Shown one piece after another: positions 1 through 64,000 of a stretch of DNA of 64,000 nucleotides. The notes below the pieces were generated by a model. The model saw only the letters and a program-made list of their open reading frames with translations. It had not been told where the DNA came from and searched no databases. Location of the stretch: positions 59,845-123,844 of the forward strand of contig CABXYE010000001.1 of NCBI GenBank assembly GCA_902516425.1, in the 5' to 3' direction. Both the position numbers and the translations under genes were made by a program. Positions within the stretch are counted from its first letter, which is position 1. Every line of letters starts with the position of its first letter. The DNA is from an uncultured Pelagibacteraceae bacterium. Its GTDB lineage: Bacteria; Pseudomonadota; Alphaproteobacteria; Pelagibacterales; Pelagibacteraceae.

Positions 1-1436
1 TCGTTAGTAAGTCTGTCTGCACCAACTGTAATAGCATCAGTTCCGATTTTTTTGGCTGAGGCGATATTCGAGTCTCCTATTCTACCAACAGCAATACTTC
101 CCTCACTCCAATAAAAAATATCCTTTTTTTTATCCTCTTTCTTTTTCTTAGTAGTAGAAGTTTTTACTGCTTTAGTTAAAGAATTAAGAATTTGATTGTT
201 AAAATTTAAATCAATATTTAGATTTGTAAAATTTTGATTATCTTTATTTCTTCTAATCCATTTTAAACGATTTAAAGCAGTATCAGTTGAATGATCTATA
301 GTTCTTTTAGCAATTTCGATTTGGGCTTCCATCATTGCAGTTCTATCTTTGTTATCTGTAATGAGAGGACATTTGCCTGAAATGATATTGAAAGGACAAA
401 CTAAATCATATTCATAAACTTCATCCTTACTATTTTGATCTCTATCACTTCCTATATATACTTTCAGTCCAGACCCACTAAACGCAGCTGCTCTTGTTTG
501 TGTGTTTGCTTCAGACATTTCATTGCCTGTTCCACCAAGAATCCTACTGCCATCAATTGTAAATGAAGATGTGTCAAAACCTTTTGACAGACTAACTTGT
601 AGAACTCTTTTAATTCCACCGTGAGCATGACTTGTTATAATTAGTCTTTTTCCGTTAGGACTAAATCTCATCCCAGCGGGATTAGTTACACCATTTTGAG
701 TTTCCGTTCCTATTTCAATTCCAGCAGAAGTGACGATTGATAATGTTGAGACATCATATGGAGTGGAAAGGTTAAATTCATACAGCCTGCCGTTTACAGT
801 ACCACTTGCAGTATCCATAAAAAGTAAAAATAATTTAGAGCCGTCATTATTAATTTCAATAGACTGTAATCTATGTTTATCTAAATTATTTAGTACATCT
901 GACGCATTTCGAGTGTAACCAAAATCTCCAGCATTACTTCCAATTGTGAATACTGCATTATCTAAATTTTCAGTTTCTGAGACTAATAAACAACTTGAAA
1001 TATCGTATGGTGAAGTCAAATCGAATCCATAAACTTTATCACCATCTTGATCAGCACTATTTACTCGTCTTGAAACTACGAATAATCTCATTCCATCACT
1101 ACTGATATCTAAGTCATATATTGTATTTCCATCAGTACCTACCATTTCACATCTTTTACTATCGCCAGTGTAGACTTTAGTGGAAATATCATATGGTATA
1201 GTTAAATTATACTCATTTATAAAATGAACAGATGAATTATCAAATCTATTAGCGTAACTTATGAACATTTTTGTTCCATCATTATTAAATTCAATACCAG
1301 CTATAAGGCCAGATGATCCCTCAGTATCATAATCATGAACTTCAGCTTTTTGGTTAAAGGTCATCATAGCTCCAAATGAATTAGAGATAGGAAATATAAA
1401 TAATAAAATTAGAATAAATCTTTTAATAAATTTCAT
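1..1436 (-). CDS. Beta-propeller plus autotransporter-like surface protein, C-terminus cut by window edge (paralogue of next gene)
   Basis: Manual minus-strand reading from ATG at 1436: MKFIKRFILILLFIFPISNSFGAMMTFNQKAEVHDYDTEG..., open to position 1; repeats such as FNNDGTKMF/SSDGMRLFV; C-terminal WSEGSIAVGRIGD matches the barrel start of the 1441-3642 product. Not in ORF track because it runs off the edge. Confidence 0.8.
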   Translation of the reverse strand, partial: MKFIKRFILILLFIFPISNSFGAMMTFNQKAEVHDYDTEGSSGLIAGIEFNNDGTKMFISYANRFDNSSVHFINEYNLTIPYDISTKVYTGDSKRCEMVGTDGNTIYDLDISSDGMRLFVVSRRVNSADQDGDKVYGFDLTSPYDISSCLLVSETENLDNAVFTIGSNAGDFGYTRNASDVLNNLDKHRLQSIEINNDGSKLFLLFMDTASGTVNGRLYEFNLSTPYDVSTLSIVTSAGIEIGTETQNGVTNPAGMRFSPNGKRLIITSHAHGGIKRVLQVSLSKGFDTSSFTIDGSRILGGTGNEMSEANTQTRAAAFSGSGLKVYIGSDRDQNSKDEVYEYDLVCPFNIISGKCPLITDNKDRTAMMEAQIEIAKRTIDHSTDTALNRLKWIRRNKDNQNFTNLNIDLNFNNQILNSLTKAVKTSTTKKKKEDKKKDIFYWSEGSIAVGRIGDSNIASAKKIGTDAITVGADRLTN

Positions 1437-1440
1437 GAGA

Positions 1441-3642
1441 TTAAAACGTTGCTGATAATTCAATACCTGCACCATAGTCAGGAATATTACTATAAATCGC
1501 ATAATTAGATTTAATTTTCAAATTAAAATTATCATAATTTTTTAAATAACTGATCTCAGTATTATTATTTTTTAAAGGATCATAAATTACATCAAAATTA
1601 GTATTTTCATTTTTTTGTTTTCCCCATTTAAAAAGGAGAGTATCTGTGTGTGCACTATTATCTAAACTTTGAAATCGCTCATAATTTATTGCAAATGTAT
1701 AACCGCTCTTTTTAAATGATTCATAACCAATATTTCCTTTAATATTATTTGATGAATATCTTTTAATGGTGTTTTCAACTGTGACATTATCGATGTGATT
1801 TTTATAACGATGATCTATATCAGGAGTAAAATCAAACACATATTCTAAAAATCCATTTCTACTTAATCTGCTTTCATCCATATATAAAGTGTGATCAAAC
1901 TTAAAGCCAGCAGATGCATTTCCTGTTCTAAAAGTAAGTCTTTCATGTGTCTCAACATTATTTGTGGCTTTTGTTCCAAAATCAGTATATGCAGATAACT
2001 GTGTGATCCCTATTTCTGCTTTACCATAAGGAATTATGTCAAATTTATTGTAATTTTTTTCTTCTTCGTAACTTAAAGCTGTATAAATTTGTTTTCCATT
2101 TCTTTTACCAGTGTTGTTTCCCGAGACCATTTTATCCATACTTATAAAGCTTAACCCTAATAAAGCATTTAAATTTGAAGAATTACCTGGTAATTGGCTA
2201 TAAATATTAAAAGATAATGATTGAGAATTTAATTCCTCGTCAGTTCCAGATTTTATATCAACATCTTCATTACCGTATCTCATAGCAAATCCAAGAAAAT
2301 TGTCATTTTTGGTTAATTTATCCGTACCAATTGATATTCCCATGGTAGTAATTTCTTTTGGTTTTAATGAGATGGTATCACCTACTCTTCCAATTGAAAT
2401 ATCTCCATGAGTCCAGCTAGACCATTTTCTTTTATCATCTGATGATTTTTCTGTTTTTGATGATGCTTGAGTATATTTAAGATCTTTAAAAGAAGATTGT
2501 AATTTATTTGTTAAAGATGCTAAAATCGGATTGTTAATATTTAATTTTAAATTATGACTATTTAAGTTTGTTTTATTTTCATTTCTACGCAACCATTCAA
2601 ATCTTTTAAAAATTGTTGAAGTATTTTGATGAATAACATTTTTAGCTATTTCTACTTGAGCACTTACAACTGACGCAGTTTCACTTTCACAAATAACTAT
2701 TCCATAGGGACAAGTTAAATCAAATTCATAAATTATATCATCTCCATCATTATTTGAGTCTTCAGTTCCGATATAAAGCTTCATTCCATTGTTTCCAAAA
2801 GTCCAGGAATATGAAGAAATATTGTTTCCATTTCCTTTGATTGGCCATTTGCCAGCAAAATTTGCAGAACTTAATTCAAATGGATTAGATAATTTGTAAA
2901 CATACATATAATTAGTAGCACTAGTTGAATTACTTTGAGCCTCACTTATGTACAATCTTGTACCATCGTCATCAAAGGATGGTTCCATCAAATATTTGGA
3001 TACTCCAGCAGGCTCTGTATCAAGAGTATGTACTTTAGTTCCTGAAGTAGGATCGAATGGAGTGGAAAGATTAATTTGTGCTATATTAGTTGCATTTAGC
3101 GATCCATCTACAAAATACATCTTAGTTCCATCGTTATTAAATTCGACACCTTTAATATTATTTACAGAATACTTAGTTTTGTAATTAAGTTCGTCATCAG
3201 CTACAAGTGTTGAAGAAGAAATTGAAGCTACATCATATGGAGTTGTTAAATTATGAATTTGCAATGAACCATATTCACTAAAAAAGAACACTTTTGTTCC
3301 ATCATTATTAAATTCTATATCTTTGTTATCGTTATTACCTAATAAATTATCACCATGACCTTCTAAACTTATATTTAATCTGTTTGTGACATCCATAGTA
3401 CTTAGATCAAATGGTGTTGTTAAATCATAAATATGAACTTTTTTAGTACCTGCATTTCCAAGGTGATCCAATACAAACATTTTTTTTCCATTTGGAGTTA
3501 TTTGCAATGAAACTGTTGATGGCAAATTATCTGTACCAGGATCCTTTAGTTGTTTATAAACAGGCTTAACTATTTCAGCTTGTGCTGGAAGAAAAGCAAA
3601 GAAAAGAGTGAACAAAACAAAATTTATTAATTTAATACTCAT
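1441..3642 (-). CDS. Secreted beta-propeller repeat protein with C-terminal autotransporter-like beta-barrel
   Basis: 733 aa; signal peptide; repeated FNNDGTK(M/V)(Y/F)F blades; C-terminal ~300 aa with alternating aromatic/polar strands (WSSWTHGDISIGRVGDTISLK...) ending in ...GIELSATF. Confidence 0.8.
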   Translation of the reverse strand: MSIKLINFVLFTLFFAFLPAQAEIVKPVYKQLKDPGTDNLPSTVSLQITPNGKKMFVLDHLGNAGTKKVHIYDLTTPFDLSTMDVTNRLNISLEGHGDNLLGNNDNKDIEFNNDGTKVFFFSEYGSLQIHNLTTPYDVASISSSTLVADDELNYKTKYSVNNIKGVEFNNDGTKMYFVDGSLNATNIAQINLSTPFDPTSGTKVHTLDTEPAGVSKYLMEPSFDDDGTRLYISEAQSNSTSATNYMYVYKLSNPFELSSANFAGKWPIKGNGNNISSYSWTFGNNGMKLYIGTEDSNNDGDDIIYEFDLTCPYGIVICESETASVVSAQVEIAKNVIHQNTSTIFKRFEWLRRNENKTNLNSHNLKLNINNPILASLTNKLQSSFKDLKYTQASSKTEKSSDDKRKWSSWTHGDISIGRVGDTISLKPKEITTMGISIGTDKLTKNDNFLGFAMRYGNEDVDIKSGTDEELNSQSLSFNIYSQLPGNSSNLNALLGLSFISMDKMVSGNNTGKRNGKQIYTALSYEEEKNYNKFDIIPYGKAEIGITQLSAYTDFGTKATNNVETHERLTFRTGNASAGFKFDHTLYMDESRLSRNGFLEYVFDFTPDIDHRYKNHIDNVTVENTIKRYSSNNIKGNIGYESFKKSGYTFAINYERFQSLDNSAHTDTLLFKWGKQKNENTNFDVIYDPLKNNNTEISYLKNYDNFNLKIKSNYAIYSNIPDYGAGIELSATF

Positions 3643-3656
3643 TTTCTTTAAGATTA

Positions 3657-4637
3657 TTAGTTAAGAGAACATTGCTGCTGACAAACACTATCGCTATTTC
3701 TTTGTTTACAATCATTATAACAAACGAAATCGAATGCTAATTTAGGCTGACCGAAAGCAGTTTCAACAGTTTTCAGTGCAGAAATCTTATTCTCAGATGT
3801 ATAACAACCTACATAAGCTGTGGCATTTAAAATTTTTTCACCCACTTTATCTTTTGTAATTTCTTTAGGTGCTTCATTTAAATTTTTAATATTATTAGCA
3901 GATGTAAAGTTTTTTAATATTGATGATTTAATCCCAAAGTTTGTATTCTCAGGAATTGTACCATAAGATTCTAGAGCATCTTTATAATCAAGTTTTGCAA
4001 CTGCCACACCTATGACATCGCCATTGGTATTAACAATGGGACCGCCACTATTACCTGGTTGTATTGCTGCATCAATTTGAACTAGTGCATAATTATTTTG
4101 TAAACCTGCAAGTGCGCTAACAACTCCTTTAGTAACTTTAACTGATGAACTAACTGCCTTACCAAAAGGGTAACCAGCGACATATATATCATCTAAAAGT
4201 TTAGCATCTTGCGTTGCTATATCAAATTTGTCTTTAGGTTTAATGTTTGTCTCTAATAATGCTAAGTCATTCATTCTATCGTATGCAAGTATTTTTGCTT
4301 TACTGGTTTTGCCAGCATAATTAACTTGATTTATATTGCAATAATTGACGACGTGATAATTTGTAACTAAATGTCCTTCATCGGAAATAAAAAAACCTGA
4401 TCCAGAGCCAGTGAAAATATTGTTATCAAAAACTTTAACTATTTTTTTTTGTTTTGAACCACTATCTATTTCAGTTTTCGCCTTTACTTCTTTACACACA
4501 AAAGTAACATTTAGTGGATTAACTACTTGCTCAGCAATTTTTTTAGATTCGTTACAAACTTTAAGGCTATCTTTGTAAACATGCTCAACCATGTTTCCAT
4601 TTAAAAAAAGTAATAGTGCAACTACAGTTTCAACCAT
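3657..4637 (-). CDS. Trypsin-like (S1C/DegP-type) serine protease without obvious PDZ domain, Cys-rich C-terminus
   Basis: Triad motifs NYHVV, NDLALLE, PGNSGGP; C-terminal CYNDCKQRNSDSVCQQQC. Confidence 0.85.
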   Translation of the reverse strand: MVETVVALLLFLNGNMVEHVYKDSLKVCNESKKIAEQVVNPLNVTFVCKEVKAKTEIDSGSKQKKIVKVFDNNIFTGSGSGFFISDEGHLVTNYHVVNYCNINQVNYAGKTSKAKILAYDRMNDLALLETNIKPKDKFDIATQDAKLLDDIYVAGYPFGKAVSSSVKVTKGVVSALAGLQNNYALVQIDAAIQPGNSGGPIVNTNGDVIGVAVAKLDYKDALESYGTIPENTNFGIKSSILKNFTSANNIKNLNEAPKEITKDKVGEKILNATAYVGCYTSENKISALKTVETAFGQPKLAFDFVCYNDCKQRNSDSVCQQQCSLN

Positions 4638-4658
4638 AAGTTTATTCTAACTATATTG

Positions 4659-5246
4659 TTATTTATGAACAACACATATTTTAGTACTTAAAACATCGTC
4701 AGATCCAGTATTTGAGAATATCCAATACTCATTTTTTAATCCAGCTTGAACTATAATTTCTCTATTACAACCATTCGTTTCGACAGTCTCTGAATACAGT
4801 CCAATTTGACCTCCGCACATTTTTTTTCCAATATGTGAAGAGTGTATAGATGTCATATCTGCCCAAGATTTTGCTAAGTCACATGTTCTATCTGAACCAA
4901 CACTTCCATAGGGATTTTTTCCTGCTACACCAATATAACCAATATGAGTTTGTAATACGTTTTCATGAAATGGTGTTTTGTTATAATCGGTAACATTTCC
5001 ACAATCTTTTTGCTGGCCACCTCCATTAGAATTTGTTTGTCTAAAGACTTTAGAGGTTGATCCATTCATTTTACACAAAGCTGCATCTGCTTTAATCCAC
5101 TCAACAACTGCTTTAAAATTTTTTTTTACTGCTGTCTTTTTTGCACTTTCAGTAACTCCTAGATAAACTTGTATGGCAATGCCAATTAATATTCCAAATA
5201 TAGCCACAACCACTAGAAGTTCTATTAATGTAAAACCTTTTTTCAT
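4659..5246 (-). CDS. Type IV prepilin-like protein
   Basis: MKKGFTLIELLVVVAIFGILIGIAIQVYLG class III signal. Confidence 0.92.
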   Translation of the reverse strand: MKKGFTLIELLVVVAIFGILIGIAIQVYLGVTESAKKTAVKKNFKAVVEWIKADAALCKMNGSTSKVFRQTNSNGGGQQKDCGNVTDYNKTPFHENVLQTHIGYIGVAGKNPYGSVGSDRTCDLAKSWADMTSIHSSHIGKKMCGGQIGLYSETVETNGCNREIIVQAGLKNEYWIFSNTGSDDVLSTKICVVHK

Positions 5247-5938
5247 TTTAATAATTTTTTAAACTTTTTCTTGAGTTGTTCTTTGATTTTATCCTTTATT
5301 ACTTCCTCGTCAACACCGCCTGCTGCAATTTTCTCTTTAATTTCTCTATTTGCAATTTCTATTATCTCTCTTGATAAAATATTATAATTCTTACTGCCCT
5401 TAGCATTACCTAAATTTGTAAATTTCATGTCATTTAAAACTACTTTGTGTGTAAGATTTAATTCTAATGAAGTAGCTGAAACCTGAATATTTTTGATATC
5501 AAATTGTTTAATTAAAAACTTTTTTGAATCTGGCTTTGAGGGTTGTCTATTATTATTTTCAAGTGTTCTTTTTAGTGAACTAAAATTGTTATTTGCTGTG
5601 TTATTGATGTTAGAAAAATAGTTTACATTAATACCATCTAACAAAATATTATCAATTTTTATGGTGTCTTCATAAAATGACATTGCATCTAATTGAGCAA
5701 ATGCTTTATCAACAATTAAAAGTTTGCCTGGAAAATCTCTATTACTAATCTCAATTTTCTCTAAATTAACCTCACCACTTAGATATCCAACATCAAAACT
5801 ACCAATCTCAACAACTCTTTTTAAATTATTAGATAAAATACCTTCAAAGGTCTTTTTTACTATTAAATCCCTAAATAAAATTAAAAAAATAAATGAAGTT
5901 ATGATTAAACAAATTGTGAATATTAAAATTTTTTTCAC
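5243..5938 (-). CDS. AsmA/DUF748-like membrane-anchored protein
   Basis: N-terminal TM followed by NLEKIEISNRDFPGKLLIVDKAFAQLDAMSFYEDTIKIDNILLDGINV, typical of AsmA-like repeats; embedded between pilin genes. Confidence 0.5.
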   Translation of the reverse strand: MKKILIFTICLIITSFIFLILFRDLIVKKTFEGILSNNLKRVVEIGSFDVGYLSGEVNLEKIEISNRDFPGKLLIVDKAFAQLDAMSFYEDTIKIDNILLDGINVNYFSNINNTANNNFSSLKRTLENNNRQPSKPDSKKFLIKQFDIKNIQVSATSLELNLTHKVVLNDMKFTNLGNAKGSKNYNILSREIIEIANREIKEKIAAGGVDEEVIKDKIKEQLKKKFKKLLK

Positions 5939-5947
5939 AACTTTAAT

Positions 5948-6358
5948 TTAACAGCTATTATTTCTATTGGCTTTTAAGGTTTGATTTAACGAAATCTCAC
6001 ATCCGGTGGTAGGATTTTTAGCTGTTATTGTATAATTTGAACCACTCGCACTAATACAAAATTGAAAATCTTGCTCCGTTAAATTATCTTGTCCATCTAA
6101 TACATTTGTCACTATTTTGGCACTTGAACTAGCATTACAAGTTGATGCCCCAGTATAGTAAGACCCATAACTAGATTTGTATTCTTGAAGACCAAGGTTT
6201 ATTGTATTTAAGCTAAGTTCAGCATTTTTTTGTTTAGCACTTTTAGTGTAGCCACTATACGAAACAATACCTACAGCTGATAAAATCCCAATTAAAGCTA
6301 CTACAACTAGTAGTTCGATTAAACTAAATGCTCTTTTAAATTTATAATGAGAAACCAG
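5948..6358 (-). CDS. Type IV prepilin-like protein lacking ATG/GTG/TTG start (CTG shown as arbitrary start)
   Basis: Manual reading from CTG 6358-6356 to TAA 5950-5948: (M)VSHYKFKRAFSLIELLVVVALIGILSAVGIVSYSGYTKSAKQKNAELSLNTINLGLQEYKSSYGSYYTGASTCNASSSAKIVTNVLDGQDNLTEQDFQFCISASGSNYTITAKNPTTGCEISLNQTLKANRNNSC*. In-frame upstream TAG; not in ORF track. Confidence 0.75.
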   Translation of the reverse strand: MVSHYKFKRAFSLIELLVVVALIGILSAVGIVSYSGYTKSAKQKNAELSLNTINLGLQEYKSSYGSYYTGASTCNASSSAKIVTNVLDGQDNLTEQDFQFCISASGSNYTITAKNPTTGCEISLNQTLKANRNNSC

Positions 6359-6806
6359 TGGTATCTATTGTAGTTGTTATATTCTCAGCATCCGCAGTTT
6401 TCTCATTAGCTGTTGTAGGACATGTAGAATTATTTTTCTTAGCAGCACATGTAACAATGGAAGTCCCTGATACTTGGACTTGTCCTTGTGTTGGAGTGCC
6501 ACTCACAAAAGGGCTTCCTCCATGGGGATTTTTATTAGTTTTATTTAACTCACCAGTTATATCCGCAACTGTTAAGGAAGCACATGTTTTGCCTGCTATA
6601 GCAAACGGTATATGGTTTGTTCTATCTAATTCACATTGTTTTGACTCTGCTGATATAATTTTAACAGCATTAGCATGCATAGATTTTGTAGCGTTCAGGT
6701 TTGCAGATTGAGTATAACCAGAATATGCTGTTACACCAACCGCAGCAAGAATACCGATAATTGCTACGACAACAAGTAACTCGATTAGTGTAAAGCCTTT
6801 ATTCAT
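6342..6806 (-). CDS. Type IV pilin, candidate major pilin
   Basis: MNKGFTLIELLVVVAIIGILAAVGVTAYSGYTQSANLNATK; ~154 aa; first gene of the prepilin array. Confidence 0.93.
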   Translation of the reverse strand: MNKGFTLIELLVVVAIIGILAAVGVTAYSGYTQSANLNATKSMHANAVKIISAESKQCELDRTNHIPFAIAGKTCASLTVADITGELNKTNKNPHGGSPFVSGTPTQGQVQVSGTSIVTCAAKKNNSTCPTTANEKTADAENITTTIDTTGFSL

Positions 6807-6861
6807 CGTTAATGACTATTTAATAAATTTGTTATTTTGTCAACCATATAAATTTCATAAC

Positions 6862-8094
6862 TTATTGCCCCATAATTGCACCAACATTGAATATTGGAGA
6901 ATATAAAGCAAGCATAAGACCACCAATAGTTAACCCCATAAATACGATCATAATGGGCTCAATCAAACTAGATAAATTTCTTACAGCAGTATCAAACTCT
7001 TCTTCATAGTACTGAGCAACTGATGCAAACATTGAGTCTAAACTTCCAGTTTGTTCACCTACAGATATCAATTGACTAAACGTAGGAGGAAATATTTTTT
7101 CCTTTGAAAATAAAGCTGTTAGAGTTTCTCCTGAAAAAACTCCTTTTTTTATGTTTTCTAAAGCCTCTGTCACTATAGTATTTGTACTTACAGATTTAGC
7201 AATATCTAAACTTTCAAGTATATCAACCCCCGCTTGGTTAAGATTACCCATTACTAATGAAATTCTAGCTAACAAAGATTTTCTTATCAAATCTCCAAAT
7301 ACAGGAATTTTAAAAGTAAAAGCATGCCAAGCTTTTCTAAATTGATAGCTTCTTTGTAAACCAACTTTAAATAAAACTATTGTAACAATTGTTATGACCA
7401 AGCTCATAAAGCCACCCGTTCCACTCAAAAAAGCACTTGCACTCATAATTGCAGCGGTAGCTCCTGGTATCTCAACACCCATCCCCTCATACATTTCAGT
7501 GAAAATTGGAACAACTTTTATTAACATAAAAATTGTAACACTAAGTGCAACTGTTAATAAAACACTTGGATAAAATAAAGCACTCTTTATCTGGGATTTA
7601 ATCTTTTCTCTTTTTTCAAGAGACATTACTATTCTCTCTAAAAATGTATCTAGTTTTCCACTAGCTTCTCCGGCTTTAATTAGGTTAACAGTCACTGTGT
7701 CAAAAGTTTTTGGATGATTTTCAAAACATTTAGATAAAGCATTTCCTGCTTCCAGATCTTTTTTTATTTGTTCAATAATTTTTTTCATATTCGGAGAAGT
7801 GGTCTGATCAATAAGTAAATTCAGTGCATTTAAAACAGGTAGTCCCGATCTCAACATTGTAGAAAATTGTTTGCAAAAAATTAAAATTTCTTTAGCTTTT
7901 ACACCTTTACTAAAGCTAAACCCTGCAGATTTTTTTTTTTCTTTTTCTACTTTTTTCTTTTTAGCTTGTATAAGCTTAGTTATAATAACTTTTTGTTCTT
8001 TTAGCTTATATGCTGCTTCAGAATTATTAAGAGCTTCAATTTCTCCTTCGACATATTTTCCTTGAGAAATGCCTTTATATTCGAAATTAAGCAT
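6862..8094 (-). CDS. pilC: Type IV pilus inner-membrane platform protein PilC/GspF family
   Basis: FCKQFSTMLRSGLPVLNAL, LIKAGEASGKLD, ...LSSLIEPIMIVFMG; adjacent to pilB. Confidence 0.95.
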   Translation of the reverse strand: MLNFEYKGISQGKYVEGEIEALNNSEAAYKLKEQKVIITKLIQAKKKKVEKEKKKSAGFSFSKGVKAKEILIFCKQFSTMLRSGLPVLNALNLLIDQTTSPNMKKIIEQIKKDLEAGNALSKCFENHPKTFDTVTVNLIKAGEASGKLDTFLERIVMSLEKREKIKSQIKSALFYPSVLLTVALSVTIFMLIKVVPIFTEMYEGMGVEIPGATAAIMSASAFLSGTGGFMSLVITIVTIVLFKVGLQRSYQFRKAWHAFTFKIPVFGDLIRKSLLARISLVMGNLNQAGVDILESLDIAKSVSTNTIVTEALENIKKGVFSGETLTALFSKEKIFPPTFSQLISVGEQTGSLDSMFASVAQYYEEEFDTAVRNLSSLIEPIMIVFMGLTIGGLMLALYSPIFNVGAIMGQ

Positions 8095-8095
8095 A

Positions 8096-9814
8096 TTATT
8101 CTAAACTTAAAATTCTTTGATATTCACTAAAAGACAAATCACCAGTTGCAATCAATTCCTTACCCATGTCCTGCATTGTTCGAAAGTTATCCTGTTTAGC
8201 AACTTGTTTTAATTCAACTGTAGTAGCTTGTCTTAATATTGCATCTTTAATATTTTTTGTAATTTTTAAGATTTCATAAATTCCCATTCTGCCTTTATAG
8301 CCATTTCCAACCCCTGAATCTCCACTGGCACACGCACTGCAACCTTTTCCTATTACCGGCCTTATTCTTGATGCCTCCTCTGCAGTAAAACCAATTGAAG
8401 TAAGAGTTTTTGGATTAATTCTATCGTCTGGCACTCTACATTCTTGACATGTCTTTCTTGCTAATCTTTGAGCCATAACTAAAGTACATGCAGCAGAGAT
8501 CAAATAGTCTGGGGTTCCCATGTTTTGAAGTCTTGTAATTGTGCTTGGCGCATCATTTGTATGAAGTGTACTAAAAACTAAGTGTCCAGTTAATGCAGCT
8601 TTTAGGGCAATATCAACTGTTGCTTTATCTCTTATCTCTCCAACTAGTATTACTTCTGGGTCTTGCCTTAAAAAAGATCTTAAAGCTGTTTCAAAAGTGT
8701 ATCCTATATCTTCTCTTACTTGAACTTGTCCAACGCCCTCTAACTCATACTCAACAGGATCTTCCGCAGTTAAAATATTCATAGATGGTTTATTAATTGT
8801 TTTTAAAATACTATAGAGAGTAGTTGTTTTACCACTTCCAGTTGGGCCAGTAACTAGTACCATACCTTGAGGTGAGTTTATAGCTTCCTCTAAAAGTTTT
8901 AAGTCTTGATCTGCAAAGCCAAGTTGATTTAAAGACACATCTCCAGCTTCTTTATTTAGTAAACGCATTACAATTCTCTCGTTATTTTTAGTTGGCATTA
9001 TTGATATACGAAGATCCATCTCCTTATCACCATATTTAAAGTTAGAACCACCATCTTGTGGAATTCTTCTTTCTGCAATATCTAATTTACTTATTATCTT
9101 TATTCTGGTTACAACAGAATTATAATTTAAAGGATCTTTATTTAAGAAATCAGAAAATTCATCCATGACCCTTAATACTCCATCGATTCTAAATCTTACA
9201 TGGGCAGTGTCTTTAAAAGGTTCAATATGGATATCACTTGTTTCTAATTTAATTGCTTTATTAAGAATTTTATCAACAAAAGCTATAACATCTGACTCTA
9301 CTTCTAAGGGCACATTAGCTTGTTTCTTTTTAATTTGTTCTATTTTTTGGTTTTTAGATTTAACTGGAGCACCTTGTTCTAATCTTGCTATAAAATCTGA
9401 TATTTGTTTAATAGAAGCTGCAAAAAGTTCTGGCTCTAATTTCGTTAAGCTTTGAATATTCTTAATTAAACTAAATTTTGAAGCATCAGCAATGGCAACT
9501 TTTATGGATTTATTGTCAACTTCAAATGGTATGATATAATTTTCTTTTAAAAATCTAATTTCAGTATATTTTTTTATTTCCTCTGATATTTTAATCTCAT
9601 CCAGTTTAGCCATTGGTATCGAAAAACTTTCTGATAAAAGCTGAGCAACTTTTGTGTCGTTTGTGATATTTAGTTCAAAAGCTGTTTCAATTTGAGACTT
9701 TCCAGACTCTTTGCTTAAACTTTCAATTTGTTTTATTTGTTGTCCATTTAGAGCATTGTGCTCTCTTAGCATGTTTATAATACTTTGCTCGCTTGTAGTA
9801 TCTAATCTAATCAT
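8096..9814 (-). CDS. pilB: Type IV pilus assembly ATPase PilB/GspE family
   Basis: GPTGSGKTTTLYSIL Walker A, AEDPVEYEL, LRQDPEVILVGEIRD, CQEC...GCSAC zinc motif. Confidence 0.96.
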   Translation of the reverse strand: MIRLDTTSEQSIINMLREHNALNGQQIKQIESLSKESGKSQIETAFELNITNDTKVAQLLSESFSIPMAKLDEIKISEEIKKYTEIRFLKENYIIPFEVDNKSIKVAIADASKFSLIKNIQSLTKLEPELFAASIKQISDFIARLEQGAPVKSKNQKIEQIKKKQANVPLEVESDVIAFVDKILNKAIKLETSDIHIEPFKDTAHVRFRIDGVLRVMDEFSDFLNKDPLNYNSVVTRIKIISKLDIAERRIPQDGGSNFKYGDKEMDLRISIMPTKNNERIVMRLLNKEAGDVSLNQLGFADQDLKLLEEAINSPQGMVLVTGPTGSGKTTTLYSILKTINKPSMNILTAEDPVEYELEGVGQVQVREDIGYTFETALRSFLRQDPEVILVGEIRDKATVDIALKAALTGHLVFSTLHTNDAPSTITRLQNMGTPDYLISAACTLVMAQRLARKTCQECRVPDDRINPKTLTSIGFTAEEASRIRPVIGKGCSACASGDSGVGNGYKGRMGIYEILKITKNIKDAILRQATTVELKQVAKQDNFRTMQDMGKELIATGDLSFSEYQRILSLE

Positions 9815-9815
9815 A

Positions 9816-11366
9816 TCAATTAATTACTCTAGGTGCTAAAAAAATAAGCATTTCTTCTAACTTATTTTGATTATTTTTTCCTTTAAACAAATTTCCAACA
9901 ACTGGTACATTTCCTAAGCCTGGAGTTTTAGTGTTAGAGGCTGTGTCAGTATTTATTTTAATACCACCAATAACAACAATATCTCCATCACTTACAAGAA
10001 GTTTTGTATCAATTTCTCTTTTTGTAATTCCTGGTTCATCTGATCCTGCCACTTCAACAGGAGTATCATTGTTTACCAAAATATCTAACAATACATTTCC
10101 ATCTCCAATAATACTCGGAGTTGCAGTTAAAGACAAAGCAGCATCCTTAAATTCGGTTGATGTTGCTCCATCAGCTGTAACTGTGTAGGCAATTTGCGTT
10201 CCTTGGGTAATCTTCGCTTCTTGGTTATTTAGAGTAAAAACACTAGGACTTGAAATAATTTTTGTTTTTCCAAGCGATTCCAAAGCCTCTATTTCGAGTT
10301 TAAGAGCCGCTGTTCCAAAAGTTTTAATTATTCCTATTCCACTAGTGGCCCCTGTTATAGAATTGTTAGTCACTGTTCCTGCCGCTGCTCCTAGTGAAAT
10401 TCCAGATGCTGTTGTAGCTGAACCACCAATTGTTCCAGACAATATTTGAGAATCTGCCTCGCCACTTGTGCCTCTTTTTGACATAGCTCCAATCCTTGTA
10501 CCCAAAGCTTTTTGAAAATCTGAAGTTGCGGTCACTATAAATGCTTCAATTAAAACTTGTTGTGTTTTAATATCTATTTCCTTCAATACTGCATCGATTA
10601 CGTCTAAGTCTGCTTTTCTACCTCTTACAATAATTGATCTTGTCATACTTTCTTCTGTAATTTGAATTGAACTTAAAGTACTGGTTCCCTCAGCGCCCTG
10701 AGATTTAAAGAGATTTTCTAAAGTAACTTTAGCCTCAGATGGACTGATATAATATAATCGAAAAATATCAGCTAAAATAGGTTCAACTGTATCCTCTAAT
10801 TGAATTTTCTTTTTAAGAACTTCAGCTCTCGCGGATTTCAAAGTTTCTTGAGCAGTTAATCTCTCAGGTGTATGAATACGGATAATTCCTCTTGCTACAT
10901 CGATATCAGCTCCTAATGTTTTCATGTCAAGCAAAGTTTGAAAAGCTACATCCCAACCAACATTTTCAAGTTTAGCAGTAAGTGTCCCGCTTACTTCCTC
11001 CCCAATAATAATATTTATATCTCCAATTTCAGCAAGTGTTTCCATGGCATCTCTAAAATCAACACCATTTAAGTTTAAACTTATATTTTGTTTCAAATTT
11101 GTATATTCATCAGAAATAGATACATAATTTCTTACTTGTTCAGTTGTTATTGTCTTTCTTTTATTTAATGTTGGATCAAATTCAGTTTCATATGGCTTTG
11201 GACCATATTCAACTTTTTTTTTCATTTCTTTAGATCCCTCAACAATTACTTTTGAAGGATCAATTAAAGGTTTATCTCCATGGACAGATTTTTTTTGGGT
11301 TGCACAATTTGTTAGTAAGTAAAAACAAAATAAAAATAATATTATTTTAAAATAATCAAGTTTCAT
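9816..11366 (-). CDS. Secretin, PilQ/MshL type, lipoprotein signal
   Basis: LLTNC lipobox; secretin N-domains; VLIEAFIVTATSDFQKALGTRIG; C-terminal SDGDIVVIGGI...PGLGNVPVVGNLFKGK...EMLIFLAPRVI. Confidence 0.94.
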   Translation of the reverse strand: MKLDYFKIILFLFCFYLLTNCATQKKSVHGDKPLIDPSKVIVEGSKEMKKKVEYGPKPYETEFDPTLNKRKTITTEQVRNYVSISDEYTNLKQNISLNLNGVDFRDAMETLAEIGDINIIIGEEVSGTLTAKLENVGWDVAFQTLLDMKTLGADIDVARGIIRIHTPERLTAQETLKSARAEVLKKKIQLEDTVEPILADIFRLYYISPSEAKVTLENLFKSQGAEGTSTLSSIQITEESMTRSIIVRGRKADLDVIDAVLKEIDIKTQQVLIEAFIVTATSDFQKALGTRIGAMSKRGTSGEADSQILSGTIGGSATTASGISLGAAAGTVTNNSITGATSGIGIIKTFGTAALKLEIEALESLGKTKIISSPSVFTLNNQEAKITQGTQIAYTVTADGATSTEFKDAALSLTATPSIIGDGNVLLDILVNNDTPVEVAGSDEPGITKREIDTKLLVSDGDIVVIGGIKINTDTASNTKTPGLGNVPVVGNLFKGKNNQNKLEEMLIFLAPRVIN

Positions 11367-11788
11367 TATTCAGACTTGGTTAACTTATTGTTTAAATCAA
11401 GGGAGTACTCTACTTGATTCATTTTAATAAAAATCCCTTGATTGTATATATCTAAAACCATCAGATCATCTGAAATTGCTGTATCCTCTTCATATCTAAT
11501 AGTTCTACCATCAGGTAAATTAAAAATCGCAAATTTTTTATTCTTTCCAATTATAACTCCACTTAATTTTAAATTCTTTAAAGATATTGATTTATCCGAT
11601 GAAGTAGTTAATCCACTCGAGCTCAAATCATCTCCTGATAAACCACTTGATCCAGTAGCCCCACCTAAAAAAGGATTTACTGCAGGAAGCTCCTCCTCAA
11701 CAAATTCCTCCTTTTCTTCAGTTAAGCCTGGGCTTAAAAAAAGCAAAGACATTAATAGAAAAGTAATTAATTTTTTATTTATATTCAT
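11366..11788 (-). CDS. PilP/GspC-like pilus alignment protein
   Basis: Signal/TM, Pro/Gly/Ser linker, LKLSGVIIGKNKKFAIFNLPDGRTIRYEEDTAISDDLMVLDIYNQGIFIKM (HR-domain-like); between secretin and PilO-like genes. Confidence 0.65.
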   Translation of the reverse strand: MNINKKLITFLLMSLLFLSPGLTEEKEEFVEEELPAVNPFLGGATGSSGLSGDDLSSSGLTTSSDKSISLKNLKLSGVIIGKNKKFAIFNLPDGRTIRYEEDTAISDDLMVLDIYNQGIFIKMNQVEYSLDLNNKLTKSE

Positions 11789-12413
11789 CTGGTAATCCTA
11801 CTATTGAAAGTGTTCCAACTGAATTGATTCCTCCACCTTTTATAACTTTAATTTCTTCTCTGTCAAAATTTATAACCTTATTAGATTTAGCGAGTGCTCT
11901 TCTAAATTTCAAATATCCTAAATAATTTCCAGATATTTCATAAGAAACTGGAATTTTAAAATAAGCAGCTTTTTTTTTATCTTTTCCTGGAGAAACTGGT
12001 TGTGGGTTTTCTTTGTTCAATTTTATTATATTTAAATTATTCAAAGAAGCAAAATTACTTATATTCTGATAAAGACCTTCAACCTCTTTCTGACTATGAA
12101 AAAGTTTACTTTTTTTATCATACTCAGGTTGAATTTTTTTTATTTTTGCTTTCAGCTGTATAATTTCCTGTTTGAGAATGCTAATTTGTTTTTCATTTTG
12201 TATCATCAAATTAATTCTTTCTTTCTGAGCATTTACTTTGGGATTAATAAAAGCGTAATAAATAATTAAAAAAACCAAAATAGATCCAAAATAAATCCCA
12301 AATTTTGTTAGAAGTTTTTTATCTTTAAATAATTCACTGTTTTTTAGTTTTTCAAGTAATTCCTTAACATCAATATTTTTAAGATCTAAATTTTTAAGTT
12401 CATTTAAATTCAT
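11775..12413 (-). CDS. PilO/MshJ-like pilus alignment protein
   Basis: Single TM, coiled coil, ferredoxin-like C-terminus; PilM-N-O-P-Q order. Confidence 0.75.
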   Translation of the reverse strand: MNLNELKNLDLKNIDVKELLEKLKNSELFKDKKLLTKFGIYFGSILVFLIIYYAFINPKVNAQKERINLMIQNEKQISILKQEIIQLKAKIKKIQPEYDKKSKLFHSQKEVEGLYQNISNFASLNNLNIIKLNKENPQPVSPGKDKKKAAYFKIPVSYEISGNYLGYLKFRRALAKSNKVINFDREEIKVIKGGGINSVGTLSIVGLPDEYK

Positions 12414-14509
12414 GTTTTCAATTTACAAAGAATTGTAAATCCTTTCTTATTATTTGCTGATTGTAAATCATCTTGACCAGTAGGTACATTCATTGCTTTC
12501 AAAGAAGCTTGGTCAATAAGGTCTTTGCCATTTAAATTCGATATAAAATTTATAATATCTTGATCAGAGAAAGCTAAGCCGGTTATAATAATTTCACTTG
12601 TTCCATTATAGTTTAAATTAGTGAATTGTACTCTCTGAGGAACACTTCTAGTAATCTGAGCTAAGGCCCTGTAAGAAATTGTTTGATTTGAATTTACCAT
12701 TGATCCAAGTTTTAAAGCTTTTTCCATATCATTTGCTATTTTGCTGGCTTTTTTATGCTCAGCTGTAATAAGATTAAATTCTTGCTGAATATTATTTTCA
12801 TTTACTAACTTATTTTTATTTGAATTGATTTGGAAAAAAGAAAAACCAATTAAAAAAATGTATAAAGCTGCAATACCGCCAACCAAGCCTTTCACCGCAA
12901 AGCCAGAAAGAAATTTCATCTTAGTTTGTCTTTTTAAGGCATCTCTGTTTGGTAAAAGGTTTATATTTTTTACTGCTGTAACAAATTTATAGTAACCGAA
13001 TACATCTAACTTTCTGTAAGCTAAGCCCAAAACTGATGTATAAATTGATCTATTTTTTATGTCAGTTTTTTCTTTATTGTATTCAGGTACTTTTATTTCA
13101 TTCAGTGGATCAAAAACTTGAAGACCTGTATTCAACAAATTTTTTCTGAATAAGGGAATTAATTCTTCAATATTATTTAAATTACTTACAATTTTAATAT
13201 TGTTTATCTTTGATGTATATTTGCTCTCATAATCACTTAAAGCTTGTTTTAACTGCATAGAATAACGTCTTACTACGCTCTCTGTATCGGTATTATTTAT
13301 ATTTGCTGAGTGTTGTGATAAAATTTCTTTTTCGTTAGGTCTCAAAAAAATATCTGTAATAATCGGAATATTATCATGAACTATAATTAAATAATTATCT
13401 TCAGCTCCAATTTCAAGTAAAGCATTATTTGCCTTGTTTTCTATTTTTAAAGTATTATCGAATGCATTCTTTAAAGTAAAACACTTAACATCCATAATTA
13501 CAGGATTTAATCCAGCCTTTTTAACTATTGAGGAATATGAATTAACATCACTAAGTTTTGAAGCTACAAAAAGAATTTCCATCGTATTAGTTTTATTATT
13601 TCTACTTATCACCTGATGAAATATTGAATACTCATTTAAATCATCTGTTAATTGAACTAAATTTTCCCAAAGTGAATCTGTCTCTATTGCTTTTTGAAGC
13701 TCTTCATCAGACATCAAAGGGCTGGTCACAACTCTGATTATAGCACTTGTTACTGGAATAGAAATCGCAACATTAGTGGTAGCTATTTTTGAATTATCCA
13801 TGGCAAGTTTCAATTCATCTGATACGTAATCTTTTGAATTAATTATTCCATCTGCTGTTTTATTTTTATCAAGAAGCCTTAAAGAAATTTTCTCTAATAT
13901 CCAATCTGAATCCTTTTTACTTAGTTGAGCTATTTTAATAGACTCCTCGCTTATATCTACACCTGCTATCTCCTCACCTGCAACATTCGCTTTACTTATC
14001 TTTTCTGAAAATAGTTTTTTAAAGTTTGAAAGACTTTTTTTCTTTTCTACACCCTCTATGTTAGTCCCTTTTTTTTTAAAAGAAAATTTGTCTTTTAAAG
14101 ATGATAAATTTTTTAAAGCTGACAAATCAATATTAAAAAGTTTTTTCTTTTTTTCCTCTTCAACATTAGGAGTAGATGTTTCTATTGTTTCGTCTTTTGT
14201 ATTTTCTTTTATTTCTTGCTCGTTTTCTACGGACTTTGGATTTGAAATATCATTTTCTGAAAAATTATTGATGTTGTTCTCTTTGTTATCCAAATTTTCC
14301 TCTAATTTTCCTGAAATAAGATCATCATACCACTTTTCTAAAATTATTTTTGCTTCTTCAAGGTTAGTTGTACCTGAAGAAATGACTTTTTGCTTCCCAT
14401 TATGAAAAGTTCTCCCTACCCAATTTTCAGATTTCAACTTTCCCTTGTATTTATCTTGTCTTACATAAATATGCAATCTTCCATCTTTAGTTGAAATAAT
14501 ATTTGTCAT
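12410..14509 (-). CDS. PilM-PilN fusion (GspL-like topology) with N-terminal integrase/AP2-like domain
   Basis: Residues ~8-62 DGRLHIYVRQDKYKGKLKSENWVGRTFHNGKQKVISSGTTNLEEAKIILEKWYDDL; acidic/Lys linker; PilM core EEIAGVDISEESIKIAQLSKKDSDW; C-terminal TM plus PilN-like periplasmic domain. Confidence 0.8.
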   Translation of the reverse strand: MTNIISTKDGRLHIYVRQDKYKGKLKSENWVGRTFHNGKQKVISSGTTNLEEAKIILEKWYDDLISGKLEENLDNKENNINNFSENDISNPKSVENEQEIKENTKDETIETSTPNVEEEKKKKLFNIDLSALKNLSSLKDKFSFKKKGTNIEGVEKKKSLSNFKKLFSEKISKANVAGEEIAGVDISEESIKIAQLSKKDSDWILEKISLRLLDKNKTADGIINSKDYVSDELKLAMDNSKIATTNVAISIPVTSAIIRVVTSPLMSDEELQKAIETDSLWENLVQLTDDLNEYSIFHQVISRNNKTNTMEILFVASKLSDVNSYSSIVKKAGLNPVIMDVKCFTLKNAFDNTLKIENKANNALLEIGAEDNYLIIVHDNIPIITDIFLRPNEKEILSQHSANINNTDTESVVRRYSMQLKQALSDYESKYTSKINNIKIVSNLNNIEELIPLFRKNLLNTGLQVFDPLNEIKVPEYNKEKTDIKNRSIYTSVLGLAYRKLDVFGYYKFVTAVKNINLLPNRDALKRQTKMKFLSGFAVKGLVGGIAALYIFLIGFSFFQINSNKNKLVNENNIQQEFNLITAEHKKASKIANDMEKALKLGSMVNSNQTISYRALAQITRSVPQRVQFTNLNYNGTSEIIITGLAFSDQDIINFISNLNGKDLIDQASLKAMNVPTGQDDLQSANNKKGFTILCKLKT

Positions 14510-14527
14510 ATTCGAATCAGTTTTATT

Positions 14528-14848
14528 TTAGTGTTATAATACAATTGTAACACAAATTTGTCAATTGTTTTGTGTTACAATTCATAATCTAAAATTAATC
14601 GCTTTTTACGCTATTTTTATTTTGTGTTAGAAAAAATTATTCTATTTTTGCGATAAATCATCAAATTTTATTTTGTGTTAGATTCAATTTATTTGTGTTA
14701 CACTATTTACATTTATCATATTTATTTGTTAAAAATATTTTTTTACTAAAAAAGTCAATAAAATCAACATTTTTTTATTGTTGATTATAAATTGTATTTA
14801 TAGTATAAATTTTGTGTTAGAGTACTTAAAATTTTATTCTAACACAAA
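14528..14848. promoter_or_regulatory. Divergent pilMN/pilT intergenic region with multiple TTTGTGTTA motifs
   Basis: Exact copies: 14548-14556(-), 14569-14577(+), 14621-14629(+), 14672-14680(+), 14692-14700(+), 14811-14819(+), 14840-14848(-); degenerate copy near 14528-14539. Confidence 0.85.
14543..14582. repeat. Inverted repeat, 14 bp arms, 12 bp spacer
   Basis: AATTGTAACACAAA (14543-14556) / TTTGTGTTACAATT (14569-14582), perfect. Confidence 0.95.
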
Positions 14849-14850
14849 AT
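14809..14850. repeat. Inverted repeat, 13 bp arms, 16 bp spacer
   Basis: ATTTTGTGTTAGA (14809-14821) / TCTAACACAAAAT (14838-14850), perfect. Confidence 0.95.
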
Positions 14851-14905
14851 TATTTGTTACTATAAGTCAATTAGTTAAAAAAAGTGATAATTTATAAGGA
14901 TTTTT

Positions 14906-15916
14906 ATGATCGACAAAATTGTTAACATTGTAAAAGAAAACCCAAAAGTTTCAGATTTCCATTTAAGAGCAAATTGCCCTTTTTCTTACAGATTAATGGG
15001 TGAAATAAATATCTTAGAGGGAGAAATTGTTAAAAATGAGGAAATTGAGGAGTTATTAAATAAATACTGCTCAAAATCTGATGTTGAGCTATTTAATTCA
15101 AAAAATGAGTTAGATAGTGGATTTATGTTAGAAAAGATGAGGTTTAGAGCAAATTTCTATAAAACCCTTAAAGGTCCTGCTGTAGTTCTTAGAAAAGTAG
15201 AAACAGCAATAATAAATATGGACACTCTTAACTTGCCCCCTGTAATGTATAGTGTAGTTGACATGCATAAGGGGCTTGTATTGGTAACGGGACCAACAGG
15301 ATCTGGTAAGTCAACTACATTAGCTTCAATAATTAATCAGATTAATGAGACCAGACAAGCAAACATAATTACAATTGAAGATCCTGTTGAATTTATTCAT
15401 ACAGATAAAAAAAGTATTATTTCGCATAGAGAAGTAGGAAAGCAAACAGAAAGTTTTTCGACAGCACTAAAAAGTGCGTTAAGAGAAGACCCAGATGTAA
15501 TTTTAGTTGGTGAGCTTAGAGATATAGAAACTATTAGCATGGCCTTAACAGCAGCAGAGACAGGACACTTAGTTTTTGGAACATTGCACACCAGTGGTGC
15601 ACCAAATACAATAAATAGAATAATTGATGTTTTTCCATCAGAACAGCAAGCACAAATTCAAGCTCAGCTTGCTGATAGTTTGCAAATGGTAATTACACAA
15701 AAATTATTTAAAACAACAGATGGTAAAGGGAGAGTCGGAGCATTTGAAATAATGGTTTGTAACTCACCAGTAAAAAATTTAATTAGAGAGAAAAAAATTC
15801 ATCAAATCCCAAGTGTGATGCAAACCGGAACACGGGATGGTATGATCTCTATGGAAAAATCAATTGAAAATTTAATTCAATCAGGAAAAATAAGTAGTAT
15901 AGATGCTAAATCGTAA
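14906..15916 (+). CDS. pilT: Twitching-motility/retraction ATPase PilT/PilU family
   Basis: VTGPTGSGKSTTLASIINQIN, IEDPVEFIH, LREDPDVILVGELRD, TAAETGHLVFGTLHTSGA. Confidence 0.95.
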   Translation: MIDKIVNIVKENPKVSDFHLRANCPFSYRLMGEINILEGEIVKNEEIEELLNKYCSKSDVELFNSKNELDSGFMLEKMRFRANFYKTLKGPAVVLRKVETAIINMDTLNLPPVMYSVVDMHKGLVLVTGPTGSGKSTTLASIINQINETRQANIITIEDPVEFIHTDKKSIISHREVGKQTESFSTALKSALREDPDVILVGELRDIETISMALTAAETGHLVFGTLHTSGAPNTINRIIDVFPSEQQAQIQAQLADSLQMVITQKLFKTTDGKGRVGAFEIMVCNSPVKNLIREKKIHQIPSVMQTGTRDGMISMEKSIENLIQSGKISSIDAKS

Positions 15917-16601
15917 AGCCTTCTCTATTTTAGAATTATTAGTTGTTATTACAATTATCGCAATCATATCAGTTTTTGGATACCCTAAAGTTAATAAATG
16001 GCTGACTGATCGGGAAATAAGTAATGAAGTTAATAAATTTGTTGCATATTTTGAGGAAAAAAAATCTGAAGTTGACAATAAAAAGTATGGTTTGTTAGTA
16101 ATTGGGCAAACATCTCCTGAACAGGCCAGTAGTAAAAATTATTATATAACTAACGAAGAGTATGCTATTCAAATGAAAGTTCCAGCTGATGGTAGGACTA
16201 ATAGAAATAACCCAAGTCAATATGATAACAAAAGTATAATGAACTATCATAAAATGTGTCCCGGTTCTCCGGAAAATAGTCCTGATGCTAATTGGGTTAC
16301 AGATGCTAGCGGAGCATTTCAATGGCCTGAGAGTGTATATACTTGGCCAAACAAAAAATATTGTGTTTCAAGAAATGCTATCATGTTCCCTGGAGAACTT
16401 GAGTTTAATGTCACTGCAACAGAGAAAGCAAGCTTTGTAGTTTGCTCAAGGAGTAACACTACTAATTCAAGCGGTAACAATAGATGTAATTATAGTAACA
16501 AAAACGAGCACAGGTATGCAGTTCAAATTGCTAGAAATCTAGATCTTAAAGTATTTAAATATAATTTAAAGAGTGATCAATGGTTAGAACTAAAAAGATA
16601 A
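15903..16601 (+). CDS. Minor pseudopilin, FimT/GspH-like
   Basis: MLNRKAFSILELLVVITIIAIISVFG prepilin signal; first of minor-pilin operon. Confidence 0.8.
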   Translation: MLNRKAFSILELLVVITIIAIISVFGYPKVNKWLTDREISNEVNKFVAYFEEKKSEVDNKKYGLLVIGQTSPEQASSKNYYITNEEYAIQMKVPADGRTNRNNPSQYDNKSIMNYHKMCPGSPENSPDANWVTDASGAFQWPESVYTWPNKKYCVSRNAIMFPGELEFNVTATEKASFVVCSRSNTTNSSGNNRCNYSNKNEHRYAVQIARNLDLKVFKYNLKSDQWLELKR

Positions 16602-17044
16602 AAGGCGTCAGTCTTATTGAGTCTCTAGTTTGTTTAGTAATAATCGGAATAGGTTTTATCGGGGTTAACCAAATGATGAGCTATGCCACAACTTCAATTG
16701 ATAGATCTGTAGATGCAAATAAGATTAATTTTTTATCTGAAACAGCAATTGAAGACATAATGGGAGATACTAATAATGCTTCAAATTATAATTTTACTCA
16801 ACAATGCACTAAAAACTATAGCTCTTCAGGATCACTTTCCGAGAAAGCAAAAACTAAGTGGGCAAAACATTTTATGCAAGAAAATCAATTGAAGATAAAT
16901 AATCAATTTAAAAAATTACCGTGTGATCAACTAGATACTAAAGAAGCCACGATAACATCTGGATCTGATGGAACCTCTGTAAAATTTAAATTTAAGTCAA
17001 ACAAAGGGAAAAAAGAGAAATTTATTGGAGTGGTGGTGAAATGA
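16580..17044 (+). CDS. Minor pilin PilV-like
   Basis: KGVSLIESLVCLVIIGIGFIGVNQMM. Confidence 0.8.
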   Translation: MVRTKKIKGVSLIESLVCLVIIGIGFIGVNQMMSYATTSIDRSVDANKINFLSETAIEDIMGDTNNASNYNFTQQCTKNYSSSGSLSEKAKTKWAKHFMQENQLKINNQFKKLPCDQLDTKEATITSGSDGTSVKFKFKSNKGKKEKFIGVVVK

Positions 17045-17769
17045 AAAAATTAAAGGGCTTTTCACTCATTGAAACTCTAGTAGCGATGGTTATTGGGGCG
17101 ATTTCAATAGCAGCAATTTCATATTCATATATTTATTTTAATAGCAGTTATCAAAAAATTACGGATAAAGCTAAAATGAGCAAAGCAGGAAGATCATCTC
17201 TTCAAACAATCGCCAAAGATCTTAGAAATGCAGGTTATAAAAATATAAATTACACAAGATCAACTTGGGATAGATGGATTGAAAAAATAGATGCACACAA
17301 CGGGACTAAAGGTGACAAGTTAAGAATTTGGTATAACATTTCAACACAGGATAGAATAGAGATTAGTTATTATTTAGAAAGGAATATATCTGGAGAAACT
17401 TATCTTGTTAGAGAAGTAATTGAAAACCCAGTGGTTAGTCCAATGAAGAGAAACTGTGAGAGATTTGATACACAAAAAAACTGTGCTCCAATAACAATAA
17501 TAGAAAATGCTACAGATTTTCAGGTTTTTTTTAACGACAAAGATGGTAACAGGTTAAATAATGTTAATATTTCATCAACCGAAAATCAATCTAAGGTTCA
17601 TACGGCCGAAGTTTATATTACTGTAAGATCACCTAATGAATTATTGAAAAATCCAATTACGTTTGAAATGTTAAATGGAGGTACTGCCGGGCAGTTTACT
17701 AAAAGTGATAGATATTTAAGAGAAACTTTTTACATAAGTGTTTATTTAAGAAATGTTGTTAAATTATAA
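17041..17769 (+). CDS. Minor pilin PilW-like
   Basis: KGFSLIETLVAMVIGAISIAAISYSY; SLQTIAKDLRNAGY. Confidence 0.82.
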   Translation: MKKLKGFSLIETLVAMVIGAISIAAISYSYIYFNSSYQKITDKAKMSKAGRSSLQTIAKDLRNAGYKNINYTRSTWDRWIEKIDAHNGTKGDKLRIWYNISTQDRIEISYYLERNISGETYLVREVIENPVVSPMKRNCERFDTQKNCAPITIIENATDFQVFFNDKDGNRLNNVNISSTENQSKVHTAEVYITVRSPNELLKNPITFEMLNGGTAGQFTKSDRYLRETFYISVYLRNVVKL

Positions 17770-18367
17770 AAAAAGAAAAAATGAAAAAGGATTTGCTATA
17801 GCTTTAGCATTGCTTATGCTAGTAGCTATGTCTTTAATGGGTGCATCTTTAATGGTAATAGCAGCTAGTGATCATAAACAAAATGGAAACCTTAATATTA
17901 AACAACAAAGTTTTTATGCAGCTGAAACTGGTATTACCGAAGCTAAAAAATGGCTTAGCACTCAATCATCACTAACAATTGGAAGTGATCCAAGTAATCA
18001 ATTGAGTTTTTGTAAAACTTCTTTTTTTCCTGAGTTATCTACTCCGAAAGCTGTAAAAGATTATGTAGAAAAAAAAGATTTAAGCGAGCTAATTGTTGGA
18101 GAAAGCAAATTATCTGATTATAGTTATGAATATTTTATTACCTATACACCCGATGCTAACGGAAACACCCAGAACGCTCTAACTTCAACCGTTTCAGGTG
18201 CTACTGGAGGGGATGTTTCTCAGGGCACCACCTATAAAAATACAGGCACATCTACTGCAACATATTACAATATTTATTCATGTGGCTGCGATTCAAGTAA
18301 AAACTCCTGTAATCCTGATAATAATGTTATTACAGCTTTACAATCAACTATTACACTTACTAATTAA
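17753..18367 (+). CDS. Minor pilin PilX-like
   Basis: EKGFAIALALLMLVAMSLMGASLMVIAASDHKQNGN...QQSFYAAETGITEAKKWL. Confidence 0.82.
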   Translation: MLLNYKKRKNEKGFAIALALLMLVAMSLMGASLMVIAASDHKQNGNLNIKQQSFYAAETGITEAKKWLSTQSSLTIGSDPSNQLSFCKTSFFPELSTPKAVKDYVEKKDLSELIVGESKLSDYSYEYFITYTPDANGNTQNALTSTVSGATGGDVSQGTTYKNTGTSTATYYNIYSCGCDSSKNSCNPDNNVITALQSTITLTN

Positions 18368-18889
18368 ATGAAAAAAATATTATTTATATTATTTACTTTT
18401 ATCTTAAGTTCACAACCTCTAATAGCATGTGATTTTAAAATAATAAATTTTGGTGATAGCAAAGATAAACTTGTTTCAATAAGTCCTGGTGCACTTGTGT
18501 TTGAAAACCAGTTTGGAGGTGAAAATGCAATAATCCCAATAACTGATATTTGCAAAAATGATAAAAATTTAGAGGGCACAAAATTAGATTATCTTTTTAT
18601 GAATAAAAAATTAGTTTTGATAACTCTTTTAAGAGGTAACATGGATGATGCTGCTTTATTGGATTTTGCAATGCTTAAGTATGGCTCGTTTAAACTTCCA
18701 ATAGGAACTGAAAAAAACAGCTGGAGAGGAAGCTACGCTTGGGAGGTTGGAAACGATATTATAAATTATGTTAGAACGGATATACCTCAAGGCAGTGCAG
18801 AGCTTTTAGAAGTAAGTAGCAAACTGTACTCTACAGATTTAAACGAATATTTAGAAAAAGTGGGAAAATGGTTCGACTCTCAGGAATAA
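18368..18889 (+). CDS. Secreted protein of unknown function in the minor pilin operon
   Basis: Signal peptide MKKILFILFTFILSSQPLIAC; overlaps pilY1 start. Confidence 0.7.
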   Translation: MKKILFILFTFILSSQPLIACDFKIINFGDSKDKLVSISPGALVFENQFGGENAIIPITDICKNDKNLEGTKLDYLFMNKKLVLITLLRGNMDDAALLDFAMLKYGSFKLPIGTEKNSWRGSYAWEVGNDIINYVRTDIPQGSAELLEVSSKLYSTDLNEYLEKVGKWFDSQE

Positions 18890-21800
18890 TATTATTAATT
18901 TTTTTGCTAATTAGTCAAACAGAGGCGTTTGCAAAAAACCCACCTCCTGGTACGGGTACCTCTGATGTTCCTGCAAATATTTTGATAATGTTGGATAATT
19001 CTGGGAGTATGAGGACAAGACTATCCACAACAAATAGTCTCTATTATCCGGTAGATGTTGAAACTGATAGCTCTGGAAATATTTATGTTTTGGAATATGC
19101 TTACGATAGAATTAAAAAATTTGATAGTGCAGGAAATTATCTAACATCTTTTGGAAGATATGGCAGAAATTGTAATCAGTGGAGAGATGCAAGACAATTT
19201 CAAGTCTTTGGTGATCGTATTTATATTGCTGACTACACAGGTAATAGATTAGTAGTCTTAGACTTAAATGGAGGTTGTGTCGCAACAACATCCACAAGGT
19301 TCGCCAGACCCAATGGTATAGCTGTAAATAATAATTATATTTTTGTAGGAAATACTGGATCGACAATTGAAAAATTTAGAAGGAGTAATAACAGTCAATA
19401 TAATTATCAATCATTCAATTCTGGAGATGTTAATTGGGCATGGGGTATGTCTTTTAATAGCGCAGGTAACAGATTAATTGTTTCAAGTATTAGAGGAATA
19501 ATTACTGAATTTGCTACTAGTGGTGATGGAAGCCAATTAAGTTTACAAAGAAAAATAAGTAGGTCAGCAAATATTACTGACAGTGGTTTTGACAGTAGCG
19601 GTAATATATATGCAACTGAAATTAGTAGACTAAGGAAATATAATTCAAGTTTAAGTTATCAATCACAAAAAACAGGATTTCGAAATCCGTATGGAATGCA
19701 TACTGATAGTAGCGACAATATCTACGTATCTGATTACCGTAATCATCGTGTAATAAAATATGATACAAATTTTAATCAATTGTTACAAATTGGTGGTTCA
19801 AGCTCAGCTACAAGAATTTCTGCTGCAAAAAAAGTTATCAGACAAATAGTTTCTAACACTGATCTTACTTCAGGAGCAAATTTTGGATTAATGGAATGGG
19901 GTTCCCCTAGTCGATTGAGACTTCTTGTTCCTATAAGTGATAATGGAGCATCAAGAATATATAATAGTGTTGGTTCGGTACGAGCATCAGGTGGAACTGA
20001 TCTAAACTACGCTTTGAACTTTGCAAGACGATACTATACTGGTCAAACACGATTTGGTGCAGTTCCTAATTATGGTAAATCCTGTGCTCAAAATTATATA
20101 ATTGTTATAAGTGATGGTATTTGGGGAAATCACTCAGGAGTATTAAGTAAAGCCACAGCTTTAAAAGACCAACATAAAGTAAAAACTTTTGCCGTTGGCT
20201 TTGCTTTAAGTGGAGCAAATTATAGGTATTCATCATTAGCAACGGCTGGGGGTACTTCTACCCCTCTTTATGCAGATAATGAGGCACAATTATTAGCAAC
20301 TTTAACAGATGCCATCAAACAAGCTATATCAGGAAAACTTACCTTTACGACCCCTGCTGTTATGTCTGACGTTCAAAGGGGTGATTTTGTTTACCAAGCA
20401 ACTTTTGAATACGCAAGTAATAAGCAATGGGAAGGTAGTATAAAAAAACATAAATTAAATACCAACGGAACTCTTGGTGCAGTATCATGGGATGCAGCAG
20501 AAAAACTTAATAACAAAGATCCAGCTAATAGAAGTATATGGACAACAGGTATTACAACTTCTGGGTTGAATAACTTTGTAACGAGTAATAGAGATGAGTT
20601 AGCAAGCTTAATATTTCCTACATCTTCACCAACTAATACTCAATTAGATAATTTAATTAATTTCATTAGAGGTGTTGATACTTATGATCAAGACGGCGAT
20701 AATAGCACCACTGATAGCATACATAAACTCGCTGACATATATCATTCTAACCTTGTTGTAGTTGGGGCCCCTGAGGCTTCCTCTACGGCATCTAATACAT
20801 CAAATTTTGATAAAACAGATGTGAAATATAGAATTGATAATGGTTATAATAATTTTAAGATTAATAATTCTTGCGGTGTCGTATGTAATAACAGGGAAGA
20901 AGTTATTTATGCAGGATCAAACAATGGTATTCTTCATGCATTTAAAACATCAGACGGTGATGAATTATGGGGATTCATTCCCCCTGCAGTAGCTGGAAAT
21001 TTAGAGCGTATTCCATCTACCAAAGCAAATGCGACTAATCCTATTTACGGAGTAGATGGATCACCAATAGTTAAAGATGTTTATTATGATGATACACCAA
21101 ATGACAATATTTCAAATCCAAGATGGCGGACAATTTTAATTAGTGGGTTGGGTGCAGGAGGAAATGGTTTTTTTGCTTTAGATGTAACTAATGTAAATAG
21201 TCCAAAACAAATTTTTTCAATTAAAAATGATCCAGTAAATCAAGTAATTACTCATTGGGATAACACTGGGTTAAGTAATGATTATAGTTATGCAGGGGGA
21301 AGTATTCTTCCTGAATTTGATTATCGAAAATTGGGAGAAACTTGGTCAAGTCCAAGAATAATAAGAATTAAAGTTGATGGTAAAGATAGATGGGTTTCAG
21401 TTTTTGGGGGTGGCTACAACCAAGCGGTCAATCCAAATTATGGTTCAGCAGTTTTTGTTGTTGATATTGAAAACGAAGGTAAATTGTTAAAAGTTATAGA
21501 TATTGAGGACCAAATAGGCCAAGCTTACGGATGGACAGGTAGACTTTTCAAAAGAGTAGGTGGAGTGTTAGTTCCTGATAGTAATGGAAATGAAAATCAA
21601 AAATTTATTGTTCATGGTAGTGTATGTTATGATCCCAACAAAAGTGAGCACATGACTGCAGAGTTTACACCTAGAGTAAATTTCTCAATTACATATAAAA
21701 CAGTTGGAAATCTTGAGTGTGTAGACTTCGTAGAATTTGATGAAGCTTGGCCTAATACAAGAGAAGGGGGGCCTCCTAAACCAGATTATGGAAATTATAT

Positions 21801-22641
21801 TTTTCGTAAAATGGCAAATGACATAATAAATTCAGTACCAGCAGATTTAACAGTAATAACTGCCGATGGAACCAGTAAAGCCGATTATGAAGGTGCTTTA
21901 GTTTATGCGACCGATCTTGAAGGTAAAGTGACAAAGATAGATTTAACAAAACCCTTCACAATAGATACTAGTTCATCTAGTAGTAAATTTAGAACTATCA
22001 AAGAGGACATTGGTCAGACCACCCTATTCATTACTGAGGCAACTTCAGATAACGGTAGGTTTCTATATACAAGAACAAGCGCAACTATTAATAATGATAA
22101 TAATTTGTGGTTATACTTTGGAACTGGAAATACTCAAAAATTACAAGAGCAATCTGGTCAAATTCAAAACAGACTATATGGAATTAAAGACAAAGATTTT
22201 CCTAATTTTGCCCCAGTATCACCAGCAGGAGATATTTCAAAGTGTAAGACCGCACCAACCTGCCCAAATGCTAGTGATCTAGGATGGTATGTGAATTTAC
22301 CTAATTTTCAAAAATTAACTGCCGAACCAACAGTAGATAAAAATAGAGTTTATTTTCCAATCTATGAACCAACTACAGGAAACAATGCTTGTAAAACAGG
22401 AAAAGCAATTCTAACCGGCTATGATACTAAGTGTGGAAACTCAGTTTTAAATGTTGAAGTTGGTACAGGAGTTTTATCAAAAGTTGTTGTTCAGGGAGAT
22501 AATTTATATGTTGGTATAGCTGGTGTAGCTAAAGAGAATATTGATGGATTTACATCATCTGGAAACATAATCACGGGAAAATCTGGAGCTCAAGGTACCG
22601 GAGGTGCAGTTCAAACCCAGTATTGGAAAGAAATAGATTAA
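18868..22641 (+). CDS. PilY1-like tip protein: VWA domain interrupted by NHL-type beta-propeller, then PilY1 C-terminal propeller
   Basis: ILIMLDNSGSM, then SSGNIYVLEYAYDRIKKFDSAGN...SSDNIYVSDYRNHRVIKYDTNFN, then ISAAKKVIRQIV...SGGTDLNYAL; C-terminal YAGSNNGILHAFKTSDGDELWGFIPP. Confidence 0.9.
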   Translation: MVRLSGIILLIFLLISQTEAFAKNPPPGTGTSDVPANILIMLDNSGSMRTRLSTTNSLYYPVDVETDSSGNIYVLEYAYDRIKKFDSAGNYLTSFGRYGRNCNQWRDARQFQVFGDRIYIADYTGNRLVVLDLNGGCVATTSTRFARPNGIAVNNNYIFVGNTGSTIEKFRRSNNSQYNYQSFNSGDVNWAWGMSFNSAGNRLIVSSIRGIITEFATSGDGSQLSLQRKISRSANITDSGFDSSGNIYATEISRLRKYNSSLSYQSQKTGFRNPYGMHTDSSDNIYVSDYRNHRVIKYDTNFNQLLQIGGSSSATRISAAKKVIRQIVSNTDLTSGANFGLMEWGSPSRLRLLVPISDNGASRIYNSVGSVRASGGTDLNYALNFARRYYTGQTRFGAVPNYGKSCAQNYIIVISDGIWGNHSGVLSKATALKDQHKVKTFAVGFALSGANYRYSSLATAGGTSTPLYADNEAQLLATLTDAIKQAISGKLTFTTPAVMSDVQRGDFVYQATFEYASNKQWEGSIKKHKLNTNGTLGAVSWDAAEKLNNKDPANRSIWTTGITTSGLNNFVTSNRDELASLIFPTSSPTNTQLDNLINFIRGVDTYDQDGDNSTTDSIHKLADIYHSNLVVVGAPEASSTASNTSNFDKTDVKYRIDNGYNNFKINNSCGVVCNNREEVIYAGSNNGILHAFKTSDGDELWGFIPPAVAGNLERIPSTKANATNPIYGVDGSPIVKDVYYDDTPNDNISNPRWRTILISGLGAGGNGFFALDVTNVNSPKQIFSIKNDPVNQVITHWDNTGLSNDYSYAGGSILPEFDYRKLGETWSSPRIIRIKVDGKDRWVSVFGGGYNQAVNPNYGSAVFVVDIENEGKLLKVIDIEDQIGQAYGWTGRLFKRVGGVLVPDSNGNENQKFIVHGSVCYDPNKSEHMTAEFTPRVNFSITYKTVGNLECVDFVEFDEAWPNTREGGPPKPDYGNYIFRKMANDIINSVPADLTVITADGTSKADYEGALVYATDLEGKVTKIDLTKPFTIDTSSSSSKFRTIKEDIGQTTLFITEATSDNGRFLYTRTSATINNDNNLWLYFGTGNTQKLQEQSGQIQNRLYGIKDKDFPNFAPVSPAGDISKCKTAPTCPNASDLGWYVNLPNFQKLTAEPTVDKNRVYFPIYEPTTGNNACKTGKAILTGYDTKCGNSVLNVEVGTGVLSKVVVQGDNLYVGIAGVAKENIDGFTSSGNIITGKSGAQGTGGAVQTQYWKEID

Positions 22642-22670
22642 ATAAGCTTTATCCAACTAAAATAAAAAAA
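22610..22670. repeat. Direct repeat copy 1 (3' end of pilY1-like gene and downstream)
   Basis: TTCAAACCCAGTATTGGAAAGAAATAGATTAAATAAGCTTTATCCAACTAAAATAAAAAAA. Confidence 0.9.
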
Positions 22671-22692
22671 ATTATTTAAATTGTTAAGGTAA

Positions 22693-23478
22693 TCATTTAA
22701 TAGTTATTGTCACCTTTGGTTCCATCGGTTCAAAATAACAAAGGTCAGCTTGTGTTGGATGTTCAGAGGCTTTTATAGCAGCTGAGGTTCCAAAAGAGAT
22801 ATCTATAATGGGAGAAATTAAAGCAACTGTATAGGGGTTCGAAAGTGTATATACCATCACATGGTCGTCTGAAGTGCTCCCATTTGCGTGTTGGGTTTGA
22901 AAAGTTGAAATTACACCCTGATCATAAGTAACAGTTTGTTCATTAGATAAGCCTAAGTTACCGCATTCAGCGTTTCCACATGTTTTCATTTTATCATTCT
23001 TTAAATATAATTCAGCCTCCGCAGCAGTTCCTCCATCCTCTATTACTGGAGTTCTATCATATTTCTCTGTACCGTCTAACGCACCTCCAGGATACGCAGA
23101 ACCAGACAACGCTGCTGTTGTAGTGCAATTTGCAGTTACACCTGAAACTTCTAAGTCAGCTTTTATAGTAAACTTTCTATCAATAGTTACTCTCATATGG
23201 GTATATCTTTCTCCAAGTGGTAATAGTGCAGTGTTGCCGTACGAGGCTGCGGAAGCTCCAGCATTTGCAGAAGCAATATCAACTATTTTGTCGATATTTC
23301 CAATTACAACTGCATTTTCACAACTACTGACGCTTGTACTCGCAGTGCAAAGTTCAACTTTTTTCATTGTAACTTTATATACATCTGCTTTACCAGTAGT
23401 GCTCGCGGAATAAGAATTATTTAAAAAAACTAATAATAAGATTTTTATAAAGATTGTTATTTTAGAAAATTTACTCAT
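22693..23478 (-). CDS. Secreted protein of unknown function
   Basis: 261 aa; signal peptide; Cys pairs; overlaps the end of the upstream gene by 1 nt. Confidence 0.75.
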   Translation of the reverse strand: MSKFSKITIFIKILLLVFLNNSYSASTTGKADVYKVTMKKVELCTASTSVSSCENAVVIGNIDKIVDIASANAGASAASYGNTALLPLGERYTHMRVTIDRKFTIKADLEVSGVTANCTTTAALSGSAYPGGALDGTEKYDRTPVIEDGGTAAEAELYLKNDKMKTCGNAECGNLGLSNEQTVTYDQGVISTFQTQHANGSTSDDHVMVYTLSNPYTVALISPIIDISFGTSAAIKASEHPTQADLCYFEPMEPKVTITIK

Positions 23479-24317
23479 TAATCTGTTCTTGATATTGTTG
23501 ACATTCCTTTAAACTCAACCACAATTTTATTATTTCTTTTTACTTTTTTTAGCAATTCTCCTGACATATCTTTTTCCTTTTTCCAGGCTAAATTACTAAA
23601 AAGACCATCTTTTAGAGATGGACCAGTTCTTGGAGGGTGTATTAATATTATTCTGGCATACCACTCATCTTCAAGACCTTTTTTATCTTTATCATCATAT
23701 GCGAGTTCTAAATTTAAATTTGGATTTAAAAGTAACTCTGAACCTAATTTCATACCTTTAATATCGTCTCTATCTATTCCATCCCACTCATAAGTATTAA
23801 CAAAAATATCAGCCCAATGCATAAAAGGAACTTGAGAAGCTAATCTAAGATCATAACCATCTAAAACTTTTTCGTCAGTTCCATCATCAATTCCAATATA
23901 ATAATTGTAGCCAAAATCTAGTACTGAATTTCTTACCTCAATGCCTAAACTGGATCTCTTATTGCCTATCTCATCAAAATCTAGAAAAGCATTAAATCCT
24001 GTCACTGTAGTTTTATTGTCATTTAAAATTCTTTTACCAAATCCAAGATTTAAAACATTTCTCTCATCATTATTCTTTTCAGTGTTAAAAATAGAGAATT
24101 GCGTAAAAAAATTTCCGTTGGTTGTTTTTTCAATTTCTCTAACTCCTAGAATACTATAATCAGGCTTAAAATTTTCACGTAGATCTATGCTCACCTCTGT
24201 ATCTCCTGTTCCTGGAATTAAATTACCTATGTAACCTGAAATATTATTCAAAATATCATCTGAATAAACATTAGTTGTTATAAAAATTGACAGTATAACG
24301 CCGAAGAACTTTTTCAT
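23478..24317 (-). CDS. Inverse-autotransporter-type (intimin/invasin-like) beta-barrel without passenger
   Basis: FFTQFSIFNTEKNNDERNVLNLGFGKRILNDNKTTVTGFNAFLDFDEIGNKRSSLGIEVRNSVLDFGYNYYIGIDD; ...DGYDLRLASQVPFMHWADIFVNTYEW resembles the IAT beta-domain. Confidence 0.7.
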   Translation of the reverse strand: MKKFFGVILSIFITTNVYSDDILNNISGYIGNLIPGTGDTEVSIDLRENFKPDYSILGVREIEKTTNGNFFTQFSIFNTEKNNDERNVLNLGFGKRILNDNKTTVTGFNAFLDFDEIGNKRSSLGIEVRNSVLDFGYNYYIGIDDGTDEKVLDGYDLRLASQVPFMHWADIFVNTYEWDGIDRDDIKGMKLGSELLLNPNLNLELAYDDKDKKGLEDEWYARIILIHPPRTGPSLKDGLFSNLAWKKEKDMSGELLKKVKRNNKIVVEFKGMSTISRTD

Positions 24318-24324
24318 TCATGAT

Positions 24325-24537
24325 TTATAATAATTTTTTTCTATAAAAAAAAGGTTTTTTTTCATCTAATTTACCGCTAAATACTAAGTAACCATCTTTA
24401 TTACAAAATCTTTTTCCAATAAGATTTAATCCAGCATTAAAAATTTGGCCATGATATGCATCACAATCTTTGCAGTGATATCCTGTACATTTCAAATCCA
24501 GTATTGGAAAGAAATAGATTAAATAAACTTTACTCAA
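24325..24537 (-). CDS. Possible small Cys-rich protein (doubtful)
   Basis: 70 aa ORF with TTG start overlapping pilD stop; contains CTGYHCKDCDAYHGQ; N-terminus is antisense to the duplicated pilY1 tail. Confidence 0.3.
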   Translation of the reverse strand: MSKVYLIYFFPILDLKCTGYHCKDCDAYHGQIFNAGLNLIGKRFCNKDGYLVFSGKLDEKKPFFYRKKLL

Positions 24538-24551
24538 CTAAAAATAAAAAA
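24491..24551. repeat. Direct repeat copy 2 (pilY1 tail-like, next to pilD end)
   Basis: TTCAAATCCAGTATTGGAAAGAAATAGATTAAATAAACTTTACTCAACTAAAAATAAAAAAG; still encodes QYWKEID* in the pilY1 frame. Confidence 0.9.
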
Positions 24552-25286
24552 GTAAATTATTGAAGCCAAAATTAGAAAAGGTCCAAAAGGTATTGCAGTT
24601 TTAAGAGAGCTTTTTCTAGTTATTAAATTAGGAACTGAGAAAATCAAACCTAAAATGGCTGCAATAAATAGTGTGATAAAAATTGATTGAAAACCCAACA
24701 AAAAACCAATTGCAGATAAAAGTTTTGCATCTCCAAAACCCATTGCTTCAACTTTTTTAATTTTTTTATAAGAAATTATTATAAGCCAAATGACAAAATA
24801 ACCTAACAAACCTCCAAATAAAGATGAGAACATATCTTGATTTAGATTTAAAGAAGTTGCCGGAAGAAAATTTTTTATAATACCAATTGATAGTAAAGAA
24901 AAATTTAAACTATCTGGAATGATAAAATGTTTTATATCAATAAAAAAAATAATAAGAAAAATATAAAAGATTAGACTTACAATTATGATGTCTAAATAAT
25001 TAGATACTACAGCAAAAACAAAACATAAAAATAATGCTGAAATCAGTTCCACTACAAAATACTGTAATGAAATTAATTTTTTTCCACACCGGCATCTAAA
25101 TTTTAAAATTATAAATGAAACTAAGGGGATATTATCAAACCAACTGATCTTTTTTTTACATTTTGGACAGAAAGATCTTGTGTAAATAATATCAAGATTT
25201 TTTGGTAAACGATAAATACAAACGTTCAAAAAGCTACCTATCACAGCACCAATTACAAAAATTAGAAAAAAGTTATTCGAAAGCAA
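24534..25286 (-). CDS. pilD: Prepilin peptidase
   Basis: GSFLNVCIYRLPKN, CPKCKKKISWFDNIPLVSF, CRCGKK, GFGDAKLLSAIGFLLG. Confidence 0.95.
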   Translation of the reverse strand: MLSNNFFLIFVIGAVIGSFLNVCIYRLPKNLDIIYTRSFCPKCKKKISWFDNIPLVSFIILKFRCRCGKKLISLQYFVVELISALFLCFVFAVVSNYLDIIIVSLIFYIFLIIFFIDIKHFIIPDSLNFSLLSIGIIKNFLPATSLNLNQDMFSSLFGGLLGYFVIWLIIISYKKIKKVEAMGFGDAKLLSAIGFLLGFQSIFITLFIAAILGLIFSVPNLITRKSSLKTAIPFGPFLILASIIYFFIFS

Positions 25287-25287
25287 A

Positions 25288-25401
25288 TTAGATTTTTATT
25301 TGAGCTGTAATTTCTAAAACTTGCTCAATTATATAGTTTAATAGTATTAAACCATCTTGATACACTATTTCTAAATTGGGTGTAAAAATAGAAATTTCCA
25401 T
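25288..25401 (-). CDS. Candidate 37-aa microprotein
   Basis: Manual reading: MEISIFTPNLEIVYQDGLILLNYIIEQVLEITAQIKI*; fits with 1 nt gaps between the 75-aa ORF and pilD. Confidence 0.4.
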   Translation of the reverse strand: MEISIFTPNLEIVYQDGLILLNYIIEQVLEITAQIKI

Positions 25402-25402
25402 A

Positions 25403-25630
25403 TTAATTAAGTAATGATTTTATATCTTTAATAACGTTTTTAAAAGCCTCTGGTTTCCAAATAAAATAGAAGAAATACACAGACAAAAGAGGAATTAAAC
25501 CAAACCACAACCATTCCTCCCAGTTAAAGCCTTTATATTTTCCTGATGATTTGAGGCCGTTATACCAAGTCAAATAACCAACAACTAATAACCAGCTTAG
25601 GGACATTGAAAGTATTAGTTTTTTTTTCAT
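25403..25630 (-). CDS. Small membrane protein of unknown function
   Basis: 75 aa, two hydrophobic segments, directly upstream of pilD. Confidence 0.55.
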   Translation of the reverse strand: MKKKLILSMSLSWLLVVGYLTWYNGLKSSGKYKGFNWEEWLWFGLIPLLSVYFFYFIWKPEAFKNVIKDIKSLLN

Positions 25631-25684
25631 TTACTTACATTACTATAAATCATAAGTTTTGATATATTATATTAGAATACTAAA

Positions 25685-26575
25685 ATGAAAAAAGCGTTTG
25701 CGTTAATAGAGCTTTTGGTTGTGGTGGCCTTAATCAGTATTTTATCTGCAGTTGGAGTAGTAACATACAACGGTTATGTTTCTACTAGTCAGGATAAAGC
25801 TTCATTATCAAATTTTAATCAAATTGTAAAAACAATGAATAAAGAACTTGCAAATTGTCAAATTAACCCATCTGCACAGGCATTCGCTAATCACAGCTGT
25901 AGCTCAAATTCTGAACCAAGTGTTGGAGGTATTTCAAATTATTTTAAATCTTCTAATCTCAAAAATCCTTATGATGGAAATAAAGATGTCGTTGGTCAAA
26001 ATATTTGTAATAAAGGTGAGGTTGTAATATCAGCATCAAGTGTTTCAGGTTCCTATCAAGTTCAATATGTTTCTCAAAAGAAAGATTTAAAATATACAAA
26101 GGTTGTTGAGTCAAAATGGTCTTCAGAAACAACTTCAGTAATGTCAAAAGAAGAATCGTATAAGTGTGCTTCACAAAACACAAATATGACTGCTACAGCA
26201 ACAGCACCTAGACAAACAATTTTTAATTATACACCACCTCATAGTGGAAGTGGGGCTGGTATAATTGTTGATCAAAATGGTAATATGATATCTGGCCGGG
26301 GAGCTCATGCCTGTGGTCCAAATTGTTTTGATGGCACTATGCCTAATTGGTACACAACGGATGGAAATGGAAACAGAATTTATCCTGGCAGACCCGGAAG
26401 TAATTATAGATGGGTAATGACAGAAGGAGCTTCAGCGAGTGGAAATATTGCATCATCCTGCAATGGTGGTAATTGTAGATATAACTTTGCTGATAATACT
26501 TATACAGTGTTAAGTTCTGGGCAAACTTTCAATGCTGGGGATAGTATTGATACCAGACAACCAATCAATCCTTAG
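25685..26575 (+). CDS. Type IV prepilin-like protein with extended Gly/Asn-rich C-terminus
   Basis: MKKAFALIELLVVVALISILSAVGVVTYNGYV; 296 aa. Confidence 0.9.
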   Translation: MKKAFALIELLVVVALISILSAVGVVTYNGYVSTSQDKASLSNFNQIVKTMNKELANCQINPSAQAFANHSCSSNSEPSVGGISNYFKSSNLKNPYDGNKDVVGQNICNKGEVVISASSVSGSYQVQYVSQKKDLKYTKVVESKWSSETTSVMSKEESYKCASQNTNMTATATAPRQTIFNYTPPHSGSGAGIIVDQNGNMISGRGAHACGPNCFDGTMPNWYTTDGNGNRIYPGRPGSNYRWVMTEGASASGNIASSCNGGNCRYNFADNTYTVLSSGQTFNAGDSIDTRQPINP

Positions 26576-26598
26576 TCTTTATTTGGAATTGTAAGTTA

Positions 26599-27999
26599 TT
26601 ACGAATGTATTGCTCTTTTGTCTACAGATAGAGCTGCCTCTTTAACTGCTTCAGAAAATGTGGGATGGGCATGACATGTTCTTGCAATATCCTCAGAGCT
26701 TGCACCAAATTCCATCGCAATGCCTATTTCAGCTATTAACTCACCTGCGTGTGGTCCAATTAAGTGAGCTCCTAAAACTTTATCTGTATTTGCATCAGCT
26801 AAAATTTTTACAAAACCTTCTGCATCATCAATAGCCTTTGCCCTAGAGTTTGCCATAAATGAGAACTTACCTGTTTTATAATTAATATTTTTTTCTTTTA
26901 ATTGTTCTTCAGTCTTTCCAATAGACGCAACTTCTGGAGTTGTATAAATAACTCCTGGAATTGTGTCATAATTCACATGACCAGACTGACCAGCAATATT
27001 TTCTGCAACTGCAATTCCTTCATCCTCTGCTTTATGTGCTAGCATTGGTCCAGTAATTACATCTCCTATTGCATAAATATTATCTATATTGGTTTGAAAA
27101 CTCTTATTAGTTTTTACTCTATTTTTTTCATCTAATTCGATTCCAATTTTTTCAAGATTAAGTCCATTAGTATTTGGTTTTCTGCCTACAGAAATTAATA
27201 CCACATCACTTTCAAAATCTTTTTGAGCACCATTTTTATCTTTTGTTGAAACGACTGCACTCGAATTTAATTTTTTAATTTTTTCAACTTTATGCTGCAT
27301 ATGAAAATTTATTCCCTGTTTTTTTAAGATTTTCATAAATTCAGTTGAAATTTCTTTATCCATACCAGGAGTTATATGATCTAGAAATTCAACAACGTGA
27401 ACTTCTGTACCAAGTCTAGACCAAACTGATCCCATTTCTAGTCCAATATAACCTCCTCCTACAACAATCATTTTTTTTGGAACTTTCTCAAATTTTAATG
27501 CGCCAGTAGAAGAGACAATAACCTTTTCGTCAAATGCAATACCTGGGAGAGAGACTGGCAATGATCCTGTAGCAATTATTACCTTATCGGCTTGTATTAA
27601 AGTTTCATTTTTTTTTTCATCCCTTATGGAAATTTCATTCTTTGATTTAAAGCTTCCAGCTCCCTTGAAGTAAGTCACTTTGTTTTTTTTCAATAAAAAC
27701 TCCACTCCTTTAGTTAAAACAGTGACGGCTTTGTCTTTGCTTTTCATCATTTTTGGTAAATTAAGTTTTACTTCTCCAATTTCTATTCCCTTATTTGATA
27801 AGTTCTGAACTTTATGATACTCCTCTGATAAATTTAGTAAGCTTTTAGAGGGAATACATCCAATGTTTAAACAAGTTCCTCCCAAAGATCCTCTAGATTC
27901 TATACATGCAGTTTTAAGACCTAATTGAGCGAGTCTTATTGCACAAACATATCCTCCAGGTCCACCGCCAATAACTACTGCTTGAAATTTATCTGACAT
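26599..27999 (-). CDS. lpdA: Dihydrolipoamide dehydrogenase
   Basis: GGGPGGYVCAIRLAQLG, GGTCLNIGCIPSKSLL, AHPTFSEAVKEAAL. Confidence 0.97.
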   Translation of the reverse strand: MSDKFQAVVIGGGPGGYVCAIRLAQLGLKTACIESRGSLGGTCLNIGCIPSKSLLNLSEEYHKVQNLSNKGIEIGEVKLNLPKMMKSKDKAVTVLTKGVEFLLKKNKVTYFKGAGSFKSKNEISIRDEKKNETLIQADKVIIATGSLPVSLPGIAFDEKVIVSSTGALKFEKVPKKMIVVGGGYIGLEMGSVWSRLGTEVHVVEFLDHITPGMDKEISTEFMKILKKQGINFHMQHKVEKIKKLNSSAVVSTKDKNGAQKDFESDVVLISVGRKPNTNGLNLEKIGIELDEKNRVKTNKSFQTNIDNIYAIGDVITGPMLAHKAEDEGIAVAENIAGQSGHVNYDTIPGVIYTTPEVASIGKTEEQLKEKNINYKTGKFSFMANSRAKAIDDAEGFVKILADANTDKVLGAHLIGPHAGELIAEIGIAMEFGASSEDIARTCHAHPTFSEAVKEAALSVDKRAIHS

Positions 28000-29325
28000 T
28001 TAAATATTTAAAAATAACCTTCTTGGATCCTCTAAGTTTTCTTTTATCATTTTTAAAAATGAAACCGACTCTTTGCCATCAATAATTCTATGATCATATG
28101 ACAAAGCTAAATACATAATTGGTCTAATCTGAATTTCACCATTAACCACAAATGGTCTCTCAACAATATTGTGCATTCCTAATACTCCAGACTGAGGCAA
28201 ATTTAAAATTGGAGTTGAAAGCATTGAGCCATATACTCCACCATTACTAATTGTAAATGTTCCTCCTTGAAGATCTTCAATTACAAGTTTTCCTTCCTTT
28301 GCTTTTTCAGAAATCTCTTTAATATTTTTTTCTATCTCTGCAAAAGATAATTCATCCGCATCTTTTAAAACTGGCACAACGAGACCTTTATCTGTTCCAA
28401 CAGCAAAACTTATGTTGTAATAATTTTTATATACAATTGTATCTCCATCTATTTCAGCATTAATCGCAGGATAATTTTTTAAGCCAACTACACATGCTTT
28501 GACAAAAAAAGACATAAATCCAAGTTTAATACCATATCGATTTTGAAAATCTTCCTGGTTTTCTTTTCTCATTTCCATAATACTTGTCATGTCCACTTCA
28601 TTAAATGTCGTTAGTAAAGCTGCATTTTCTTGAGCTTGTTTTAATCTTTTCGCTATAGTTTGTCTTAATCTGGTCATTTTGATTCGTTCTTCTTGACCAT
28701 ATTTTATTTTTCTTTCTGAGGGTGGAGGGTTAACTCCCATCAAATTTATCAAATCACCTTTTAATATTCTTCCATCTTTTCCAGATCCTTTCACTGATTT
28801 GATATCAATGTTGTTTTCATTGACCATTTTTCTTACCGATGGAGATAGAGTTTGATTATCTTTTTCAATATTTACCTCTGACTTTTCATCGTCCACTTCA
28901 TCGCTTAGAACAAGTGGTTCTTCTTTTACCCCATTAAAACTATTTTTTTCATCAAATATTTCTAATTCCTCTATGTCTTTTATTGGATCTAACTTCATTA
29001 CATTATCGTTTTTATTTGATTGTTCATTTTTTTCTAGAGTCGAGGGTTTAATCTTATTAATTTTATTTGATTTATTAGTTTCAACTTGATTTTCTGTAAC
29101 TGAACCTAAAATTTCCCCAACTTTAACAGTTGAACCATTTTTGGAATTTATTTCAATTAATTGACCTGTAACAGGTGATGGAACTTCCAAATTGACTTTA
29201 TCAGTTTCTAATTCAACAATTGGCTCATCAATATCGACAGAATCTCCCTTATTCTTCAACCATTTTGAAACTGTAGCCTCTGTAATACTTTCGCCTAAAG
29301 CTGGAACTAATATTTTTTCACTCAT
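28000..29325 (-). CDS. sucB: 2-oxoglutarate dehydrogenase E2, dihydrolipoamide succinyltransferase
   Basis: Lipoyl domain [14 protein letters not shown]; catalytic [17 protein letters not shown]. Confidence 0.97.
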
Positions 29326-29331
29326 TGCAAT

Positions 29332-32205
29332 TTATTCAAAAACTTTCCTAATAATTTCCTGTTGTTGTAAAAGGTGTCTTTTTGCATATCCTGTAGCAGG
29401 AGATGCGTCTGGACTCCTTCCAATATAAGAAACTACTTTATTATTAGCCTTAATATTATCTAAAGTCCATTGGATATAATCTCTAACAGAAAACCAGGCT
29501 CCCATGTTTTGGGGTTCCTCTTGACACCAATAAAATTGAGCATTTTTAGCATAAACCTTAAGCTCTTTTGCAAGACTCTTTACAGGAAAAGGATAAAGTT
29601 GTTCAATCCTGAAAAATAAAATGTCGTCAGCTTTTAATTTTTCTCTAGCCTCTAATAAATCAAAATATATTTTGCCTGAGCATAAAACAACTTTTCTTAT
29701 TTTTTTTGGTTTTTTTAATTTAATAAAACCTTTACTTTTTGGGTCAATTGCATGATCCCATAAAAATCTGTGAAAAGAATTTTGTTTACCAAAATCACTC
29801 AAGTTCGAAACACAATTCTTATGTCTTAGCAAAGATTTAGGTGTCATAATAACTAAAGGTTTTCTAAAGTCTCTGTGCATTTGTCTTCTTAGTGCATGAA
29901 AATAGTTTGCAGGAGTAGTGCAATTTACTACCTGCATATTGTCATTAGAACACAATTGCAAAAATCTTTCTAATCTTGCTGAGGAATGTTCGGGTCCTTG
30001 ACCTTCATAACCGTGTGGTAACAACATTACCAATCCAGTTGCTCTAGACCATTTTCTTTCTCCTGAGGCTATGAATTGATCAATGACTACTTGGGCACCA
30101 TTTGCAAAGTCTCCGAATTGAGCTTCCCAGATTGTAAGTGTGTTTGGTTCAACTAAACTATAGCCGTACTCAAAACCTAAAACAGCTAATTCAGATAAAA
30201 AACTATCTACTATTTCAAATTTTTTTTGACTCTTAGATATATTATTTAAAGGTACATACCGAGAATTATCTGTTTGATTTCTTAAAACAGAGTGTCTTTG
30301 ACTGAATGTGCCTCGTCCTGAGTCTTGACCCACTAATCTGACAGGATATCCCTCATCAAGTAATGAACCAAATGCTAAAGCCTCAGCTGTTGACCAGTCA
30401 ATTCCATTTTCTTTCCTCACAACTAATTTTCTGTTTTCTAAAACTTTAGAAATAGTTTTGTGAATATTAAATTCTCCTGGAATTGTATTGATTTTATTCG
30501 ATAAACCTTTCAGTTTCTCAATGTCATAACCTGTGACACCTTTTTTGTCTTTACCTCTGTCAGGTTTGTATCTTGACCATGTCCCCTCAAACCATTCAAT
30601 TTTTGGTTTATAATCTTTTGCATTTTTATATTGATCATCAAGTAATTCTTTAAATTCTTTAATTGAATTTTTTAAATATTTTTCAGTAATTGATCCCTCT
30701 TGAATTAACTTTTCGCCATAAACTTTTGTTGTTGTTGGATGTGAACGAATTTTTTTATACATGAGTGGTTGAGTAAAAGAGGGTTCGTCTCCCTCATTAT
30801 GACCAAACCTTCTATAGCAAATAAGGTCAATCACAACATCTCTATTAAATTTTAATCTAAAGTCTATCGCAATTCTTGCAGCATAAACGACAGCTTCTGG
30901 GTCATCACCATTAACATGAATAATTGGCGCCTCAACCATTTTTGCAATATCTGATGGATAGGGAGATGATCTTGCAAATCTTGGGCTTGTAGTAAATCCA
31001 ATTTGGTTATTTACTACAATGTGAATAGTTCCACCAGTATTATGTCCTGGTAATCCTGACATTGCAAAACACTCAGCAACAACTCCTTGTCCAGCAAAAG
31101 CAGCATCTCCATGGATTAATATTGGTATAACTTTCTTTCGCTCTTTATCTTTGTGAAAATATTGTTTTGCTCTTGTCTGTCCTAAAACCACTGGATTGAC
31201 TGCCTCAAGATGAGATGGATTATCTGTCAAACTTACATGCACAGAGTTGCCATCAAATTCTCGATTTGATGATGCACCTAAGTGATATTTAACATCACCG
31301 GTATCATCCTCAGAATTTGAGTTAATTTCGCCTGCAAATTCATTAAAAATTCTTTTGTAGGATTTTTGTAAAACATTAGCTAGCACATTCAATCTTCCTC
31401 TGTGAGACATGCCGATTTTAACTTCTTTTATTTTTGATTGACCACCTATTTTAATTATCTGTTCGAGTGCTGGAATTAGGCTTTCACCTCCATCAAGACC
31501 AAATCTTTTTGAACCAACGTATTTTGTGTGTAAAAATTTTTCAAAACCCTCGGCTTGAATTAATTTTTTTAGAATTGCCTCTTTTCCATTTTGAGTGAAT
31601 TTAAAATCATCAGCTTTTTCAACTCTATCTCTAAACCATTTTCTTTCAGTTGGATTGGAAATATGCATATATTCATAACCTAAAGAACCACAATATTTAT
31701 CTCTCAAAAATTTTAAAATTTCTGAAATATTAGAATATTGTTTGTTAATAACTCCATCTAAAAATATTTTACTCTCATATTTGTCCTTTTTAAATCCGTA
31801 GAACTCTGGATGAAGTTCATTTAAATAATCTGTTTCACGAAGACCTAGTGGATCTAATTTAGCAATTAAATGACCTCTTTGCCTATACGATCTTACCATG
31901 GCAACAGCATTGATTGAATTAGCGTTAGTTTCTTTTGAAAATAATTCTTCTTGATTTTGATTTCCATTATCTACATTTTGATCCTTGTTTATTGAAACTT
32001 TTTTTGAAGGGCTCCACGATGGACCATTAATTTCTTTTACAACTACTTCTGCTTGATCCCCAATCTCACTAAAGTAGTTTCTCCAACTATCTGGTAATGA
32101 TGGATCTTTATTTATAAACTTTAGATACATTTCTTCAATGAATGCGCTATTTGATTTACTTAAAAAAGCAGTTTTTTCAAATTCAAGATTTTTACTAGAA
32201 GACAT
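29332..32205 (-). CDS. sucA: 2-oxoglutarate dehydrogenase E1 (start placed at MSSSKNLEF)
   Basis: MSHRGRLNVLANVLQK, HGDAAFAGQGVVAE, LPHGYEGQGPEHSSARLERFLQ; ORF-track start at 32307 overlaps sucD. Confidence 0.96.
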   Translation of the reverse strand: MSSSKNLEFEKTAFLSKSNSAFIEEMYLKFINKDPSLPDSWRNYFSEIGDQAEVVVKEINGPSWSPSKKVSINKDQNVDNGNQNQEELFSKETNANSINAVAMVRSYRQRGHLIAKLDPLGLRETDYLNELHPEFYGFKKDKYESKIFLDGVINKQYSNISEILKFLRDKYCGSLGYEYMHISNPTERKWFRDRVEKADDFKFTQNGKEAILKKLIQAEGFEKFLHTKYVGSKRFGLDGGESLIPALEQIIKIGGQSKIKEVKIGMSHRGRLNVLANVLQKSYKRIFNEFAGEINSNSEDDTGDVKYHLGASSNREFDGNSVHVSLTDNPSHLEAVNPVVLGQTRAKQYFHKDKERKKVIPILIHGDAAFAGQGVVAECFAMSGLPGHNTGGTIHIVVNNQIGFTTSPRFARSSPYPSDIAKMVEAPIIHVNGDDPEAVVYAARIAIDFRLKFNRDVVIDLICYRRFGHNEGDEPSFTQPLMYKKIRSHPTTTKVYGEKLIQEGSITEKYLKNSIKEFKELLDDQYKNAKDYKPKIEWFEGTWSRYKPDRGKDKKGVTGYDIEKLKGLSNKINTIPGEFNIHKTISKVLENRKLVVRKENGIDWSTAEALAFGSLLDEGYPVRLVGQDSGRGTFSQRHSVLRNQTDNSRYVPLNNISKSQKKFEIVDSFLSELAVLGFEYGYSLVEPNTLTIWEAQFGDFANGAQVVIDQFIASGERKWSRATGLVMLLPHGYEGQGPEHSSARLERFLQLCSNDNMQVVNCTTPANYFHALRRQMHRDFRKPLVIMTPKSLLRHKNCVSNLSDFGKQNSFHRFLWDHAIDPKSKGFIKLKKPKKIRKVVLCSGKIYFDLLEAREKLKADDILFFRIEQLYPFPVKSLAKELKVYAKNAQFYWCQEEPQNMGAWFSVRDYIQWTLDNIKANNKVVSYIGRSPDASPATGYAKRHLLQQQEIIRKVFE

Positions 32206-32239
32206 TATTTTTATTAATATAAACTTACAAGGAAATTTT

Positions 32240-33115
32240 TCAATTAGACAATTTATTAAATAGTGTTTTTCCAATTTTAGATGGAGAGTTCGCCATAATA
32301 ATTCCACAATCTTCCATTTTTTTTATCTTATCTTTTGCGGCACCTTTGCCACCAGAAATTATAGCTCCAGCGTGACCCATTCTTCGTCCAGGGGGAGCTG
32401 TTACTCCAGCAATAAATCCAACAATTGGTTTTTTTATTTTGTGATTATTAAGAAAATCTGCAGCCTCTTCCTCTGCAGTCCCTCCAATTTCTCCTATCAT
32501 TAAGATTGATTGTGTATCATCGTCATTTAGGAACAAGTCCAAACAATCAATAAAATTTGTACCATTAATAGGATCACCCCCTATTCCAATACATGTTGAT
32601 TGACCAAGCCCATTTTCTGTTGTCTGGGCAACTGCTTCGTAAGTTAATGTACCTGATCTTGAGACTATCCCCACAGTTCCTTTTTTATGAATATTACCAG
32701 GCATTATACCAATTTTGCACTCATTAGGTGTTATGATTCCTGGGCAATTAGGGCCAATCAACCTACACTTTGAATTATTTAGTTTTTGTTTAACCTTAAG
32801 CATATCCTGAATAGGAATTCCCTCAGTTATACATACAATAAGTTCAATAGATGCGTCAATCGCTTCGATGATTGCTGCAGCAGCAAATTTCGCAGGAACA
32901 TAAATCATTGTTGCATTAGCACCTTCGGATTCTTTTGCTTCCTTTACTGTATTAAAAACTGGAAGACCTAAATGTTTTTGACCACCTTTTTTTGGTGTCA
33001 CGCCTCCAACTAGATTTGTTCCATACTTTATTGCCTGATCAGAATGGAATGTTCCATGCGAACCTGTAAATCCTTGGCAAATCAATCTTGTATTTTTATT
33101 AACCAAAACTGACAT
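32240..33115 (-). CDS. sucD: Succinyl-CoA ligase alpha subunit
   Basis: [42 protein letters not shown]. Confidence 0.97.
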
Positions 33116-34274
33116 TACTTAATTACCTCTATAATTTTTTTTGCAGCATCATCTAAATTTTCAGCAGAAATTAATTCTAAACCTGAATTTTCTAATATTT
33201 CTCTCCCTTCTTTAAAGTTTGTGCCTGCTAATCTAACAACTAAAGGAACATTAATTTTAATTTCTCTTGCAGCATCTACAACTCCTTGTGCAAGAATATC
33301 ACATCGCATTATGCCACCGAAAATGTTAATCAAAATTCCCTTAACATTTTTATCAGACAAAATTATTTTTAGAGCAGCTGAAACCTTCTCTTTAGACGCT
33401 CCACCACCAACATCTAAAAAATTTGCTGGCTCTTCTCCATATAATTTAATTATATCCATTGTTGCCATTGCTAAACCAGCCCCGTTCACCATACAGCCAA
33501 TTCTTCCGTCTAATTTGATATAAGCTAAATCATGTTTGCTTGCTTCAATTTCTGTAGAATCTTCTTCGTTTAAGTCTCTTAGTTCTAAAATTTCTGGATG
33601 CCTGAATAAAGCATTGCTGTCAAAATTTACCTTTGCATCTAAACATATAATTTTTTTTTCTTTAGTTAGTATTAATGGATTTATTTCGACCATATTTGCA
33701 TCTGTTTCTGTAAACATTTTATAAATTGATTTAATTAAGGATATTGCTTCTTTTTTAGAATTTTCATCTAATTCAAAAGATTGAATAATCTTATCACATT
33801 CTTCATTTGAAATTTCTCCTTTTAATTCTACTTTAGTAGTTGAAATATTTTCTGGTGATTTGTTTGCTACCTCCTCAATATCCATGCCACCTTGATTGCT
33901 AGAAATGAATGCGATTTTTGAAGAAGCTCTATCTATCAAACAAGATAAATAAAACTCTTTTTCAATATTTGATGATGCCTCAACATATAACCTTTTTACT
34001 TCTCTTCCTTCGGGCCCTGTCTGATGAGTAACTAATTTTTTACCTAAAAGTTCTTTAGCTGACACTTCAAGTTCTTTTAAATTATTTAAAATTTTGACAC
34101 CGCCAGCTTTTCCTCTACCGCCTGCATGAATTTGAGCCTTTAAAACATATTTTTCTGTTTTTAATGACTTGCATTTCTCCAAGAGTTCTTCAACTGTAAA
34201 ACCGAATACACCCTCTGGAACAATTGCCCCAAATTTTTTTAAGATTTGTTTAGCTTGATGTTCGTGTATGTTCA

Positions 34275-34275
<1 letters not shown>
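33115..34275 (-). CDS. sucC: Succinyl-CoA ligase beta subunit
   Basis: [46 protein letters not shown]. Confidence 0.97.
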
Positions 34276-36738
<2,463 letters not shown>

Positions 36739-36780
36739 GAATACGATCTTTTAGAGTAAAAAATCTTATGAGTCTATTGT

Positions 36781-37560
36781 TTAAATTTTAGCTGTTGCTA
36801 ACATTTTTTTTATTTCAGCAATTGCCTTTGCAGGATTTAATCCCTTTGGACATGCACTTGTACAGTTAAGAATTGTATGACAACGATATAGTTTAAGTTC
36901 ATCAGCTACTTTTTTAAGCCTTGCCTGTCTCTCCTCATCTCTACTATCTATTATCCATCTATATGCTTGTAATAAAACTGCTGGACCTAAATACTTGTCA
37001 CCATTCCACCAATAACTAGGGCATGATGTAGAACAACACGCACACATAATGCACTCATATGCACCATCTAATTTTGCTCTATCTTCTTTAGATTGTAAAA
37101 TCTCAGTAACTTCAGATTTTGAACTAGATTTCAGCCAAGGTTCAATTGATTGGTATTGTTTATACAACCCATCTAAATCTCCTATTAGGTCTTTTTTAAT
37201 CTTTAAATGAGGTAATGGATAGATATCAATGTCTCCATCTATGTCTGCATGCGGAGTTGTGCAAGCTAAACCATTTTTTCCAGCCATATTCATGGCACAA
37301 GATCCACACACACCATGTGCACATGATCTTCTATAAGCTAGGGTAGGGTCGATTTCATTTTTAATTTTATTTAAAACATCTAGCACTTTTGAAGGACAAT
37401 TATCCATGTCAACTTCGTAGGTATCAATTCTTGGATTCTCCCCTGAAGATGGATCCCATCTGTATACATTTACTTTTTTTAAATTTTTTGAACCCGTCTT
37501 ATCTTTAAAATATTTACCTTTTTTTATTTGAGACTTTTCAGGTAAACCGATTTGTACCAT
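36781..37560 (-). CDS. sdhB: Succinate dehydrogenase iron-sulfur subunit
   Basis: [33 protein letters not shown]. Confidence 0.97.
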
Positions 37561-39335
37561 TAATAAATTCTTTCTTGAGGTGGAAAATATTGTACTTCAT
37601 TAGTTAATGTAGATTTATGAACCTCTCTATAACTTATTTTTGTATTCTTTCCATCACACCAAGCTAAAGTATGTTGCATAAACTTATCATCATCTCTTTT
37701 TGGATAATCTTCTCTGGCGTGTGCTCCTCTACTTTCTTTTCTATTATAGGCAGAATCAACCGTTACTACTGCTTGTCTAATTAAATTGTCAAACTCTAAG
37801 GTCTCGACTAAATCAGTATTAAATATTAAAGATTTATCCTTAACAGATATAGATTCTAAGCCATCAAATGTTTTTTTAATTTCATCTACGCCCTCTTTAA
37901 GTGTCTTTTCTGTTCTAAATACAGCACATTTTGATTGCATGGTCTTTTGCATTGACAATCTTAACTCAGCGGTACCAACATCGCCTTCGGAATTTCTTAT
38001 TTTGTCAAAACGATCTAAGCATTTTTGTGTTTCCGACGCACTAATCTCTTCGTGTGGCATACCAGGTTTAATTAATTCAGCGGCTCTTTTTGCAGCAGCT
38101 CTTCCAAAAACAACGAGATCTATTAAAGAGTTAGAACCTAATCTATTGGCTCCATGAACTGATACACATGCAGCCTCTCCAATTGCCATTAGTCCAGGAA
38201 CTGTTTTCTCAGAACCATTTACATTTAATACCTCTGCTTTATAATTAGTAGGTATACCGCCCATATTATAGTGAACAGTTGGTACAACTGGTATTGGTTC
38301 CTTGGTAACATCAACATTGGCAAATAATCTTGCTGCGTCTGTTATACCTGGTAATCTACTTTCTATAATTTCTTTATCTAGGTGATTTAAATTCAAATGG
38401 ACATGATCTTGATCTATTCCAACACCTCTACCCTCATTAATTTCAATGGACATGGATCGACTAACAACATCTCGAGATGCTAAATCTTTAGCTTTAGGTG
38501 CGTATCTTTCCATAAATCTTTCACCTTTAGAATTTGTCAGATATCCTCCTTCACCTCTTGCTCCCTCTGTTATTAAAGTACCATGTCCATAAATTCCTGT
38601 TGGATGAAATTGTACAAACTCCATATCTTGTAATGGTAAGCCTGCTCTTAAAACCATTGCATTTCCATCTCCTGTACAAGTGTGTGCAGAGGTTGCTGAA
38701 TAATATACTTTGCCATATCCACCAGTAGCTATAATTACAGTATGGGCTCTAAATCTATGTATTGTTCCATCATTTAAATTCCAAGCAATTAAACCTTTGC
38801 ACTCACCATCTTTCATCAAAAGATCTAGAGCAAAGTATTCAATAAAAAATTCGGTTCTGTGTTTTAAAGCTTGACCATAGAGTGTATGTAAAATTGCATG
38901 CCCAGTTCTGTCTGCTGCTGCACAAGTTCTCTGAACTATTCCATTTCCATAATTTTTTGTCATCCCACCAAAAGGTCTCTGATAAATTTTTCCATCATCT
39001 GTTCTGCTAAAAGGAACACCATATTTTTCCAATTCAATTACAGCTTTAGGAGCTTCTTTGCAAAGATACTCAATGCTGTCTTGATCACCTAACCAATCTG
39101 CACCTTTCACAGTATCATACATGTGCCATCGCCAATCATCCTCACCCATGTTTCCAAGAGCAGCGGATATTCCTCCTTGAGCAGCGGAGGTATGACTCCT
39201 AGTTGGAAATACCTTTGAGATACATGCAGTTTTTAATCCCACTTCACTTAAGCCAACAGCAGCTCTTAAACCTGAGCCTCCAGCGCCTAAAACAACTACG
39301 TCGTATTCGTGATCAATTATTTTATATGAACTCAT
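37560..39335 (-). CDS. sdhA: Succinate dehydrogenase flavoprotein subunit
   Basis: [42 protein letters not shown]. Confidence 0.97.
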
Positions 39336-39655
39336 AAATATGTGATTAATATAATTGTAATTGATGGAATTGCTACAGCTGAAGCATATAAAAGCTTATT
39401 TGCGACACTTTTGATTTTATCATTTTTAATATAATCCTCAAAAACCTCACTAATGCTTAAAGCTGAGAAGAAGTAAGCATTAATAATGAAGATACTAAAT
39501 AAAAATTTAGGGAGTGGATTTGTAAAAAAAGCTATTAAATTTGAATAGTCTTGGTCATAGATCTTTATCAAGTTTAAAATAAACCATATCATTAATGGAA
39601 TTAACAGTGCTCCACTTATTTTTAAAAAAATCCATTTTTTTGTTGCAGTTATCAT
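39332..39655 (-). CDS. sdhD: Succinate dehydrogenase membrane anchor
   Basis: Three TM segments; sdhCDAB order. Confidence 0.85.
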
Positions 39656-39656
39656 A

Positions 39657-40040
39657 TTAGAGAAAATTTTTTCCGATTATAAAAAAAATTACAGTGAAAA
39701 TTACCGACCCGAAAATTACAATTAGACCAGATATTTTAGTTGTCTTAAGTTCAAATCCATAACCAAAATCCATAATCAAGTGTCTTATCTCACTTAGGAT
39801 TTGAAACGAGAAAGACCATGTAATTCCTAAGATAATAAATTTTCCAAATGTTGAATTTAAAAATAAATTAATAGTTCCATATTCAATTTCACTAAGAAAT
39901 ATTAGAGAAATCCATAAACAAATTAATGTAATTGCAATAATATTTATTATACCTGTTATCCTGTGAGAGATGGAAACTAAAGATGAGATTTGCCATCTAT
40001 ATACTTGAATATGTGGAGATAAAGGGGGTTTATTTACCAT
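39657..40040 (-). CDS. sdhC: Succinate dehydrogenase cytochrome b556 subunit
   Basis: KPPLSPHIQVYRWQISSLVSISHRITGI; HLIMDFG. Confidence 0.94.
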   Translation of the reverse strand: MVNKPPLSPHIQVYRWQISSLVSISHRITGIINIIAITLICLWISLIFLSEIEYGTINLFLNSTFGKFIILGITWSFSFQILSEIRHLIMDFGYGFELKTTKISGLIVIFGSVIFTVIFFIIGKNFL

Positions 40041-41037
40041 AAAAATTATTTTTAATTAATGTTTCAGCTATTTCAACTGCATTTAAAGCTGCACCTCTCA
40101 AAAGATTATCAGAAACAATCCATAAGTTTAATCCATTTTCAATAGTTTTGTCTTCTCTTATTCTTGATATGAATGTTTCATTTTTCCCCTCTGCTTCTAA
40201 TGGAGTCATGTATCCACCATCAACTCTTTCATCAATCACTTTACAGCCTACAAAATTGTTCAATACCTCTTTTACTTTTTCTAGAGAAAAAGATTTTTCA
40301 AACTGAAGATTCACTGACTCTGAGTGAGAAACAGGGATTGGTAATCTTACACAAGTTGCTGTAAGATCAATTTTATCGTCTAAAATTTTTTTAGTCTCAT
40401 TTCTCATTTTCAATTCTTCTTTTGTATAACCATCATTTGAAAAAACATCGATGTGTGGAATTGCATTAAAAGCTATTTGCTTTGTAAAGTTTTTAGATTT
40501 AATATTTTTACCGTCTAAAGCTAGTTGAGTTTGTTCGAACAATTCATCCATTGGTGCCTTACCGGCTCCCGAAACCGATTGATATGTGGAAACAACTATT
40601 CTTTTAATTATATATAGATCATGTAATGGTTTTAAGGCAATAACTAATTGTGCTGTTGAACAATTTGGATTTGCAATAATATTTTTTTTAATATTATTCA
40701 AATCATCTGAATTAACTTGAGGAACTACTAAAGGAACATCTGGGTCCATTCTAAAAAAGCTTGAGTTGTCAATTACCAAGCAATATTTTGCTGCTTTTTC
40801 TGCAAATTTTTCTGAAATTTTTCCTCCCGCTGCAAAAAAAGCAATCTTCACTTTTGAAAAATCAAAATTTTCTAAATTATAGACCTCAATTTCTTCTCCT
40901 TGAAATTTAATTTTTTTTCCTGCACTTTTGTGTGAGGCAAGTAAATATAGATTATCAATAGAAATTTCTTTTTTTTTTAGAACTTCTAAAGTCTTTCTTC
41001 CAACATTTCCTGTTGCCCCTATTATTGCAATATTCAT
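40030..41037 (-). CDS. asd: Aspartate-semialdehyde dehydrogenase
   Basis: IIGATGNVGRKTLEVL, NPNCSTAQLVIALKPL, VSTYQSVSGAGK. Confidence 0.96.
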   Translation of the reverse strand: MNIAIIGATGNVGRKTLEVLKKKEISIDNLYLLASHKSAGKKIKFQGEEIEVYNLENFDFSKVKIAFFAAGGKISEKFAEKAAKYCLVIDNSSFFRMDPDVPLVVPQVNSDDLNNIKKNIIANPNCSTAQLVIALKPLHDLYIIKRIVVSTYQSVSGAGKAPMDELFEQTQLALDGKNIKSKNFTKQIAFNAIPHIDVFSNDGYTKEELKMRNETKKILDDKIDLTATCVRLPIPVSHSESVNLQFEKSFSLEKVKEVLNNFVGCKVIDERVDGGYMTPLEAEGKNETFISRIREDKTIENGLNLWIVSDNLLRGAALNAVEIAETLIKNNFYGK

Positions 41038-41052
41038 GAAGTAACTTTTACA

Positions 41053-42162
41053 CTAAATGAAAGGTAAATCGCAAATTTTTCCAACAAATATTTTTTCACT
41101 AATATCTATCTTAAATTGGGTTTTAGCGTCCCAGTAGGGTTTATTAATCATTGCAATTCCTATTACTTTTTTGAAAGTTGGCGAATATGCTGCAGATCTT
41201 ACATAACCCACGATATTATTTTCATCATCTAGTAATGTTTTCTCACAATACATATCAATTTTATCGTGATCAATTTTAACTCCCATTAATTTTCTTTCTA
41301 TTCCTTTTTGTTGAATTTTTTTCAATTTTTCTTTTCCTATAAAATCAACATTGCTATCTAAATTTATAAACTTATCGAAATTTGCTTCAAAAGGATTGTC
41401 TCTATTATCAAAGTCATTACCGTAAGATAAAAGCGCCGATTCTATTCTCTCAATTAAATTTGGGCATCCAGCCCTTACATTAAATTCTTTTCCTAGTTCA
41501 AATAGATAATCATATAAATCCTGACCAGCAAGATTATCTTCAACGTAAATTTCAAAACCACTTTGTTTTGACCAGCCAGATCGGGCAACAAAATATTGTC
41601 TATCTTTGAATTCTAAATATTGAAAATTAAAGAATTTTAATTCTCTAATTTTCTCACCAAATAATTTTGCCATTAAATCGTCTGATAAAGGTCCTTGAAC
41701 TGCAAGTATATTTACGTTTGGTTCACTAATTTCAACTTCAAGTTTTTTTCCAGCTGCAAGTCCTTTCGCAAAAAAAATTACATCTGAGTCCGCAATAGAT
41801 AACCACCACCTATCATCTGCTAATTTATTTATAATTGGGTCATTTACTAGAAGACCTTTATGATCTACTAAAGGTGCATAATAACATTTTCCTACTTTTG
41901 AATTAGACAAATCTCTACATGTCATTAATTGAACCAACTTAGCAGAGTCTTTGCCAGAAATTTCAACTTGTCTTTCAGCTGCAACATCCCATACTTGAAC
42001 AAATTTTTTTAAATGGTGATAATCAGATTCTAAAGACTTAAAAGAAGCTGGTAATAACATGTGGTTATACACAGTGTAACTACTTACTCCATGAGCCTCA
42101 ATTCTATCAGTATAGGGCGTACTTCTTAATCGTCTTGATTTAACAATTGGAAAATTTCTCAT
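41053..42162 (-). CDS. dmdA: Dimethylsulfoniopropionate demethylase
   Basis: GcvT-family; [33 protein letters not shown]...[57 protein letters not shown]-term GKICDLPFI closely resemble the SAR11 DmdA sequence as I recall it. Confidence 0.9.
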
Positions 42163-42935
42163 TTTTTTAAAAATTCTAAGATCTTTTCTCTCATTTCAAA
42201 AGCTTTTTCAATCATAATCATATGTCCAGATCCATGAATTACGTGAGTGTTCGAGTACTTGACTGAGTTTGCAAATTTCTTAGCATGTTCCAAATTAACC
42301 ATCTTGTCTAACTCACCCAATATAAACATGGTTGGGCAATTAATTTTTTTTGCTGCCTCTGTCCCATTGGTGTAATTATTACAAGCATTTAAATCAATCG
42401 CTAAGATTTCACTTATATCTCTTGGTGATTGAATTATCTTTTCAACTGGGTTTCCCCCAATGAATTTTTTCGATCCCTCATAGCCCCACTTCATCATTAA
42501 CTTGACCGCCTCAGAGTCACCATTTTGAGCTAAGTTTATCAAATCAGGATGAACAGGCATTTTATTTGATCCTCCTACAAAGACTGCCTTTTTTATTTTG
42601 TCTTGATATCTGTTAATATATTCCAATATTTCAAGGCATCCCTGTGAGTGACCAACTAAGATTAAATTTTTTAATTTTAAATTATTGAATACCTCTTCTA
42701 ACCAATCAGCAATATTTTCTATGCTTTCTAGACAAGGTCCATCCGAGTTTCCATGTCCAGGTAAATCTATAGATAACACATTGAAGTTTTTATTTGAAAA
42801 AAATTGCTCAGTAAGAGACCATACGATATGTGAAAGACCACTTCCATGCAGAAAAACTATTGTATCTTTTTGATAATCTATACCTTGACCAAAGTCAGAT
42901 GCATGAATTTTCTTATTATTTATTTGAAATTTCAA
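42159..42935 (-). CDS. Alpha/beta hydrolase in dmd cluster
   Basis: [22 protein letters not shown] nucleophile elbow, [10 protein letters not shown]. Confidence 0.9.
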
Positions 42936-42943
42936 TTACTTAC

Positions 42944-44560
42944 CTAAAATTTTTTTCTTAATTCGAACTTCTGAATTTTTCCTGTTGATGTTTTTGGTAA
43001 TTCACAAAAAACAACTTGTTTTGGTACCTTAAATCCAGCAAGAGTTTCCTTGCAAAAACTTATCAATTCTTTTTCTGTTGTGGGTTTATCTTTTACTATT
43101 TCAATAAATGCACATGGTACTTCTCCCCACTTTTCATCTGGTTTTGCAACTACAGCTGCAATAGATACGGATGGGTGTTTTGCCAAAGTGTTCTCTATTT
43201 CTATGGAGGAAATATTTTCACCACCAGAAATAATTATATCTTTCGATCTATCCTGAATCTTAACGTACCCATCAGGGTGCATTACAGCTAAATCACCTGA
43301 ATGGAACCAGCCGCCACGCATAGCTTTACTTGTTGCATCTTTGTCTTTGAAATAGCCTTTCATAACTATATTTCCTTTAATCATAATTTCTCCAATTGTC
43401 TTTCCGTCCTTGGGCACTTCCGTCATTGTTTCGGGATTCATTACAGTTATTCCCTCTGTATTTGGATACCTTACTCCTTGTCTGGCTTTAATCTCATTTT
43501 GTTTTTCCTCGTCAAATTTATTCCAAGCATCATTCCATGCACATTGAGTTACATGTCCATAAGTTTCTGTTAAACCATACACATGCATAACCTCAAAACC
43601 AAGTTCATTCATTTTTTTAAAAATTATACTTGGTGGTGGTGCTCCCGCAGTAAGCACATAAACTTTATGTTTTAACTTTTTTTTATCAGATTCCGGTGCA
43701 CCTGAGATCATGTTTAAAATTATTGGTGCTCCGCCAAAATGAGTTATTTTGTATTCATCAATTAAATCAAAAATTTTCTTCACATCAATATTTCTCAGAC
43801 AAACAGTTCTTCCATTCAACATTGGAACGGTCCAAGGATAACCCCATCCATTACAGTGAAACATTGGCACAATAGTTAAAAAATTAAGTCTGTTAGGCAT
43901 ATTCCAAGCCACTGCACTTCCAGTTGACATTAAATATGAGCCTCTGTGATGGTAGACAACACCTTTTGGATTGCCAGTTGTACCTGAAGTATAGCTAAGA
44001 GAAATTGCTTGCCATTCATCTTCAGGCATTTTCCAATCATAGTTTTCGTCACCTGTGTTCAAAAAACTTTCATACTCCAATTCACCTATTTTTTCACATT
44101 TTGATTGATCTGCATGTTCATCGTTAATATCAATAATTATGATTTTTCTTTTTAAAATTCCAAGAGCCTTTTTCACTTCAATATGTAGCTGTCGATCTAC
44201 TACTAAAACTTTGGCTTCACTATGGTCTAGAATATAAGCAATTGTTTTAGCATCTAACCTTATATTAATTGTGTTCAACACTGCACCTATCATTGGTACA
44301 GAATAATGACCTTCAAAGATTTCGGGAGTGTTAAATGCTAAAAAAGATACAGTATCTCCTTTTCTGATACCAACCTTACTTAATGCACTTGCAAACTTAA
44401 CTGTTCGTTTATAAACCTCTGCCCAAGAATATTTTCGATCCTCATAAATTATCGCTTCATAATCTGGATAAATTTCTTTGGCTCTCTTAAGAAAAGTTAA
44501 AGGTGTGAGAGGAACATAATTTGCAGCATTTTTATCTAAATCAGTATTGTAAGAACTCAT
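42944..44560 (-). CDS. dmdB: Acyl-CoA synthetase, likely 3-methylmercaptopropionyl-CoA ligase
   Basis: SYTSGTTGNPKGVVYHHRGSYL, GWFHSGDLAVMHPDGYVKIQDRSKDIIISGGENISS; adjacent to dmdA and dmdC. Confidence 0.85.
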   Translation of the reverse strand: MSSYNTDLDKNAANYVPLTPLTFLKRAKEIYPDYEAIIYEDRKYSWAEVYKRTVKFASALSKVGIRKGDTVSFLAFNTPEIFEGHYSVPMIGAVLNTINIRLDAKTIAYILDHSEAKVLVVDRQLHIEVKKALGILKRKIIIIDINDEHADQSKCEKIGELEYESFLNTGDENYDWKMPEDEWQAISLSYTSGTTGNPKGVVYHHRGSYLMSTGSAVAWNMPNRLNFLTIVPMFHCNGWGYPWTVPMLNGRTVCLRNIDVKKIFDLIDEYKITHFGGAPIILNMISGAPESDKKKLKHKVYVLTAGAPPPSIIFKKMNELGFEVMHVYGLTETYGHVTQCAWNDAWNKFDEEKQNEIKARQGVRYPNTEGITVMNPETMTEVPKDGKTIGEIMIKGNIVMKGYFKDKDATSKAMRGGWFHSGDLAVMHPDGYVKIQDRSKDIIISGGENISSIEIENTLAKHPSVSIAAVVAKPDEKWGEVPCAFIEIVKDKPTTEKELISFCKETLAGFKVPKQVVFCELPKTSTGKIQKFELRKKF

Positions 44561-44561
44561 T

Positions 44562-46328
44562 TTAGTTAAATTGAAAGTTCATAATATTTGAGCTTCCTGA
44601 GATAGCAGATTTATAATGCTGTTCAGCTCTAGGAAGAACTTTATCAAAATAAAATTTAGCAGTATTTATTTTGCTATCATAAAATTTTTTATTTTCCTCA
44701 TAATCTTTAAAACTTATGTTGAGGACTTTAACCCATGCAAAAGCTAATGATACATAACCCAGAGTTTTCAAGTAATCATTAGCAGCCGCGCTCACATCAT
44801 CCTTATTAGTTTTAGCTTTCTCAATTGTCCATTCACTAAACTTTGAAAGAATGTCAATATAGTAGTTAAATTGCTCAACAAACGGCTTCACTTTTTCGTT
44901 ATTTGAATTGGCCTCAGATTTAATTAGACCTAAAAATTTATTGATTATATTGCCATTTTTATTTGATAATTTTCTAAAAACTAAATCAGCTGCTTGGACT
45001 GAATTTGTTCCCTCGTAAATCGGCGTAATCCTATTATCTCGATACAATTGCTCAATACCTTGATCTTTTGTATAGCCATATCCACCAAATATTTGCATAG
45101 CGTCACTAGTAATTTCCATTCCTAAATCTGAAAATAAAGATTTTACAACCGGTGTCATCAACGACACCATATCAGAAGCATCTTGCCTAATTTTTTGATC
45201 CTTATGATTTAGGCTGACTTCGGTTTGTTGTGACAACCAAAAACATAATGCTCTTTCTCCTTCGATGATTGATTTCATATTCAATAAAGTTTTTCTTATA
45301 TCTGCATGTTCAATAATCGAGTCAGCACTTCCATTTTCTGATATGTTATTATTACTTTTTCCTTGCTTTCTGTCTTTGGCATAACTTAATGAATTCTGAT
45401 AAGCAATTTCTGATATTCCCAAACCTTGAATCCCAACAACTATTCTCTCTAAATTCATCATTGTAAACATTTGGCTCAATCCCTTATTTTTTGGACCAAT
45501 CATAAAACCTGTTGCTTCATCAAAATTTAAAACACATGTAGCTGAACCCTTTATGCCCATTTTTGTTTCTATTGAACCTGTTGATATTCCATTTCTTGCA
45601 CCGACTGTTCCATCTTCTTTTACGACAAATTTTGGAACTAAAAATAGACTTATTCCTTTTGTTCCCTTAGGTGAGTCTGCTGCTCTTGCTATTACTAAAT
45701 GAATAATATTTTCAGTTAAATCATGGTCGCCAGAAGTAATAAATATTTTTTGACCAGTAATTTTATATGTGCCATCTGGTTGTTCTAAAGCTTTTGTCTT
45801 AAGTAAACCTAGATCCGTTCCACAAACTGGTTCGGTTAAACACATTGTACCACTCCATTTTCCCTCAACCATCTTAGGAAGAAATTTATTTTTTATTTCA
45901 TCAGTTGCATGATGATGAATACAATTATAAGCGCCTAGTGTTAATTCACTGTAAAGTTTAAAAGCTAAACTTGCTGATGAAATCATTTCATCAAAAAATG
46001 CACTCACTGTTTTGGGCATTCCTTGTCCACCATATTTTGGATCACAAGATAGTGAAGTCCAACCATCTTCGATATACTTTTGATAAACTTCTTTATAACC
46101 AGGTGGTGTTCTTACAACTCCATTCTCTAATATAGCAGGGTTTTCGTCTCCAGCTTTGGCAAGTGGTAAAATCAAATTTTGGTTTATTTTTGCCGCTTCT
46201 TCTAAAATATCTTTAACTAGGTCTGGACTGACATCCTTATATTTTTCTAATTCATTATAATATTTATTGTCCCTTAGTTTCTCAAATAGAAACATCATAT
46301 CTTCTACTGGTGCAATATAGCTTGGCAT
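44562..46328 (-). CDS. dmdC: Acyl-CoA dehydrogenase, likely 3-methylmercaptopropionyl-CoA dehydrogenase
   Basis: ~590 aa; MCLTEPVCGTDLGLLKTKA, QIFGGYGYTKDQGIEQLYRDNRITPIYEGTN; context. Confidence 0.85.
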   Translation of the reverse strand: MPSYIAPVEDMMFLFEKLRDNKYYNELEKYKDVSPDLVKDILEEAAKINQNLILPLAKAGDENPAILENGVVRTPPGYKEVYQKYIEDGWTSLSCDPKYGGQGMPKTVSAFFDEMISSASLAFKLYSELTLGAYNCIHHHATDEIKNKFLPKMVEGKWSGTMCLTEPVCGTDLGLLKTKALEQPDGTYKITGQKIFITSGDHDLTENIIHLVIARAADSPKGTKGISLFLVPKFVVKEDGTVGARNGISTGSIETKMGIKGSATCVLNFDEATGFMIGPKNKGLSQMFTMMNLERIVVGIQGLGISEIAYQNSLSYAKDRKQGKSNNNISENGSADSIIEHADIRKTLLNMKSIIEGERALCFWLSQQTEVSLNHKDQKIRQDASDMVSLMTPVVKSLFSDLGMEITSDAMQIFGGYGYTKDQGIEQLYRDNRITPIYEGTNSVQAADLVFRKLSNKNGNIINKFLGLIKSEANSNNEKVKPFVEQFNYYIDILSKFSEWTIEKAKTNKDDVSAAANDYLKTLGYVSLAFAWVKVLNISFKDYEENKKFYDSKINTAKFYFDKVLPRAEQHYKSAISGSSNIMNFQFN

Positions 46329-46354
46329 AAATTCAGTTTAAGATAATTAATAAA

Positions 46355-47461
46355 TTATTGCAATTTTGAAATTATCGCATCTCCCATTTCGGAAGTTGAG
46401 ACTTCTTTCATTCCCTCTGAGAGAATATCTTTTGTCCTTAATCCATCATTTAACACATCTTGTACAGCTTTTTCTAGGACTTCAGCCTCATTATCCAAAT
46501 CTAGAGAATACCTTAGAGCCATCGCAAAGCTCAATACACTTGCAATAGGATTTGCAATTCCTTTGCCAGCAATATCGGGTGCTGAACCATGTATGGGTTC
46601 ATACATTGCTCTCATTTCTCCATCTTTATTTTTTGCTCCTAAAGATGCTGATGGAAGAAGTCCAAGAGACCCTGTCAACATTGATGCTTCATCCGATAAC
46701 ATATCACCAAAAAGATTATCGGTTAAAATGACATCAAATTGTTTTGGATTTCTAACTAATTGCATAGCACAATTGTCTGCAAGCATATGACTTAAATTCA
46801 CATCTTTATAATCTTTATCATGGAGTGCTTGAACTTCTTCCTTCCAGAGTTGTCCTGCCTCCATCACATTTGATTTTTCACAGGATATAACTTTGTTAGA
46901 TCTTTTTCTTGCTAAATCAAAAGCTACTTTTGCAACTCTAATAATTTCACTGCTTTTATAAGTATGTGTGTTAACACCCTTTCTTTCCCCATTTTCTATG
47001 GGTTTGATTCCTCTTGGTTCACCAAAATAAACTCCACCAGTTAACTCTCTAACAATCATTATATCTAATCCAGAAATTATTTCTGGTTTTAAAGTCGAAG
47101 CGTCAACTAATTGTTTAAAACATATTGCTGGTCTCAGGTTAGCAAAGAGTTTTAATTCTTTTCTCAATTTTAATAATGCTCTTTCTGGTTTTTTATCAAA
47201 TTCTACACTTTCCCACTTTGGCCCACCAACAGCACCTAACATTATAACTGCACTCTCTAAAGCTTTATAGAAAACTTCATCAGTAATGGGTGTACCGTGC
47301 TTATCATAAGAACAACCCCCAACTAATTCTTCATCAGTCTCAAAACCTAAAGATTTATTATCATTAAACCAATTGATTATTTTTTTTACTTCTTCGGTAA
47401 CTTCTGGACCAATTCCATCTCCAGGTAGCAACAAAATTTTTCTTTTTTCTAATTTAATCAT
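46355..47461 (-). CDS. leuB: 3-isopropylmalate dehydrogenase
   Basis: [50 protein letters not shown]. Confidence 0.97.
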
Positions 47462-48059
47462 TAAACACCCAAGGCTTTTTAATCTTTAAACTTTTTTCAA
47501 AATTTTCAATTTTATCTGTTTTTTTTAGAGACAATGCTATGTCATCTAAACCTTCTAGTAGACACTTCTTTTTAAACGTATCAATTTTAAATTTTGTCTC
47601 ATTATTTCCAAAAATAATTTTTTCTGCATTTAAGTCTATAAAAATTTCCTCTTTTCTTTTTGCGTACTCAGATAGCTCTTTAATTTTTTCTTCATTAAGA
47701 ATTATTGGTAAAATTCCATTTTTAAAACAATTATTATAAAAAATATCCGCAAAACTTGAACTTATCACACTAGTAATACCAAAATCTAATAGTGCCCACG
47801 GTGCATGCTCCCTAGACGAGCCACACCCAAAATTTTTGCCTGCGATCAGAATTTTTGAATTATCGTATGGTTTTTGATTTAAAATAAAATCATTAATTTC
47901 TTTACCATTATCATCGTATCTCATTTCAAAAAATAAATTCTTCCCTAATCCAGTCCTTTTAATTGTTTTTAAAAACTGTTTTGGAATAATCATATCTGTA
48001 TCAATATTAACTATTGGGAGATATGCGGGTATACTTCTCAAAGTATTAAATTTTTGCAT
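47454..48059 (-). CDS. leuD: 3-isopropylmalate dehydratase small subunit
   Basis: [33 protein letters not shown]. Confidence 0.96.
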
Positions 48060-48060
48060 A

Positions 48061-49464
48061 TTAGTTCTTATATTTCCTTACATCATCAAGGTTTCCTGAT
48101 ATTGCTGCTGCCGCAGCCATACCTGGGCTAACTAAATGAGTTCTTCCACCTCTTCCTTGTCTACCTTCAAAATTTCTATTTGATGTTGAGGCACATCTTT
48201 CTTCTGGTTTTAATTTGTCTGCATTCATTGCTAAACACATCGAGCAGCCCGGTTCTCTCCACTCAAATCCTGAATTTACAAAAATTTTGTCCAATCCCTC
48301 TTGCTCTGCTTGCTCTTTCACTAATCCAGACCCTGGAACAACCATAGCTTGGACATGAGAAGCTATTTTTTTATCTTTAAGAATTTTTGCAGCCTCTCTT
48401 AAATCCTCTATTCTACCATTTGTACAACTTCCAATAAAAACTTTATCAATCTTTATATCTTTAGCTGCCATATCCGGTTTTAAACCCATATAATTTAATG
48501 ATCTTTCTAAAGAATTTTTTTTATCCTCATCTTTTTCATTTTTTGGATTTGGTACTCTTTCATCTATTGTAATAACATCCTGAGGAGATGTTCCCCAAGT
48601 TATCATTGGTGAAATTTCATTGGCAGTTAGGTTTACTTCTTTATCAAACTTAGCACCTTCATCAGTATTTAGATTTTTCCAATTTTCTAATGCTTTATCC
48701 CAATCATTTTTTTTTGGAGACATTGGTCTGCCCTCTAAATATTTAAATATCTTTTCATCAGGAGCTATTAATCCTGCTCTTGCACCTCCTTCTATTGTCA
48801 TATTGCAAATTGTCATTCTATTCTCAACACTTAGTGATTTGATTAGATCACCTGCATATTCTATTACACAACCTGTTCCACCTGCAGTGCCTATTTTTCC
48901 AATTATTTGAAGAATTACATCTTTTGATGTAACGCCTAGTGGCAATGTACCGTTAACATTTATTCTAAAATTTTTAGCTTTTTTTTGTACTAATGTTTGA
49001 GTTGCTAAAACATGCTCTACTTCAGAAGTTCCAATACCAAATGCTAATGCACCAAATGCTCCATGTGTTGCTGTGTGACTATCACCACAAACAATAACTG
49101 TACCAGGTTGAGTAAAGCCTTGTTCGGGACCAGTAACATGGACAATTCCTTGTCTCTTATCGCTCATTCCAAAAAGTTTAATACCAAATTCTTTACAATT
49201 AGCTTCTAAAGTTTCAACTTGGATTTTAGACTCATGGTCTGAAATACCTTTCGATCTATCAGTTGTTGGAACATTGTGATCCGCAACTGCTAATGTTAAT
49301 TTTGGATGTCTTACTTTACGTTGAGAATTTCTTAATCCTTCAAAAGCTTGGGGACTAGTAACTTCATGAACTAAATGTCTATCAACAAATAATAGTGCTG
49401 TTCCATCCTCTTGTTGATGGACTAGGTGTTCGTTCCAAATTTTATCGTAAAGAGTATTGGGCAT
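48061..49464 (-). CDS. leuC: 3-isopropylmalate dehydratase large subunit
   Basis: [62 protein letters not shown]. Confidence 0.97.
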
Positions 49465-49475
49465 TGAGAAAAAAA

Positions 49476-50063
49476 TTATTTTTTTTCCTGTAAATTTTCA
49501 AGTTTTTTTTCAGTTTTAATTTCAGCTTTAGGTGCTTCTTTTTTCATATCTGTTTTTGGTGCTTCCTCTTTTTTAGGTTCAGTAGTTGAGGCAGCCGCTT
49601 TTACAGACTCTAGTGCACTTTCCTTTGCTGATGCTAGGTTTTCCTCAGTGACAGTCTCTGGCTTAACATCAATATCAATACCGATCTTTTTTCTGATTTT
49701 TTCAGCAATTCTTGCAGATTTACCAGTTCTATCTCTCAAATAATAAAGTTTTGCTCTTCTTACTTTGCCTGAACGAATTACTTTAATCGAATCAATAACA
49801 GTTCCATACAACGGAAAAGTTCTTTCAACACCTTCTCCAAAAGATATTTTTCTAACAGTAAAAGATGAATTTATATCTCTGCTTTTTTTAGCTATACAAA
49901 CACCTTCGAAATATTGAATTCTTTCTTTTTTTCCTTCTGTAATTCTGACGCCAACTTTGACAACATCACCTGGAAAAAAATCAGGGATTTTTTTTTCTGA
50001 AAGAATCTTTTTTACGTTATTTTGGTTTATTTCTTCTATTGTTTTCATTTTAATATTTAACAA
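49476..50063 (-). CDS. rplS: Ribosomal protein L19 with charged C-terminal extension
   Basis: [68 protein letters not shown] tail. Confidence 0.96.
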
Positions 50064-50064
50064 A

Positions 50065-50754
50065 TTAATCTTTTTTATATTTATGCCACAAATCTGGTCT
50101 TCGGACGCGTGTTATAGCCTCAGATTGAGATAAACGCCAGTCTTTAATTTTAGCGTGATCACCAGACAATAACACATCTGGAACTGATTTTTCCTCCCAA
50201 ATCTGGGGTTTGGTATATTGAGGATACTCCAAAAGTCCATTTTCAAAAGTTTCTTCTGAAGCCGATTTATCATTCCCTAAAACTCCAGGTAAAAGTCTTA
50301 ATACACTATCAAGCACTACAAGCGCAGCAGTTTCTCCACCTGACAATACATAGTCTCCTATACTAATCTCTTCAATATTTCTTGTAGATAGTACTCTTTC
50401 ATCAACTCCTTCAAAATGACCACAAATTAAAGAAATTGATTTTTCTAATGATAAATCTTGAGCAAGTTTTTGATTAAATATTTTTCCTTTAGGTGAAAGA
50501 TATAAAATCCTATCTCCCTTATTAACATTTTTATCAATAGAGTTTGCTAAGACATCTGGTTTAAGTAACATACCTGTTCCGCCACCATAAGGAGTATCAT
50601 CAACTGTTTTATGTCTATCTGTTGCTGAATCTCTTATATTTATTATATCCAAGCTCCACAATTTTTTAGACATCGCTTTTCTGTAAAGTCCTTTCCCTAA
50701 AGGGCCAGGAAAAATTTCTGGATAAAGTGTAAAAACTCGGGCTTGCAACATCAA
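50065..50754 (-). CDS. trmD: tRNA (guanine-37-N1)-methyltransferase
   Basis: [43 protein letters not shown]. Confidence 0.97.
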
Positions 50755-50765
50755 TATCCTTTACT

Positions 50766-51185
50766 TTATTTCTTTTCCTCTTTTTTAGCTTCTGCTTTTG
50801 GAGCTTCCTCTTTTTTAGCTTCTGCTTTTGGAGCTTCCTCGTTTTTAGATTCTGCTTTTGGAGCTTCTTCAGAGCCTTCCTTTTTTCTATCTTTTTTTGG
50901 AATTGCTTTTTGTGGATTATTACCGTTAGCAGGCATAGGCATCAATTCATTCTCACCTAAAATTCTGGCTACTCTTGTTGTAGGTTGTGCACCTTGGCCC
51001 AACCAATATTTTATTCTCTCCGCCTCTAATCCAATTCTTTCTTTTTTTTCTTTTGGTAAAAGTGGGTTAAAGAAACCTACTTTTTCTATAAATCTGCCAT
51101 CTCTAGCAAATCGACTGTCGGCTACAACAACCTTATAAACAGGTCTCTTTTTTGTGCCCCCTCTAGATAATCTTAGTTTTAACAT
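50766..51185 (-). CDS. rpsP: Ribosomal protein S16 with repetitive charged tail
   Basis: MLKLRLSRGGTKKRPVYKVVVADSRFARDGRFIEKVGFFNP; APKAEAKKEE repeats. Confidence 0.97.
   Translation of the reverse strand: MLKLRLSRGGTKKRPVYKVVVADSRFARDGRFIEKVGFFNPLLPKEKKERIGLEAERIKYWLGQGAQPTTRVARILGENELMPMPANGNNPQKAIPKKDRKKEGSEEAPKAESKNEEAPKAEAKKEEAPKAEAKKEEKK
50777..50866. repeat. Three tandem 30-bp units within rpsP 3' end
   Basis: CCTCTTTTTTAGCTTCTGCTTTTGGAGCTT at 50777-50806 and 50807-50836 identical; 50837-50866 differs at 2 positions. Confidence 0.95.
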
Positions 51186-51197
51186 TTACTCTCCTTT

Positions 51198-52556
51198 TTA
51201 TTTTAATTGATTAAATAATTCTGGAGGTATTCCTTTGTCAGACATACCTTTCAGATTTCCTTTTGACATCTTCTTCATCATTTCAGACATCATTTTAAAT
51301 TGTTTCAACAATTTATTGATAGTGGCTGGGTCAGTTCCTGAACCATTAGCAATTCTTTTTTTTCTTGAGCCATCAATTATTTTTGGGTTTTCTCTCTCTT
51401 TTTTTGTCATTGATAGAATTATAGCCTCGTTTTTTGTAATAACACTCTCATCAATACCAGCTGCATCCATTTGAGATTTTACTTTTGAAACACCTGGCAT
51501 AAAAGACATAATACCTTCGATACCTCCCATTTTTTTCATTTGTCTTAGCTGGGTTAAATAATCTTGCATTGAAAATTGTCCTTTTTTTAAATTCTCCTCT
51601 GTTTTTTTTATATTTTCTTCTCCTAGATCTTGGGCTGCTTTTTCAACAAGAGAAACAATATCTCCCATTCCAAGAATTCTATTTGCAATTCTGTCTGGGT
51701 GAAAAACCTCAAGATTTTCAATTTTTTCACCAATACCTAAAAATTTTATTGGGACCTGTGAAACAAATTTCATACTTACAGCAGCTCCACCTCTCGCATC
51801 ACCGTCTGCCCTTGTTAAAATTATTCCTGATAAATTAACTGTATTATTGAACTCTTTTGCTACTGATGCAGCTACTTGCCCGGTAAGCGAGTCTGCAACT
51901 AGAAAGGTTTCTGCAGGTTTAATAGTATTTTCTATTTGTTTAATTTCACTCATCATCTGCAAATCTATTTGTGTTCTACCGGCTGTATCAAATAAGATAA
52001 TATCAGCACCATTTAAATTTGCTGCACTCATCGCTCTTTGACAAATATCACTAGGTTGTTGACCTTCAATTATTGGAAGAGTTAATATATTATTTTGATC
52101 ACCTAAAGATTTTAACTGCTCTTGAGCGGCTGGTCTGTAAATATCTAAACTGGCCATCATTACTTTCTTTTTTTTTGTATTCTCTAAATATCTCGCAAGT
52201 TTAGCTGTTGTTGTTGTTTTACCAGAACCTTGTAACCCAACCAGCATCATTGGCACTGGTGGTACTGCATTTAAATTTACATCATTATTTTTTTCACCTA
52301 AAAGATTTACTAATTCATCATAGACAATCTTTACCACCATATCACCAGGTGACGTTGATCTAATAATTTCTTGACCTAATGCTTTTGGTTTTACCTTTTC
52401 AATAAAATCTTTAGCAACCTCAAGAGACACATCAGCTTCTAATAAAGCTTGTCTTATTCCTTTCAATCCTTCATCAACCTGATTTTCATCAAGTGATGGG
52501 GCTTTTTTTAGAGAGGAAAAAACTTCCTCAAATTTATTTGTTAAATTTTCAAACAT
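51198..52556 (-). CDS. ffh: Signal recognition particle protein (start at MFENLTNKF)
   Basis: GLQGSGKTTTTAKLARYL, DTAGRTQIDLQMM, M-domain MPGVSKVKSQMDAAG. Confidence 0.97.
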   Translation of the reverse strand: MFENLTNKFEEVFSSLKKAPSLDENQVDEGLKGIRQALLEADVSLEVAKDFIEKVKPKALGQEIIRSTSPGDMVVKIVYDELVNLLGEKNNDVNLNAVPPVPMMLVGLQGSGKTTTTAKLARYLENTKKKKVMMASLDIYRPAAQEQLKSLGDQNNILTLPIIEGQQPSDICQRAMSAANLNGADIILFDTAGRTQIDLQMMSEIKQIENTIKPAETFLVADSLTGQVAASVAKEFNNTVNLSGIILTRADGDARGGAAVSMKFVSQVPIKFLGIGEKIENLEVFHPDRIANRILGMGDIVSLVEKAAQDLGEENIKKTEENLKKGQFSMQDYLTQLRQMKKMGGIEGIMSFMPGVSKVKSQMDAAGIDESVITKNEAIILSMTKKERENPKIIDGSRKKRIANGSGTDPATINKLLKQFKMMSEMMKKMSKGNLKGMSDKGIPPELFNQLK

Positions 52557-52564
52557 ATTTATTA

Positions 52565-52672
52565 CACACAGCAGTAATCGCACTAGTGGGCGAACCCTCG
52601 CTGACTAGTGTCGATCTCTTTGTTTCCAAAGACACCGCAAATTTAATGTTTTTGCGGAAACAGCCACAAACT
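52565..52672 (-). ncRNA. Structured leader upstream of ffh (putative cis-regulatory RNA)
   Basis: Minus strand: GTTTCC..GGAAAC, CCGCAAA-N9-TTTGCGG, and CACTAGT-CAGCGA-GGG-TTCG-CCC-ACTAGTG hairpins, GC-richer than surroundings, ending just before ffh ATG. Confidence 0.55.
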
Positions 52673-52717
52673 ATAATAGAGGTTCAAAAAGTCAATAAAT
52701 AAGTTAAATAACTATAT

Positions 52718-53542
52718 ATGGACATCAAAGCTTTTAAAATGGACGGATTGGGTAATGATTTTGTGATAATCGATAATAGAGAAAAAATTACCAATTTGAC
52801 GAAAGATCAGATAGTTAAAATTTGTGACAGAAATTTTATTGGCTGTGATCAACTAATATTTATTGAGCCAGATAATTTTGCAGATGCAAATTTAAGATTT
52901 TTTAATTCAGATGGAGGAGAATCTGGGGCATGTGGAAATGGAACTAGATGTGTTGCAAATTTTATTTCAAATGAAAAAAATAACAAATCAATAATTTTAA
53001 ATACGCTATCGGGAAAATTAAAATCTGAAATTTTAGAAAAGAAAATTGTTACAACAGAAATTGGTAAAGCAAAGTTAAAATGGAATGAAATACCTTTATC
53101 AAAAGAAATAGATACTAAAAACTTAAATATCAAAATTATTGATTCAAATAATAATGAATACTTAGGTGGTACTGCAATTAACGTGGGTAACCCACATATT
53201 GTTTTTTTTGTTAAAAGGATTGAGGATTTCAATATAGGGAAAATTGGCCCTGAGATAGAAAATCACGAAATCTTCCCAGAGAAATGTAACGTAACAATTG
53301 CGCAAATTTTTAATAAAAATTTGATCAAAGTAAAAGTTTGGGAAAGAGGAACTGGTATTACTAAAGCTTGCGGAACTGCAGCGTGTGCTACTGCATATGC
53401 TGGTAAATTAAATAATCTTACAGAAAATAAAACCGATATAGAATTTTCAACTGGAAAATTATCAATTTCAATAGATGAAAATGATTCTATCCATATGAAA
53501 GGGCCTGTTTCAGAAATCGAAGAAATAAATATTAAATTATAA
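52718..53542 (+). CDS. dapF: Diaminopimelate epimerase
   Basis: KMDGLGNDFVIID; GACGNGTRC; RGTGITKACGTAACA. Confidence 0.97.
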   Translation: MDIKAFKMDGLGNDFVIIDNREKITNLTKDQIVKICDRNFIGCDQLIFIEPDNFADANLRFFNSDGGESGACGNGTRCVANFISNEKNNKSIILNTLSGKLKSEILEKKIVTTEIGKAKLKWNEIPLSKEIDTKNLNIKIIDSNNNEYLGGTAINVGNPHIVFFVKRIEDFNIGKIGPEIENHEIFPEKCNVTIAQIFNKNLIKVKVWERGTGITKACGTAACATAYAGKLNNLTENKTDIEFSTGKLSISIDENDSIHMKGPVSEIEEINIKL

Positions 53543-54459
53543 TGGGAATCTTCGATAAATTTAAAATAGGATTTAAAAAAAGTGCATCAGCTTTCACTTC
53601 CGGGCTTAAAGAAATAATTGTTAAAAAGGAAATTGATGACGAAAATTTAAACAGAATCGAAGAATTTTTAATTCTATCAGATGTGGGAGTTGAGGCTGCA
53701 TCTGAAATAAAAGAAATAATTTCTAGAAAAAAAATTGATCCAAATAAAAATTTATCTGATGAAATAAACACTATTTTAAAAAAATATATAATTTCTTTGA
53801 TGGAACCTTTAGAAAATAAATCTTTTTTTGAAAAAAAAGAGAAGCTAAACGCAACCTTAATTTCAGGTGTGAACGGCGTCGGTAAAACAACAACTATAGG
53901 AAAAATAGGAAAAATATTGAAGACCAACGGCAATAAAGTTTTATTTTCAGCCTCTGATACTTTTCGTGCTGCTGCAATTGAACAATTAGAAAATTGGGCA
54001 AATAAAGTAGGAGCACAAATAATAAAATCTTCTCAAGGAGCCGATCCAGCCTCGGTTGCTTTTAAAGCGGTGGATGAGGCTATAAAAAATAATTTTAACC
54101 AAGTTTTAATAGATACTGCGGGTAGACTTCAAAATAAAAAAAATTTAATGGAAGAATATAAAAAGATCGCAAATGTCACAAAAAAAATTGATCCTAACGC
54201 ACCTCATAATGTTATCCTAGTTTTAGATGCAACTTCAGGGCAAAATGTATTAAGTCAAGTGGAAGAATTTAATAAAATTATCCCTATAACAGGTATTGTT
54301 ATGACAAAATTAGATGGCACAGCTAAAGGTGGAATTTTACTAGCGTTAGCAAAAAAATATGCAATTCCTATTATTGCACTTGGCTTGGGTGAAAAAGAAG
54401 ACGATTTACAGTTATTTGAAGCAAGGAAATTTGCTGAAGCTTTTATTCAAATTAATTAA
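53542..54459 (+). CDS. ftsY: SRP receptor FtsY
   Basis: SGVNGVGKTTTIGKIG, SASDTFRAAAIEQLENWA, DTAGRLQNKKNLMEE, TKLDGTAKGG. Confidence 0.97.
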   Translation: MGIFDKFKIGFKKSASAFTSGLKEIIVKKEIDDENLNRIEEFLILSDVGVEAASEIKEIISRKKIDPNKNLSDEINTILKKYIISLMEPLENKSFFEKKEKLNATLISGVNGVGKTTTIGKIGKILKTNGNKVLFSASDTFRAAAIEQLENWANKVGAQIIKSSQGADPASVAFKAVDEAIKNNFNQVLIDTAGRLQNKKNLMEEYKKIANVTKKIDPNAPHNVILVLDATSGQNVLSQVEEFNKIIPITGIVMTKLDGTAKGGILLALAKKYAIPIIALGLGEKEDDLQLFEARKFAEAFIQIN

Positions 54460-55015
54460 TTAGATTGCTAGAAATCAAAGGTTTATAAATATTACATTTA
54501 TAATTATCATCAAACTTATAATGACCACAATCTTTAGAAAATGAAGAGATTATAAAATCAAATTTACCAGTTGTAGGATAAAGTTCTAGTTTTTTACTGG
54601 TGATATCGTATTTAAAATTAGCATTTAAACTTTTAACAGCACTAATCATTACTAGTGTTTTGTCATCTTTTAATAAATAATAAGCAAAATCATCTGGAAA
54701 TACTGGAAAATCATACTCTTGTAAAAAATATTTTGCTTTTAAAGGAAACCACTCATAAGAAATTAAAGGTGAAGAAGACTTTGTTAAATGATTGTAAATA
54801 TAAAGGTCTTTTGGATAATCATTTATATAATTATTATTTTCACCTCTAGCTAAAATAGATTTTTCTCTACCTTTAAAATATAAGCTAAACTCTTTGTTGT
54901 GTGAGTCCATATGATCTATGTGAAATAAATCATCTGGTTCAAAAAAATCATCTTGTGAATAAGCGTTCGCAATAAAAATAAATATTGTAATAAATAAAAA
55001 AGATAATCTTTTCAT
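54452..55015 (-). CDS. Secreted protein of unknown function
   Basis: 187 aa with signal peptide; converges on and overlaps ftsY end by 8 nt. Confidence 0.7.
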   Translation of the reverse strand: MKRLSFLFITIFIFIANAYSQDDFFEPDDLFHIDHMDSHNKEFSLYFKGREKSILARGENNNYINDYPKDLYIYNHLTKSSSPLISYEWFPLKAKYFLQEYDFPVFPDDFAYYLLKDDKTLVMISAVKSLNANFKYDITSKKLELYPTTGKFDFIISSFSKDCGHYKFDDNYKCNIYKPLISSNLIN

Positions 55016-55064
55016 TATCTTTTAATAAAATTAAATTCTGAATTATATTTGTTGAGAATGTGTC

Positions 55065-55883
55065 TTAATTTAAACTTTTGAGAAATGACTTAAGAGCTTT
55101 AACAAGACTTTCATCATACTCCATCATATGATTGTCATATTTTGTGAAATAAGAATATTTTGGTTCATTTGCTTTTTCATATATTTTTTTTCCCATAAAA
55201 AATGGAACTATCTGGTCAGCCTCACCGTGCATTATTAAAATTGGAACTTTTATATTCTGAATTTTTTTCTCATTATCAAATTTATCTTTTAGTAATAAGC
55301 CTACGGGTATGTATGGATAAAAAGTTTTAGCTGCATCAATCATAGAAGTAAAAGGAGTTTCCAATACAACGCCAGCAAAGTTTTTATTTTGTGATAAATG
55401 GGTTGCAACACCAGTTCCTAGAGACTCGCCATAAATAATAATGTTTTCCTCTTTGACACCTTTTCTAACTAACCAATTTATCGCACTTTTCCCATCTTCA
55501 TAAAGTCCCTTTTCAGATGGTTTCCCTTTATTACCACTAAACCCTCTCCAAGCAATTATTAAAAAATTGACATCCATTTTATGGAAATGGTTTAATTTAT
55601 GAATTCTATTTTCAAGAGAGCCAGCATTTCCATGAAAATATAAAACCGTCTTATATTTTTGTAGGTTTTTCTCATGAAACCAGCCCAATAATTCAATATT
55701 ATCCTCTGTGTTAATTTTTACTTTTTCAATAGGAACTGATATTTGATCGCCAGAATAATTATTTTCATTCGGGTAATATAATAAATTTCTCTGATAAAAA
55801 TATAAAAAAACTAAGATTAAGAAATAAACAAAAACAACTATTTGAAAAAATGACAACAAATTATTCCTAAACTTTTTTAACAT
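55065..55883 (-). CDS. Membrane-anchored alpha/beta hydrolase
   Basis: YFHGNAGSLENR, IYGESLGTGVATHL, MHGEADQIVPF, DNHMM. Confidence 0.9.
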   Translation of the reverse strand: MLKKFRNNLLSFFQIVVFVYFLILVFLYFYQRNLLYYPNENNYSGDQISVPIEKVKINTEDNIELLGWFHEKNLQKYKTVLYFHGNAGSLENRIHKLNHFHKMDVNFLIIAWRGFSGNKGKPSEKGLYEDGKSAINWLVRKGVKEENIIIYGESLGTGVATHLSQNKNFAGVVLETPFTSMIDAAKTFYPYIPVGLLLKDKFDNEKKIQNIKVPILIMHGEADQIVPFFMGKKIYEKANEPKYSYFTKYDNHMMEYDESLVKALKSFLKSLN

Positions 55884-56772
55884 TTTTTTTCTTTGCTAAG
55901 TATATGCCAAAAAACACTAAGATCGTTCCAATGAAATGATAATTTTCGAATTGTTCATCAAATAAAAAATACCCATAAATTGCTCCATAAACTGTAAAAA
56001 CATAAAGAGTGAAACCCGTTAATGAAGCGCCTAATTTTTTTTGAGCAACAGTATAAAGTGTAAAAGCTATTATTCCTGGTGAAATAGCAGCAAAAATTAC
56101 CCAGAAGTAAAATTCAGGTATAAATACTGTTTGTTTAAAAAATATTTCTTCACCAATATAAAATGGTAATAAACTTATTGCTCCAAAAAATGATATTAAT
56201 GTAAATCTTTCAAAAATTTTTAGTTCTGAATTCCAGTAAAATAAATAAATAGAATATAATGCCCATCCTATTGCAGCAGCCAGCATCCATAAATCACCAA
56301 TAGTAAATTGTAAATTAATTAATAAATTTAAATCTCCTTTTATAATGATTGTAAAAACTCCTATTAAACACGCGATTAATCCAATTATTTTAGTGAAATT
56401 TATTTTTTCGTGAAAAAAAAAGTATGATATTAAAATTATAAATACAGGAGAAGATGTATAAATAATTCCCATATTCGTTACAGTTGTGGTTTCACCTGCC
56501 AAAAATGGAAAGGCTCCACACACACCACAACCCATTGATCCTAAAAAAAATAATTTTTTGTATTCCTTTTTAATGATCCTAAAATTTTTTTTTAATGTTA
56601 TGTAAGTAAAAGGTAATAATATTAAAAAAACTAGTGTCCATCTCCAAAAGGCTAATGATATTGGAGGAACAAACTCAACACCACCTCTTGCTACCACAAG
56701 ATTACTTGCCATAAAAATTGGTTGAATGAATAATAAGGAAAATGAAAAAAAATTTTTTTTCGAGTTAATCAA
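55867..56772 (-). CDS. EamA/DMT-family transporter
   Basis: ~10 TM segments; two EamA-like repeats. Confidence 0.9.
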   Translation of the reverse strand: MINSKKNFFSFSLLFIQPIFMASNLVVARGGVEFVPPISLAFWRWTLVFLILLPFTYITLKKNFRIIKKEYKKLFFLGSMGCGVCGAFPFLAGETTTVTNMGIIYTSSPVFIILISYFFFHEKINFTKIIGLIACLIGVFTIIIKGDLNLLINLQFTIGDLWMLAAAIGWALYSIYLFYWNSELKIFERFTLISFFGAISLLPFYIGEEIFFKQTVFIPEFYFWVIFAAISPGIIAFTLYTVAQKKLGASLTGFTLYVFTVYGAIYGYFLFDEQFENYHFIGTILVFFGIYLAKKKNVKKV

Positions 56773-56783
56773 TTTAATGGGAG

Positions 56784-56960
56784 TCAGCTTTTATCAAAAA
56801 AGGCTTCATAAATCATCATAATGATAGCTGCAGCCATTAGAATATAAACAGGCAATACATCAATAAAACCAATCATCATTGATTTGGTAAGCGTTGTTGC
56901 CAAACCAATTAAAAAGAAAACAGCAAATGATAATCCTATTATTGTTGTTATTTTATTCAT
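56784..56960 (-). CDS. Small membrane protein, 58 aa (not in ORF track)
   Basis: Manual reading: MNKITTIIGLSFAVFFLIGLATTLTKSMMIGFIDVLPVYILMAAAIIMMIYEAFFDKS*; two TM segments. Confidence 0.6.
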   Translation of the reverse strand: MNKITTIIGLSFAVFFLIGLATTLTKSMMIGFIDVLPVYILMAAAIIMMIYEAFFDKS

Positions 56961-56964
56961 AAAT

Positions 56965-58293
56965 TTATTCCTGACATTCTTTTTCTAACCATTTAGCAAC
57001 ACCTAAAAATCTATGATCATCATATTTGTTACCAATTAATTGAACTCCTAATGGTAGATTATTTTCACCCTCAAGTAAAGGCAGCGAAATACAAGGTGTG
57101 CCTAAATATGACCAGACTTTGTTAAATTCTGCTGTTCCAGTGCTCTTCAATCCTTTGGGTGCAACACCAGGGCTAGAAGGAGATAAAACTCCATGATAAT
57201 CTTCAAATACTTCTTCGTAAGACTCGTAACTTCTTTTCATGAAGTCAATTGCCTCTGCATATTCTTTTGCAGTGTACTTATTTCCATTTAGAATAGCATC
57301 TTGCATATACTTAGAAAGTTTCTTCTTAAATTTTTTATAATAAACAGAAAAATTATTAGCCAAGTCTGTTTCATGAATAATCTGGTGATATTTATGTATA
57401 TCTTTAAAATAAGAGGGAGTATCGAATATCTCAATATTTTTTTTAAATGATTTGATAAAATATTCAAAAGACTCTCTTGATTTTTTATCAATTATTTTCC
57501 AATGATCAGTTTTATAAAAAATAAATTTAGGTTCAAAAATTGGACCTTTCTTCGTTTCAGACAAAATATTTTCTGTAGAATAATGAATTGTAGCTGCATC
57601 ATATTTGTCTTTCTTTATTAATACCTTAGCTAACATAGCTACATCTTCAACCTTACGTCCAAACATACCAATTTGATCTAGGCTAAATGAAGTTCTTAAA
57701 ACTCCATTTCTTGAAATAAGTCCGTAACTTGGTTTATAGCCAACGACACCACAATAAGATGCTGGTCTAATTACAGATCCACCTGTTTGAGATCCGATAG
57801 AAGCTGGAGCCATAAAAGAAGCCACCGAAGCTGCAGATCCACTAGATGAACCACCTGGCGTTCTATTTTTATCGTGAGGATTAGTTGTAGCTGGAGGCCC
57901 TAAGTAGGCAAGTTCTGAGGTTGCTGTTTTGCCCATAACAATTGCTCCTGATGCATGGAGCAAATCAATTATTTCAGCATTTTGAGAATAGGACTTGCCT
58001 TTTCTAATAACAGTTCCACATTCTGTTGGCATATCAACAGTTCCAATAATATCTTTAACTGCTATTGGCACTCCATGAAGAGAGCCTGTAGGTTTGCCTG
58101 CTCTTCTATGTTCGTCTGCTTCAGTTGCTTTTTCTAATAAAACTTTTTTATCGAAATGTGCCCAGGCTTTTACATCTTTTTCAAACTTTTTTATTCTTTC
58201 TATATATGTTTTACAAACTTCAACCGATGAAAGTTGACCACTTTTTATTTTTTCAGCTAATTCTTCTAAACTTAAAGAGAATATATCTGTCAT
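56965..58293 (-). CDS. Amidase (amidase-signature family)
   Basis: GVPIAVKDIIGT; GGSSSGSAASVASFMAPASIGSQTGGSVIRPASYCGVVGYKPS. Confidence 0.95.
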   Translation of the reverse strand: MTDIFSLSLEELAEKIKSGQLSSVEVCKTYIERIKKFEKDVKAWAHFDKKVLLEKATEADEHRRAGKPTGSLHGVPIAVKDIIGTVDMPTECGTVIRKGKSYSQNAEIIDLLHASGAIVMGKTATSELAYLGPPATTNPHDKNRTPGGSSSGSAASVASFMAPASIGSQTGGSVIRPASYCGVVGYKPSYGLISRNGVLRTSFSLDQIGMFGRKVEDVAMLAKVLIKKDKYDAATIHYSTENILSETKKGPIFEPKFIFYKTDHWKIIDKKSRESFEYFIKSFKKNIEIFDTPSYFKDIHKYHQIIHETDLANNFSVYYKKFKKKLSKYMQDAILNGNKYTAKEYAEAIDFMKRSYESYEEVFEDYHGVLSPSSPGVAPKGLKSTGTAEFNKVWSYLGTPCISLPLLEGENNLPLGVQLIGNKYDDHRFLGVAKWLEKECQE

Positions 58294-58299
58294 TTAAAA

Positions 58300-59661
58300 T
58301 TAATTAGCAAATAAAGTTTCTGGTAACCAAAGTGCTATTCCTGGGAACAAATACATTAAAACCATTGCTAAAATTACAATTCCTAAGAATGGCATTATTC
58401 CACTAAATATTTGCATTAATTCAACATTTTTTGATTGAACACCTTTTAAATAGTAAGCAGACATAGCCATTGGTGGAGTTAAAAATGAAGTTTGTAAGTT
58501 TAATGCAATCAACATTGCAAAGAAATATGGATTTACTCCAAAAAATTCAACCAATGGTAAAAAAATTGGAACAAATATAATTAAAATTTCTGTCCATTCT
58601 AAAGGCCAACCTAATAAAAAAATAATTATTTGGGTAATTACTAAGAATTGCCAAGGTTGGAGATTTAATGATTTAAAGAAATGCTCAAATACCTCATGGC
58701 CACCTAAATAAGAAAAAACAGAAGCAAAAGTCCATGAACCAATAAATAACCACATAATCATGGCTGTTGTTTTCGCTGTTAAAAATACCGACTCTTTGAA
58801 ATTTTTCCATTTTAAAGTTTTATAGAAATATGAAAGTACCAGGGCACCAAAGGCACCTACTGCTGCAGCCTCTGCTGGCGTAGCAATACCTGCAAGTATC
58901 GTTCCCAAAACTAAAATGATAAGTGAGAATAATGGTAAGAATGAAACTAAAACCTCTTTCATAATTACAGATGGTGGTGGTATCTCCTCTGCTGAAGGTT
59001 TTGGAGCAATTGATGGATTTAACCAAGCCCTAAAAACTGCATAACCTATATATAATCCAGCTAACATCAGTCCTGGAAAAATAGCAGCAGCAAATAACCT
59101 TAATGGAGATAATTGTGCAATAACAGAATAAACAATTAACATAATGCTAGGTGGAATTAATATTCCTAAACATCCGCCGGAACAAATTATTCCTGATGCA
59201 AATTTTTTATCATATCCAGCTTTTACCATAGCCGGCCAAGCTAAAAGACCCATTAATGTTACAACTGCTCCAATAATTCCTGTAGCTGTTGAGAATAAAG
59301 TACAAGTAATTAGTGCTGCAACTGCCATTGAAGCAGGGAGTTTATGAGAAGCCAATCTGATTGCAAAAAATAACTTTGCAACTATTCCCGCTCTTTCAAC
59401 TAAATAACCCATGAATAGAAAAAGTGGTACGGCGGTTAAGACATTGTTGTCCATTACAGTATAGGTATTTTGAACGAAAAGTTGGAATATCCTATTATCA
59501 AATAGATGCTCCATTTTTGTTGGATCAAAATAAGCATAATACCCAAAACCTAAACCCATTGCCATTAATGTGAAAGCTATTGGAAATCCTAATAAAACTG
59601 CAAAAAGGAATATTCCCATCATCATAATTGCTACTTCTGGATTTGTAAGACTAAATAACAT
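58300..59661 (-). CDS. dctM: TRAP transporter large permease DctM family
   Basis: ~12 TM; GLLAWPAMVKAGYDKKFASGIICSGGCLGILIPPSIMLIVYS. Confidence 0.95.
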   Translation of the reverse strand: MLFSLTNPEVAIMMMGIFLFAVLLGFPIAFTLMAMGLGFGYYAYFDPTKMEHLFDNRIFQLFVQNTYTVMDNNVLTAVPLFLFMGYLVERAGIVAKLFFAIRLASHKLPASMAVAALITCTLFSTATGIIGAVVTLMGLLAWPAMVKAGYDKKFASGIICSGGCLGILIPPSIMLIVYSVIAQLSPLRLFAAAIFPGLMLAGLYIGYAVFRAWLNPSIAPKPSAEEIPPPSVIMKEVLVSFLPLFSLIILVLGTILAGIATPAEAAAVGAFGALVLSYFYKTLKWKNFKESVFLTAKTTAMIMWLFIGSWTFASVFSYLGGHEVFEHFFKSLNLQPWQFLVITQIIIFLLGWPLEWTEILIIFVPIFLPLVEFFGVNPYFFAMLIALNLQTSFLTPPMAMSAYYLKGVQSKNVELMQIFSGIMPFLGIVILAMVLMYLFPGIALWLPETLFAN

Positions 59662-60241
59662 CGTCCACGTTTCCTTTCTGAGCAGTTCTCATTAATATTT
59701 TTTCAGTTTCTTCTGCATCCTTTGAAATTCTTTCTGGCCAACTACCTTGTTTAATACAAATTAAACATCTAAACACTTCGCTAATACCTTGTAAGGTTAA
59801 AAGAGTTCCTGACAAAGGTATTAAAGACTTTGCCATGTAAATTTGAATTTGTGCTGGGCTATTCCAGCTGGTCTCTCCAATTTTCCACGCCAAAGCAGCA
59901 TACTCGAAACCATAAAAAGCAAGAGCGATAACACCTGGAAAAAAGAAAATAAAATATAAAACTAAATCAATGTAAGCCTGTGTTTTTTGAGAGAATAATC
60001 TATAAATTACATCTCCTCTAACATGCGCCTCTGTTGATAATGTATAAGCGCCCGCCATCATAAAAATTGCTCCGTACATTTGAAGACTAAAATCAAAATT
60101 CCAAAGAGTAGGGGCGTTTAGAGCATATGCCATAAAAACTTCATAACAGGTTCCACCCATTAAGATGACTATACACCATGAAAATGCCTTACCCATAGAG
60201 ACGCTCAAACGATCAGCAAACTTTATGTAAGATCTCAGCAT
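59651..60241 (-). CDS. dctQ: TRAP transporter small permease DctQ family
   Basis: 4 TM, between dctP and dctM. Confidence 0.92.
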   Translation of the reverse strand: MLRSYIKFADRLSVSMGKAFSWCIVILMGGTCYEVFMAYALNAPTLWNFDFSLQMYGAIFMMAGAYTLSTEAHVRGDVIYRLFSQKTQAYIDLVLYFIFFFPGVIALAFYGFEYAALAWKIGETSWNSPAQIQIYMAKSLIPLSGTLLTLQGISEVFRCLICIKQGSWPERISKDAEETEKILMRTAQKGNVDDVI

Positions 60242-60284
60242 AGATATAAACTTCTATTGAATTGTTCTTAATTAATCAAATAAA

Positions 60285-60304
60285 AAGGGGGCCGAAGCCC
60301 CCTT
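60285..60304 (-). terminator. Intrinsic terminator/attenuator between dctP and dctQM
   Basis: Minus strand AAGGGGGC-TTCG-GCCCCCTT followed by TTT. Confidence 0.85.
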
Positions 60305-60325
60305 AATAAAATATATAAAAGTTAA

Positions 60326-61483
60326 TTATATCTTAACTTTTCCAATTGGACCAAACTCATTTTCATACGCAAGTTTGTAATTTGGCTGATTCATCAGCAA
60401 GTATTTCATTACTCTTTTCGCATATGATTTCTGAGATTCGACAACTTTCTTAAAGAAAGGATCTTTCTTATTGAAATCACCGATTACCTTGTCCCAACCT
60501 TTTAATTGTTGAGCTAAGATCTCATCAGAAGTTTGATACACATTTACTTTATGCTCATTCATCAACTTAGCTAAGTCAGCTGAGTATCTTACTAAAGCTT
60601 TAAAGTAGTTATCACTATTTGCAGCATAAGCAGCATTTTTCAATATTGCTTGGTGTGCAGGCGATAAACTATTATATGTTTTTTTGTTTACTGGGATCTC
60701 AAACATCTCTTGAGATTGGTGGAAGCTTCCTAAGTGATAGTGCTTAGAAACATCTTGCATACCAAATTGAGAGTCTGAAGTTGGGTTGTTAAACTCAGCA
60801 GCTTCAATCAAACCAGTTTTCATAGCTGGTTGAATTTCACCACCTGGTAATTGTCTAACTACCATTCCCATCGCAGTTAAAACGTTAGTCGCTAGACCAA
60901 CTGTTCTATACTTCATACCTTTAACGTCAGATACTTTAGTTACGTTCTTTTTGAACCAACCAAAAGGCTGAGCTGGCATAGGCATATGGAAAAAACCAAC
61001 ATAATCGAATCCTACTTTTGCAAGAGTTTCGTCATATAGTTTTCTTCCTCCACCATACTCCATCCATCCCATAACTTCTTGAGATGACATTCCGTATGAA
61101 GGACCAGTTCCAAATAAAGATGCAGCTGGATTCTTACCATACCAATATGCAGTCACCCAGTGACCCATATCTACTACACCAGAACTTACTGCTTGTCCGA
61201 TTTCTGAAGTCTTTACGACTGCTCCAACTGGCTGAAGATCTATCTTAAGTGTACCACCAGACATTTGATCTACCATTTTGCAGTAGTCTCCGGCCATTTC
61301 AAAAAAAATGTTCGCTCCACTTGGCCATGCAGCTTGCATCTTTAAAGTTTTGTGACCGCCAGCAGTTGCTATGTTTGGCATTGCAACAGCAGCTGCAGCT
61401 ACAGCACTTGCTTTAGCAGCAGTTTTAAAGAACTTACGTCTTGAAGATGTTTTAATCTTCAATGATTTGTTTTCTTTAGTCAT
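60326..61483 (-). CDS. dctP: TRAP substrate-binding protein (TakP/2-oxoacid-like) with Tat-type signal
   Basis: SSRRKFFKTAAKASAVAAAAVA; KTLKMQAAWPSGANIFFEMAGDYC...ELNN-type ligand region EAAEFNNPTSD. Confidence 0.9.
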   Translation of the reverse strand: MTKENKSLKIKTSSRRKFFKTAAKASAVAAAAVAMPNIATAGGHKTLKMQAAWPSGANIFFEMAGDYCKMVDQMSGGTLKIDLQPVGAVVKTSEIGQAVSSGVVDMGHWVTAYWYGKNPAASLFGTGPSYGMSSQEVMGWMEYGGGRKLYDETLAKVGFDYVGFFHMPMPAQPFGWFKKNVTKVSDVKGMKYRTVGLATNVLTAMGMVVRQLPGGEIQPAMKTGLIEAAEFNNPTSDSQFGMQDVSKHYHLGSFHQSQEMFEIPVNKKTYNSLSPAHQAILKNAAYAANSDNYFKALVRYSADLAKLMNEHKVNVYQTSDEILAQQLKGWDKVIGDFNKKDPFFKKVVESQKSYAKRVMKYLLMNQPNYKLAYENEFGPIGKVKI

Positions 61484-61599
61484 TATTACTCCTCTTTAGT
61501 TAATTAACTGGTTAATTTAAACATAGAATCAAATTAGAGTCTTTCTAAAAAAACGTGTTGATGCCGCAGAAATTTAATTAAATTCAATCTAGGGTAGTA

Positions 61600-62553
61600 T
61601 TAATTAACTTTATTTACACAATTTCCGGTATTGAAAAACTCATCAATGTTATCAATAGCTAAATTGGCCATTGCAATCCTAGTGTCTTTAGTTGCGCTTC
61701 CTAAATGAGGTAAAATGAATGCTGACTTAATTTTTAGGTAACCGGGATTTAAATTTGGCTCATTCTTGTAAACATCTAAACCCGCTGCATAAATTTTTCT
61801 TCTATTAAGTGCATCTATCAAAGCTTCGTCATCAACTATATCGCCCCTTGCAACATTTGTTATTACTGCTCCTTTTGGAAAATATTCAACTGTTTCTTTA
61901 TTTATCATATTTTCAGTTTCTTTGGTTGCAGGGCAACAAATAGATAAGACATCTGAAACTGAAAAAAGACTTTTAATATTATCGTGATAAGTAGCTCCAT
62001 TTTCTTTATCTTCAGATAACTTTGATCTATTGTGATAATGTATCACCATACCTAAAGACTTTGCTATTCTTGCAATTTTTTGTCCAATCCTTCCCATCCC
62101 TAAAACTCCCAACCTAGTTCCAGTCAGTTGCTTACCAATTAAATAATCTGCCGACCATTTCCAACCACCGTCTTTTGCTGACTGAATACCTTCTGAAGCT
62201 CTTCTGCATGCTCCTAATATTAATAGTATACCTATTTCTGCTGTGGCATCAGACAATACATCTGGAGTATTGGTAACTGCGATACCTTTTTCTTTAGCAG
62301 CATTTAAATCGATATTTCCAAAACCTACTGCAAAGTTTGAGATAATCTTAATTGTATCAGGCAACTTGCTGATAGTTTCTTTATCCATTTTATCAGTAAG
62401 TGATGTTAAAATTCCATCACAACCTTGACTCATGTCTATTACTTTAGATTGAGAGTATAGCTCATCATTGGTATTAAATATTGGATTGAATGTTTTAGAC
62501 GCTTTATCTTCACTATCTTTGATCAATTTTCTTGTAATCAAAATTTTTTTCAT
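61600..62553 (-). CDS. D-2-hydroxyacid dehydrogenase (glyoxylate/hydroxypyruvate reductase-like)
   Basis: LGVLGMGRIGQKIARIAKSLGMVIHYHNR; GAVITNVARGDIVDDEALIDAL; LPHLGSAT. Confidence 0.94.
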   Translation of the reverse strand: MKKILITRKLIKDSEDKASKTFNPIFNTNDELYSQSKVIDMSQGCDGILTSLTDKMDKETISKLPDTIKIISNFAVGFGNIDLNAAKEKGIAVTNTPDVLSDATAEIGILLILGACRRASEGIQSAKDGGWKWSADYLIGKQLTGTRLGVLGMGRIGQKIARIAKSLGMVIHYHNRSKLSEDKENGATYHDNIKSLFSVSDVLSICCPATKETENMINKETVEYFPKGAVITNVARGDIVDDEALIDALNRRKIYAAGLDVYKNEPNLNPGYLKIKSAFILPHLGSATKDTRIAMANLAIDNIDEFFNTGNCVNKVN

Positions 62554-62564
62554 AAACTTTTTTA

Positions 62565-63938
62565 TTAATTAAGATCGAATATCTTTCCAGGATTCATAAT
62601 ATTGTTTTGATCAATACTTCTTTTAATTAACTTCATTAAAGGAATATTGTCTCCATGCTCCTTTAGAAGATATTCTTTTTTGTGAAGACCTACGCCGTGT
62701 TCACCAGTTATTGTTCCGTTTAATTCTAGTGTCTTTTTAATTAATAAATCATTAAATTCCCTTATTTTTTTATAAGTTTCTTTTTTTTCAGGATCAAATG
62801 GTAACAGTACATGAAAATTCCCATCTCCAAGATGTCCGACCATTGGAGCCCTAAGTCCAAATTTTTTTGCTTGCTCCTCAGCATAATTTACGCACTCTGT
62901 TATATTTGAAATAGGTAGACACACATCTGTTGAGTAAACTCTTCCATTATTTATCAAGGCTTTTACAGAATAGTATACATCCCATCTTGCTCTCCAAAGT
63001 TTATTTCTTTCTTCTAAATCTTTAGCCCATTTAAAAGAGCTACCATCGTTATCTTTAGAGATTTCCTCCACGATTTTGATATTTTCATTATTAGATAATT
63101 CTGTGCCATGAAATTCAAAAAAAAGTGTAGGTGTTTCCTCAACATTGGTTAATTTTGAGTAATTTATACTTATGCCCATTTGATCTTTGTTTAGCATTTC
63201 GATTCTTGCAATTGGCACACCATATTGAATTACTTGTTGTGCAGTTTGAACTGCTTTCTCTAAAGATGGGAAATGACAGACAGCAGACATTATACTTTCT
63301 GGTATAGGTGAGAGCCTTAATTGAACCTCAGTGATTATCCCTAATGTTCCCTCCGAGCCTATAAATAAATTAGTTAGATTATAACCTGCTGAAGTTTTTT
63401 TTGTTCTTCCACCTGTATTAATAATGTCGCCAGTAGGCATAACAACTGTGAGACCTGTGATAACAGTCTTCATAGTACCGTATTTAACTGCCATTGTTCC
63501 TGAGGCTGATGTAGAAGCCATACCTCCAATAGCTGCATTTGCACCTGGATCGATTGGAAAAAAAACACCATCTTCTCTTAAATATTCGTTTAGTTGCTCT
63601 TTTGTTACGCAAGCTTGAACTCTACAATCAAAGTCCACGGCATTAACGCTTAAAATTTTGTTCATCTTTTCTAAACAAATAGTTATTCCCTCCTCATTGC
63701 CTACAACATTGCCCTCTAGTGATGTTCCTGTACCAAAGGGCACTACAGGAATTTTGTGTTCATTACAAAGTCTTAGTATTTGAGAAACCTCTTCATTAGT
63801 TTCTGGAAATACTACAGCTTTTGATAAAATCGGATCATAAGTATCCTCACCCCTTGCATAATTTGTTCTAGTAGATATAGAAGTTGAAAATCTTGAATTA
63901 AAAATCTTTTTAAGTTCAGTTTGGACTTGATCATTCAT
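62565..63938 (-). CDS. FAD-linked 2-hydroxyacid oxidase (D-lactate/glycolate oxidase GlcD-like)
   Basis: PVVPFGTGTSLEGNVVGNEEGITICLEKMN; IDPGANAAIGGMASTSASGTMAVKYGT; HLGDGNFHVLLPFD; TGEHGVGLHKKEYL. Confidence 0.93.
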   Translation of the reverse strand: MNDQVQTELKKIFNSRFSTSISTRTNYARGEDTYDPILSKAVVFPETNEEVSQILRLCNEHKIPVVPFGTGTSLEGNVVGNEEGITICLEKMNKILSVNAVDFDCRVQACVTKEQLNEYLREDGVFFPIDPGANAAIGGMASTSASGTMAVKYGTMKTVITGLTVVMPTGDIINTGGRTKKTSAGYNLTNLFIGSEGTLGIITEVQLRLSPIPESIMSAVCHFPSLEKAVQTAQQVIQYGVPIARIEMLNKDQMGISINYSKLTNVEETPTLFFEFHGTELSNNENIKIVEEISKDNDGSSFKWAKDLEERNKLWRARWDVYYSVKALINNGRVYSTDVCLPISNITECVNYAEEQAKKFGLRAPMVGHLGDGNFHVLLPFDPEKKETYKKIREFNDLLIKKTLELNGTITGEHGVGLHKKEYLLKEHGDNIPLMKLIKRSIDQNNIMNPGKIFDLN

Positions 63939-64000
63939 AGGAAAGAATATTAATAAAGATTAATAGAAAAATACAGCTTATTTAGTTAGCATTTTCTTTA

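Follow-up and report, generated by a model that had tools for sequence, protein, structure and literature searches.

Many SAR11 ocean bacteria encode a structural pilus-machine protein that, judged by its sequence, carries the DNA-binding domain of a mobile-element integrase. We propose that this protein, a fusion of PilM and PilN (PilMN), binds an array of short sites at its own promoter and autoregulates the pilus operons, most likely by repression. This is a proposal that we consider probable, and it is made without binding or expression data. What computation does establish is the fusion, its integrase homology, the motif, the co-occurrence of domain and array, the specificity for a single locus, and the conservation, phasing and promoter overlap of the sites. 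The analysis began from a window (the whole stretch of DNA examined, 64 kb) of SAR11 (Pelagibacterales) origin, whose nearest named relatives are Pelagibacterales single-cell genomes. An initial annotation of the same DNA had raised the idea of a pilus component able to bind its own promoter; its observation is confirmed here and the core of its interpretation is supported.

PilMN resembles the PilM and PilN proteins of type IV pili in its PilM_2 and PilN domains, in its gene order (pilMN-O-P-Q-B-C) and in its PDB relatives. Residues 183-380 match PilM_2 (E 4e-24) and residues 616-696 match PilN (E 4e-9), both above the Pfam cut-off, and the fusion described initially therefore holds. The NCBIfam pilM model matched at E 7e-29, under its family cut-off, and a PDB profile search returned PilM at E 9e-19 (relatives 3jc8, 5eox and 5eou). 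Open reading frames, Pfam matches and gene order together place the gene at the head of a pilMNOPQ arrangement (Table 1). Unlike known PilM and PilN, PilMN holds both in one chain and has an extra N-terminal DNA-binding domain and a disordered linker. In the full-length model the N-terminal domain stands apart and is followed by a disordered stretch (residues 71-178), the PilM core, a membrane helix (residues 542-569) and the PilN part; the long linker that had been read between the domain and the PilM core is thus borne out, and it differs between relatives in both sequence and length. The Phage_integrase catalytic domain (R..R..Y) had no Pfam match in PilMN and is present in the two integrases discussed below.

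Table 1. Features of the pilMN/pilT region (window coordinates) and of the related SAR11 element (coordinates on loci L063 and L064).
Feature	Position	Strand	Basis or remark
pilO	11775..12413	-	Pfam PilO; then pilP, pilQ, pilB, pilC and pilin genes, same direction
pilMN fusion gene	12410..14509	-	699 aa ORF; predicted integrase-type DNA-binding domain at N-terminus
Predicted transmembrane helix, PilN part, about residues 542-569	12803..12886	-	Helix in model; PilN homology
PilM cytoplasmic core, about residues 180-500	13010..13972	-	Pfam; PDB PilM 3jc8, 5eox
Disordered linker, about residues 70-178	13976..14302	-	pLDDT < 50 at 71-178
N-terminal domain, residues 1-66, strand-strand-strand-helix	14312..14509	-	AF2 pLDDT 87; integrase N-terminus homology; purifying selection
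Degenerate eighth site TTAGTGTTA, one mismatch	14528..14536	+	Touches pilMN -10 box; alignment
Predicted pilMN promoter TTGACA-17-TATTAT	14536..14564	-	11 of 12 consensus; conserved in window-lineage relatives
Site 1 TTTGTGTTA	14548..14556	-	Within -35/-10 spacer of predicted pilMN promoter
Site 2 TTTGTGTTA	14569..14577	+	Motif scan, alignment
Site 3 TTTGTGTTA	14621..14629	+	Motif scan, alignment
Site 4 TTTGTGTTA	14672..14680	+	Motif scan, alignment
Site 5 TTTGTGTTA	14692..14700	+	Motif scan, alignment
Predicted pilT promoter TTGATT-17-TATAAA	14781..14809	+	Read from sequence and alignment
Site 6 TTTGTGTTA(GAG)	14811..14819	+	Immediately 3' of pilT -10 box, at expected transcription start
Site 7 TTTGTGTTA	14840..14848	-	Inverted partner of site 6, close to pilT transcript start
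pilT-like ATPase gene, divergent	14906..15916	+	Pfam T2SSE E 2e-48; heads minor-pilin/pilY1 operon
SAR11 element, tyrosine integrase and serine resolvase at tRNA-Leu(caa)	L063 1111-3377; L064 982-3229		

The N-terminal domain is kept in 60 distinct relatives, where a block of about 60 residues is conserved far above the linkers that flank it. Third codon positions in the domain are far more variable than first and second positions, and dN/dS is about 0.03-0.14 in the four pairs with estimable dS; judged by these codon patterns, the N-terminal segment is real coding sequence under strong purifying selection. AlphaFold2 predicts four strands, three of them long, and a helix (pLDDT 87). In some relatives an acidic linker of as many as about 150 residues precedes the domain, and in one of them (genome G026; L116 3228-5771) about 60 residues within this preceding linker are tandemly duplicated.

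Across 397 genomes of the order, nearly all matches to a profile of the domain were PilMN fusions, and the remaining two were proteins of 423-425 aa (L063 and L064). Both are tyrosine integrases (PF00589, E 1e-7), and their domain is 57-63% identical to those of PilMN. A class-wide search returned four matches outside the order, in four alphaproteobacterial families; singly they are weak (E 4e-4 to 6e-3 per genome), but every one of the four maps to the N-terminus of a tyrosine integrase, so that position and protein type agree throughout. On the strength of the L063/L064 proteins and the four class-wide matches, we assign the PilMN domain, by homology, to the integrase N-terminal (arm-type) DNA-binding domains. 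Beyond PilMN the profile found nothing convincing except tyrosine integrases and small phage membrane proteins. Further weak matches within the order, near E 0.01, were dismissed, as those inspected (L065, L066 and L068) overlie unrelated genes, encoding a CoA-transferase-like or TRAP-binding protein and a histidine kinase.

It should be said that the decisive link to integrases comes from sequence comparison and not from structure searches. Foldseek gave no significant match for the domain in the PDB, no solved integrase being matched, and only weak matches in BFVD, integrases and intron endonucleases among them; a PDB sequence search with the domain profile gave no credible match. The segment had initially been taken for an Arm/AP2-like module of three strands and a helix. 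The integrase part of that description stands through the profile matches and the fold is confidently predicted, but the fold found no significant counterpart in the PDB, and no Pfam family, AP2 (PF00847) included, matched residues 1-69 at E <= 1.

The window contains exactly seven copies of TTTGTGTTA, all of them within 14548-14848, the divergent pilMN/pilT intergenic region, as the initial annotation had counted. Whole-window shuffles averaged 1.59 copies with a maximum of 4, and none of 100 reached seven. The distance of 34 nt that had been given between gene and motif region needs correction, as the exact motif closest to the gene (14548) lies 38 nt upstream of the ATG and it is the one-mismatch eighth site that is nearer still. 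DNA-uptake sequences are spread genome-wide in high copy number, and given that DNA uptake is a function of type IV pili and that the region is rich in AT, the array might be such a sequence or a chance low-complexity repeat. Pattern searches of the 884-kb genome rule out the former, finding only 17 TTTGTGTTA, fewer than the 24 copies of a reversed control pattern; seven of the 17 are those in the array and the other ten are scattered. Nearly all copies of the motif lie at one place, phased and conserved, and we give either version of this explanation practically no credence.

Across relatives the motif reads TTGTGTTAGAG and is asymmetric (354 sites in 49 domain-bearing loci); its first eight bases were the search seed, so that the GAG extension alone is independent. 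Neighbouring sites on the same strand, at gaps of up to 60 bp, are separated by 11, 13, 19-23, 30-32 or 51-54 bp, and the best-fitting period is 10.25-10.5 bp, a fit equalled by none of 20,000 random sets. Site spacing follows the DNA helical repeat, and most sites are on the same face of the double helix. When the window is aligned with eight relatives, 57 of 63 site columns (90%) are invariant, compared with 74 of 333 other intergenic columns (22%). Several short direct or inverted sites, spaced by about one or two turns, are also what is seen at the arm-type sites of integrases.

In the window lineage the sites overlap both predicted core promoters, and the degenerate eighth site is perfect in several relatives, where it lies over the pilMN -10 box. 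The promoters are consensus predictions. That of pilT was not listed by the consensus scan, whose rule requires T at position 6, and its TTG and TATAA are conserved in 9/9 aligned loci. With sites occupying the -35/-10 spacer at pilMN and the expected start point at pilT, repression is the most likely outcome, and we infer with moderate confidence that binding represses both operons. The domain could conceivably activate, if it recruited RNA polymerase or displaced a silencer, for instance. Many sites are indeed located upstream of the promoters or between them, and those of genus g1 are farther from recognisable promoter boxes: in this large group they lie near the start codon, and a simple pattern search found no sigma-70 consensus beside them. 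Spacer and start-point sites are nevertheless typical repressor positions, and the pilMN boxes are already too near consensus (Table 1) to make activation anything but improbable.

The array follows the domain from locus to locus. Three to nine sites lie upstream of pilMN in all 27 domain-bearing loci whose available upstream sequence extends to 300 bp or more, and two or more sites in none of 44 domain-less loci, so that the co-occurrence of domain and repeats, which the initial annotation had asked to see checked, is complete among these loci. Many of these loci are close relatives and the counts are therefore not independent. A tree built on the PilM-PilN core requires at least three changes of domain state, and at every one of them the array changes with the domain. 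Among domain-bearing relatives L009 is without domain and array alike, and L152 (genome G359), nested in the domain-less clade, carries the domain together with three or more sites within a stretch of just 192 bp. As the L152 core groups within that clade, its promoter array was probably exchanged jointly with the 5' end of the gene. In the complete genomes G026 and G040 array and domain are present although pilT is not the neighbour, whereas in domain-less G035, G043 and G093 pilMN and pilT still diverge from each other but no array accompanies them; it is thus the domain, and not the neighbouring operon, that the array goes with. All 49 exact TTGTGTTAGAG counted in ten domain-bearing genomes are located at the pilMN promoter, and ten other genomes have 0-2 each. 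As matching sites are almost confined to the pilMN control region, the machine probably regulates its own genes directly. The co-occurrence is weakened as proof of function by the fact that the domain adjoins the array, so that a single recombination event might carry both along; the conservation data speak for the two being kept together despite the ease of such transfer.

One genome, G377, carries two pilMN genes (L166 and L167), one with the domain and an array, the other domain-less and with three in-frame stop codons. This pairing suggests that one pilus locus has been replaced by the other.

The SAR11 integrases bear on specificity from another side. Repeats of TTGTGTAAGAG, which differs from TTGTGTTAGAG by one base and is the usual form at SAR11 integrases, lie on both sides of the L063/L064 integrase gene, twice as 11-bp tandem copies, and resemble arm-type sites. 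The 0.5 kb of non-coding flanks per integrase contain five TTGTGTTAGAG matches with up to two mismatches, where 0.2-0.3 are expected; none of 400 shuffles reached this count, and permuted patterns did so at most once in 400. In the L063 flanks the most repeated 9-mers are the motif, while in L064 tRNA-derived repeats come first. As L063 and L064 are related loci, they amount to roughly one independent observation, and as such, in the absence of binding data, the motif at integrases lends the domain's DNA specificity independent support. Genome G148 carries the small SAR11 element of Table 1 together with a PilMN-domain gene and its array. PilMN binding has not been demonstrated and adjacent domain and array can travel together, which leaves room for an array that serves an unrelated, separately encoded regulator, with the domain binding RNA or protein and linked to the array by position alone. 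Such a regulator would have to account for a one-base variant of the motif flanking integrases that share only this domain with PilMN, for domain-less genomes that lack the array as well, and for a motif without other targets in the genome, and we find it very unlikely. That the domain physically binds the array is strongly inferred, though it remains to be shown.

The domain is also found in marine viral contigs (L071-L075; e.g. L074 7992-8342, + strand), which encode a protein of about 116 aa with a domain 66-73% identical, followed by a C-terminal hydrophobic helix resembling a membrane anchor. This protein is possibly a phage decoy or interfering version, a hint that phages may interfere with the PilMN switch. 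No TTGTGTTAGAG array was found in the L071-L075 stretches read. Phage and plasmid record collections gave no match to the integrase, the phage protein or the domain, and none of 51 viral-contig stretches with paired motifs encodes the domain.

Based on this analysis we can present a proposal for how PilMN would act. As a structural part of the pilus inner-membrane platform, it would have captured the arm-type DNA-binding domain of a tyrosine integrase, and a flexible cytoplasmic tether of about 108 residues would let this domain reach the helically phased TTGTGTTAGAG array. The bound array would cover the pilMN promoter and the divergent pilT promoter, and the pilus genes would thereby be autoregulated. 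Several PilMN copies in an assembled machine might bind jointly, with assembly read out by avidity; it is only weakly inferred that the cell detects assembled machines through multivalent binding by a PilM ring. In a more specific version, which we offer tentatively and regard as less likely than not, the assembled ring presents many integrase-derived DNA-binding domains and captures the 7-9 site array by avidity, and the pil promoters are drawn to the membrane and silenced as soon as the machine is complete. Such capture would possibly limit the number of machines per cell.

The same features could be read as those of a tether rather than an operator, one that attaches the machine to the nucleoid, or else the pil locus to the membrane, and fixes the position or number of machines, in the way of a centromere-like site bound by an actin-fold protein. 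There is one array per genome, its 7-9 phased sites suit multivalent capture by a machine for which solved models have 12 PilM chains each (24 chains in two PDB entries), and the fold of PilM is FtsA/actin-like. The comparison with ParM/parC-type partition systems extends to layout alone, an array beside an actin-fold gene. Against this, the array always lies at the pilMN promoter and, in the window lineage, overlaps predicted core promoter elements, neither of which a pure tether needs, and we judge that reading unlikely. The proposed autoregulation by PilMN is directly testable, as the DNA target is short, defined and confined to a single locus.

How the expression of pilus machine genes is matched to the number of machines is poorly understood, and in this case the regulator appears to be a machine part that acts without an intervening signalling chain. 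SAR11 bacteria are the most abundant marine heterotrophs and have few regulators; PilMN would show clearly, in these bacteria, that an integrase domain from a mobile element can be reused as a regulator. In the open-access literature we found no case, PilM included, in which a component of a pilus or secretion machine has a DNA-binding domain, in line with the initial annotation, which knew of no precedent, and no paper on SAR11 pilus regulation.

The closest known systems each share part of the proposed arrangement. PutA, ToxR and CadC, trigger enzymes or membrane-linked autoregulators, combine a membrane job with binding to their own promoter in one protein. PilMN differs from them in that its other job is that of a structural part in a multi-subunit pilus machine, its domain is apparently integrase-derived and its operator would be an array of 7-9 sites. 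A direct autoregulator is thus of a known kind, and it is the carrier and the origin of the PilMN domain that are unusual. With the arm-type domains of tyrosine integrases of the Tn916 and lambda Int type PilMN shares sequence homology and the strand-strand-strand-helix fold; unlike those integrases it lacks the recombinase catalytic domain and is joined to a membrane machine, and its associated sites lie in a promoter, whereas theirs lie at the attachment site. ALOG domains are likewise a tyrosine-recombinase DNA-binding domain reused as a regulator, in plants, but they are of core type rather than arm type, eukaryotic and not fused to a machine (PMC3537659). The known route from pilus state to transcription is PilS-PilR, which feeds back on pilA in Pseudomonas and, as proposed for PilMN, makes the transcription of pilus genes depend on the state of the pilus system in the inner membrane; PilS-PilR does so through a sensor kinase and a separate response regulator with sigma-54, whereas PilMN would need no intermediary (PMC6058289).
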